DNA from: Candidatus Aenigmatarchaeota archaeon
GTDB lineage: Archaea > Aenigmatarchaeota > Aenigmatarchaeia > CG10238-14 > SpSt-28
Assembly (NCBI GenBank): GCA_018920305.1
Contig: JAHLMO010000004.1
Location: forward strand, 1-41,086
Direction: 5' to 3'
Length of the DNA stretch: 41,086 nucleotides
Below the pieces are notes generated by a model that searched no databases, was not told the DNA's origin, and worked only from the letters and a program-made list of their open reading frames with translations. A program made the position numbers and the translations under genes. This document shows, in pieces, positions 1 to 41,086 of this stretch. Positions within the stretch are counted from its first letter, which is position 1. Every line of letters starts with the position of its first letter.

Positions 1-91
1 AATCAGACTAATGTAGGATTGAAATCAAATGGTTGAAGTTGATCGAATAGTTCAGCATAATGTTAGAATCAGACTAATGTAGGATTGAAAT
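1..91 (+). CRISPR. Distal end of a CRISPR array (two repeats, one spacer)
   Basis: The same 25 bases occur at 1-25 and 67-91, ending in GGATTGAAAT, a typical archaeal repeat 3' end. The second copy is preceded by GTTAG at 62-66, which probably belongs to the repeat, giving a unit of about 30 nt. The first copy is cut by the window edge. One spacer of about 36-41 nt lies between them (from 26 to 61-66). Because the GAAAT end points right, the leader should lie to the left and this is the leader-distal end. No cas gene is in the window. Confidence 0.8.
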
Positions 92-103
92 AATATATTA
101 TTC

Positions 104-832
104 ATGGAAGGCCCAGGAGTATTAGTAATTAAAGAGAAGTTGGAATTTTTAAAGGGAAAAATCATAGAAAAAGTTTCTGGTAACACAAGAGAAAACAAAG
201 AAAAAATCTTAAATAAAAGAATAGTAGATATTAAGTCTTTTGGAAAGAGGTTAATTTTTGATCTTGAAGATGTTTATCTCATAATTCATTTTTTGATGTA
301 TGGTAGCTTCAGAATAAATGAAAAAGTAGAAAATAGGAAGGAAAGACTACAAATTGTTGTCGAAAACAATGTTATAAACTTTTATAATACTTCTGTTAAG
401 ATTGTAGAAAAGGATAAATTTGATATAGATGAAAGAATTGACGTAATGAGTAAAAAGTTTGATAAAAATTTAGTAAAAGACAAAGTTAAAAGTTACGAGG
501 GTTTTGTTTGTGATGTATTACTAGATCAAAGTATTTTTGCAGGAGTTGGAAACATAATTAAAAACGAAGCACTATTTAGAGCGAAAATTCATCCATTGAG
601 CATAGCAAAGAAATTGAATGAGAATTTGATCGATAATTTAATAGAAGAAGTTGTTAACTTCTCTAACATTTTTTATTTGTGTAGAAAAGAAGGCAAATCA
701 CTAAAAAACTTCATGCTAATATATGGCAAAAGAAGATGTCCATCTTGCAATTCTAAGATAAGAATAGCAAAGCTTGGAAAGTACAACAGAAGAACTTATT
801 ATTGCGAAAATTGCCAAATTATTTATAAATAA
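104..832 (+). CDS. Fpg/Nei-family DNA glycosylase-like protein, MEGP variant
   Basis: This 242-residue protein resembles formamidopyrimidine-DNA glycosylase/endonuclease VIII enzymes, which excise oxidised bases and nick the strand. Visible parts are an N-terminal MEGPG stretch, a beta-rich N-domain, a helix-two-turns-helix region around residues 134-170 (with the GVGN loop), and a C-terminal zinc finger with C212, C215, C234 and C237 plus two Arg between the Cys pairs. Canonical enzymes begin M-P-E-G-P and use the Pro amine as nucleophile. Here Pro is absent and Glu follows Met, and there is an in-frame stop shortly upstream, so a missed start is unlikely. MEGP-starting relatives exist in other prokaryotes, from memory. 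The ATG is only 12 nt after the last CRISPR repeat. Activity is uncertain. Confidence 0.8.
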   Translation: MEGPGVLVIKEKLEFLKGKIIEKVSGNTRENKEKILNKRIVDIKSFGKRLIFDLEDVYLIIHFLMYGSFRINEKVENRKERLQIVVENNVINFYNTSVKIVEKDKFDIDERIDVMSKKFDKNLVKDKVKSYEGFVCDVLLDQSIFAGVGNIIKNEALFRAKIHPLSIAKKLNENLIDNLIEEVVNFSNIFYLCRKEGKSLKNFMLIYGKRRCPSCNSKIRIAKLGKYNRRTYYCENCQIIYK

Positions 833-854
833 AAAACATTATTCGAATGTTTTT
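832..854. terminator. Bidirectional terminator-like stem between convergent genes
   Basis: AAAAACATT (832-840) and AATGTTTTT (846-854) form a 9-bp inverted repeat around a 5-nt loop. It covers the stop codon ends of two convergent genes and gives a T-run on either strand. The assignment is inferred from position and symmetry. Confidence 0.5.
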
Positions 855-1687
855 ATCATTCTAATTACTTCTGAACTATTTCGTAATTCATAAGTAGCAA
901 TAGCTATTTTATTAGCAATTTCTTTAGCAACATTTCCTTCGTACTTTCTAATAGTTTTAGCCATTTCAATAACAGCTTCTTTATCTCTTAATCGAGAAGC
1001 AACGATAGCTATTCTCATGGCAATTCCTCTAGCAACATTTCCTTCATATTTTTCAATAGTTTTAGCCATTTCAATAACAGCTTCTTTATCTCTTAATTCA
1101 TAAGCGGTAAGAGCTGTCCAAATAGCAATTTCTCTAGCAACATCTTCTTCATATTTTCTAATAGTATTAACAACTTCATCCGTTCTAAGTATTTTGCTAA
1201 TTTCGGCAATTGCTTTTTCATCTTTTGATTGATAAGCAGCAAAAGCTATTTCACTAGCAATTTCTCTAGCAACACTTCCTTCATACTTTTTAATAGTATT
1301 AACAACTTCATCCATTCCAAGTATTCTGCTAATTTTAACAACTTCATCTTTGTCTCTTATTCGATAGGCAGCATTAGCTATTCTATCAGCGATTTCTTTA
1401 GCAACACTTCCTTCATACTTTCCAATAGTTCTAGCCATTTCAATAATTGCTTCTTTATTTCTTAATTGATAACTGGAAAAAGCTATTTTATTAGCAATTT
1501 CTCTAGCAATATCTTCTTCATATTTTTCGATTGTATCTCTAATTTCTTTGTTAGCTAGTATTTCAATTACTTTTTCATCTTCAAGAATACTTGGACTAAC
1601 ACCTAAATTTTCAAATAATTTTTTTGTTTCGAAAAGTTCTTCAGCGAGTTCTTTATTTTGTTTTTTTGTTGCGTTTTCCCCCATCAT
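839..1687 (-). CDS. HEAT-like helical repeat protein, short paralogue
   Basis: This 282-residue protein of unknown function begins with two adjacent Met codons (MMGEN), followed by a charged helical segment (residues 5-50) and five tandem alpha-helical units (residues 76-268). Units are of two lengths, 35 and 44 residues, each containing a KY-E-G/D-(V/I)A-x-E-IA core and an A-Y end, as expected for two antiparallel helices. It is a close paralogue of the larger gene just upstream on the same strand (1827-4223). It stops at the point where that protein passes into its C-terminal domain, so it is a repeat-only version. There is no signal peptide or membrane segment, so it should be cytoplasmic. 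A TATA-like AAATATATATTTTTA lies upstream near 1703-1717. It could be a protein-interaction scaffold or a decaying duplicate. Confidence 0.8.
   Translation of the reverse strand: MMGENATKKQNKELAEELFETKKLFENLGVSPSILEDEKVIEILANKEIRDTIEKYEEDIAREIANKIAFSSYQLRNKEAIIEMARTIGKYEGSVAKEIADRIANAAYRIRDKDEVVKISRILGMDEVVNTIKKYEGSVAREIASEIAFAAYQSKDEKAIAEISKILRTDEVVNTIRKYEEDVAREIAIWTALTAYELRDKEAVIEMAKTIEKYEGNVARGIAMRIAIVASRLRDKEAVIEMAKTIRKYEGNVAKEIANKIAIATYELRNSSEVIRMIKTFE
884..1462 (-). repeat. Five tandem 35/44-codon helical repeats
   Basis: Order in the protein is 35, 44, 44, 35, 35 residues (105 or 132 bp). The 44-residue form carries an extra nine residues (ILGMDEVVN region). Copies are similar at DNA level, pointing to unequal recombination or slippage. 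Confidence 0.8.
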
Positions 1688-1826
1688 GATAATAGTATCA
1701 AAGATAAAAATATATATTTTTCTGAGTTTGATCCTATGTGTTTTTCTAGTTTTTCGTCACAAGTTTTATCGAACATAATTTAAGTATTTTTCTATATTTC
1801 TTTGTATACTTTATTTAGATTTTAGA

Positions 1827-4223
1827 CTATTGACTAATTCTAACGATGTATCCTCTTATTGGTTTTTTTGCCTCGAGATAAGCGCCCGTATTTAATTTCA
1901 TTTCGATTTCTTTTTCTTCTAAATTTTTTCTTTTTAGATAATCTAAGAATTTTCTAGATGTTTCGTTCATAACATTTGTATTAAATATTACAATCTCAAC
2001 TCCCCATTCTTTTGCTCTTTCAATTAAATCTCTATAAACAATTTCAAATATCTCTTCTTTTCTGAATCTTCTATGCCCTTCTATAGAATCAACTAATAGT
2101 TTCTTATCTTCCAAGTAACAAATTGCACTTCCTAATGTTTTATTTCCAATATCGTATTTTATCAATTTAATTCTATCGTCTTTACAATATTTAAGAATTC
2201 CATCTTCCATACGCGCTCCATAAGGAAGATAAACGCAAGCCATTTGTATTCTATTATCATAATCTAAAGGATTCTTACTCTCAACAGCTTTGACAACATT
2301 ACTATTTATATTTACATCTCTATAGTTAATCGCGTTAATAACATCGATTATTGCTTCATTATTCGTTTGTTTTAGTATACTAATTGCTTTTTCATAATTT
2401 TTTTCATTAAAAGCGTTTGCTATTTCTCTAATTAAGTTTCTATAATTTTTATAAAACTCATTTCTTGCCCTATTTACTGTTTTTTCTCCAACAATACTAG
2501 AAATAATTTTTATAGCTTCCTTTTCGAGGTTTTTATTTTTCGAACCAACTATAGCTATAATAGAGTATTTTTCGAGATCTTTTCTACTATAATTCAGAGA
2601 ATTGTCTCCATCTTTTATAGAGAGGGAGTAGTACTTAGGATTTACTTCTTTTGAAATATTTACTAAATTAATAATTTCTTCTCTAAGATGTCTCTGAGTG
2701 CTAAATAATAGCAATAATTGATCATAATTTATATCTTTTTTTAGACCATACTTACTTTTTAGATGATTTAATGCTAAATCTAAATAATTATCTATGTTAT
2801 TTTTTGTTGGTAGTGGAAGCTCTTTATTTGATTTTATGTAAATAGCAATAGCATAAAGATCTTTTTTGTCTCTAACTAAATTATCTAATCCAAGATTGAT
2901 TACTTTATATAATTCGCGACTACTAAAAAAATCAAAAATATCTTCACCAAATTTTTCAGTAAATCTTATTAGTCTAGTTACTTTCGAAGCATCTCTTAAT
3001 TCAGTTATAGCATAAACAATCCTTATAGCGACTTCTTCAGCGGTAACTCCTTTATATTTTTTAATAACATTAACAACTTCATCCATTCCAAGTATTTTAC
3101 CAATTCTAATGGCTTCATTTTCATCTTCTGATTCGTAAAAAGTAGCAACTATTAAATCTACAATTTCTCTAGCAACACTTCCTTCATATTTTCTAATAGT
3201 ATTAACAACTTCATCCATTCCAAGTATTCTGCTAATTTTAGCAACTTCATCTTTATTTCTTGAGGCATGAGCTGCAGCGCCAATCCATATAGCAACTTCT
3301 TCAGCAGCAACTCCTTCATATTTTCTAATAGTATTAACAACTTCATCCATTCCAAGTATTCTGCTAATTTTAACAATTTCATCTTTATTTCCTAGCTCAT
3401 AGGCAGAAATAGCTATTCTATAAGCGATTTCTTTAGCAATGCTTCCTTCATATTTTTCAATAGTTCTAGCTATTTCAATAAGTGCCTCTTCATCCCTTAA
3501 TTCATAAGCAGTGGTAGCTATTCTATCAGCGATTTCTTTAGCAATGTCTTCTTCATATTTTCTAATAACATTAACAACTTCATCCATTCCAAGTATTCTG
3601 CTAATTTTAACAATTTCATCTTTGTCTCTTAATAGATAAGCAACAAAAGCTATTTTATTAGCAATTTTTCTAGCAACATTTCCTTCATATTTTTCAATAG
3701 TTCTAGCTATTTCAATAAGTGCCTCTTCATCTCTTAATTCATAAGCAATACGAGCTATCCAATCAGCAACTTCTCTAGCAACACTTTCTTCATATTTTCT
3801 AATAACATTAACAACTTCATCCATTCCAAGTATTCTGCTAATTTTAACAACTTCGTCTTCGTTTCTTAATATATAGGCAGCATTAGCTATTCTATCAGCG
3901 ATTTCTTTAGCGGGAGAACCTTTATATTTTCTAATAGTATTAACAACTTCATCCATTCCAAGTATTCTGCTAATTTTAACAACTTCATCTTTATTTCTTA
4001 TTCGATGAGCAGCAATAGCTATTCTAGCAGCAATTTCTTTAGCAACATCTTCTTCATATTTTTCGATTGTATCTCTAATTTCTTTGTTAGCTAATATTTC
4101 AATTACTTTTTCATCTTCAAGAATACTTGGACTAACGCCTAAATTTTCAAATAATCTTTTCGTTTCGAAAAGTTCTTCAGCGAGTTCTTTATTCTGTTTT
4201 TTTGTTGTGTTTTCTCCCATCAT
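1827..4223 (-). CDS. HEAT-like helical repeat protein with C-terminal GNAT-like domain
   Basis: A protein of 798 residues from the ATG at 4223. A GTG at 4238 would add five residues, but the ATG-ATG-GGA start matches the paralogue at 839-1687. Residues 76-409 are eight helical repeats of 44 or 35 residues. A mixed helical region follows, then a last domain of about 150 residues (654-798). This has a beta-strand pattern (GSAICYLEDKKLLVDSIEG), a long helix with RDLIERAKEWG, and VIFNT followed by R-K-F-L-D-Y-L. That arrangement recalls GNAT acetyltransferases, but I see no unambiguous acetyl-CoA-binding loop, so the fold call is tentative. There is no export signal. The near-identical repeat DNA suggests recent expansion. 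The substrate is unknown; the repeats may present partners to the C-terminal domain. Confidence 0.8.
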   Translation of the reverse strand: MMGENTTKKQNKELAEELFETKRLFENLGVSPSILEDEKVIEILANKEIRDTIEKYEEDVAKEIAARIAIAAHRIRNKDEVVKISRILGMDEVVNTIRKYKGSPAKEIADRIANAAYILRNEDEVVKISRILGMDEVVNVIRKYEESVAREVADWIARIAYELRDEEALIEIARTIEKYEGNVARKIANKIAFVAYLLRDKDEIVKISRILGMDEVVNVIRKYEEDIAKEIADRIATTAYELRDEEALIEIARTIEKYEGSIAKEIAYRIAISAYELGNKDEIVKISRILGMDEVVNTIRKYEGVAAEEVAIWIGAAAHASRNKDEVAKISRILGMDEVVNTIRKYEGSVAREIVDLIVATFYESEDENEAIRIGKILGMDEVVNVIKKYKGVTAEEVAIRIVYAITELRDASKVTRLIRFTEKFGEDIFDFFSSRELYKVINLGLDNLVRDKKDLYAIAIYIKSNKELPLPTKNNIDNYLDLALNHLKSKYGLKKDINYDQLLLLFSTQRHLREEIINLVNISKEVNPKYYSLSIKDGDNSLNYSRKDLEKYSIIAIVGSKNKNLEKEAIKIISSIVGEKTVNRARNEFYKNYRNLIREIANAFNEKNYEKAISILKQTNNEAIIDVINAINYRDVNINSNVVKAVESKNPLDYDNRIQMACVYLPYGARMEDGILKYCKDDRIKLIKYDIGNKTLGSAICYLEDKKLLVDSIEGHRRFRKEEIFEIVYRDLIERAKEWGVEIVIFNTNVMNETSRKFLDYLKRKNLEEKEIEMKLNTGAYLEAKKPIRGYIVRISQ
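2997..3998 (-). repeat. Eight tandem 35/44-codon helical repeats
   Basis: The order in the protein is 44, 44, 35, 44, 35, 44, 44, 44 residues. A 20-base stretch encoding the GMDEVV region recurs six times with almost no change, always in the 44-residue form. The same stretch occurs in the neighbouring paralogue near 1307-1324. Confidence 0.8.
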
Positions 4224-4319
4224 GATATATGTTATCACGAATTGATAGTATAAAATTAAATTTAAATATTTTTCTATATTTTTTTATATAGAAATTCTAT
4301 AAATATTTTTATTGAAAAA

Positions 4320-4580
4320 ATGAGCAAAGAATTGATTGAAGAAGCAATCGAAAAATATAACAAATATAGGAGTCCGGAAGCAACAGCTAGGCTAGTGTAT
4401 TATCAAGAAGATAAATTTTTGGTGGAATTTAGTGGTTACTTTTGTCTCACTTGTGGCTATTATGACTATTTTGAGGACCTAATATACATCTTAAAGGAGA
4501 TGGGATTGAGAGCCAAGACAGAAAAAATAGAAGAAAAAGAGAACAATATTACTTTAGTTACATTTATTTTACTCAAATAA
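4320..4580 (+). CDS. Small conserved archaeal protein of unknown function
   Basis: An 86-residue soluble protein. The central part reads YRSPEATARLVY, then VEFSGYFCLTCGYYDYFEDLIY with a CxxC pair (C42, C45). From memory this pattern (SPEA, VEFSG-FC-TCG, DYFED) is shared with small uncharacterised proteins of Crenarchaeota and Thermoplasmata. The CxxC could bind metal or form a disulfide. No neighbour gives a functional clue: it lies between the divergent repeat gene and superoxide dismutase. A TATA-like CTATAAATATTTTT lies about 20-25 nt upstream, so the transcript is probably almost leaderless. I cannot assign a function. Confidence 0.75.
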   Translation: MSKELIEEAIEKYNKYRSPEATARLVYYQEDKFLVEFSGYFCLTCGYYDYFEDLIYILKEMGLRAKTEKIEEKENNITLVTFILLK

Positions 4581-4612
4581 TATTTAGAAATGTGTAGGAT
4601 AGAATGATAAAC

Positions 4613-4620
4613 TATATATA
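4613..4620 (+). promoter_or_regulatory. TATA box of the superoxide dismutase gene
   Basis: TATATATA, preceded by AAAC, centred about 29 nt before the ATG at 4645. That spacing predicts a leaderless transcript starting at or next to the ATG. Confidence 0.6.
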
Positions 4621-4644
4621 GACTTTTTAAATTATTTTTAATAA

Positions 4645-5283
4645 ATGGTCACAACTAAAAGATATACACTTCCACATCTACCATATGCATATAATGCTCT
4701 AGAGCCCTATATAGCAGAGGAGATTATGAAGCTTCATCACCAAAAACATCATCAATCTTATGTGATTGGAGCAAATACTGCTTTAGAAAAACTAGAAAAG
4801 TTTAGGAGGGGCGAAATTCAACAAATTGACATTAGAGCAGTTTTAAGAGATTTGTCTTTTCATCTTAATGGTCATATACTACATTCTATCTTTTGGCCAA
4901 ACATGGCTCCAAATGGCAAAGGTGGTGGTAAACCTGGTGGTAGAATAGGAGATTTTATAGATAAGTTTTTTGGTAGTTTTGAAAAATTTAAAGAAGAATT
5001 TTCACTAGCTGCTAAAAATGTAGAGGGCGTTGGATGGGCTGTTTTGATATATGAACCACTAGAGGAGCAGCTACTTATTCTACAGATAGAAAAACACAAC
5101 TTAATGCATATAGCAAGTGCACAAATACTACTAGCGCTAGATGTATGGGAACATGCATATTATTTACAATATAAAAATGATCGTAGCTCATATGTTGACA
5201 ATTGGTGGAATGTTGTAAATTGGGAAGATGTAGATAAGCGTCTTGAAAAAGCTTTGAACGGTCATCTAGCATTGAAAATATAG
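4645..5283 (+). CDS. sodA: Superoxide dismutase, Fe/Mn family
   Basis: A 212-residue cytoplasmic enzyme that dismutates superoxide to oxygen and hydrogen peroxide. Metal ligands are visible as H31 (LHHQKHH), H80 (GHILHSIFW), D166 and H170 (LDVWEHAYYLQYKN). The GKGGGKPGG stretch after NMAP and the NWWNVVNW end closely resemble Sulfolobus/Acidianus-type SODs as I remember them. Length is normal for the family. Composition is somewhat less A+T-extreme than its neighbours, with Gly/Pro-rich segments. In a reduced symbiont-like genome this fits acquisition from a crenarchaeal host, which is an inference. The presence of SOD points to exposure to oxygen. Fe versus Mn use cannot be read with confidence. 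Confidence 0.97.
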   Translation: MVTTKRYTLPHLPYAYNALEPYIAEEIMKLHHQKHHQSYVIGANTALEKLEKFRRGEIQQIDIRAVLRDLSFHLNGHILHSIFWPNMAPNGKGGGKPGGRIGDFIDKFFGSFEKFKEEFSLAAKNVEGVGWAVLIYEPLEEQLLILQIEKHNLMHIASAQILLALDVWEHAYYLQYKNDRSSYVDNWWNVVNWEDVDKRLEKALNGHLALKI

Positions 5284-5316
5284 CTTTTAAAATTTATCAC
5301 TCTTAAATAATAAATA

Positions 5317-6006
5317 ATGGAAAATAGAAAATATAATCCGCCATCTATGAGAAAAATGTTAGATATAGTTAATTACTTATTCGAAAATAATAGTGATATT
5401 CTTATGAGTTTAATAGGTAGTCTATCTATACAAGGTTTCTTATCGAAACGCCAAACTAGATGGGTTTCCGATATTGATATAGTAGTTAAGGATAAGAACT
5501 ATGCAGAAAAACTCATTAGAAGATATGAAGATAGTGAATATCAAACTTACTATAATCAAAATTTAGACAAATATGCTATCTATAATCGGGAAAGAGGTAT
5601 TCACATAGATGTTTATCCAGGAAAGATAGGTAAATACAACTTCGATGGAAATTTTTGGAATAGAATTATTTGTCCTGAAGGTTATTCTTTTTGTTATGCA
5701 TCGCCAGAGGATTTAATTTCAATTAAACTTTATGCTTATATAGATTCGAGTAGAGGAAAATATAAACATCTCGTAGATATATACACAATAATTTTGGGAA
5801 AAGCTAATATAGATGTTCTCTATCTAGCTGAAAGAATAAAATATTTGGGTAAAGTTTTAGGTGTTGAAGCAAAATACATTTTAGAAATTTTGGGTGAGGA
5901 AAAAGAAAATATATACTCATTATTTAGATTGAGAGAAATTAGAATGCTTAAAGAGAAAATTTCCCATATATTGGATAGATTAAAAAAGATGCTTGATAAT
6001 CTATGA
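5317..6006 (+). CDS. Nucleotidyltransferase-fold protein (AbiEii/MNT-like)
   Basis: A 229-residue protein with a polymerase-beta-type nucleotidyltransferase signature: LIGSLSIQG (residues 35-43) followed by VSDIDIVV, the Gly-Ser plus Asp-x-Asp arrangement of the catalytic site. A later ASPEDLISIKLYAY stretch is typical of AbiEii/DUF6036-like members, where the ED-L--K-L-A motif follows the third strand. HIDVYPG may supply the third acidic residue. Proteins of this fold act as AbiE-type toxins or antibiotic and protein nucleotidyltransferases, but no cognate antitoxin gene is adjacent, so a toxin-antitoxin role is unsupported. It starts 33 nt after sodA on the same strand and may be co-transcribed. 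The substrate is unknown. Confidence 0.65.
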   Translation: MENRKYNPPSMRKMLDIVNYLFENNSDILMSLIGSLSIQGFLSKRQTRWVSDIDIVVKDKNYAEKLIRRYEDSEYQTYYNQNLDKYAIYNRERGIHIDVYPGKIGKYNFDGNFWNRIICPEGYSFCYASPEDLISIKLYAYIDSSRGKYKHLVDIYTIILGKANIDVLYLAERIKYLGKVLGVEAKYILEILGEEKENIYSLFRLREIRMLKEKISHILDRLKKMLDNL

Positions 6007-6068
6007 TTTGTTTTGTTATGTATTAATAATCGTTAAAAAAATATCGTAGCAGAATATTCTAAATATTC

Positions 6069-6662
6069 TTACTCTAATTTGGCTAAAAACTTTCTAATAA
6101 ATTCTTTATTTTTTAACCAATCGTTAATTATTTTTTCTTTTAAACTTGGATTATATAATGCACTTGCTGGATGAAACATTGGCAAGACAAAATAATTCTT
6201 AAATTCAAAAACTTTTCCATGTATACTCATATTGACAAATTTTTTTCCATTTTTTTCAAAAATATATTTTGTTGCGATTTCTCCTAATGTAATTATAAGT
6301 CTTGGTTTTATAACTTCTATCTGTTTGTCTAAATAATTAGAAGTACATATGAAAATTTGATGTTCATTTGGCTTATTATTTGGTGGAATACATTTAACAA
6401 CATTTGTTATATAAACTTCTTCTCTTTTTATTCCAACAAGATTTAATAATTCATTAAGAAATTTACCAGCAGCACCAACGAAAGGTCTGCCTTGAATATC
6501 TTCGTCTTTTCCAGGTCCTAATCCAATAAGCATTATTTTAGAATTTATATTACCTTCTCCAGGCACAGCATTTTTTCTTATTTTATATAAATCACATAAT
6601 TTGCAAATCTTTATTTTTTCGTTTATTTCGCTAATTAATTTTTCTTTAGGATTTAAATCCAT
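6069..6662 (-). CDS. Uracil-DNA glycosylase, family 4 (4Fe-4S)
   Basis: A 197-residue enzyme expected to remove uracil from DNA, which is important where heat deaminates cytosine. The iron-sulfur cysteines typical of family 4 are present (C20, C23, C91, C106). Motif A is GLGPGKDED (47-55), followed by GRPFVGAAG, and the C-terminal HPASALYNP replaces the usual HPS-AL motif. Family 4 enzymes usually have Glu as the second residue of motif A (GEAPG or GEGPG); here it is Leu48, which may alter catalysis or specificity. It is divergently transcribed from the UPF0173 gene, with only 34 bp between start codons. Family assignment is firm; the functional effect of the substitution is unknown. Confidence 0.92.
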   Translation of the reverse strand: MDLNPKEKLISEINEKIKICKLCDLYKIRKNAVPGEGNINSKIMLIGLGPGKDEDIQGRPFVGAAGKFLNELLNLVGIKREEVYITNVVKCIPPNNKPNEHQIFICTSNYLDKQIEVIKPRLIITLGEIATKYIFEKNGKKFVNMSIHGKVFEFKNYFVLPMFHPASALYNPSLKEKIINDWLKNKEFIRKFLAKLE

Positions 6663-6696
6663 AAGAATGTCTATATTTTTTATTTTAATTATAATT

Positions 6697-7344
6697 ATGA
6701 GAGTTTTTGAAATAAAAAATGTAAAAATAGAATGGCTTGGTCATGCTAGTTTTAGAATTTATAACGATTTAATTTTATATTTCGATCCATACATTTTAGA
6801 TACAAATCCGAAAAAAGCAGATTTAATTTTTGTTTCACATGATCATTTTGATCACAAAGATGATGAAAATATAAAAAAGTTAATGAGAGAAGATACAATA
6901 ATTGTTGGTCCAGAATGTGTAACAAAAGATTATAAAAATTCAATTACTTTAAAACCATATGATGAAAGAGAAGTTAAAGGAGTAAAAATTAAAGCATTTC
7001 CATCCTATAATCCACAAAAACCATTTCATCCAAAAGAAAAAGAATATTTAGGTTTTATTGTAAATTTCCATAACGTAAAAATTTATCATCCAGGAGATAC
7101 AGAGTTAATAGAAGAGATGAAAGAGTTGAGAAAAGAAAATATAGATGTAGCTTTGTTGCCTATAGGAGGAACTTATGTTATGGATGTTGATCAAGCACTA
7201 AAAGCTATAGAATACATACTTCCTAAATATGTTATACCAATGCATTTTGGAAAGTGGAGAAACATTGAGTTAAAAGCTGATGTTGAAAGATTTAAAAAAG
7301 AATCAAAAGTTGAAGTGATAGTTTTAAAGCCTTTAGGTAAATGA
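6697..7344 (+). CDS. UPF0173-type metallo-beta-lactamase-fold hydrolase
   Basis: The protein is 215 residues from ATG 6697. The frame is open back to 6601, but that would overlap the uracil-DNA glycosylase gene and add a nonsense hydrophobic leader; family members start just before the WLGHASFRI motif, as here. The metal site is visible as H-x-H-x-D-H (HDHFDH, 48-53), the HPGDTE Asp, and a late His (MHFGKW). WLGHASF and DPYI are hallmarks of UPF0173, metal-dependent hydrolases of unknown substrate. Its stop overlaps the start of the next glycosyltransferase (ATGA at 7341), so the two are co-transcribed and probably translationally coupled. Confidence 0.92.
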   Translation: MRVFEIKNVKIEWLGHASFRIYNDLILYFDPYILDTNPKKADLIFVSHDHFDHKDDENIKKLMREDTIIVGPECVTKDYKNSITLKPYDEREVKGVKIKAFPSYNPQKPFHPKEKEYLGFIVNFHNVKIYHPGDTELIEEMKELRKENIDVALLPIGGTYVMDVDQALKAIEYILPKYVIPMHFGKWRNIELKADVERFKKESKVEVIVLKPLGK

Positions 7345-8525
7345 AATTAAGAATTGCATTATTTTCTTGGGAAAGTTTGCACTCTTTAGCTGTTGGTGGT
7401 TTAGCGGTGCATGTTACAGAGTTAGCTGCTGCATTAGAGAGATTAGGAAATGAAGTTCATGTATTTACTAGAATAGGACCAAATCAAGGAATGTATAGTT
7501 TAATAGATGGTGTTCATTATCATAGAGTTAGTTTTGCTTTCGATAGCGATTTAATTAGAGAATTAACAGTTAATATGGCTAGAAGTATGGTTGAACGATT
7601 TAACGAAATAGAGAATATTTTTGGAAGTTTTGATATAATTCATGGACACGATTGGCATGTTGTTACTGCTATTGATGAAATAAAAAGGACAAAAAATAAA
7701 AAAGTTGTTTTTACTTTACATTCAACTCAATATGGAAGAGATGGAAACAATTTTTACGATGGAAAAGCTAAACATATTAGAGATTTAGAATGGTTTGGAA
7801 CTTATATTGCTGATAGAGTAATAGTTTGTTCTCAAACTATGAAAGAAGAAATAGTGAATATTTATCAAGTGCCAGAATACAAAATTAGAGTTATACCAAA
7901 TGGAATATGGGCAAGAAATTTTGATGGAGAAATAGATCCATATCACGATGTTAAAAAATATTTTGGATTTGGAGTTTATGATCCAGTAATTACTTTTTTA
8001 GGTAGAATGACTCATCAAAAAGGTGTAGATATATTATTAGAAAGCATTCCTTTAGTTTTACAGGACTTTCCAAATACAAGATTTATATTTATTGGCGACG
8101 GATATTTAAGACCTCAATTAGAAAGAAGAGCTTATGAGATGGGATTATTAGGTAAAAATGTATTTTTTACTGGCTATATAAGTGATGAATGGAAAGCAAA
8201 AATAGTTAAAGCTAGCGATTGTGTAGTGGTTCCAAGTAGGAACGAACCTTTTGGAATAGTAGTTTTAGAGGCTTGGAGTTGTAAAAAGCCAGTGATAGCT
8301 ACTTGTGGAACAGGGGCAGGGGAATTAATTTGGAGTGGAGTTAATGGTTATAGAGTTCAATTAAATCCTGAAAGCATTGCATATAGTATAAAAGAAATTA
8401 TCAAAAATCCTGTGCATGCAAAATATATGGGAGAAAACGGTAGAAAAATTGCTGAAACTATTTTTAATTGGGATAATATAGCAAAGCAAACTTTAAGAGT
8501 TTATGAAGAACTCTTAAATAAATAA
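7341..8525 (+). CDS. GT4-family glycosyltransferase (glycogen synthase-like)
   Basis: A 394-residue GT-B enzyme that transfers sugars from an activated donor. The N-terminal Rossmann half starts SWESLHSLAVGGLAVHV, with the Gly-rich acceptor/donor loop, followed by GHDWHV. The C-terminal half carries FLGRMTHQKG (donor phosphate-binding Arg and Lys) and the E-x7-E motif NEPFGIVVLE. Length is standard. No signal peptide or membrane segment is visible, so it is cytoplasmic. It overlaps the UPF0173 gene by 4 nt and ends 9 nt before the convergent GT4 gene. Together with the GT5 enzyme at 9770-11263 it suggests alpha-glucan synthesis, but lipid or protein glycosylation cannot be excluded. Confidence 0.92.
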   Translation: MKLRIALFSWESLHSLAVGGLAVHVTELAAALERLGNEVHVFTRIGPNQGMYSLIDGVHYHRVSFAFDSDLIRELTVNMARSMVERFNEIENIFGSFDIIHGHDWHVVTAIDEIKRTKNKKVVFTLHSTQYGRDGNNFYDGKAKHIRDLEWFGTYIADRVIVCSQTMKEEIVNIYQVPEYKIRVIPNGIWARNFDGEIDPYHDVKKYFGFGVYDPVITFLGRMTHQKGVDILLESIPLVLQDFPNTRFIFIGDGYLRPQLERRAYEMGLLGKNVFFTGYISDEWKAKIVKASDCVVVPSRNEPFGIVVLEAWSCKKPVIATCGTGAGELIWSGVNGYRVQLNPESIAYSIKEIIKNPVHAKYMGENGRKIAETIFNWDNIAKQTLRVYEELLNK

Positions 8526-8534
8526 TTATTTTCG

Positions 8535-9773
8535 TTATTTTCTCAGTAAACTTTCATAAATTTCTAAGGTTTTCTTTGCTGTGTATTCTATTTTGAAATT
8601 TTCTTCAACTCTCTTTCTTCCATTTTTTCCCCATTTTTTAGCTTCTTCTAAATTACTTAAAACGACTTCTATACCCCAAGCAATATCTAGTGGATCTTCT
8701 CCATTTACATGAACACCACATCTATTTTCTCCGCTAGGTATTACTTGTTCTTTTAGTCCATTAACATTTTTTGCTCCGACTACTACGGGCTTTTCCATAC
8801 TCATTGCTTCTAAGCTAACTATTCCAAAAGGTTCATTAATAGAAGGAAATACACATAGATCTGCTAATGCGTAATGTGCAATTCTTTCTTCTTCACTAAC
8901 CCATTTAGAATAAATTTCAACATTATTTAAATTTAATTGTTGTTTTAACTGTAATAAATTACTATATTCTTCTCCTTTTCCCAAAATAACTAATTTAACA
9001 TCATCAAACTTTTTGTTTATTTCTGCCATTGCTCTAAGTAAATTATAAACACCCTTAATCCATGTTAATCTTCCTACAAATAATATAACCTTTTCATTTT
9101 CTATTTTATATCTATTTTTTAATTCTTCAACTAATTTCCAATTTACGTTTTTTAAACTATATTTTTCTGTATCAATTCCATTATAAACTACTTCTATTTT
9201 ATCTTTTGGATAACCTAAAGAAACTAAAAAATCTTTCATAGAATATGAAACTGTAATTATTTTATCTGCATATTTTGCTGCAATTCTTTCAATTTCTTTA
9301 ATTGTTTCACTTCCTCCACCTAATGCTCTTTGTTCTTCTATTGAATGAATATGAAATACTGCTGGTAAATTAGTATTTTGCTTACATATAATTCCGCTAA
9401 ATGCAGATAGCCAATCGTGAAAGCTTATTATATCGAATTTTCTTCTTTGTTTTTTTATTAATAAGTTAACAAATTTAGTTGCAGAAAGTATATTATATGT
9501 ATATATATCTGCAAAAAATTTTAAATGCCAACCCCATCTTCTTAAATCTTCTTTAACAACAATAGGAAAAATATCCATTACGTTAACTAGCATAGGTCTA
9601 TGAATTTCTATTCCATTCCAAATTTCATAAGTACTTAAATTTCCATCGTTCAAAGTAAATACAGAAATATCGTTTCCAAATTCTTTAATTTTTCTTGTTA
9701 TTTCTATTGCATAAGTTCCTAAACCACCAACTAATAATGGATAATATTCATAACAGAAAAATCCAATATTCAT
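8535..9773 (-). CDS. GT4-family glycosyltransferase
   Basis: A 412-residue GT-B enzyme. The N-terminal half has YYPLLVGGLGTYAIEI, SFHDWLSAF and HIHSIEEQRALGG. The C-terminal half has FVGRLTWIKG and the E-x7-E motif NEPFGIVSLE. It is soluble and of usual length. The start ATG overlaps the stop of the upstream GT5 gene (ATGA at 9770-9773), so the two form an operon and probably a pathway pair. GT4 and GT5 pairs are common in archaeal glycogen or trehalose metabolism, which is why I favour storage glucan; the acceptor cannot be read from sequence. The second GT4 gene on the opposite strand converges on it. Confidence 0.92.
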   Translation of the reverse strand: MNIGFFCYEYYPLLVGGLGTYAIEITRKIKEFGNDISVFTLNDGNLSTYEIWNGIEIHRPMLVNVMDIFPIVVKEDLRRWGWHLKFFADIYTYNILSATKFVNLLIKKQRRKFDIISFHDWLSAFSGIICKQNTNLPAVFHIHSIEEQRALGGGSETIKEIERIAAKYADKIITVSYSMKDFLVSLGYPKDKIEVVYNGIDTEKYSLKNVNWKLVEELKNRYKIENEKVILFVGRLTWIKGVYNLLRAMAEINKKFDDVKLVILGKGEEYSNLLQLKQQLNLNNVEIYSKWVSEEERIAHYALADLCVFPSINEPFGIVSLEAMSMEKPVVVGAKNVNGLKEQVIPSGENRCGVHVNGEDPLDIAWGIEVVLSNLEEAKKWGKNGRKRVEENFKIEYTAKKTLEIYESLLRK

Positions 9774-11263
9774 ATTAGCTTAAAGTATATTTTTCGAATA
9801 TACTTTATTGCACATTTTCTCATATCTACTAACTTTTCGCTTTTTAAACAATTAATTAATAATTTTTTCCATTTTGTTTTATCTTTATAAATTTCTACTA
9901 TATGTTTAAATTTGCTTAGAAATGCATAACCTTTGAATTCATTATACTCATCTTCCCAAACTAAGAAAGCATTTCCTTCTAAACTAACATCATCGAATTC
10001 TTTTAAAACCTCATCTAATCCACCAGTTTTTGTTCCTAAGGTTGGAGTAGCATTTACTAGTGCCATCATGTATCCAGTACCACAAGGCTCTTTATTTGGT
10101 AATGAAGGATATAAAAGCAAATCGCTTCCAGCATACATTAATTTCGCTAATTCTTCATTGAATCCAAAAATGAAAACAAACTCATTATATTTTTGGTGTA
10201 ATTCTCTAAACTTATCAGCTATATATTTTCCATATCCATCATTTGGGTGATGTTTTCCCAAAACTATAAATTGCGCTCCTAAATTAATCATTTCTGGAAT
10301 AATTGGTATAGTTTCTTCAAAACCTTTTTGATGCGAAATTCTTCTTGGTATTGAAATTATAATTTTATTTATGTCTAATTCTTTACCAGTAATTTCTTTA
10401 ATTTTTCTAATTAATTCTTCCTTTTTCTTTCTTTTTATATCTAATATATTTTTATAGTTTGAATTTCTATAATCTTTATCTTGCCAAAATTCTACATCAA
10501 TTCCATTAACTATTCCAAAAACATTTTTTTGATTAAAAATTTCCTTTAATCCTTCTCCATATACTTTTAGAGTAACTTCATAATCTTTACTAACAGTATT
10601 TACTATATCACTTAATTTAACTCCACAATACAATAAATTTATTTTATTATCATAAACCAAATCTTTGTGATTATTATCGCTAATTTCATTTAATCTTGAA
10701 ATATCATAAATTTGCTGATAAGCAGTTCCAGCGTTATGAATAGTAAAAACAAATTTTACTGTGGAAAATTCATAATAATGAATGCTATTTTTTGCATAAA
10801 AAGCTACTAAGCTTGTTAATGCATCGTTAAGATGAATTATATCTGGAATAATTTTTAAATATCTTAATAATTCTAATGTTCCTTTTCCTAAAAATATTGC
10901 ATATTTTAGCAAATCTCCATAGTATAATGAAGTACAAATTTCTTCGTTGTATAGAAAGTAAAAATCGATATCATATTTATTAACTTTATAGATTTTTGTT
11001 TTATAAATTTTTTCTATAGGAATTTCTATTTCTCCAATTAATTCTAAATTTAAATCAGAATAATCTATTTCTTCAATTTGATTATAATCATTAATCCTAT
11101 ATTTGTATAGTGTAGATATAGTAATAACGTTTAGTCCTAATTCTTTCAAAGATTTTACTAGCTCTTCTGCAACTTGACCAAGACCACCAGCTCTATTTTT
11201 AAAAGTTTTTAATTCTGGAGTTACGAATACAATTTTTTTAGTAATAGGGAAAGAATATCCCAT
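9770..11263 (-). CDS. glgA: GT5-family glycogen/starch synthase-like glycosyltransferase
   Basis: A 497-residue GT-B enzyme resembling glycogen synthase, which extends alpha-1,4-glucan from ADP- or UDP-glucose. It begins KKIVFVTPELKTF with RAGGLGQV, corresponding to the canonical K-x-GGL donor loop, followed by HLNDALTSL, FTIHNAG and NGIDVEFW. The C-terminal half has IPRRISHQKGFEE, GSDLLLYPS and NKEPCGTGYMMAL, matching the EPCG-type acidic motif, then TGGLDEVL. There is no transit or signal sequence. It is the first gene of a two-gene operon with the GT4 gene, and lies 39 bp from the divergent signal peptidase gene. The K-TGGL Lys is replaced (NRAGGL), a mild departure from bacterial GlgA. 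Confidence 0.9.
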   Translation of the reverse strand: MGYSFPITKKIVFVTPELKTFKNRAGGLGQVAEELVKSLKELGLNVITISTLYKYRINDYNQIEEIDYSDLNLELIGEIEIPIEKIYKTKIYKVNKYDIDFYFLYNEEICTSLYYGDLLKYAIFLGKGTLELLRYLKIIPDIIHLNDALTSLVAFYAKNSIHYYEFSTVKFVFTIHNAGTAYQQIYDISRLNEISDNNHKDLVYDNKINLLYCGVKLSDIVNTVSKDYEVTLKVYGEGLKEIFNQKNVFGIVNGIDVEFWQDKDYRNSNYKNILDIKRKKKEELIRKIKEITGKELDINKIIISIPRRISHQKGFEETIPIIPEMINLGAQFIVLGKHHPNDGYGKYIADKFRELHQKYNEFVFIFGFNEELAKLMYAGSDLLLYPSLPNKEPCGTGYMMALVNATPTLGTKTGGLDEVLKEFDDVSLEGNAFLVWEDEYNEFKGYAFLSKFKHIVEIYKDKTKWKKLLINCLKSEKLVDMRKCAIKYIRKIYFKLI

Positions 11264-11302
11264 ATAATATAATTAAATAACATTACTATAAAATAAATCT
11301 TT

Positions 11303-11821
11303 ATGAAAATTAAATTGAAGGAAATAATTGAAATAGTATTAATTTTTGTTTTAGTACTTCTTGTATATAGAGTTCTTTTAGTCTGGTTATTTAAAAATCC
11401 ATATCCAATGGTAGTTGTTGTTAGTGGATCTATGAGGCATGATATAAATTTAGAAGAAAAACATTTTAGATATTTAGAAGAAAGATTCGGATATAATAGA
11501 AGTTTTATTAAATCGTGGCCAATAAAAAATGGATTTGGAGAGGGAGATGTATTAGTTGTAATTAAATATGATAATTATAATATTGGTGATGTTGTAGTTT
11601 TTAGGAATAAATGCCATAATATTCCAATTTCACATAGAATTATAGCAATTAATGAAGATGGAACATTCCAAACAAAAGGTGATAATAATTTTGGTCAAAA
11701 CATTTCACCTTGCTACGATGAAAGAAAAATTTCTAAAGATGATATATATGGAAAAGTAGTCTTAGTAATTCCTAAAATAGGATTAATAAGATATGCATTT
11801 TATAAAATTTTTGGATTTTAA
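11303..11821 (+). CDS. Signal peptidase I, archaeal type
   Basis: A 172-residue membrane-anchored protease that removes Sec signal peptides outside the membrane. One N-terminal transmembrane helix (about residues 8-29) precedes the catalytic SGSM box, with Ser43 as nucleophile. His111 (SHRI) and Asp127 (GDN) supply the archaeal/ER-type Ser-His-Asp site rather than the bacterial Lys. A segment of about 35 residues between SGSM and the GDV strand is longer than in minimal enzymes. It is relevant to the many exported proteins at 29-41 kb. Its stop overlaps the stop of the convergent KH gene (TTAA at 11818-11821). Confidence 0.93.
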   Translation: MKIKLKEIIEIVLIFVLVLLVYRVLLVWLFKNPYPMVVVVSGSMRHDINLEEKHFRYLEERFGYNRSFIKSWPIKNGFGEGDVLVVIKYDNYNIGDVVVFRNKCHNIPISHRIIAINEDGTFQTKGDNNFGQNISPCYDERKISKDDIYGKVVLVIPKIGLIRYAFYKIFGF

Positions 11822-12321
11822 ATTAGACTCTTCCTTTTTTGTAATTCTCTTACTATAAAAGAGTAGACAGTTGAGTGCATTCTTCCCTCTAGTATTAACT
11901 CTATAGCCCTTCTTACTAAATCATAATTTTCTTCGCTAGATATTATGCCAATAGCATTTCTTTTGATAATAATCTTTGATTTTGTCAATTCTTCTATATT
12001 TCTTTTTGCCTTTCCTTCTTTTCCAATTACTCTTCCTTTAAGTTCTTTTAATCTATTTCTATTGTTTCTATTTCTTATAAAATTCTTTATTTCAATTATT
12101 TGAAAACGAAAATTATCATTAAAAAGTTTTCTACATTCTTCTTCGCTAAAACCAAAAATATATGCATCTATAATTTCTTTTGCCTTTAAAAGTTTATATC
12201 CATCTTCACTTTCAATATTTAATGAATTAGCATCTTTATATATTTTTACATCTAAATTTTTCTCTATTTCTTCCAAAAATTTATCATCTATTTCTTTTTG
12301 TAAAAATATTTCTGTTTTCAT
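11818..12321 (-). CDS. KH-domain rRNA-processing protein, Dim2/Pno1-like
   Basis: A 167-residue RNA-binding protein resembling archaeal Dim2 (eukaryotic Pno1/Dim2), which binds the 3' end of pre-16S rRNA and helps small-subunit maturation. The first half is a degenerate KH domain. The second has a KH core GRVIGKEGKAKRNIEEL with the G100-K-E-G103 loop, and a C-terminal GRMHSTVYSFI stretch typical of the family. It sits 7 nt downstream of cysS on the same strand and is probably co-transcribed. It converges stop-to-stop with the signal peptidase gene. Confidence 0.9.
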   Translation of the reverse strand: MKTEIFLQKEIDDKFLEEIEKNLDVKIYKDANSLNIESEDGYKLLKAKEIIDAYIFGFSEEECRKLFNDNFRFQIIEIKNFIRNRNNRNRLKELKGRVIGKEGKAKRNIEELTKSKIIIKRNAIGIISSEENYDLVRRAIELILEGRMHSTVYSFIVRELQKRKSLI

Positions 12322-12328
12322 ATATATT

Positions 12329-13756
12329 TTATATTTTTATTCTAAATTCGCTTTTATCTTTTTTATCAAAAACTTCTATTCCATATTCATTTAATAAACT
12401 TCTTATTTTATCAGAATACTTATATAATCCTTCTTTTCTCATCTCATCTCTTATTTCTAATAATTTTTTGATAAAACTTTCATCTAATTTACTTTCTCTC
12501 TTAGTATAAAATAAACCTAAAATTTTATTTCCTAACTCAAAAAATATTTGATAAACATTTTCCGCTTCTTTTTTTCCTATACTTTCTATATTTGATAAAA
12601 TTAGATCGCTCATTTCTAAATATTTAGATAGTGCTAATGGAAAATTTAAATCATCCGCCAATGCTTCTAAAAATTCTGTTTTTAATTTTTCTACTTTCTC
12701 TAAAATTATATTAGTATCTTCTTCTTTATTAACTTTTTTTAAGTAATCTAAAGTTCTATATAGTTTATCTAAAATTTCTTTACATTCATTTATGGCTTTT
12801 TCATTATAATCTAATTCGCTTCTATAATGAGCTCTTAAAACAAAAATTCTTAAAATTTCTGGATTATATTTTGAAAGAAAATCTTTTAAAGTTATGAAGT
12901 TTCCTTTTGATTTACTCATTTTTTCTCCGTTAACAGTTAAAAAATTAACATGTATCCAATATTTTGCAAATTGCTTTTTTGTTATAGCTTCTGTTTGTGC
13001 AATCTCGTTTTCGTGATGTGGAAAAATTAAATCCATTCCACCACCATGTATATCTATTTGTTCTCCTAAATGTTTCAAATTCATTATACTACATTCTATA
13101 TGCCAACCAGGAAATCCTTTACCATATTTAGAATTCCACTGTAAAGGATAATTCTCATCTTTAACAAATTTCCATAATGCAAAATCAGCAGGATTCTTTT
13201 TAGTTATATCTGGTTCAACTCTATGTTTTATTAATTCTTCTCTTTTTATTCCACTTAATTTTCCATAATTTTCGAATTTTGAAACATCATAATAAATTCC
13301 AGTTTCAGTAATATATGCATATCCGTTTTCAATTAATTTATCTATAAATTCTAAAATTTCTGGAATTAATTGAGAAGGTCTTGGTTGAATATTAGGTCTT
13401 CTAATGTTTAGTAAATCCATCGCTTTAAAGAATTCAAACATGTATTTATCAACTATTTCCCAAGGACTTAATTTTTCTTTTTTTGCCTCTAATATAATTT
13501 TATCCTCTCCTTCTAAAATTTCTCCACTTAAATGACCAACATCTGTAATATTTCTTACATATTTAACCTTATAACCCAAATATTCTAAAAATCTTATTAA
13601 AATATCAAAAGTTATAAATACTCTAGCATGTCCTAAATGAGAATGAGAGTAAACAGTAGGACCACAAACATATATTTTTACTAGATTATCTTCTAATGGT
13701 TTGAAAATTTCTTTTCTTTTAGTTAAAGTATTATAAAGCTTAATCTCAATTTTCAT
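12329..13756 (-). CDS. cysS: Cysteinyl-tRNA synthetase
   Basis: A 475-residue class I aminoacyl-tRNA synthetase charging tRNA-Cys. The HIGH-type motif is H40-L-G-H43 within TVYSHSHLGHAR; the KMSKS motif is at 279-283 (GEKMSKSKGN). Zinc ligands are visible as C31 (YVCGPT), C222 (HIEC) and the HHENE segment at 247-251. The C-terminal anticodon-binding helical region is present and the length is normal. A direct cysteine-charging enzyme means the SepRS/SepCysS route is not needed here. It is the first gene of a pair with the KH-domain gene, and lies downstream of alba on the same strand, separated by a terminator-like element. Confidence 0.97.
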   Translation of the reverse strand: MKIEIKLYNTLTKRKEIFKPLEDNLVKIYVCGPTVYSHSHLGHARVFITFDILIRFLEYLGYKVKYVRNITDVGHLSGEILEGEDKIILEAKKEKLSPWEIVDKYMFEFFKAMDLLNIRRPNIQPRPSQLIPEILEFIDKLIENGYAYITETGIYYDVSKFENYGKLSGIKREELIKHRVEPDITKKNPADFALWKFVKDENYPLQWNSKYGKGFPGWHIECSIMNLKHLGEQIDIHGGGMDLIFPHHENEIAQTEAITKKQFAKYWIHVNFLTVNGEKMSKSKGNFITLKDFLSKYNPEILRIFVLRAHYRSELDYNEKAINECKEILDKLYRTLDYLKKVNKEEDTNIILEKVEKLKTEFLEALADDLNFPLALSKYLEMSDLILSNIESIGKKEAENVYQIFFELGNKILGLFYTKRESKLDESFIKKLLEIRDEMRKEGLYKYSDKIRSLLNEYGIEVFDKKDKSEFRIKI

Positions 13757-13772
13757 AAAAATTAATTAAAAC

Positions 13773-13803
13773 CAAATCTTAAAAAAAATAAAAATAAGAT
13801 TTG
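13773..13803 (-). terminator. Terminator-like inverted repeat after alba
   Basis: CAAATCTTA (13773-13781) and TAAGATTTG (13795-13803) are perfect inverted repeats flanking a 13-nt spacer that is all T with one A on the minus strand. It begins 1 nt after the alba stop and would put a T-rich tract where archaeal RNA polymerase commonly terminates. The cysS start is 17 nt further on. Confidence 0.5.
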
Positions 13804-13804
13804 C

Positions 13805-14095
13805 TTACTTTGCTAATACAATTTCTATCGTTGAAACATTTACTTTTTTTCCTGTTTGTGGATTTTCTTTTTCTTCGCTATCTATTGTTATGCTTTTTAT
13901 TTGAGCTTCTTTTACATATTTCTTTCTTACTATATTTGCTACATCTACAGCTCTACTTATTGCTCTACCTCTTGCTCTTATTCTTACTTCTTTTTGTCCT
14001 GCACCAAACTGAGTTATCACTGCTAAGATATAGCTCATTATTGGTTTCTTTCCTATTAGTATTACATTATCATTTTCTTTCTTTACTTCTGTCAT
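13805..14095 (-). CDS. alba: Alba chromatin protein
   Basis: A 96-residue DNA/RNA-binding protein that coats archaeal chromosomes. The signature is the GKKPIMSYI segment with K16 and K17 (K16 is the acetylated Lys in Sulfolobus Alba), followed by [15 protein letters not shown], the second nucleic-acid-contacting helix. The length is standard. The A+T content is moderated by Arg/Ala codons. It is transcribed alone, with a terminator-like stem immediately downstream and a 34-bp divergent gap to the small membrane-protein gene at 14130, whose promoter must share this gap. Confidence 0.97.
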
Positions 14096-14129
14096 TTTAA
14101 ATAAATTAATCTTAAAAAATAAATTTATT

Positions 14130-14435
14130 ATGCTCTTTCAAGATATTATATTTGAATTTGTTTTGCCGTTTTTTTTATTTTTTCTAATTACTCTTTCTCT
14201 ATTGAGAAAATCTCAAATATTTAAAGATTATACAATAGAATTTGGAATTTCTATTATTATTTCTCTCTTAGGAAGTTATTGGCTATATATTAATAAACTT
14301 AGTAGTATAATAATATCTTCTTCAGGTATAGTTATTTTTATAATATTTGTATTAGTTATTTTGGTTTCTATAGCACTTAAAGGTTATAAAAAAATAGAAA
14401 AAAGCTATGAAGAAATTAAAAAAGAAAAGAAATGA
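14130..14435 (+). CDS. Small membrane protein, three predicted helices
   Basis: A 101-residue protein of unknown function. Hydrophobic segments lie at about 7-24, 39-54 and 63-84, followed by a Lys/Glu-rich cytoplasmic tail. No conserved motif is recognised. It overlaps the next gene by 4 nt (ATGA), and the pair has the same size and topology, suggesting two subunits of one membrane complex or an old duplication. They are followed directly by the DUF2258-like and endonuclease V genes, so up to four genes may be one transcript. Confidence 0.7.
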
Positions 14436-14707
14436 TCGAAACTGTAATTTTTGGAATATTAATATTTTTTCTAACTTTTTTAATAGTTTTTGGAATTTTA
14501 AATAGGCTAAATATTTTTAATTCAAAATTCATTAATTATATTATTTCTTTATCAGTAGCCTTTTATTCATTATTAACTTTAAATTATCTAAATCTTTTTT
14601 CCTCTTTTCTCTCTTTCTTATTATTATCTTTATTATTCATATTATTTATATCAATAGTACTAATAGGGTTTTCTATTATCAGAAAAATTTATAAAAAGAA
14701 TACCTAA
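14432..14707 (+). CDS. Small membrane protein, three predicted helices
   Basis: A 91-residue hydrophobic protein, unrecognised. Predicted helices lie at about 5-25, 35-55 and 58-82, ending RKIYKKNT on the probable cytoplasmic side. It shares an ATGA overlap with the preceding gene and has a closely similar topology, though I see no clear sequence identity. The next start codon is 9 nt beyond its stop. Co-occurrence as a pair is the only hint to function. Confidence 0.7.
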   Translation: MIETVIFGILIFFLTFLIVFGILNRLNIFNSKFINYIISLSVAFYSLLTLNYLNLFSSFLSFLLLSLLFILFISIVLIGFSIIRKIYKKNT

Positions 14708-14716
14708 TTTTATTTT

Positions 14717-15364
14717 ATGCCTACCTTAAGAAGTGGTGCTGTTATAGTTGGAGCATATGCAAAAAAAATAAGAAAAACTCTATTTGCTCAACTAAAAGAT
14801 AAGGTAAAATCAAGAGAAATAAGTTCTCAAGAGATAGCAAGAGCAAGCGGAGAAATAAATAAAATGCTATATATTTTATTTGTAGAAAAGTTAAGATTAG
14901 ATAAGGGAGATACTGTAAGAATATCTATAGATTATGATTTAGTAAATAATCAAATTGTTTGGAATTATGATACATTAAAGGTTGAAGCATATAGAAAAGT
15001 TCCAGAAGATGATATAAATAGATATTTAGAAGAAATTAAAAAGGGATTAGAGAAAATATCTCAGCTAAATATTGAAGAATATAACGTAGTTAAGGCAAGG
15101 GAAACAAGATTGGGTGATGTAATTTTTGATATTAAAAAAGGTAAAGAGGTTGTTGGAATACTGATTGCAACTCAAATAGATGAAGATGTAATTGTAAGGG
15201 GCGCTATTAAAGAACCACCCTTTTTAATTACAAAATCAAAATTAAAATTCGAAGAAAGTGTGGAAAATACTGTAATTAAAAATTTTACAAGTTTGTTAAG
15301 AAAAGCAACACCTACTAGCGAAGAAGAAGCAGAAAAAACAATAAAAGAAATAAGAGAACTTTAA
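14717..15364 (+). CDS. DUF2258-like archaeal protein
   Basis: A 215-residue soluble protein. The N-terminal stretch (RSGAVIVGAYAKKIRKTLF, then REISSQEIARASGEINKMLY and KLRLDKGDTVRISIDY) matches my recollection of DUF2258, a family best known from Crenarchaeota, with no established biochemical role. The C-terminal 90 residues are beta-rich, then helical. It overlaps the endonuclease V start by one base (TAATG at 15362-15366), so the two are translated together. The coupling hints at nucleic-acid metabolism, but that is only contextual. Confidence 0.7.
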   Translation: MPTLRSGAVIVGAYAKKIRKTLFAQLKDKVKSREISSQEIARASGEINKMLYILFVEKLRLDKGDTVRISIDYDLVNNQIVWNYDTLKVEAYRKVPEDDINRYLEEIKKGLEKISQLNIEEYNVVKARETRLGDVIFDIKKGKEVVGILIATQIDEDVIVRGAIKEPPFLITKSKLKFEESVENTVIKNFTSLLRKATPTSEEEAEKTIKEIREL

Positions 15365-15945
15365 TGAAATATCCTTTAAATTTTTTTGTTGAATTTCAAA
15401 AACTTATTTCTAAAAATGTTACTATTGAAGGTTTTGATTTTGATAAGATAAAGAAAATAGGTTTCTTAGATTGTGGATATAAAAAAGAAAAGATAAAATG
15501 CGTATGTGTTATTTATAATAAACAGAGAAATGAAATTGAAAAGATAGATGAAATAATTGATAAGGCAATTTTTCCATATGTTCCTACCTTTTTATTTTTA
15601 AGAGAGGCACCATATATGATTGAATTAATAGAGAAAAATTCAGCAGATTTGTATGTTATAGATGGTCATGGATTGTCTCATCCGAGAAAAGCTGGAATAG
15701 CTACAGTAATAGGAGTTTTAAAAGAAATTTCTACAATAGGCATTGCAAAAAATTTTTTGTATGGAAAAATTGAAGATAATAAAATTTTTGTTGATGGAAT
15801 TCAAGTAGGAATAAAATTTAAAGAATATTATATAAGCATAGGTAATAAAGTTAATATTGAAACGTTAGAAAAGTTTATTAAATTTTTTAATTATGAATAT
15901 CCTTGGCCAATGAAAGAAGCAGATAAAATATCAAAAATTATATAA
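15364..15945 (+). CDS. nfi: Endonuclease V
   Basis: A 193-residue nuclease that cleaves one base 3' to inosine (deaminated adenine) in DNA or RNA. Motifs are Asp36 (FLDCGY), Y72 in the PYVP wedge, E81 (FLREAP), D100 within DGHGLSHPRKAGIAT and Lys129 (GIAKNFLYG). The wedge reads PYVPT rather than the common PYIPG. The length is slightly under the usual 200-220. It starts at the DUF2258 stop and overlaps the convergent MtaB-like gene by 8 nt. With the uracil-DNA glycosylase and Fpg-like genes it covers deamination and oxidation repair in this window. Confidence 0.93.
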   Translation: MKYPLNFFVEFQKLISKNVTIEGFDFDKIKKIGFLDCGYKKEKIKCVCVIYNKQRNEIEKIDEIIDKAIFPYVPTFLFLREAPYMIELIEKNSADLYVIDGHGLSHPRKAGIATVIGVLKEISTIGIAKNFLYGKIEDNKIFVDGIQVGIKFKEYYISIGNKVNIETLEKFIKFFNYEYPWPMKEADKISKII

Positions 15946-17212
15946 TTTCTCCTACTAAAAAATTAGAATAAATGTTAGTAACTTTTACATTAGTAAAGTC
16001 TCCAAAATTTGCATTTTTTAAAAATATTGGTTTATAATAAATATTTCTTGCAATGTATCCATCTTCTATTTTTTCATCTACTAAAACTTCTCCTTTCCAA
16101 TTTAACCACTTTTTATTATTTTCTAAAGTAATTTCCCTAATTAAGTTATGCAAAATTTTAGACCTTTCATCTATTATTTTTGAATGTAATTGTTTTAATT
16201 TAGCTGCATATGTATTTGGTCTTGGAGAAAATTTTGATAGATTAACTACATCTGGTTTTAATTCTTTTATTAATTCTATTGTTAATTCAAAATCTTTTTC
16301 TGTTTCTGTAGGATATCCTACAATAATATCTGTTGCTATAGTTATATCCTTTATTTTACTTCTAAAAATATTTATCCAATCCAAAAATTCTTCTACTGTA
16401 TATCCTCTTCTCATATCATTTAAAACTTTATTAGATCCACTTTGTACTGGAACATGCAAGAATTTAAATATTTTTTCATTTTTAAATAATTCTGCTAATT
16501 TTTCAACTTCTAATTTTTTAAAATGTAAAGGATTCATCATACCTACTCTAATCCAAAATTTACCTTCTATTTCTATTAAACTTTCCAAGAGATCTATTAA
16601 ATTTGTTCCAATATCTTTTCCATATGCAGAATTATCTTGAGATGTTAGCCATATTTCTTTTGCATTGTTCTTTATGGCATTTATAACTTTTTCCTTTATA
16701 TCGCTTATTCTATAACTTTTTAAATTTCCTCTTGCTAATTTTGTTTCACAAAATGTACAAAAAGATAAGCATCCGCTTGCTATCTGAACTATTTCAATAA
16801 TTGGGTTAAATCTTATTGATGGTAATTTCGCTTTATTGGAATTTCCATTTAATTCTACTCTTTTTATTCCTATCAAAGAATCTTTTACAACTTCAACAAT
16901 TTTATCTATAGAATTTGGAGATATTAAACTAGCTTTTGAATTTATTTTTTCAACTCTTTCTTTTTCAGCTTTTGCCATACAACCAGCAACTATTAATGGT
17001 TTATTAAGGGAAGATAAATATCTAATTCTTTGTACCATTCTACTGGCTGTTGCTTGTTTTACTACACAAGTATTAATTATATTTATATCTGCTTTCTTTG
17101 GATCATTAACTAACTCAAATTCATTATTTAGCAACAGAGCTATAATAATTTCGCTATCATTCTTATTAGCTGCACATCCATAAGTTTCTATGTAAAACTT
17201 ATATCTTTGCAT
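15938..17212 (-). CDS. tRNA t6A methylthiotransferase (e-MtaB/CDKAL1 type)
   Basis: A 424-residue radical SAM enzyme expected to make ms2t6A at position 37 of ANN-decoding tRNAs. The N-terminal UPF0004 cluster ligands are C13 (ETYGCAANK), C49 (INTCVV) and C78 (VAGCMAKAE). The radical SAM cluster is C148-x3-C152-x2-C155 (ASGCLSFCTFC). A TRAM-like C-terminal domain follows (residues about 360-424, beginning GEVLVDEKIEDGYIARN). The GCAANK start and archaeal context favour MtaB over MiaB or RimO. The 3' end overlaps endonuclease V by 8 nt, and the start is 12 bp from the divergent ThiI start. Confidence 0.93.
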   Translation of the reverse strand: MQRYKFYIETYGCAANKNDSEIIIALLLNNEFELVNDPKKADINIINTCVVKQATASRMVQRIRYLSSLNKPLIVAGCMAKAEKERVEKINSKASLISPNSIDKIVEVVKDSLIGIKRVELNGNSNKAKLPSIRFNPIIEIVQIASGCLSFCTFCETKLARGNLKSYRISDIKEKVINAIKNNAKEIWLTSQDNSAYGKDIGTNLIDLLESLIEIEGKFWIRVGMMNPLHFKKLEVEKLAELFKNEKIFKFLHVPVQSGSNKVLNDMRRGYTVEEFLDWINIFRSKIKDITIATDIIVGYPTETEKDFELTIELIKELKPDVVNLSKFSPRPNTYAAKLKQLHSKIIDERSKILHNLIREITLENNKKWLNWKGEVLVDEKIEDGYIARNIYYKPIFLKNANFGDFTNVKVTNIYSNFLVGEII

Positions 17213-17224
17213 AATTTGATTTTT

Positions 17225-18568
17225 ATGTATAATTCTATTTTAGTTGGTGTAGATGAAATTTGGTTAAAATCAGAAGTAAAAAGAAAAAAATTAATGAAAA
17301 TTTTGTTAGAAGATATAAAAAAGAGAATTAATACAGAAAAAATTATAGAAAAGAGAGGAAGAATTATAATAGATGAATATAATGATGAATATCTAGAAAA
17401 ATTAAAAAAAGTTTTTGGAATTAAAGTAATCTATCCAGCTATTAAGGTAAAATCTGATATAGATGAAATATCTAAAGCAGCTTTAATTTTGCTAGAAAAT
17501 TCAAATTTAAGTTTTAAAGTAAAGACTAAAAGAGTTTATAAAGGATTTTCAAAAAATTCTTTAGAAGTAAATAGGGAAGTTGGAGATTTTATAGTTAAAA
17601 ATAAGAATTTAAAAGTTGATTTAAAGAAGCCAGAAAAAATAATTTATGTAGAAATTCATAAAAAATTTTCTTTTGTTAGCGATAAAAAAATTAAATGCTT
17701 AGGTGGTTTACCTATTGGAAGTGAGGGGAAAGCAATAATGTTATTCTCTGGTGGAATTGATTCTATGGTAGCTTCAATATTAATAGGTAAAAGAGGAATA
17801 AATTTAGATTTTTTATTCATTAATTTAGGCGGTAATGTAATGGAATATTTTATAGTAAGGGCTTTTGAAAAAATAAAAGAATATTTTCCTTATTCTAAAC
17901 TTTTTATATTAGATTTTGATTTTGAAAATTTTTTTAAAATAAGAGAAGGTTATAGACAAATTTGTTTTAAATATTTAATTTATAAAGTTGCTGAGGAATT
18001 TTCAAAATTTAATAATTATAAAGCTATAGTTAGCGGAGAGAGTATTGGCCAGGTATCTTCTCAAACTTTTGATTCTTTAATACTATTAGAAAATCAAATT
18101 GAAGTTCCGATATTAAGACCTTTAATTTCATTTAATAAAGATGAAATAGTCGAACTTGGAAAAAAATTTGATTTGCTAGAATTTAGAGCTTCAGAATTAT
18201 GCCAATTAGAAAAACATTCTAATGCACATCCGTCAGAAAATATTTTAAAGGAAGAATTTTCAAAATTGAATATTGATTTTAGAGATTTAATAAAGAATAT
18301 AAGAGAAGCAAAAAAAGAAGAATTGGACTTTTCTGTATTTATAGAGAATTATAATGAAGATTTAGTTGTTGTTGATATAAAAGAAGCTGATAAGTTAAAT
18401 TTTAAAAGTGATAAAGGTTATTTAATAGTTTGTTCTAAGGGAATTTTAGCTTATCATTATGCAAAAAAATTAAGAGAAAAAGGTATAAATGCATATGCTT
18501 TAGATTACAAGACAGCAACAAGATTGGGATATAAAGTTGAACAAATGAGTGTAGAAAATAATAAATAA
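17225..18568 (+). CDS. thiI: ThiI-type tRNA 4-thiouridine synthase with rhodanese-like end
   Basis: A protein of 447 residues from ATG 17225. An upstream ATG at 17207 adds six residues and would overlap the divergent MtaB gene; the later start fits ThiI N-termini. Residues 1-155 form the ferredoxin-like and THUMP region. The PP-loop ATPase SGGIDSM is at 175-181, with SGESIGQVSSQT further on, diagnostic of ThiI. C326 (ELCQLEKHSNAHPS) corresponds to the catalytic Cys of the synthase domain. A rhodanese-like tail carries C403 (LIVCSKG), the persulfide carrier position; many archaeal ThiI lack this domain. It thiolates U8 of tRNA, a near-UV sensor and tRNA stabiliser. The thioredoxin gene 26 nt downstream could reduce its disulfide. 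Confidence 0.93.
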   Translation: MYNSILVGVDEIWLKSEVKRKKLMKILLEDIKKRINTEKIIEKRGRIIIDEYNDEYLEKLKKVFGIKVIYPAIKVKSDIDEISKAALILLENSNLSFKVKTKRVYKGFSKNSLEVNREVGDFIVKNKNLKVDLKKPEKIIYVEIHKKFSFVSDKKIKCLGGLPIGSEGKAIMLFSGGIDSMVASILIGKRGINLDFLFINLGGNVMEYFIVRAFEKIKEYFPYSKLFILDFDFENFFKIREGYRQICFKYLIYKVAEEFSKFNNYKAIVSGESIGQVSSQTFDSLILLENQIEVPILRPLISFNKDEIVELGKKFDLLEFRASELCQLEKHSNAHPSENILKEEFSKLNIDFRDLIKNIREAKKEELDFSVFIENYNEDLVVVDIKEADKLNFKSDKGYLIVCSKGILAYHYAKKLREKGINAYALDYKTATRLGYKVEQMSVENNK

Positions 18569-18594
18569 CTTATAAATTTTATATAATATAAATA

Positions 18595-18921
18595 ATGAAC
18601 GAGTTAAAAAACTTAGAAGAGTTTGAAAATGTTTTAAAGGATTCAGAAAAATATGCGATATTAATAGATTTTTATGCAGATTGGTGCATGCCTTGTAAAT
18701 ATGTTGCACCAATATTAGAAAGAATCGAAGAAAAGTATAAAGATAAATTAAAAGTTCTTAAAATTAATGTTGAAGATTTTCCAGAAATAACGATGAAATT
18801 TGGAATTGTAGGTGTTCCAACGATTGTTATAATCAAAAATAGAGAAGAAATAGATAGATTTGTTGGTGCTGCGTCTGAAACTAAAATTATTGAATGGTTA
18901 AAGGAAAATAATATTATCTAG
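18595..18921 (+). CDS. trxA: Thioredoxin
   Basis: A 108-residue redox protein. The active site is WCMPCK (C31, C34) in FYADWCMPCK, with the cis-Pro strand GVPTIVII. The usual Gly after the first Cys is Met, a change seen in some archaeal thioredoxins and likely to shift redox potential. The length is normal and there is no signal peptide, so it acts in the cytoplasm. It is 26 nt downstream of thiI, suggesting a shared transcript and a reductant role for ThiI. It overlaps the convergent TYW1 gene by 8 nt. Confidence 0.96.
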   Translation: MNELKNLEEFENVLKDSEKYAILIDFYADWCMPCKYVAPILERIEEKYKDKLKVLKINVEDFPEITMKFGIVGVPTIVIIKNREEIDRFVGAASETKIIEWLKENNII

Positions 18922-19951
18922 TTTTTTTAGTAATCCATCTATCTACATATCTTTCTTTATTTTGTAAAACAACTACTCTAGATCTCTTATCTTCATCCAT
19001 ATATTCGAAATTTGGCAAATACTTTAATAATTCAAATGCCCATTCTTTTATTTCTTCGTGAGTTAACATATCTTCTTTTTTCAATCTTTTTGTTGATAAA
19101 CCTAAATGCATATATGATTTTACCTCAACAAAATGCGGATTTCCAATCTTAATTAATTCTGCCCAATTAGGTATTTTTGATTTATCATAATTTAAACTTC
19201 TTATTAATGTTATTCTAATTACTGTTCTACAATTAGCTTTAGATAAAAATTGTAAACTTTTATTCCATCTTTCCCACGCATCTTTGTAGAGAGGAACATT
19301 AACTTTTTTGAAAGTTTCGAAATCAGCTGCATTCATAGATAAATATAATTGCGTAGGTAATGCGTTTTCTTTTTGTAATTTTTCTAACATTTCTGGTTCT
19401 TGACCATTAGTAACTAAAAAAATTGATTTTGTTGAAGGAAGTGATTTTAAATAATTTACTAATTTATCTAGTTTTGGGTACATAGTTGGTTCTCCGCTTA
19501 ACGAAATTGCAAAATGAGATGGCATGCCATTAAAAATTTCTTTAAAAACTTTTTTATCAACTTTTGGATTTCCGCCGAAACCACTTAATAATCTTTTCCA
19601 TTCTTTTATCAAATTTTTTATTATTTCTTTTGGCTCGTCTACTTTATTTTCATCCATTTTTAAGAGTTTATAAAATTCTGTCGCTCTCCAGCAATATATA
19701 CATCTATTTTGACAAAACATTGCAGCAGGACTAAATTGCATACATCTTAGTGTTTCAATTCCATAAAATTTGTTTTTATAGCATCCACTCTCGCCTTCTA
19801 AGGCTTTTTCATGTAGATGACATATTTCGACAGCAGAATGATTGTATACACCATACCCAGCTTTAAGTAATTTTTTCTTCGTGTTTTCATCTATCTTTAT
19901 TTTATCTTCTATTATCTCTATTATCGAGAATTCTTCTTTAGAATTTTCCAT
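18914..19951 (-). CDS. taw1: TYW1, 4-demethylwyosine synthase
   Basis: A 345-residue radical SAM enzyme that condenses N1-methylguanosine-37 of tRNA-Phe with pyruvate to make the tricyclic wyosine core. The radical SAM cluster is C80-x3-C84-x2-C87 (FCQNRCIYCWR). The second cluster ligands C44, C57 and C70 keep the 13/13 spacing of the Pyrococcus enzyme. The SLSGEPTMYPKL and FLVTNGQEPEML segments are family hallmarks. It overlaps the thioredoxin gene end by 8 nt and is divergent from the HTH regulator, with 29 bp between. Archaea and eukaryotes only, which supports domain assignment. Confidence 0.96.
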   Translation of the reverse strand: MENSKEEFSIIEIIEDKIKIDENTKKKLLKAGYGVYNHSAVEICHLHEKALEGESGCYKNKFYGIETLRCMQFSPAAMFCQNRCIYCWRATEFYKLLKMDENKVDEPKEIIKNLIKEWKRLLSGFGGNPKVDKKVFKEIFNGMPSHFAISLSGEPTMYPKLDKLVNYLKSLPSTKSIFLVTNGQEPEMLEKLQKENALPTQLYLSMNAADFETFKKVNVPLYKDAWERWNKSLQFLSKANCRTVIRITLIRSLNYDKSKIPNWAELIKIGNPHFVEVKSYMHLGLSTKRLKKEDMLTHEEIKEWAFELLKYLPNFEYMDEDKRSRVVVLQNKERYVDRWITKKTR

Positions 19952-19980
19952 AAGATATATTTCCCTTCTATGAATTAATT

Positions 19981-20316
19981 ATGAAAATCTTATGCGAAGT
20001 TGTTAGTAACGAGTTTTTGCCTATAGTTAGAGCTTTGATATCTAAGAATTTAATAGAAAAATATGGATTTACACAAACTGAAGTAGCTGAAATATTAGGA
20101 GTATCTCAACCTCTAATTTCCTTTTATCTTTCTGGTTTAAGAGCAAAAAACGTTAAAAAATTTCTAGAAAACAAAAAGGAAGTTCTCGAAGAAATTGAAA
20201 ATCTATGTAGAAAAATTGTATACGAAAAAATAGACGAAAAAGAGCTTGCTCAAAAAATTATTGAAATAGCGAAAAAATGTTATAAAGAAGATAATGTGAT
20301 AATTCCATGCAGATAG
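19981..20316 (+). CDS. Archaeal HTH transcriptional regulator
   Basis: A 111-residue DNA-binding protein. The N-terminus (CEVVSNEFLPIVRALISKNLIEKYG) leads into a helix-turn-helix, FTQTEVAEILGVSQPLISFYLSG, residues 30-52. This arrangement is that of a small archaeal regulator family (COG2522-like, from memory), in which the HTH follows a conserved CE-V--FLP-(V/I)R start. The C-terminal third is a charged helix with a final C-R. The target is unknown. Its stop codon directly abuts the stop of the convergent ABC permease gene. Confidence 0.85.
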   Translation: MKILCEVVSNEFLPIVRALISKNLIEKYGFTQTEVAEILGVSQPLISFYLSGLRAKNVKKFLENKKEVLEEIENLCRKIVYEKIDEKELAQKIIEIAKKCYKEDNVIIPCR

Positions 20317-21555
20317 CTATTCGTATCTTAATGCTTCTATAGCTTCTAATTTCGAAGCCCTTTTAGCTGGGAAATATCCGGCAAGAGTTCCACTTAAAAA
20401 TCCAATTAGAAGAGCAATACCGATTGAAGTATACTCAATAGTAAAGAAATTTTCTATTCCAGCTCTAAATATCGTGGAACTCATATAACTAGTTACTATA
20501 TATTGTAGACCTAAAGAAAGAAGTATTCCAATTATGCAACCAATGATAGAGCCAATCAATCCTATTATTGCAGATTCAAATAAGAAAATTTTTAGAATAT
20601 CTCTGTTTCTTGCTCCTATCGCTTTTAATATTCCTATTTCTTTTGTTCTTTCCATGACAGCTGTAAACATGGTATTAGAAATTCCTACAGAACCAACTAA
20701 AATAGAAACAAAAGCTATCGATAGAAGAAACAATGATAAAGTAGATAGAGTTTCTGAAACTATGCTTCTGTAAAAGGAAGGAGTTACTATTGTAAAAGTT
20801 TCTCTTCCCTCTCTTTCTCTTCTTAAATATAATAGAAGTTCATAAACCTTTTTTCCAACTTCTTCTATATCGTAATCATTTCTAACTTTTATTACAATAT
20901 GGCTTAATTGATTATTCGTTTCATAAATTTTTTTAAAATCTTTAATCGAAATAAAAACTGCTCTATCAAAATTGCTTAACATTCCGCCAGCTTCATTTAA
21001 TATTCCAACTACTCTAAATGTTTTATTTAGTATTTGAATTTTATCTCCAACTTTTATATTTTCCTTAAAAAATTCGGTAGAAGCTCTAAATCCAAGAATT
21101 ACTTCTCCTTCTTTTTCTATAAACCTTCCATATTTAATTCCAATTCTTTCTGCCTCTATTTTTTTCCAAGAATCGATACCATAAATTCCATATACATTTA
21201 GTCCGTATTCTTCTCTCTTATACCTAACAGGTAAATTATGATAGAATACTCCATAGACATTTTCTACACCATCAATTTTTTTAATTCTCTCTACATCGCT
21301 TTCAGAAAAAGTAGCAGTTCTTGCAAATGCGAATTGTAGCTTTCTGCCCATCTGAACTGGTAATATAGTTATGATGTCTGAACCTAAACTTTTTTCTAAG
21401 CTATAAGCAATGCTTTTTTCCATAGCTTTTCCTAAATTAAATATTGCTACAAAAACGGCAGTTCCAATTATAATTCCTAGAATTGTTAAAAAACTTCTTA
21501 GTTTTCTTCTTTGTAAATTTTTGAAAACAATAATAAGAATTTCAATTAAATTCAT
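20317..21555 (-). CDS. MacB/FtsX-type ABC transporter permease
   Basis: A 412-residue membrane protein. One transmembrane helix near residues 17-40 is preceded by the NLQRRKLRSFLTILGIIIGT signature. A large external MacB-type domain (about 45-265) and three C-terminal helices (about 275-300, 325-350, 375-400) follow, ending with PAKRASKLEAIEALRYE, the classical FtsX/MacB end. Such systems do mechanotransmission or export of peptides, lipoproteins or metabolites rather than import. It is the last gene of a three-gene operon with ATGA overlaps on its upstream side. The substrate is not evident. Confidence 0.92.
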   Translation of the reverse strand: MNLIEILIIVFKNLQRRKLRSFLTILGIIIGTAVFVAIFNLGKAMEKSIAYSLEKSLGSDIITILPVQMGRKLQFAFARTATFSESDVERIKKIDGVENVYGVFYHNLPVRYKREEYGLNVYGIYGIDSWKKIEAERIGIKYGRFIEKEGEVILGFRASTEFFKENIKVGDKIQILNKTFRVVGILNEAGGMLSNFDRAVFISIKDFKKIYETNNQLSHIVIKVRNDYDIEEVGKKVYELLLYLRREREGRETFTIVTPSFYRSIVSETLSTLSLFLLSIAFVSILVGSVGISNTMFTAVMERTKEIGILKAIGARNRDILKIFLFESAIIGLIGSIIGCIIGILLSLGLQYIVTSYMSSTIFRAGIENFFTIEYTSIGIALLIGFLSGTLAGYFPAKRASKLEAIEALRYE

Positions 21556-22700
21556 TTCTTTTTTTTCTTAGAAAAAGATTTATAAATAATTATACTCAAA
21601 ATTATAAAAATTGATATAACGATGATATACAAAATAGGAAACATTTGAATAGATTGATTTGATCGTTGAACGTTTTTTATTCTTGATTGATATTTTTGAG
21701 AAATTATAAGATTAGAAGTTTCTATCGAAATTTCTTTTTCTTCTTCGTATTTATTATTCAAGGAGTCAAAATAAGTTAAACTAACTAATAAAAACTCTTT
21801 TAAATCAACATCGACTATATCATAATCTCCAGAATTCAATTCCTCTATAAAAAATGATTTTTCATTAATTTTTATTAAAATATTCTTTGCTTTTGATAAA
21901 CCAACGTTTACAATTTTTATGCTTACTCTATTTTCATAAACATCTTCTAGAAGAACATCTAATTTTGGTTTTGCTAAAACCTTTAATGAAAAGCTTTTTG
22001 TTTCATTAAAAATTCTTGAATAATCTTCATCAAAATATGAAATTAGGAATGGAATGCTATAATATCCTACGCTAGTCCAAGAATTAGCTAAAAGTGTAAT
22101 TGAAATTTTTGAAGATTCAAATTTTCTAATTTCTTTAATATAGAATTCATCTTTATGTGGAATTATATTTTGATTTGGTAAAATTTTTATTTTAACATCT
22201 CTTGCACTAGAATAACCACTATTATAAATTTCTAGTGTAACTGTAATGTTTTTTCCTAATTCTAAATATTCGCTTGAGAATTCAACATTTTTTATAAATA
22301 GAATTGGAAATCTAATAATTTTAATAGGAATATTGAGATCGAAGCTTTTCTTTTCAGAATCTATATAATATGAAATGTATGCTTTAATATTTGTTGTTTT
22401 TGCATTTTCACTTGTTTTAATTAAAAAACTTTGAGAAAATAAAGAGTTTGGAATTAGCTTTTCTAAATTAAATCTTTTTGGATAAATTTCTATATATTCG
22501 TTACTTTCGAAAATAATGTTTATAGATCTTATTTCATTTTTTGTAGGATTTTGAATATTTAAAATTAAAGTTGCATACGAATTTGGATATATTTCTTTTT
22601 CTGAAATTTGATAATTAACAATAAGCTGAGAATAGGTTGGAAACACTAGGAAAAAACCCAAAAACAATACTAATGTTTTTATTAAATTTTTCTTTGTCAT
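21552..22700 (-). CDS. Exported CARDB-like protein of the ABC operon
   Basis: A 382-residue protein with an N-terminal signal peptide (about 1-25, ending VFPTYSQ), repeated beta-sandwich-like segments, and a C-terminal transmembrane helix (about 355-376) followed by KKKKK. The NPTKNEI, NSGYSSARDVKI and NVGLSKAKNILI pieces look like CARDB/NEW3 extracellular domains. It overlaps both flanking ABC genes by 4 nt, so it is very likely a dedicated partner, analogous to membrane-fusion or ligand-presenting proteins of MacB-like systems. Archaeal MacB operons often carry such a COG1361-like protein. The exact partner is unknown. Confidence 0.82.
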   Translation of the reverse strand: MTKKNLIKTLVLFLGFFLVFPTYSQLIVNYQISEKEIYPNSYATLILNIQNPTKNEIRSINIIFESNEYIEIYPKRFNLEKLIPNSLFSQSFLIKTSENAKTTNIKAYISYYIDSEKKSFDLNIPIKIIRFPILFIKNVEFSSEYLELGKNITVTLEIYNSGYSSARDVKIKILPNQNIIPHKDEFYIKEIRKFESSKISITLLANSWTSVGYYSIPFLISYFDEDYSRIFNETKSFSLKVLAKPKLDVLLEDVYENRVSIKIVNVGLSKAKNILIKINEKSFFIEELNSGDYDIVDVDLKEFLLVSLTYFDSLNNKYEEEKEISIETSNLIISQKYQSRIKNVQRSNQSIQMFPILYIIVISIFIILSIIIYKSFSKKKKK

Positions 22701-23380
22701 GATAATTTTTCTTCTATAATTTTTCCATCTTTAATTCTTATTATTCTATCTGCATATCTAGTCAATTCTTGATTATGAGTAACCATAATAATTGTCGTGC
22801 CACTATTATTTATTTTTTCAAATATTTTCATTACTTCCATCGCAGATTTATAATCTAAATTTCCTGTTGGTTCGTCTGCTAAAAGAATTTTAGGATTATT
22901 AGCTATTGCTCTAGCTATTGCAACCTTTTGTTGTTGACCTCCAGATAACTGGTTTGGTCTATTATAAAATCTTTCCTTTTCTAAACCAACTAATTCTAAT
23001 AATTCCATTGCTTTTTCTTTTGCATATTCTCTTGATTTTCCAGAAATTAACATTGGAAGCATTACACTTTCTAATGCATTTAAATATGGAAATAGATAAA
23101 AGAATTGAAATACAAAACCAATTTTTTCTCTTCTTATTAATGCTAATTCATTATCATCAAGCTTTGAAACATCTTCATTATCTATTATAACTTTTCCTTT
23201 AGATGGTTTATCTAAACAACCAATTATGTGAAGTAATGTTGATTTACCAGAGCCAGAGGGACCAAGAATACATAAAAACTCGCCTTTATCTACTTCTAAA
23301 TTGATTCCTTTCAAAACATAAACTTTAGAATTTCCAATAATATAATATTTCCAAATATTCTCTAGCTTTATAATTTTCAT
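22697..23380 (-). CDS. MacB/LolD-type ABC transporter ATP-binding protein
   Basis: A 227-residue ATPase. Walker A is GPSGSGKST (40-48), the Q-loop VFQFFYLFPYLNALESV is typical of the LolD/MacB subfamily, the signature is LSGGQQQKVAIARA, Walker B is ILLADEPTGNLD and the switch His is in VTHNQE. It is the first gene of the operon with the exported protein and the permease. Family knowledge suggests an export or mechanotransmission complex. Length and motifs are complete. Confidence 0.96.
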   Translation of the reverse strand: MKIIKLENIWKYYIIGNSKVYVLKGINLEVDKGEFLCILGPSGSGKSTLLHIIGCLDKPSKGKVIIDNEDVSKLDDNELALIRREKIGFVFQFFYLFPYLNALESVMLPMLISGKSREYAKEKAMELLELVGLEKERFYNRPNQLSGGQQQKVAIARAIANNPKILLADEPTGNLDYKSAMEVMKIFEKINNSGTTIIMVTHNQELTRYADRIIRIKDGKIIEEKLS

Positions 23381-23458
23381 ATAATAAATTTACGATAAAT
23401 GGAAAATTTAAAAATTATCAAAAATTTAATGGATTGTGTTCTGAGAAATCAAGAAAGC

Positions 23459-24274
23459 TTAAGAAATTAAAGTTCTATTTAAAAGTTTAAGGAATTGAAA
23501 CAATATATATGCAAGATTTATAGCACTTTCTTTATTTTCTATTACAAATTCAACAAAATCTATTGCAACTATTTTTTTTATTTCTAATGAATTTATTATC
23601 TTGTAAATTTCATACATATTCAATCCAAAAGCTTCGGGAAAATTAGATTTTATCAAATAGTTTTCCATAACATCTACATCAAAGCTTATGTAAGTGCTTT
23701 CATATGATTTTAAGAAATTATTTATCTTTTTGATTGAATTTTCTAAATTTTCCTTTATATCAAAACTTGTAATATATTTAATTTTTTTATATTTTAAAAA
23801 CTCTTTTTCATCTTCATCCAAACTTCTTATACCTATTAGAAAAATTCTCTTAGAATCGATGGATTCTAACAGTCTTCTTAACCATGTAGCTCTTGAATAT
23901 TTATTTTCGTAGAAATTTTTTAAATCGGCATGTGCATCAAATATTAAAAATGAAAAATCTTCTTTGAATACTTGAGAAGAAAAAAACGTTATTAAATGAT
24001 TAGAAGAGAATATAATCGGAATTTTTTTATCGCTAGAAATTTTTAATATTTTTTGATAGATTTCTTCGAATTTTTTAATCCTTATATTTCCAAAATCAAA
24101 AATTTTTAAATTTTTCATTACATTATCAAAATTTTTAGGATCTAAAGGTTCTATATCTGCAAACTCTCTTAGTTTTTCTAAGTTTTTCTTTTCACTTTTT
24201 GTTTGATAAAAAGAAATTAGGCAAACATTAGATTCTTCGTATCCATGAATTGCAAATTTGAATTTTTTTACCAT
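23459..24274 (-). CDS. Ureohydrolase-family protein (agmatinase/arginase-like)
   Basis: A 271-residue protein of the arginase/agmatinase fold, which hydrolyses guanidino compounds to urea using a dinuclear Mn centre. All six metal-ligand positions can be found: H93 (SSNHLIT, in place of GGDHS), D113, H115 and D117 (FDAHADL), D199 and D201 (SFDVDVM). The late IDFVEF corresponds to the usual D-VE- segment. Two substrate-site features differ: the common SHGT or SHAT segment is SRAT, and GGDHS is SSNH. Agmatinase would feed polyamine synthesis, but the altered pocket leaves the substrate open. It lies 1 nt downstream of trm1 on the same strand. Confidence 0.8.
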   Translation of the reverse strand: MVKKFKFAIHGYEESNVCLISFYQTKSEKKNLEKLREFADIEPLDPKNFDNVMKNLKIFDFGNIRIKKFEEIYQKILKISSDKKIPIIFSSNHLITFFSSQVFKEDFSFLIFDAHADLKNFYENKYSRATWLRRLLESIDSKRIFLIGIRSLDEDEKEFLKYKKIKYITSFDIKENLENSIKKINNFLKSYESTYISFDVDVMENYLIKSNFPEAFGLNMYEIYKIINSLEIKKIVAIDFVEFVIENKESAINLAYILFQFLKLLNRTLIS

Positions 24275-24275
24275 T

Positions 24276-25364
24276 TTATGAATTTTTAAATATTTTTATT
24301 AGTTCTTCGAAATAAGAAGTTCTTATTGATTTAGAGTCAAGATAACTTTTACTGGCTTTTAAATTTTTTTCTTTTAATTTCTGAATTAAAAAGTTTATAC
24401 TTTTTACATTAGTTTTTAATTTTTTTGCTAGAAGATGAGTATTGAAAGATATTGGAGGTATTGTATAATCTTCTGCAATATCGTTTAGAGCTTTTTCAAA
24501 AATTTTTCTTACTTCTGGATTTTCGACATTTTTAATAGATTTTTCAATATACTTTTCATCAAAAAGTTTTCCTATATATGTAGGTCCAAAATGCGAGAAC
24601 TTTTCATTACATATTTCGCATTTTTCATGAATACCAATTTTTTTGTTTAAACATGCTTTACAAAAACTTATAAAGTTTATATTTTCTCTAAGGTTCTTTT
24701 CAATTTTCTTTATAGACGATTTTTTAAGAATTATATATACTTTAGCGAAATGTTTTTCTGAAAAACTAAAAACCACATTTGAAATATATTCGAATGCACT
24801 AAAAAAATTAATAGTTTCTGAAATTAAATTTCTAATAGCAATTTCCCTTTCCATGTCATTTTCATAACAAAATATTCCATATCTCATTAAACATTTATCA
24901 CTATATTTTCCAGCTAGAGTTGCAATATCTGTTGCTGTTAAAGATAAAAGAGTTTCCTTAGATAAAAAATCTAAAATGTATGGAAAGAAAGATATTGGAG
25001 ATCCAAACGGATCTATATCTATTATATTAAACTTTTCGTTTAATTTACATTTCAAATTCTTTGCATTTTCGTTTAATATATTTATCTTTACATCGTTTAT
25101 TTTTGCATTTAATTTTAGATATTCTATTGCTTCTCTACTAACATCATTTGAATAAACCTCTAAATAGGGAATAGATTTTTTTATTCTTATCGAATTTGCA
25201 CCTATTGAAGCCAATAAATCTAGAAATTTATAATTCTCTTTTGCAAAATTTTTATAAATTTCGATATTTAGATTTCTTACAATTTTCATTTGCGGATTAT
25301 AAAAACTCTTTTTGTTTAGTAGCTTATTTAGTTTCAATTTAATATCTTCTTCAAAAATTTCCAT
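24276..25364 (-). CDS. trm1: tRNA (guanine26-N2)-dimethyltransferase Trm1
   Basis: A 362-residue SAM-dependent enzyme that methylates G26 of tRNAs. SAM-binding features are FLDLLASIGANSIR (motif I region), VYSNDVS (motif II) and DIDPFGSP (116-123). Trm1-specific TATDIATLAGKYSDKCL follows. A C-terminal zinc-binding region shows two CxxC pairs (FCKAC, KCEIC), and the end has the helical domain with YTIPPISFNTHLLAKKL typical of archaeal Trm1. It is the first gene of a pair with the ureohydrolase. Its start is about 22 nt from the 23S rRNA promoter on the opposite strand. Confidence 0.95.
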   Translation of the reverse strand: MEIFEEDIKLKLNKLLNKKSFYNPQMKIVRNLNIEIYKNFAKENYKFLDLLASIGANSIRIKKSIPYLEVYSNDVSREAIEYLKLNAKINDVKINILNENAKNLKCKLNEKFNIIDIDPFGSPISFFPYILDFLSKETLLSLTATDIATLAGKYSDKCLMRYGIFCYENDMEREIAIRNLISETINFFSAFEYISNVVFSFSEKHFAKVYIILKKSSIKKIEKNLRENINFISFCKACLNKKIGIHEKCEICNEKFSHFGPTYIGKLFDEKYIEKSIKNVENPEVRKIFEKALNDIAEDYTIPPISFNTHLLAKKLKTNVKSINFLIQKLKEKNLKASKSYLDSKSIRTSYFEELIKIFKNS

Positions 25365-25386
25365 ATTTTAGAAAACAAACGAAAGC

Positions 25387-25396
25387 AATATATATA
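25387..25396 (+). promoter_or_regulatory. TATA box of the 23S rRNA transcription unit
   Basis: AATATATATA preceded by GAAAGC, a good BRE-like element. Archaeal spacing puts the transcription start near 25415-25422. It is the only strong box between the trm1 start and the rRNA. Confidence 0.6.
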
Positions 25397-25419
25397 CTTA
25401 AGTTATAATTGATAAATTA

Positions 25420-25547
25420 TACTAGCCGATGAAATAATGGAATATAATATAAATGATCTCTAATGAGTGCAGTGGGCACCTATAGAGGCTTAGATGCAAC
25501 CCTTAGCATATTTTGCTAAGGGTGAAGATTGAAAGCGATGATATGAG
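25420..25547 (+). other. Structured 5' leader of the 23S precursor
   Basis: There is no credible ORF here. Visible hairpins are GTGC/GCAC near 25468-25480, CCT/AGG around CCTATAGAGG (about 25479-25488), and a 9-bp perfect stem CCCTTAGCA/TGCTAAGGG with a 5-nt loop (25499-25521). Two CGATGA boxes (25427-25432 and 25537-25542) resemble box C of C/D RNAs, but no CTGA box D is seen. It may only be a folding leader removed during processing, or it may contain a small RNA. Confidence 0.45.
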
Positions 25548-25588
25548 CTTAATGAGAGGGAGATACAAGATAATATTCGGGTTGGTGG
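25548..25588 (+). other. 5' arm of the 23S rRNA processing helix
   Basis: It pairs with 28589-28631: CTTAA (25548-25552), a 16-bp perfect block at 25556-25571, and an 11-bp block at 25578-25588. A 6-by-6 internal loop (25572-25577 against 28600-28605) is where a bulge-helix-bulge-type cut could fall; it is not a textbook 3-4-3 motif. Confidence 0.7.
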
Positions 25589-28500
25589 TGCTAAGCCCGC
25601 CGGGGGATGCCTCGGCTCGGGAGCCGAAGAAGGGCGTGCCAAGCTGCGATAAGCCCGGGGTAGGCGCATGGAGCCTTTGATCCCGGGATCCCCGAATGGG
25701 AATCCTGCTAGGGATTTAAGATCCCTAGCACTCGGGCTTTATGCTCGAGGGGGAACGGGGGGAAGTGAAGCATCTCAGTACCCCCAGGAAAAGAAATCAA
25801 TAGAGATGCCGGGAGTAGGGGCGACCGAAACCGGCACAGGGCAAACCGAACTCTATAGCGATGAGCTATAGGGGATGTGGAGTTGTAGGACCCGGGTCTA
25901 CCCTTCCTCCCATATCCGAAGTCCGCTAGAATGCGGCGCCGTAGAGGGTGATAGCCCCGTAGGAGAAATGGGAGGGGGGTAATGCCGGGTATTCTGAGTA
26001 CCACTGCGTGGTTTCGCAGTGGGAAGCTGGGGGGCATTACCCTCCAACTCTAAATACTCCCCGAGTCCGATAGCGAACTAAGTATCGTGAGAGAAAGGTG
26101 AAAAGAACTGCGTGAGCAGAGTGAAAAGAGCCTGAAACCGGCGGGCGACGGTTAGCCATGGCCCAAAAGCTTACCTCCTCTAAAGAGCTAAATACTCGAA
26201 GAGGGGGTAGCGGGGTCATGGCGTCCGTGTTGAAAAACGGGCCAGGGAGTGTGGGGGAGTGGCGAGCTTAAGAGAATTAATCTCGAAAGCGTAGCGAAAG
26301 CGATTTCCCGCAGCGCATATGCGCGAGGGGAAAGGTCTTAAAGGGCCTTAAGTCACTTCCCCACAACCGGAAGCCGGGCGATCTAGGCCGGGGCAGGGTG
26401 AAGGGGGTTAATAACCCCTGGAGGTCCGAAGGGGTGGTGAGATGCCAGTCTCTCCTCTGACCCCGGTCTAGGGGTGATAAGCCAAACGAGCCCGGGCATA
26501 GCCGGTTCCCCCCGAAATAGTCCACAGGCTAGCCTCCCTGGAGCATTCCTGGCGTGTAGAGTTACTGATTGAACGATAAGGGCCGAAAGGCCTGGTCGTT
26601 CAGTCAAACTCCGAAGCACCAGGATGCGAAGAAGGGGGGAGTTGGGGTGCTGGGGAAAGCTCGGCATCCGAAAGGGGAACAACCCAGTCCCGGGTTAAGG
26701 TCCCAAAGTGGTCTCTAAGTGCCGAAGGGGTCAACCCCCTTAGACAGCGGGGCCGTAGGCCTAGAAGTAGCCATCGGCTAAAAAGTGTGTAACAACTTAC
26801 CCGCCGAGGGGGTTGGCCTTGAAAATGGAAGGGACTAAGAGACTCACCGAGACCCGGGACCACCTAGCTGAGCTAGGTGGTGGTAGGGGGGCGTGCTATG
26901 GGTTGAGAAGGGGGTGAGTGATCATCCCTGGAACCCATAGCAATGCAGATCCTGGCAGCAGTAGCAGCTTAGTGGGGTGAAAATCCCCACTCCCTTAGGG
27001 GCAAGGGTTTGCCGGCAATGTTCGTCAGCCGGCAGTTAGCCGGTCCTAAGGGCAGGGCTAATCTACCTGCCCGAAAGGGAAACCGGTTAATATTCCGGTG
27101 CCACCCCCATACATGCGGCAACGCAAGCCCTGTTGGTGACGCCTCGGGCTAGGCGGAGGTAACCCAAGCCTATAAGCCCCCGAAGTCTCGTAATGAGGAG
27201 AAGGGGGTGAAATGGCGATGGGCCTGGTGTATGCCAGGTTCCGCCGATGCCTGGGGCCTGTGAAAAGCCAACAGGGAAGGATTGGGGGCGACCGTACCGA
27301 GAACCGACACAGGTGCCCTGGCTGAGAAGGCTAAGGGGGTGCGGGATAACCCGCCCTAGGGAACTCGGCAAGTTGGCCCCGTATGTTCGCTAGAAGGGGT
27401 GCCTGGACTCCTGAACTATCGCTCAGCGAAAAGCTGGGTGATAGCTAGGGAGCCCAGGTCGCAGTGACAAGGGGAGGGCGACTGTTTAACAAAAACATAG
27501 GGGGCTGCAAGCCCGAAAGGGTGTGTACAGCCCCTGAGGTCTGCCCAGCGGGGGTGTGTGAAAGCCGGTTCCAACCGGCTGAAGCCACCCCCGAGCGGCG
27601 GCGGTAACCCTGACCGTCGTAAAGTACCGTAATTCCTTGCCGCTTAATTGGCGGCCAGGGAACGGCTTAACGACCCTCCCACTGTCCCAGGGCGGGACCC
27701 GGCGAAAATACCATCCTGGTGAATAGGCTAGGGACCTCCAGCGGGAAGCGAAGACCCCGTGGAGCTTTACTGCAGCCTGGCGTTGCCCTCTGGGTAAGGA
27801 TACGTAGAGTAGGTGGGAGCAATGAAGATGTGGCTCCGGCTACATCGGATGCGAAAGTGAAACACCACCTATCCTTACCTAGGGGGCTAACTCGGATGAG
27901 GACAGCGCCAGGTGGGCAGTTCGGCTGGGGCGGCTCCCTTCGAAAAGATATCGGAGGGGCCCAAAGGTCAGCTCAGGCGGGTCAGAAATCCGCCGTAGAG
28001 TGCAAGGGCAAAAGCTGGCCTGACTGGATCCCGACAACAAGGGATCCAGAGGCGAAAGCCGGGCCTAGCGATACGCTGGTTGCCTGTAATGGGCGCCAGC
28101 GGTAACGGAAAAGCTACCCCGGGGATAATGGGTCCGTGGCCGGCGAGAGTCCATATCGACCCGGCGCGTTGATACGTAGATGTCGGCTCCCCCCCTCCTG
28201 GGCGTGCAGAAGCGCCCAAGGGTACAGGTGCCCACTGGTTAAAGGGGGACGTTAGCTGGGTTCAGAACGTGGTGACACAGTTCGGCCGGTATCTGCTGGG
28301 GGTGCAGGGGGCCTGACCGGAACGACCTCCTAGTACGAAAGGAACGGAGGTCGGGGGCCTCTGGTGTACCGGTTGTTAATCGCAAGCCGGGCAGCTACGC
28401 CCCAGTGGATAAGCCCTGAAAGCATCTAAGGGCGAAGTCACCCGGGAAAACAGGCCCCCAATCGTACTGCTGGGAGAAATCCCGGCAGTACGACGAAGCC

Positions 28501-28599
28501 CCTCCTAGACGAGGAGGTTGATGGGGTGGGGGTGTAAGCGTCGAGCTTTCGAGCGAGGCGCGAGCCCGCCACTCCCAATAAGGCTAGGCCACCAACCCG
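25578..28599 (+). rRNA. rrl: 23S ribosomal RNA
   Basis: The gene is about 3.02 kb, the normal archaeal length, with no sign of an intron. Landmarks are GGATGCCTCGGCTCGGGAGC near the 5' end, AGCCATCGGCTAAAAAGTG (GTPase-associated centre), GAAGACCCCGTGGAGC (domain V entry, with the archaeal G2058 equivalent), GGGGCGG (P-loop), CATATCGAC, GATGTCGGCTC and AGTACGAAAGGAAC (sarcin-ricin loop). Ends are set by the terminal helix and may be off by tens of bases. The gene is strikingly G+C-rich against the surrounding A+T-rich DNA, as in thermophiles. No 16S, 5S or tRNA lies within 13 kb downstream or 25 kb upstream, so rRNA genes are unlinked here. Several universally conserved bases differ; see findings. 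Confidence 0.98.
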
Positions 28600-28631
28600 A
28601 TTAAAATCTTGTATCTCCCTCAATGGTTAAG
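28589..28631 (+). other. 3' arm of the 23S rRNA processing helix
   Basis: Complement of 25548-25588: CCACCAACCCG (28589-28599), ATCTTGTATCTCCCTC (28606-28621) and TTAAG (28627-28631). It would bring both ends of the precursor together for excision and possible circularisation, as known for archaeal pre-rRNA. Confidence 0.7.
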
Positions 28632-28644
28632 TAATTAGAAAAAA

Positions 28645-28653
28645 ATATTTATA
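28645..28653 (+). promoter_or_regulatory. TATA box of rpoN-rpoK
   Basis: ATATTTATA centred about 29 nt before the rpoN ATG at 28678, giving a nearly leaderless start. The short gap after the 23S gene (about 47 nt from the helix end) holds nothing else. Confidence 0.5.
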
Positions 28654-28677
28654 CTTTTTCGTATATAAATTAATAAC

Positions 28678-28869
28678 ATGATAATACCGGTTAGATGTTT
28701 TACATGTGGAAAAGTAATAGGACATTTATGGGAAGAATATGAAAGAAGAGTTAAAAATGGAGAGGAAGCAAAAAAAGTTTTAGATGATTTAGGATTAAAA
28801 AAATATTGTTGTAGACAAATACTTTTAACTCATAGAGAATTAATAAAAGAAATTGCAAAATTTAAATAA
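28678..28869 (+). CDS. rpoN: DNA-directed RNA polymerase subunit N
   Basis: A 63-residue archaeal Rpb10 homologue, a zinc-binding assembly subunit of RNA polymerase. Zinc ligands C7, C10 (RCFTCGK), C44 and C45 (YCCRQ) are intact, as is the [12 protein letters not shown] segment. Its stop overlaps the rpoK start by one base (TAATG), so the two subunits are translationally coupled. Confidence 0.97.
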
Positions 28870-29117
28870 TGTATCCAAAAGATAGATTAACAAGATTTGA
28901 AGTAGCGAGAATTATTTCAGCAAGAGCACTACAAATCGAATTTGGTGCTCCTTGTTTTGTCGATATAAAAGGAAATTCAATACAAAAAGCTAAAGAAGAA
29001 TTTAAGAGAAAATTAATACCTTTATCTGTTAGAAGAAGGATGCCTAATGGAGAAATAGTTGAAGTTGATTTAGAAAAAGCTATTGATAATTGGCTGAAGG
29101 AACACGGCGACGTTTAA
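28869..29117 (+). CDS. rpoK: DNA-directed RNA polymerase subunit K
   Basis: An 82-residue archaeal Rpb6/omega homologue that stabilises the polymerase clamp. The signature LTRFEVARIISARALQI is complete, followed by P-rich LIPLSVRRRMPNGEIVEV. It is coupled to rpoN by the TAATG overlap. Its last 38 bp overlap the end of a convergent gene for a membrane-anchored protein (29080-29682), the longest coding overlap in the window. Confidence 0.97.
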   Translation: MYPKDRLTRFEVARIISARALQIEFGAPCFVDIKGNSIQKAKEEFKRKLIPLSVRRRMPNGEIVEVDLEKAIDNWLKEHGDV

Positions 29118-29682
29118 ATACAAAATAAATTATTAGAATTAATGCAATTAAAGAACAACAAAATATTATTAAAATTTTAAATAAAAAATCTCTTTTTTCT
29201 TCTTTAGAATCTTTTGTAGGAAAGTCTTTTTGATTTTCAAAATGAGATTTAAATAATTTCAAATTTTTTAAATCTATTAGATAACTTTCAACTTCTCTAT
29301 TATTGTTGTAAATTTTTAAAATTTTTGAATTGTTTGGAAGATTAATTATAACATTTTTAATAATAAAGTCATATTTCTCTATTCTTTTTCCTCTTATTAA
29401 ATCGAAAGTTTCTTCGAAGAATTCGTCTTCAGTATAATCTAAGTATATCGATTTAATTTTTTTCTCATTTTCATCAAAAATTGATATTTCTATTTTTCCC
29501 ATCTTATTAATACTTTCACTTTCATTTTCTATTATATTGATTCCACTATAAAAGTAATAGGTTGAAAGAGAAATATCACCTTCTTTACTAATTAGAATTT
29601 GTAGTTCCAAGTAAATTTGAGAAAGAGTTATATTAATAGCTAGAAACAAAAAATTAATTAAGACGAAATATTTTAGAATCAT
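29080..29682 (-). CDS. Exported protein with C-terminal membrane anchor
   Basis: A 200-residue protein of unknown function. The signal peptide spans about residues 1-21 (FLFLAINITLS). The external domain (about 22-160) is beta-rich and Ile/Asn/Glu-rich, followed by a transmembrane helix near 168-188 and the basic end FKRRRVPSANYQ facing the cytoplasm. It overlaps the upstream gene by 4 nt (ATGA) and rpoK by 38 bp. It is the last gene of a four-gene surface-protein operon running left from 32324. There are no cysteines in the ectodomain, unlike most neighbours. Confidence 0.75.
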   Translation of the reverse strand: MILKYFVLINFLFLAINITLSQIYLELQILISKEGDISLSTYYFYSGINIIENESESINKMGKIEISIFDENEKKIKSIYLDYTEDEFFEETFDLIRGKRIEKYDFIIKNVIINLPNNSKILKIYNNNREVESYLIDLKNLKLFKSHFENQKDFPTKDSKEEKRDFLFKILIIFCCSLIALILIIYFVFKRRRVPSANYQ

Positions 29683-30404
29683 AATTTTTTAATATATTTA
29701 ACTTTTTTGTAATAGTGGATGAACAAGAAAAGAGAAATGATGATAATTATAATAAAGATAATCCATATTGGAAATCTAGTTGTCTCGATTATACAATCTG
29801 GATCATCAATACAATTTTCATCACAAATACCATCCCTTATGTTTAAACAGATTATATTAGGTTTTAATTCTACGCAATCTGGATCTATTCCGGGAAGACA
29901 ATCGGGATCACAAATACCATCTCTGTCTTTAATACAAACACCATCTCTACTATCTAATGGACAATCTGAGAGACAACTCAAATAACTCTCATATTCTTCA
30001 CAAATCTTATTGTAATTACATAGCGAAAATTCTTTAGAGAAAATTTCCCTTTCGTCCTTATAAATTTTTAAATATCTATATTCTATATTCTTATCATATA
30101 GAAATCTTACATGGATAACTGTAAAATCTACTTCAATGGGAGGATTTGTTAAAATATAAAATACTGGTTGAAATGTAGTTTCATTAATAACTTTCTTATT
30201 TTTATCTAGTATTTGTAACTTGTAATTTCCAGGAATAGTAAAAATTGTAGGGTTACCAATTCTTACTTTAATTTCATCAATTTTAACGCTATCATTTTTA
30301 TATATTTCAAAAAGTATAGATAAAACTGATTGAGAAAGAGATATATAGAATAAGAATTGCAATAGAATAGTGATAAAAAATAAAAATAAGTATACTTTTC
30401 TCAT
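29679..30404 (-). CDS. Exported Cys-rich protein with DG-C-DPDC repeats and membrane anchor
   Basis: A 241-residue protein. The signal peptide is about 1-25 (ending YISLSQS). A beta-sandwich-like region covers 28-130. A Cys-rich segment (about 131-205) follows, in which short DGVC, DGICDPDC and DGICDENC units alternate with DPDC ends. This acidic Cys pattern resembles calcium-binding LNR-like or EF-like loops and is common in surface proteins of small archaea. A transmembrane helix lies near 212-232, then a Lys-rich cytoplasmic tail. It has ATGA overlap with the downstream anchored protein and is 13 nt from the metalloprotease gene. Disulfides and calcium would suit a hot extracellular setting; the role is unknown. 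Confidence 0.78.
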   Translation of the reverse strand: MRKVYLFLFFITILLQFLFYISLSQSVLSILFEIYKNDSVKIDEIKVRIGNPTIFTIPGNYKLQILDKNKKVINETTFQPVFYILTNPPIEVDFTVIHVRFLYDKNIEYRYLKIYKDEREIFSKEFSLCNYNKICEEYESYLSCLSDCPLDSRDGVCIKDRDGICDPDCLPGIDPDCVELKPNIICLNIRDGICDENCIDDPDCIIETTRFPIWIIFIIIIIISLFLFIHYYKKVKYIKKL

Positions 30405-30417
30405 AATAATTTAAAAT

Positions 30418-31806
30418 TTAACATTGAAGAAATGGAAGTGAAGATAAGTATTTCCAACTTTCTTCGGCAAAAGCTCTAGGTTCTGGTGCTCCTGCAAAAC
30501 TCATTATATCCCTTCCTCCGAATCTATTTTTATTACCAAAACAAGTTACATCGTAGCTTCTCGGACATTTTGTACCTCTTTCACCACAATATTCTCTTGT
30601 ATATGGTGGAACAGGATCATCTCCACTAAGATACGATTTTAAACAGTTAGCTCTTGGATTTACTAAACCAAAACCACATCTACACGCATCTATATATTCG
30701 TCGTTAAGTCCAAATTCATGACCAAGTTCATGAGTAGTTATTTCTCTAGAAAGTGCTGATGCAACAACTACTTTCATCAGCATAGAATAACCGCCAGCTC
30801 CACAAATTAAACCTTCTACTAGACCAACAATATAGTCATATGTTTCTCCTGTACTATCTGCGCACCTTTTGATTTCCATCAAATTATTCCTTAGACCTAT
30901 ATTACCACACTCTATTTTAAATCTACAATTTTTTTCGACTATTATAGACTTAACCTTTTCTGGACAAGCAGATAATGGAATACTTTTAACAAAAAAATCA
31001 AATTGTTCCTCGGCAGCTCTTCTAAAACTTTGCATATCTCTATTCCAATTTACAGGTATAAACAGAATTCTCAATTTTGGTTTTTCTTCTATACAATCAA
31101 TTCCGTTCCAATATTTTCCTTCTTCGCAACATGCTCTACTATATTTTTTAAAACCAGATGCAACTGGATTGCATCTTAAATTACCAGAACATTGATTATC
31201 ACAAAAACATTCTTCTCCTCTATTTTTTTTCTTTGTGTATCCTTTTTCGTCTGAATTTGGATCTTCTGGACAACAAACTTTTTCTTTAGTATCTTCAATA
31301 CAATCTATTGAATTTCTACAATTCTCACCAATGAATCTATTACAATAACCATCTCCAATACATATTGGATTTGGTCCTTTACATTCTCTCGATTCCAATT
31401 TGCATTTTTCTATATCACAAAAATTAGTAGAAATATTAATTGGATAATCACAGTTAAAAATTTTTATCTTTTCGGAATCTTTTAGAATACAATATTTAGA
31501 AGCTTTATATATTTCTGTTTCTTCTATATTAAAATCGAGAAAAAAAGAATAGTTTCTATTCCCAATATTAATTTTTATTATATTATCTTTAACTATTAAA
31601 TCACTTAATCCAAGAAAATATTGTGTATAAAAATATTCTGTTGAAATTTTCGAAATTTTCTTAATTAATTCGATAAAATTTTTAACTTTCTCTTCTTCTA
31701 TCTTTTTTTCGATTTCTTTAGAAAAATAAAATAATAAGTTTTGAACAGAAGAAAATATTATAATTCCTATAAGAAATGAAATAATTATTATAGATATCAA
31801 ATTCAT
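30418..31806 (-). CDS. Membrane-anchored zinc metalloprotease, M64/metzincin-like
   Basis: A 462-residue protein. An N-terminal helix (about 5-27) anchors it, then a coiled and beta stalk (28-120) and a Cys-rich module (about 125-235; ICIGDGYCN, CCPEDPNSDEKG, CSGNLRCN) lead to a protease domain. The zinc site is HELGHEFGLNDEY (H359, H363, then D369 or E370), which matches the HExGHxx-L-DEY pattern of peptidase family M64. DIMSF at 433-437 looks like the metzincin Met-turn. More cysteines follow (CRCGF, CGERGTKC). It should sit outside the cell. It is 2 nt downstream of a pilin-like gene in the same operon. It might process surface proteins or attack another cell; neither is proven. Confidence 0.82.
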   Translation of the reverse strand: MNLISIIIISFLIGIIIFSSVQNLLFYFSKEIEKKIEEEKVKNFIELIKKISKISTEYFYTQYFLGLSDLIVKDNIIKINIGNRNYSFFLDFNIEETEIYKASKYCILKDSEKIKIFNCDYPINISTNFCDIEKCKLESRECKGPNPICIGDGYCNRFIGENCRNSIDCIEDTKEKVCCPEDPNSDEKGYTKKKNRGEECFCDNQCSGNLRCNPVASGFKKYSRACCEEGKYWNGIDCIEEKPKLRILFIPVNWNRDMQSFRRAAEEQFDFFVKSIPLSACPEKVKSIIVEKNCRFKIECGNIGLRNNLMEIKRCADSTGETYDYIVGLVEGLICGAGGYSMLMKVVVASALSREITTHELGHEFGLNDEYIDACRCGFGLVNPRANCLKSYLSGDDPVPPYTREYCGERGTKCPRSYDVTCFGNKNRFGGRDIMSFAGAPEPRAFAEESWKYLSSLPFLQC

Positions 31807-31808
31807 AG

Positions 31809-32324
31809 TTATACTACTCTTAAAACAATATAACCAACCTCTCCATCAGGTATAGGAATTGTCAAAACATAACTTTTTATATTACTTTTTCTGTTATCTA
31901 ATATATCATTACCATAGACATAGTATAACGTTTGATTATAATATATAACTAATTGCCATCTATTTTTTCCTATAAAATTATCAAAAATAGGAAAAATTAT
32001 ATCTGAAACATTATATGCTCCCAATGAAATTCCATAAAAGACTTTATCTCCTAAATCTATTCTTTTTCTTGTTTCTTCATCATATCTTTTTAAATATAAT
32101 AAACTATCGATCATCATTTGAAGGTATGTTTTTTCTAATGTTTGAAATTTTGCAATATATAATTTGGCAATTAATCTAAGTGCTAAATCATCGAATACTA
32201 TAGATCTAGATATTTCATGAGTTTTAGAGGAAAAATAAGAAGTATAATAGATAGAATAAATTATTACAAAAGAAGTAATAATTACAACAATTATAATCCA
32301 TATTAATTCTGATTGAAATATCAT
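31809..32324 (-). CDS. Pilin-like bitopic membrane protein
   Basis: A protein of 171 residues from ATG 32324; the open frame extends 15 codons further but into the start of the divergent gene. It begins MIFQSELIWIII, then a hydrophobic helix to about residue 29, a helical stretch 36-70 and a beta-rich end. The FQSELIWI start recalls mature type IV pilins (hydrophobic helix with an early Glu), though no basic prepilin leader is present. It is the first gene of the leftward operon including the metalloprotease. Only 21 bp separates its start from the divergent beta-propeller gene, so both promoters must overlap or lie inside coding sequence. Confidence 0.72.
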   Translation of the reverse strand: MIFQSELIWIIIVVIITSFVIIYSIYYTSYFSSKTHEISRSIVFDDLALRLIAKLYIAKFQTLEKTYLQMMIDSLLYLKRYDEETRKRIDLGDKVFYGISLGAYNVSDIIFPIFDNFIGKNRWQLVIYYNQTLYYVYGNDILDNRKSNIKSYVLTIPIPDGEVGYIVLRVV

Positions 32325-32345
32325 AAAATTATTATTTTTATTTTT

Positions 32346-34148
32346 ATGAAAAAAAAGTTTAAAATTCAATCAACTCATTTTTTAGCTATAATTTCAATAG
32401 TAATTTCTCTTTTTTCAATTTCTTTAATAATTTTTTATAATGAATATTTTAGGTCAAAATATTTGGAAGAACAAGAAAAAATAAATTTTAAAAACGAAGT
32501 TTATCAAATCGCTAAAAAATTAATAAGTTGTTTAGGAGAGGAAAAAGAAGGAATTTTTTATATTAACAAATCTAAACTCGACAAATTTTCTAAATTATAT
32601 GAAGAAATTGAGCCGAGATGTGCAATAGCAGATAGTTTTGATTATACAGTTAAAGTAATTCAATTAGAAAAAGAAATACGAAACTATCCATTTAATTTAG
32701 GAGGGGGATGTGGATGGGCATGGGTAATAAATAGTGGAGCGGGTAAAATGCATAGTTCTGTTTCTTTAGTAACTTCAGATGGAAAAGAATTAAGAAGACA
32801 CTATACATCTCCAAATATGGATGGAGATCCTTCTAGAACTGCTGTTGATAAAATGGGAAATATATGGGTTGGTAATAGAAATAATAATTTGTTAGTGAAA
32901 ATTGCGTTTGATAAAAATCTTTGTAAAGGAAAAATTCCAGAAGATGTTAATAAAAACGGTAAAATAGATGAAGATGAAATGATTTCTTTTAATGAAGATG
33001 GATGTATATTGGCAAAAATTTATTTGAAAGATTGTTATAGAGGAGATAGAGGTATAAGGGCTGTGTGTATTGATAAAGATGAAAATGTATATGTAGGATG
33101 CTGGGATAGTAGAAAATTATTTAAAATTTCTAAAGATGGAAAAATAGAAAAAGAGTGGCGACTTCCATCTAGTCCTTATGGTTGTGTAGTTGGTAACGAT
33201 GGAAAAGTATACATTACTACACTTTCTTCTAATATTTTAATATTAGATCCAGAAAGCGGAAATATAGAAAATATAAATATTGGTACATATGAAGCTACTT
33301 ATGGTGTTTGGAGATGTTATAATTTAGATTGCATAGTTTTTTCTACATGGCAAGATGGAGGAGTAATTTTATTCGATACAACTTCTAAAAAAATAATTTG
33401 GAAAAATTATTGCGGTAGCTATACTAGAGGAGTTTTCGTTGATAAAGAAAATAATATTTATGTAGTTTCTAGTAGTCACTCTAAAGTATGTAAATTTAAT
33501 TTTAAAGGAAAACTCATAAAGGAAGCACTTACTTGTAAAGAACCAACAGGAATATCTATGGATGCTTGTGGTAATTTATGGGTTGAATGCAGATCTTCAG
33601 GAATCGATATCTTTGATACAGATCTTAATAAAATCAATTCCTTTACAATCTTAGGTTCTCACTATACCTATTCTGATTTTACTGGTTTTCTTTCAGATGC
33701 AAGAGTAGAGATAGCAGAGGTTGAGGAAAGAAAAATCATCATAGAAAGAAAAGAGTGGAATTTTGGTTTAAGAGGTAGTGAAGTTTTAGGTGGAAAAATA
33801 TCTATAGGTCCAAAAATTTATTACGAAACTTCAATTTCTTTACCTATTTTAATAAAATATAATGAGACACATATAATCGAAGGAATTTTAGTAATCACAG
33901 CTTATAAAGGATTTTTAGAAATTTTCTATAGCTTCCTAGACAGTTTATGCAATAAAGAAATAAAAGAATTAGAAATATCAAAAAAATTTTATTTCGATTA
34001 TGATGTAAAAGTATTTAAAGATAAAGTATGTAGCGAAAATGTCTGTAAAAAACTTGTTTGTAATTATGATATAGAGGAAAAAGAATTTAAAAAAGGAGAA
34101 AATATAATAAATATAAAAATATATGACGGAAAACTAATTTTTAGTTAA
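32346..34148 (+). CDS. Membrane-anchored beta-propeller protein (NHL/Vgb-like)
   Basis: A protein of 600 residues from ATG 32346; an upstream start at 32313 would overlap the divergent gene. MKKKFKIQSTHFLAII leads into one membrane helix (about 9-32). A pilin-like helical segment with a C-x-GEEKEG pattern spans 40-95. A propeller covers about 120-430, with repeated VDKMGNIWVG, IDKDENVYVG, VGNDGKVYI, VDKENNIYVV and MDACGNLWVE strands like NHL or streptogramin-lyase (Vgb) blades. An inserted DVNKNGKIDEDE loop is a good dockerin/EF-hand calcium site. A C-terminal beta region with several Cys follows. It is probably an extracellular binding or adhesion protein. It heads a three-gene rightward group with close spacing (11 and 6 nt). 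Confidence 0.82.
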   Translation: MKKKFKIQSTHFLAIISIVISLFSISLIIFYNEYFRSKYLEEQEKINFKNEVYQIAKKLISCLGEEKEGIFYINKSKLDKFSKLYEEIEPRCAIADSFDYTVKVIQLEKEIRNYPFNLGGGCGWAWVINSGAGKMHSSVSLVTSDGKELRRHYTSPNMDGDPSRTAVDKMGNIWVGNRNNNLLVKIAFDKNLCKGKIPEDVNKNGKIDEDEMISFNEDGCILAKIYLKDCYRGDRGIRAVCIDKDENVYVGCWDSRKLFKISKDGKIEKEWRLPSSPYGCVVGNDGKVYITTLSSNILILDPESGNIENINIGTYEATYGVWRCYNLDCIVFSTWQDGGVILFDTTSKKIIWKNYCGSYTRGVFVDKENNIYVVSSSHSKVCKFNFKGKLIKEALTCKEPTGISMDACGNLWVECRSSGIDIFDTDLNKINSFTILGSHYTYSDFTGFLSDARVEIAEVEERKIIIERKEWNFGLRGSEVLGGKISIGPKIYYETSISLPILIKYNETHIIEGILVITAYKGFLEIFYSFLDSLCNKEIKELEISKKFYFDYDVKVFKDKVCSENVCKKLVCNYDIEEKEFKKGENIINIKIYDGKLIFS

Positions 34149-34159
34149 TTAATAAAAAG

Positions 34160-35416
34160 ATGAATCCAATTCACATTTCTATAATAATATTTTCGGTTTT
34201 TATTTTATTATTAAGTTATTTTTTCTTGAATGTTAATTTTTCAAAATTTGCTGAAAAGTTTTTTGAAATTAAAAAGATAGATATATTTGAAAATATAAAA
34301 AATATTATTTCATCTTATTCTAAGTTATCTCTTTATTATTCAGCAACTTATAATTTGAGAGGCGAATCCCATACATGGATTTTTAATGGTTTCAATCCCT
34401 TAGAGTTTGAATTTTTAAAAAGTTGTAAAGAAAATATTACTAGAGATTTATTTAATACTTATTTATCAAAATTTTATATTTCTCTACCTCTAAATATAAA
34501 TATAAATTTTACTCAAAAATGTCAGTGGAATTTAAAGGAAGAAGATGTATTTTTCGGAAAGCATGATGAAGGAAAATTTAGTTTAAATTGCTCAGAAGTA
34601 GAAATTATTATCTTTACTAATGATACTATTTCGTTAGATAAAATTGAACCAGAAAATTTTATAACGAATAATAGATATTGGTATTTATATAGAAAAATAT
34701 ATGAGTGGGCTAGAGAAAATGGTGATGAATTTGCAAGTTGTGTTTGTAGCTTAGTTAGTTCTTGTGCAGATTGTAAATCAATAGATATATGCTATCAAAA
34801 TTTGTTTGAATCTTTAAAAGAAAAGTTTAAAGATGATGAATATGTAATTTGTAGAAAAACAAAACCATGTTGCTATAGAGAATTGGGTGAGCCTTGTATT
34901 GATTTAGACGGTTGTCACTTTTGGACAAAAAATATTTGCTATTTAGATCCAAATTATGAATGTCCTTCTATAGGTTCTAATTTTGAGAAAGTGTTTCCTA
35001 TTACTAGGGTTTCTTCTTCAAATGTTTTTATTTATTTAACATGTTTATGGATCGAAAATAGAATGGAAACGAGTGTAATTTATGAATGCAGCGAACATAA
35101 ATATTATGAATCAACACCTTCAGGTCCTGATAAGCTAATCTTTACAATTGGAGTTTTTGCAGGTTGGAAAAATTATAAAGCTTGCAGAGAGATAATAGAA
35201 TGTTATTATGACGCAAATAATGCTAAATGCAAAAATTGTAATAATAATATATGTGAAGTTTGTTATTTGCCTTTTATAAGTTGTGAAAAAAAACCATGCT
35301 ATCCACCTCCAAAATACATGGAATGTATGAATTGTAAAGCTCAATGTAGAAATGAAACTTGTAAAGTCATAAGATGCGAAGAATGTAAGGATAAAGAAGA
35401 AAAATGTTTTTCCTAA
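34160..35416 (+). CDS. Cys-rich bitopic surface protein
   Basis: A 418-residue protein with one N-terminal helix (about 5-25, MNPIHISIIIFSVFIL) and a large ectodomain carrying around 40 cysteines, very dense in the last 100 residues (CKNCNNNICEVCYLPF, CMNCKAQC, CEECKDKEEKC). No known family is recognised. The spacing gives CxxC knuckles that could bind zinc or form disulfides; outside the cell, disulfides are more likely. It follows the propeller gene by 11 nt and precedes a small pilin-like gene by 6 nt, so all three should be co-expressed. It could be a filament tip or cross-linked surface component. Confidence 0.75.
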   Translation: MNPIHISIIIFSVFILLLSYFFLNVNFSKFAEKFFEIKKIDIFENIKNIISSYSKLSLYYSATYNLRGESHTWIFNGFNPLEFEFLKSCKENITRDLFNTYLSKFYISLPLNININFTQKCQWNLKEEDVFFGKHDEGKFSLNCSEVEIIIFTNDTISLDKIEPENFITNNRYWYLYRKIYEWARENGDEFASCVCSLVSSCADCKSIDICYQNLFESLKEKFKDDEYVICRKTKPCCYRELGEPCIDLDGCHFWTKNICYLDPNYECPSIGSNFEKVFPITRVSSSNVFIYLTCLWIENRMETSVIYECSEHKYYESTPSGPDKLIFTIGVFAGWKNYKACREIIECYYDANNAKCKNCNNNICEVCYLPFISCEKKPCYPPPKYMECMNCKAQCRNETCKVIRCEECKDKEEKCFS

Positions 35417-35422
35417 AAAATT

Positions 35423-35806
35423 ATGAAAATATTTGAGATTATAATTATTTTAATTTTTACACTTTTTTCTTTAATAATTATCTTTCAATATTTTTTTGAA
35501 AATAGATTAGAAATAAAAGAAAAAGAGATTGTAATAAATTCGAAAGAAAATTATTTATCTAAAATAAGAGATTTAATAGTTAGTTGCTTTAATGAGAATA
35601 AAAAAGAAAATAAAATAATTGTGTGCTACAAAATAAATTATTTAGGAAAAAACGAAATTAAAAAGAAAGAGATCGAAAAAGCAATCTCCAATTTAAATAT
35701 ATATGTTGAAATAAATTTTGAAACAATTAATACAAACGAGAAAACTATAATTGTTTATTCTATTGATAAAATTGTATTGAAAAAAGCAAAAGAGATAATA
35801 GGTTAA
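35423..35806 (+). CDS. Small pilin-like bitopic protein
   Basis: A 127-residue protein: MKIFEIIIILIFTLFSLIII, one helix (about 5-26), then a Lys/Glu-rich region. It has a paired-Cys motif, DLIVSCFNE then 14 residues to IVCYKINY, shared in outline with other small proteins in this cluster (36288-36809, 39284-39679). Its stop lies on the palindromic TTAA shared with the convergent gene at 35803. There is no prepilin leader and no recognised family. Confidence 0.68.
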   Translation: MKIFEIIIILIFTLFSLIIIFQYFFENRLEIKEKEIVINSKENYLSKIRDLIVSCFNENKKENKIIVCYKINYLGKNEIKKKEIEKAISNLNIYVEINFETINTNEKTIIVYSIDKIVLKKAKEIIG

Positions 35807-36285
35807 AATATCTCAACTTTAGTAAAATTTCTATACAAAGTAACTACAATTTCAAATTCCTTAATTCCATAGAAAGATTTAATAATAAAATCTAAAAACT
35901 CTTTTCTTCTTTCAAAATGATAAGTTTTCATGCTTGCGTTACAGCTCAATTTTTCACATTTTATTCTTTCATCTTTATAAGCTATACATAGAAATTCGCC
36001 TTCAATAACTTTATCTTTAATATCGTTTAAATTATCTAGTTTTGTAATACTTATAGGATAAACAAAAAGTGCTCGAACGTTTTCATTTAATATAATTTTT
36101 TCGTCTTCTTGAGAAAACGGAAAACTCCAACACATGTTTTCTATCTTATTTCTTAAATTATAAAAACTTTTAAAAACTTTGTTTCTACTTTCTTCCTCTC
36201 TATATATACCAAACAAATAAACAAAAGTGAATAAAAGAATTATCGAAACTATTGCTGCAAAAATTATTTGAAACGGTATTTCCAT
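35803..36285 (-). CDS. Small pilin-like bitopic protein
   Basis: A 160-residue protein beginning MEIPFQIIFAAIVSIILLF, one helix (about 6-27), followed by NKVFKSFYNLRNKIENMC, with the early helical region and Cys seen in neighbours. The ectodomain has C-x-A-Y-K and CEKLSC pairs. It is 2 nt downstream of a similar gene on the same strand and its stop overlaps that of the convergent gene by 4 nt. No prepilin peptidase cleavage site is visible. It is probably one of a family of minor subunits of the same surface machinery. Confidence 0.68.
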   Translation of the reverse strand: MEIPFQIIFAAIVSIILLFTFVYLFGIYREEESRNKVFKSFYNLRNKIENMCWSFPFSQEDEKIILNENVRALFVYPISITKLDNLNDIKDKVIEGEFLCIAYKDERIKCEKLSCNASMKTYHFERRKEFLDFIIKSFYGIKEFEIVVTLYRNFTKVEIF

Positions 36286-36287
36286 AA

Positions 36288-36809
36288 CTATGCAATAATT
36301 TCTATTTGATTAGAATCTAAATATTTTATTATTACTATATCATCTTTTCGAATATATCTGTTTTCTACATTCCATACTATATCATCTCTATATCCACAAT
36401 TATAACTTTGAAACTGAAGAGTTCTACAATTATCGTAATCTCTCAAAACTTTTGAAATGTTATGTGGAAAAATTTTGAAATCCTTTGATGTATGGAAAGA
36501 AATTTTAAAGCAATAATGTGTTTTAAAATTTTTATATTTTTCAGCTTCTATCCAACATTTAATCAAATAAGATGTAAATTTTCTTATAATTTCATCTTCA
36601 TCTTCAGAAAAAATTTTTATACTTTCGATATTTTCCTCAATTTTACATTTTTCTGGAATTTTTTGGTTTGGAAAAATTTTTGTATATAAGTTACAATAGA
36701 AATAATTTGAGATATTTTCCTTCCAAAAGATTATTATACTAATTGAAATAAGTAAAGCTGCAATTCCTATAACAAAATACCAATTAATTTCAATTGCAAT
36801 TAATTTCAT
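36288..36809 (-). CDS. Small pilin-like bitopic protein
   Basis: A 173-residue protein beginning MKLIAIEINWYFVIGIAALL, one helix (about 8-28). The AIE-x-x-(W/F) start copies the mature N-terminus of archaeal pilins (typically G/A-I-E-Y after cleavage), but only MKL precedes it. It carries the cluster motif SYLIKCWIEAEKYKN leading to HYCFKISF, plus further Cys. It is divergently transcribed from the TadC-like gene, with 35 bp between start codons, which supports a functional link to that secretion platform. Confidence 0.72.
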   Translation of the reverse strand: MKLIAIEINWYFVIGIAALLISISIIIFWKENISNYFYCNLYTKIFPNQKIPEKCKIEENIESIKIFSEDEDEIIRKFTSYLIKCWIEAEKYKNFKTHYCFKISFHTSKDFKIFPHNISKVLRDYDNCRTLQFQSYNCGYRDDIVWNVENRYIRKDDIVIIKYLDSNQIEIIA

Positions 36810-36844
36810 AATAAATATTATTTTTGTTTCTAAATTTTAGAATT

Positions 36845-38911
36845 ATGATTTCTGAAGAAAAACTTCAAAAATTAAAAAAAGAATTTTCTGATGTTTATAT
36901 CGAATTTTATCTAAGAGAATTAGAAAAAAAGGAAAGAAAAAATTGGTATGAAAAACTTTGTTATATTTCATCTAAAATTATTCCTTTGAAAATCGAAAAT
37001 AAAAAATTAAGTGAAGATATAGTTTTTTCAAATTTAAATGTTTTACCGAGTGAAGTAATTTCTTTGGCTTTATTTTCTTTTATTTTTCTTTTTATAATTT
37101 TCATCCCCCTTTATTTCGTTTTTACTGATATTGGAATTTTTTTATTTATAGTTCCAATAGGAGTTTCTTTTATACTTTATAACTATCCTAGTTTTAAAGC
37201 ACAAGTAAATAAAATTCAAACTAATAGCGAAGCGATTAAAATTATAACTTATTTAGTTTTATATTTAGAGCAAAATCCAAATTTTGAGGCTGCACTAGAA
37301 TTTACTTCTAGGAAAGTTAAAGGAATATTAGCTGACGATATAAGAAAAATAATATGGGATCTAAAAACAGGAAGATTTTCTAATTTAAAACAAGCTATTG
37401 AATTTTATGTTCCAAAATGGATGAAATGGAATGAAAATTTTGTTAGAACGTTAATTTTATTATCTAATATAGGCTATGTTACTTCTCAAGAAGAAAGAAG
37501 AAATTTGTTGAGAAAAGCACTAGATTTTATTTTATCGAAAAATTTAGAAGAAACAAAAATATATGTAGAAAAAGTTAGAAATCCAATAACACTTCTTTTT
37601 ATGTTTGGCTTATTAATGCCATCAATTGGTTTAATTATGTTTCCCATGATTTCTGTTTTTTTGCATTTGTCTGTAAAACCAGGATATATAATTTTTGGAT
37701 ATTTAGTTGTTTTGCCATTATTGAATTTATATTTAATAACTAGAACTATTTCTTTAAGGCCTGGAGCTTTTTTGGTAGTAGATATTTCTAAACATCCTAA
37801 ATTAGCTCCAACAAATTATTTTTATTTGGGAAAAAATTTAATTCCAATAATACCTTTAGTGATTATTGTTTTCTTAATAATAAGTCTCTATGGATTTTTG
37901 CATTTTATTGATTTTTACTCAGAATATTATAAACTTTTAAATATAGGTGCTGAAAGAAAGTTAGAAGAGTTAATAAGAGAGGAAAATAGCATAGAAAATA
38001 TCGGAAATTTAATTGCCAGCTTTCTTATTCCATTAGCTTTAGGAGTTTCTTTATTTCTATATTTTTATTTAAATTCCTTTCAGAAAATTAAAATGAGAAA
38101 AGAAGTTAAAGATATAGAAGAAGATCTTCCTAATCTTTTAGTAACGAGCGGAAATTTTTTGGAATCTGGATATCCAATTGAGAAAACAATAGAAAAAACT
38201 TTAGAAGAGTATGAAAGATTAGGATTAAAAGAAAAACCTGGTTACAAATTTTTTAGTCTTTTAAGAGAAAGAATAATGAAATTTGGAGAAAATGTTAACT
38301 TAGCAATATTTGGTAAGAATGGATTAATTAATTATTTTCCTTCAGTATTATTAGAAGAGGTGTTTAGAATTTTAATAGATACAACTTATAAAAGTGTAAG
38401 AAGTGCAGGTAACATAGCAAAAACTATAGCGAGATATTTAGAAAATATATTTCAAGCTGAATTTAGACTAAAAGAATTGTTAAGCGATGTTAGAGGTAAT
38501 TTGAAAATGCAAGCACAATTTTTAATTCCAATAATTACTGGAATAGTTTCTTCCACAGGAATATTTATTATTAATATGCTTGCAATTTTATCTAATTGGT
38601 TAGGAGAATTAGAAAAAGCTTTCGGAGCAGTTGGAACATTTAAAGAAATTATTGATGTAATGGTCGGAGATTTTAGAAAAGTAATTCCACTAACAGTTTT
38701 ACAAGCTGTTGTTGGATGTTATACTGTTATTGCAATAGTCTTAATGTCTTATTTACTTAGTGGAATAGAAAGTGGGTTTGATAGAGTTGCAAGAGATTAT
38801 GAAATTGCTGAAAATTTAAAATTTGGATTAATAATATATTTTATAGTTGGAATTATGAGTTTAATTGTATTTTCACAAATTACTCAACAATTAAAACTAG
38901 GACTAACTTAA
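36845..38911 (+). CDS. TadC/FlaJ-like type IV filament platform protein
   Basis: A protein of 688 residues from ATG 36845; a TTG at 36824 would add seven. It has two halves, each with a cytoplasmic helical T2SSF-type domain and membrane helices. First: SEAIKIITYLVLYLEQNPNFEAALEF with helices at about 69-110 and 250-310. Second: DIEEDLPNLLVTSGNFLESGYPIEKTIEKT (about 420-450) with flanking helices at 340-365, 390-410, 560-585, 620-645 and 660-685. This is the layout of archaeal pilus and archaellum membrane platforms that assemble pilins with a secretion ATPase. No ATPase (TadA/FlaI) or prepilin peptidase lies in the window. It is longer than typical FlaJ. It is followed 1 nt later by a pilin-like gene. 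Confidence 0.87.
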   Translation: MISEEKLQKLKKEFSDVYIEFYLRELEKKERKNWYEKLCYISSKIIPLKIENKKLSEDIVFSNLNVLPSEVISLALFSFIFLFIIFIPLYFVFTDIGIFLFIVPIGVSFILYNYPSFKAQVNKIQTNSEAIKIITYLVLYLEQNPNFEAALEFTSRKVKGILADDIRKIIWDLKTGRFSNLKQAIEFYVPKWMKWNENFVRTLILLSNIGYVTSQEERRNLLRKALDFILSKNLEETKIYVEKVRNPITLLFMFGLLMPSIGLIMFPMISVFLHLSVKPGYIIFGYLVVLPLLNLYLITRTISLRPGAFLVVDISKHPKLAPTNYFYLGKNLIPIIPLVIIVFLIISLYGFLHFIDFYSEYYKLLNIGAERKLEELIREENSIENIGNLIASFLIPLALGVSLFLYFYLNSFQKIKMRKEVKDIEEDLPNLLVTSGNFLESGYPIEKTIEKTLEEYERLGLKEKPGYKFFSLLRERIMKFGENVNLAIFGKNGLINYFPSVLLEEVFRILIDTTYKSVRSAGNIAKTIARYLENIFQAEFRLKELLSDVRGNLKMQAQFLIPIITGIVSSTGIFIINMLAILSNWLGELEKAFGAVGTFKEIIDVMVGDFRKVIPLTVLQAVVGCYTVIAIVLMSYLLSGIESGFDRVARDYEIAENLKFGLIIYFIVGIMSLIVFSQITQQLKLGLT

Positions 38912-38912
38912 T

Positions 38913-39287
38913 ATGTTACCTTTAAATATAATATTTTTAGTAATTATAAGTATAATTGCTGTTATTATAGTTACTATTTTGATTTTAAATGTTAGAGGAA
39001 TTACTTTGGAAAAAATATTAGATTTCTTACATATATATAAACCTTCTTACGAATTTCAAACATGTATTACGAGATTTATTAGTGAAAATAATGTAGATTT
39101 AGATAAATTGTGTAATATATGTAAAAATATTGGAAAAAAAATAAAAAGAAATTGTATTTGTTTTGCTGTGCATGCTAATGAAATATCTTTTTCAAAATGC
39201 GAAAATAGATGTCAAAATATATATGATAACAAAGTTTTATTGATTAGATATTCTTTGGCAGAAGATTTGTCATTTATAGAGTGCTAA
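38913..39287 (+). CDS. Small Cys-rich pilin-like bitopic protein
   Basis: A 124-residue protein: MLPLNIIFLVIISIIAVII, one helix (about 5-27), then a compact ectodomain with ten Cys (TCITRF, CNICKNIGKKIKRNCIC, CENRCQ, terminal EC). It starts 1 nt after the TadC-like gene and is surely co-transcribed. Its stop overlaps the convergent gene by 4 nt. The Cys content suggests a disulfide-locked domain. No family is recognised. Confidence 0.7.
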   Translation: MLPLNIIFLVIISIIAVIIVTILILNVRGITLEKILDFLHIYKPSYEFQTCITRFISENNVDLDKLCNICKNIGKKIKRNCICFAVHANEISFSKCENRCQNIYDNKVLLIRYSLAEDLSFIEC

Positions 39288-39679
39288 TTTATAAAATATA
39301 CGATTTTCTTCTCTTTATTATAAATAATTAATAAATAATTTTTTTCTCTATCGAAATTTTCAATATTTATTTTATTGAAATTATCTATAGTTATACCTTG
39401 AAAGTTTCTAGTTGACTTTAAATAAAAACATGTATAAATACTTATATCTAACTTACTATTTTCAGCTTTTTGTGCACATAGATTAGCAAGTTCTATCAAA
39501 TAATTTGTAGAAAATTTTTCCTTACTAATTATTTCTACTTCAAAACTTTCTAGTTGCTTTTTTTCTTCAGAAAAGCCATGTATGGCATCTTTTATATTAA
39601 AAAAAAAGATGATAAAAACGATAGCTGCTATCATAGACAATATAAAAATAAACACAGTTTCTATTGCGATAACTTTCAT
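39284..39679 (-). CDS. Small pilin-like bitopic protein
   Basis: A 131-residue protein beginning MKVIAIETVFIFILSMIAAIV, one helix (about 8-27). It has the same AIE start as the gene at 36288-36809 and the cluster Cys motif (ELANLCAQKAE then IYTCFYLK). No leader peptide suitable for class III cleavage precedes it. It converges stop-to-stop with the gene at 38913-39287 and is divergent from the small PPFP protein gene, with 42 bp between start codons. Confidence 0.7.
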   Translation of the reverse strand: MKVIAIETVFIFILSMIAAIVFIIFFFNIKDAIHGFSEEKKQLESFEVEIISKEKFSTNYLIELANLCAQKAENSKLDISIYTCFYLKSTRNFQGITIDNFNKINIENFDREKNYLLIIYNKEKKIVYFIN

Positions 39680-39721
39680 AAATCTAAAAAAGTAATTTAT
39701 TTATTTAAGATATATTTATTT

Positions 39722-39967
39722 ATGAACAAACATACAATGGTAGATAAATATATTATAGCAAAAGAAAATTATTTAAAAAGAACAATGAAATTAAGCTTTT
39801 TGAAAGTAACATTTATTATATTTCTTGTAATCCTTGTAACTTCTATTATTTTAATATTTACTACTAAAGAAAAAGACGAAATACCACCGTTTCCATCAAT
39901 GATTGAAACTGAAGTAGAAGAAGAAATACCTCCTTTTCCGCCATTTCCACAAGAAGAAGGAATATAA
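39722..39967 (+). CDS. Small membrane protein with proline-rich PPFP tail
   Basis: An 81-residue protein from ATG 39722; the frame is open upstream to 39554 but that part is antisense to the divergent gene. A basic N-terminus (about 1-24, KHTMVDKYIIAKENYLKR) precedes one transmembrane helix (about 26-46). The tail is acidic and proline-rich with EIPPFPS, then EEIPPFPPFP, ending QEEGI. No family is recognised. The orientation from charge is cytoplasmic N-terminus and external PPFP tail, which could bind a partner domain or project through a surface layer. It is upstream of the large surface-protein gene on the same strand but separated by a strong TATA element, so it is probably its own unit. 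Confidence 0.65.
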   Translation: MNKHTMVDKYIIAKENYLKRTMKLSFLKVTFIIFLVILVTSIILIFTTKEKDEIPPFPSMIETEVEEEIPPFPPFPQEEGI

Positions 39968-39997
39968 AATTTAAGCTTTCGAGGTTTTGAAGCGAAA

Positions 39998-40008
39998 AGT
40001 ATATATAG
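39998..40008 (+). promoter_or_regulatory. TATA box of the partial surface-protein gene
   Basis: AGTATATATAG preceded by GCGAAA (BRE-like), centred about 29 nt before the ATG at 40032. One of the clearest archaeal promoters in the window; it predicts a leaderless, well-expressed message. Confidence 0.65.
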
Positions 40009-40031
40009 GGGTTCCTTTATATTATTAATTT

Positions 40032-41086
40032 ATGAATATAAAAAGCGTTAATATTTTACTAATATTGTTTACATTAATAATAACTTTATTTATTTCTTTT
40101 TCTGAAAATGATTATATTGAATCAAAATTAGAATTAAATTTGAATAGAGGATGGAATTTAATTTCGATACCGTTTGAAAAATATAAAATAGAATATAATG
40201 ACTGTCAAATTAGAAGTATATTTAGCTATGAAAACAGAGAATGGAAAAGAGTAAATATAAATAACTTAGAACCAGGAAAGGGATATTTTATAAGAGTTAA
40301 TAATAATTGTAAGATAGTTATTTCAGGAACAATAAAAACTGATGTAGAAAAAGTTATTAAATTAGATAGAGGATGGAATTTAATTGGAGTAATATCTCCT
40401 ATTCCAGTAGGATATATTTTAGATAGGTATAATGTTTCAAAAATTTATGTTTTTGAGAATGGACAATGGAGAGAATTGAAAGAAAATGATTTATTAGAAC
40501 CAGGAAATGGATATGCTATAAGAACTACTGCTAATATCGAATTGAGATTAGAAGGAATGTTGGGAACATATCTTGCAAGAACAAGTAGTATAGAATGTGA
40601 TGTCCCATCTGAGGCATTTGTTGGAGATAAAGTAGTTATAAGATGTATTTGTAATTTTTATCCTTTAGGAGGTTTAGAAGGAAGGTTAATATCTCCATCT
40701 AAAAATGGGGAATATTCTAGAACTTACCCTATTTATTACGCTTGTAGAAGTAAATTTCGAACTTATTCTTTTTCATTCGACGCAAATATAGAGGGTACTT
40801 GGAGATTTGTAATTAATAGAGGTATATCAGAAGTAGTAAATGAATATAGAATAAATGTAAAAAAACCATTGACTCAGCAACAGTGTAAAATAGAATGTGA
40901 TCCAATTCCATCTGAAGCATACATAGGAGATAAGGTAAACATAACTTGTAAATGTAGTGGATGTGAAAGACCTATACAAGTATATGTTAAACCTATTGTA
41001 ACAGACGTGATTGAATCAATTTTCCCTCTTGGGAAATATACATTTAAAATTGGGGAAGGTATGTGCTCAATAAATGGTACATATAT
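40032..41086 (+). CDS. Large exported modular surface protein, 3' end beyond window
   Basis: The frame is open from ATG 40032 to the right edge, 351 codons, with no stop. The signal peptide is about 1-24 (LFISFSEN). Two modules of about 75 residues follow (about 33-105 and 110-178), each starting NRGWNLIS or DRGWNLIG, with an internal aromatic strand plus EWKR or QWRE and ending EPGKGYFIR or EPGNGYAIR; such GWNLI domains occur in secreted proteins of many prokaryotes. Then come Ig-like repeats of about 90-110 residues: ECDVPSEAFVGDKVVIRC and ECDPIPSEAYIGDKVNITC, each with paired Cys. It is likely a cell-surface or S-layer-associated adhesin. C-terminal anchoring cannot be seen. Confidence 0.85.
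   Translation, partial: MNIKSVNILLILFTLIITLFISFSENDYIESKLELNLNRGWNLISIPFEKYKIEYNDCQIRSIFSYENREWKRVNINNLEPGKGYFIRVNNNCKIVISGTIKTDVEKVIKLDRGWNLIGVISPIPVGYILDRYNVSKIYVFENGQWRELKENDLLEPGNGYAIRTTANIELRLEGMLGTYLARTSSIECDVPSEAFVGDKVVIRCICNFYPLGGLEGRLISPSKNGEYSRTYPIYYACRSKFRTYSFSFDANIEGTWRFVINRGISEVVNEYRINVKKPLTQQQCKIECDPIPSEAYIGDKVNITCKCSGCERPIQVYVKPIVTDVIESIFPLGKYTFKIGEGMCSINGTY

What the first reader, a model, noticed from the sequence alone, without database searches (positions are those of the whole stretch)
35423..39679. Leaderless pilin-like family with a shared paired-Cys motif
Several small proteins start with a few residues and a hydrophobic helix (MKVIAIETVF, MKLIAIEINW, MKIFEIIII) like already-cleaved archaeal pilins, and share L-I-x-x-C-(W/F) followed 14-17 residues later by C-(Y/F)-K/L. 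There is no basic-Gly leader for a prepilin peptidase. They may be a pilin class that bypasses processing, stabilised by a disulfide.
Basis: partly seen in the sequence, partly recalled or inferred. Interest (0 to 1): 0.65.

Follow-up and report, generated by a model that had tools for sequence, protein, structure and literature searches.

The report
Archaeal pilins with altered tiny leaders
A tiny-genome archaeon (Aenigmatarchaeota) encodes pilus-like surface proteins with a conserved pair of cysteines, and the three-residue tag normally clipped off such proteins has lost its near-universal glycine or alanine, or is missing altogether, which challenges the rule for how these proteins mature.

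Summary
The proteins are real and related, but "leaderless" is only partly right. Window ORFs 35423, 36288, 38913 and 39284 share one globular domain (TM-free profiles match at E 1e-13) with two invariant cysteines. They flank a FlaJ-like platform protein found in 55/57 relatives. Orthologues in the same genus and phylum carry a three-residue class III leader (MKG|, MRA|). The window's MKV and MKL are that leader with Gly/Ala(-1) replaced by Val/Leu, while Lys(-2) and the residue after the cut are kept. In this genome's pilus loci Gly/Ala/Ser stands at -1 in 5/22 pilin-like starts, versus 192/241 in most relatives. One A24 prepilin peptidase remains with both catalytic Asp, but its GxGD motif reads GLGD only in this genus. 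Orthologues of 38913 are truly leaderless (MSMxLEY): in four genomes a stop codon abuts the ATG, and after Met removal Glu5 stays in register with MKA|QMSLEY. Two confident models (pLDDT 90, 87) share a fold without a PDB match. Whether the altered leaders are still cut is untested; I favour cutting by a peptidase that no longer reads -1.

The parts
35423..35806 (+). pilin-like protein, 127 aa, MKIFEIIIIL; Cys55/Cys68 pair; related to MKGILETIPEFF / MRGIIESLSEF proteins of relatives
36288..36809 (-). pilin-like protein, 173 aa, MKL|IAIEINW; orthologue of MRA|IAIEQFW (same genus) and MKG|IALST (other families); four Cys invariant in its family (39, 55, 85, 100)
38913..39287 (+). pilin-like protein, 124 aa, MLPLNIIF, no leader; orthologue of MIALEYIF (same genus), MSMxLEY (leaderless) and MKA|QMSLEY (leadered)
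39284..39679 (-). pilin-like protein, 131 aa, MKV|IAIETVF; orthologue of MKG|IAISYFF (same genus); Cys68/Cys84 pair
36824..38911 (+). double-T2SF (FlaJ/TadC-like) platform protein, 695 aa
   Evidence: through its paralogue on C17
35803..36285 (-). pilin-like protein of another family, 160 aa, MEIPFQIIF; relatives start MKG|LANWIM
31809..32324 (-). pilin-like protein, MIF|QSELIW; relative in G007 starts MKG|QTQELIW and adjoins that genome's platform gene
32346..34148 (+). N-anchored beta-propeller protein with a class III-like start, KFKI|QSTHFLAI
30418..31806 (-). N-anchored protein with a weak metallopeptidase M64-like match; relatives in G010, G019 and G022 also lack a Lys-Gly leader

Best explanation
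These are pilin-like subunits of a type IV pilus-like machine of Aenigmatarchaeota: an N-terminal TM/assembly helix plus a small beta-alpha-beta-(alpha)-beta-beta-beta domain, in which one Cys on helix 2 and one on strand 2 probably form a disulfide. MKV and MKL are three-residue class III leaders whose -1 residue has drifted from Gly/Ala to bulky residues, as in the other pilus loci of this genome. They are most likely still cut by the genome's A24 peptidase, whose active-site motif has changed (GLGD) so that it no longer selects -1 but still reads Lys(-2) and the +1 side. The neighbouring 38913 family has gone further and starts at or near the mature N-terminus, so it would need no peptidase. 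Shown: homology, shared domain, Cys invariance, leaders in orthologues, -1 drift, a peptidase with both catalytic Asp and altered motifs, leaderless orthologues with Glu5 in register. Inferred: cleavage after Val/Leu, the disulfide, assembly into a filament.
For: Same-genus orthologues read MKG|IAISYFF and MRA|IAIEQFWFF; nearly all others in the 36288 family have [KR][GA]. -1 is G/A/S in 5/22 starts here, 9/13 in the genus-mate and 192/241 in most relatives; in K-x-Q starts 0/7 against 58/66. In ten position-matched G000/G001 pairs -1 is never identical, while K/R(-2) is always kept and +1 nearly so (read). Peptidase present with Asp23 and Asp85; GLGD found only in this genus. Cys pair invariant 31/31 and 33/33; shared domain E 1e-13 without the TM; models pLDDT 90.1 and 87.0. 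Platform gene in 55/57 relatives. PibD cuts 3-residue leaders (PMC4307647).
Against: Known prepilin peptidases need G/A/S at -1 (PMC4371748, PMC10191384), so cutting after Val or Leu has no precedent that I know of. The peptidase could be kept only for the few canonical substrates of this genome (MKG|ISPLIAT, MKA|ISEIV, MKA|ISFSL). The GLGD correlation rests on one genus, and G005 (GEGD) keeps Gly. No solved pilin resembles the models.
Confidence: 0.55

Rival explanations
1. Processing bypass: in this lineage most subunits of these machines are no longer cut. The MK-x residues stay on, and assembly tolerates them or uses the proteins as fixed minor or base components.
For: Bulky -1 residues break the known cleavage rule. 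Orthologues of 38913 show that leader loss really happens, with no room for a hidden leader in four genomes.
Against: Lys(-2), the leader length and the +1 residue (often Gln) are kept while -1 varies, and the peptidase is retained. Lys(-2) could also be kept for membrane topology alone.
Confidence: 0.33
2. The proteins are monotopic accessory proteins of the machine (working like ArlF/ArlG, stator-like or tip parts) with a pilin-derived N-terminus that never polymerises.
For: Fold unlike any solved pilin; many different single-copy members per locus; some relatives lack the leader.
Against: Most orthologues carry class III leaders, which accessory anchors would not need. The predicted mixed alpha/beta order is not the immunoglobulin-like fold reported for FlaF (PMC4307647).
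Confidence: 0.1
3. Chance ORFs or misplaced starts in AT-rich DNA.
For: The window is 28% GC and the N-termini are short and hydrophobic.
Against: Homologues in 30-32 of 156 genomes, invariant Cys, confident models, no alternative in-frame starts upstream, shared neighbourhood with the genus-mate.
Confidence: 0.02

Closest known systems
Archaeal type IV pilins with class III signal peptides (PibD/FlaK/EppA substrates; consensus [KRDE][GA][ALIFQMVED][ILMVTAS], PMC5517150)
   Same: Short basic leader, hydrophobic N-terminal helix, encoded with a T2SF platform; orthologues match the consensus.
   Different: Bulky -1 residue or no leader; three-residue leaders as the norm; alpha/beta Cys-paired domain without a solved counterpart.
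ArlF/ArlG (FlaF/FlaG) of the archaellum
   Same: Monotopic proteins of a type IV filament machine; FlaF has a partial archaellin domain (PMC4307647).
   Different: FlaF has an immunoglobulin-like beta fold; these models are mixed alpha/beta with an invariant Cys pair, and orthologues have cleavable leaders.
A24 GxGD proteases (PibD/FlaK; presenilin by analogy)
   Same: Two catalytic Asp; x of GxGD affects substrate identification in presenilin-1 (PMC2647162).
   Different: Specificity of the Aenigmatarchaeota enzyme is untested; GLGD is found only in this genus among the relatives read.
Archaeal type IV pilus systems surveyed by Makarova et al. 2016 (PMC4858521)
   Same: FlaI-like ATPase, TadC/FlaJ platform, several minor pilins per locus, A24 peptidase encoded elsewhere.
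   Different: Two double-T2SF platforms and many unusual pilin-like genes in an Aenigmatarchaeota-wide locus; I did not match it to one of their clades.

Membership tests
Type IV pilin / class III signal-peptide protein | N-terminal hydrophobic helix right after a very short basic N-terminus | tested here: met
Type IV pilin / class III signal-peptide protein | Cleavage motif with charged -2 and G/A/S at -1 | tested here: not met
   Window proteins have -1 V, L, I or no leader; met by their orthologues
Type IV pilin / class III signal-peptide protein | Glu/Asp near +5 (frequent, not universal in archaea) | tested here: inconclusive
   36288 and 39284 have Glu at +4 counted from MKx|; 35423 has Glu5 and 38913 Asn5 counted from Met
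Type IV pilin / class III signal-peptide protein | Platform protein, assembly ATPase and prepilin peptidase in the same genome | tested here: met
Type IV pilin / class III signal-peptide protein | Pilin-like three-dimensional fold | tested here: inconclusive
   Confident models, but no PDB match at all
Type IV pilin / class III signal-peptide protein | Polymerises into a filament | not testable with these tools
   needs experiment
A24 prepilin peptidase (G000 C12) | Two catalytic Asp, the second in GxGD | tested here: met
   Asp23 and Asp85 (GLGD), conserved with homologues; Pfam PF01478 only below its cut-off, E 8e-4
ArlF/ArlG | Immunoglobulin-like beta-sandwich soluble domain | tested here: not met
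   Models are mixed alpha/beta and Foldseek listed no such entry

The most novel reading that the evidence does not exclude
In one Aenigmatarchaeota genus the prepilin peptidase and its substrates have drifted together so that the near-universal small residue at -1 is no longer needed. In several lineages a subunit family has dropped its leader precisely, so that methionine aminopeptidase alone would yield the mature N-terminus with Glu5 in register: a peptidase-independent type IV filament subunit.
Probability: 0.4. Interest if true: 0.78.

Novelty: new variant of a known kind. Interest (0 to 1): 0.6.

Why it matters
Prepilin peptidase cleavage after a small residue is treated as the defining step of type IV filaments and is how software finds their subunits. 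A lineage in which -1 is bulky, and an orthologous family that is leadered in some genomes and leaderless in others, would explain why motif searches miss such proteins, give natural pairs for testing what the leader does, and provide an enzyme-substrate pair for mapping the specificity of GxGD proteases.

Tried and rejected
Pfam and NCBIfam scans of the small proteins gave nothing credible. The first genome-contig scan with the platform protein found no relative, and the A3 alignment was too divergent for that tool. A PF06847 hit on C18 lies inside a platform gene and was discarded. Foldseek against PDB returned only noise for both models, as did PDB sequence searches. A VKOR search for a disulfide-forming enzyme stayed below cut-off; DsbA-like enzymes were not searched. 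Misplaced starts were rejected by reading the upstream frames. Loss of the peptidase was rejected. The first K-x-Q census lacked genome labels and was redone; one script crashed and was rerun. A motif script missed or misread some GxGD motifs; those genomes were re-read. The ORF caller can choose late starts; the cases that mattered (L051 ATT, L142 GTG, L058 and L121 TTG) were checked by hand.

Full report
WHAT IS THERE. The window is contig C14 of a 554 kb, 94.8% complete genome. A named record of the same order-level group is a Candidatus Aenigmatarchaeota MAG, and the class and phylum searches covered the same number of genomes, 156. The flagged stretch holds small single-pass proteins on both strands around a 695-aa membrane protein, 36824-38911. 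That protein has no Pfam hit of its own, but it matches a paralogue at C17:20024-21982 at E 3e-48, which matches the T2SF platform family PF00482 at E 2e-5, just below the curated cut-off. I read it as a FlaJ/TadC-like double-T2SF platform. It occurs in 55 of 57 relatives, usually in two copies, about 11 kb apart in G012, G014 and G016. In G012 and G014 a 741-758 aa FlaI-like ATPase adjoins the second platform gene; its counterpart in this genome is on contig C15.

THE OBSERVATION. The literal motif L-I-x-x-C-(W/F) is present in only one of the three; the conserved feature is C-x(12-15)-C-[YF]. Shuffles of single proteins reach such a pair in 0.5-20% of cases, so one protein proves little, but the pair is invariant in 31/31 homologues of 36288 (A3, with two further invariant Cys) and 33/33 homologues of the shorter proteins (A4). 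With the TM helix removed, the A3 and A4 profiles match at 98% probability, E 1e-13, Cys on Cys. 38913-39287 belongs to the same superfamily; 35803-36285 lacks the pair and belongs to an MKGLANWIM-type family.

THE LEADER. In the genus-mate G001 the orthologues of 39284 and 36288 start MKG|IAISYFF and MRA|IAIEQFWFF. Across the phylum the 36288 family starts MKG, MNKG, MGKG, LKG, HKG or MRG; two apparent exceptions (L058, L121) are late starts of my ORF caller, with DKG and AKG upstream, and a third (L143) shows no such motif in the letters read upstream. Three-residue leaders can be cut by archaeal PibD (PMC4307647, PMC4187195), and a charged -2 with G/A/S at -1 is the archaeal rule (PMC4371748). 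The window sequences therefore keep the leader's length, Lys(-2) and the +1 side, but not the -1 residue. The same is seen in this genome's other pilus loci (MKI|QSALEYL, MKF|QAEIISYL, MKL|QSFIDYL). A uniform census of pilus loci gives G+A+S at -1 in 5/22 starts for this genome, 9/13 for G001, 8/14 for other members of the family, 9/13 for G006, 6/6 for G005 and 192/241 for the remaining lineages. For K-x-Q starts it is 0/7 against 58/66, Fisher P 4e-6; related sequences are not independent, so the P value is indicative only. In ten operon-position-matched pairs between G000 and G001 the -1 residue is never the same, while K/R(-2) is kept in all and +1 nearly so (my reading). That is the pattern of a relaxed -1 within a leader that is otherwise retained.

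THE PEPTIDASE. One A24 peptidase homologue was found in this genome (C12:31350-32153), with both catalytic Asp. It departs from the family at more conserved positions than any of the 30 compared (11 of 43; the other three family members read have 9, 8 and 7, and G036 has 7); sampling favours other families, so part of this is phylogeny. The motif is GGGD, GGAD or GDGD in the relatives read, but GLGD with a DI(R/K)TTEI(R/K)D first motif in G000 and G001, GAGD in G002 and G003, GYGD in G006 and GEGD in G005. In presenilin-1 the x of GxGD (also Leu) affects substrate identification (PMC2647162). Lineages with a changed x tend to have less Gly at -1, but they are few, and G005 keeps Gly. This is a lead, not a proof.

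THE TRULY LEADERLESS FAMILY. Orthologues of 38913 start MKA|QMSLEY, MIKA|QMSLEY or MKG|DLALD in several lineages. In others they start MSMELEY (G008), MSMVLEY (G014), MSMILEY (G028), MSLEMET (G016), ISLEMET with an ATT start (G012), MSMALEY with a GTG start (G020), MSLALEY (G143) and MIALEYIF (G001); the window has MLPLNIIF. In G008, G014, G016 and G028 an in-frame stop codon directly precedes the ATG, so no leader can be hidden upstream. All the Met-Ser starts put the acidic residue at +5 once the initiator Met is removed, which methionine aminopeptidase is known to do before Ser (general knowledge). That is the register of the cleaved forms. Both states occur within one family (f5), so the change happened more than once or reversed; I did not build a tree.

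STRUCTURE. AlphaFold2 models reach mean pLDDT 90.1 (36288) and 87.0 (39284). Both have an N-terminal helix, then a strand, a helix with the first Cys, a strand with the second Cys, and three more strands; 36288 has extra helices. No PDB match was found.

MECHANISM. Most likely these are subunits of a type IV pilus-like machine whose leaders are cut by a peptidase that has stopped reading -1 (0.55). The main rival is that most are not cut at all (0.33); a minor one is that they are anchored accessory proteins that never polymerise (0.1). The function of the machine (attachment, secretion or uptake) is not shown; the N-anchored beta-propeller (32346-34148) and the metallopeptidase-like protein (30418-31806) suggest a role at the cell surface.

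LITERATURE. The main census of archaeal type IV pili (PMC4858521) notes A24 peptidases in most genomes with a secretion ATPase, two nanoarchaea excepted. A search pairing Aenigmatarchaeota with pilus terms listed no paper that names the phylum among its 12 best. A search for leaderless or unprocessed pilins gave 10 papers whose titles and abstracts show nothing of this kind. Most subscription papers are not in the library, so this absence is weak evidence of novelty.

Noticed in passing
G000:C12:31350-32153 (L088) and G001 (L108): The prepilin peptidase of this genus has GLGD in place of GGGD and Arg/Lys in place of the Pro of the TTEIPD motif, possibly linked to the relaxed -1 residue of its substrates.
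   Followed up: partly
window 30418-31806 (-); L056:3457-5421, L057:15233-16657, L084:13826-15064: A protein with a weak M64 metallopeptidase-like match in this genome is conserved beside the pilin-like genes of relatives, with an N-terminal anchor that lacks a Lys-Gly leader in all four genomes.
   Followed up: no
window 32346-34148 (+): A beta-propeller (SGL/NHL-like) protein carries a pilin-like N-terminus, KFKI|QSTHFLAI, and may be a surface-displayed part of the machine.
   Followed up: no
window 34160-35416 (+): A Cys-rich 418-aa protein with an N-terminal TM helix had no relative among the loci searched.
   Followed up: no
window 839-1687 and 1827-4238 (-): Two proteins made largely of degenerate repeats around 'VVNTIRKYEGSVAREIA...', adjacent and clearly paralogous; not examined.
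   Followed up: no
L055:7391-8182 (G008): A MinD/FleN-like ATPase lies near the pilin-like locus of a relative, as PMC4858521 reports for some archaeal pilus loci.
   Followed up: no
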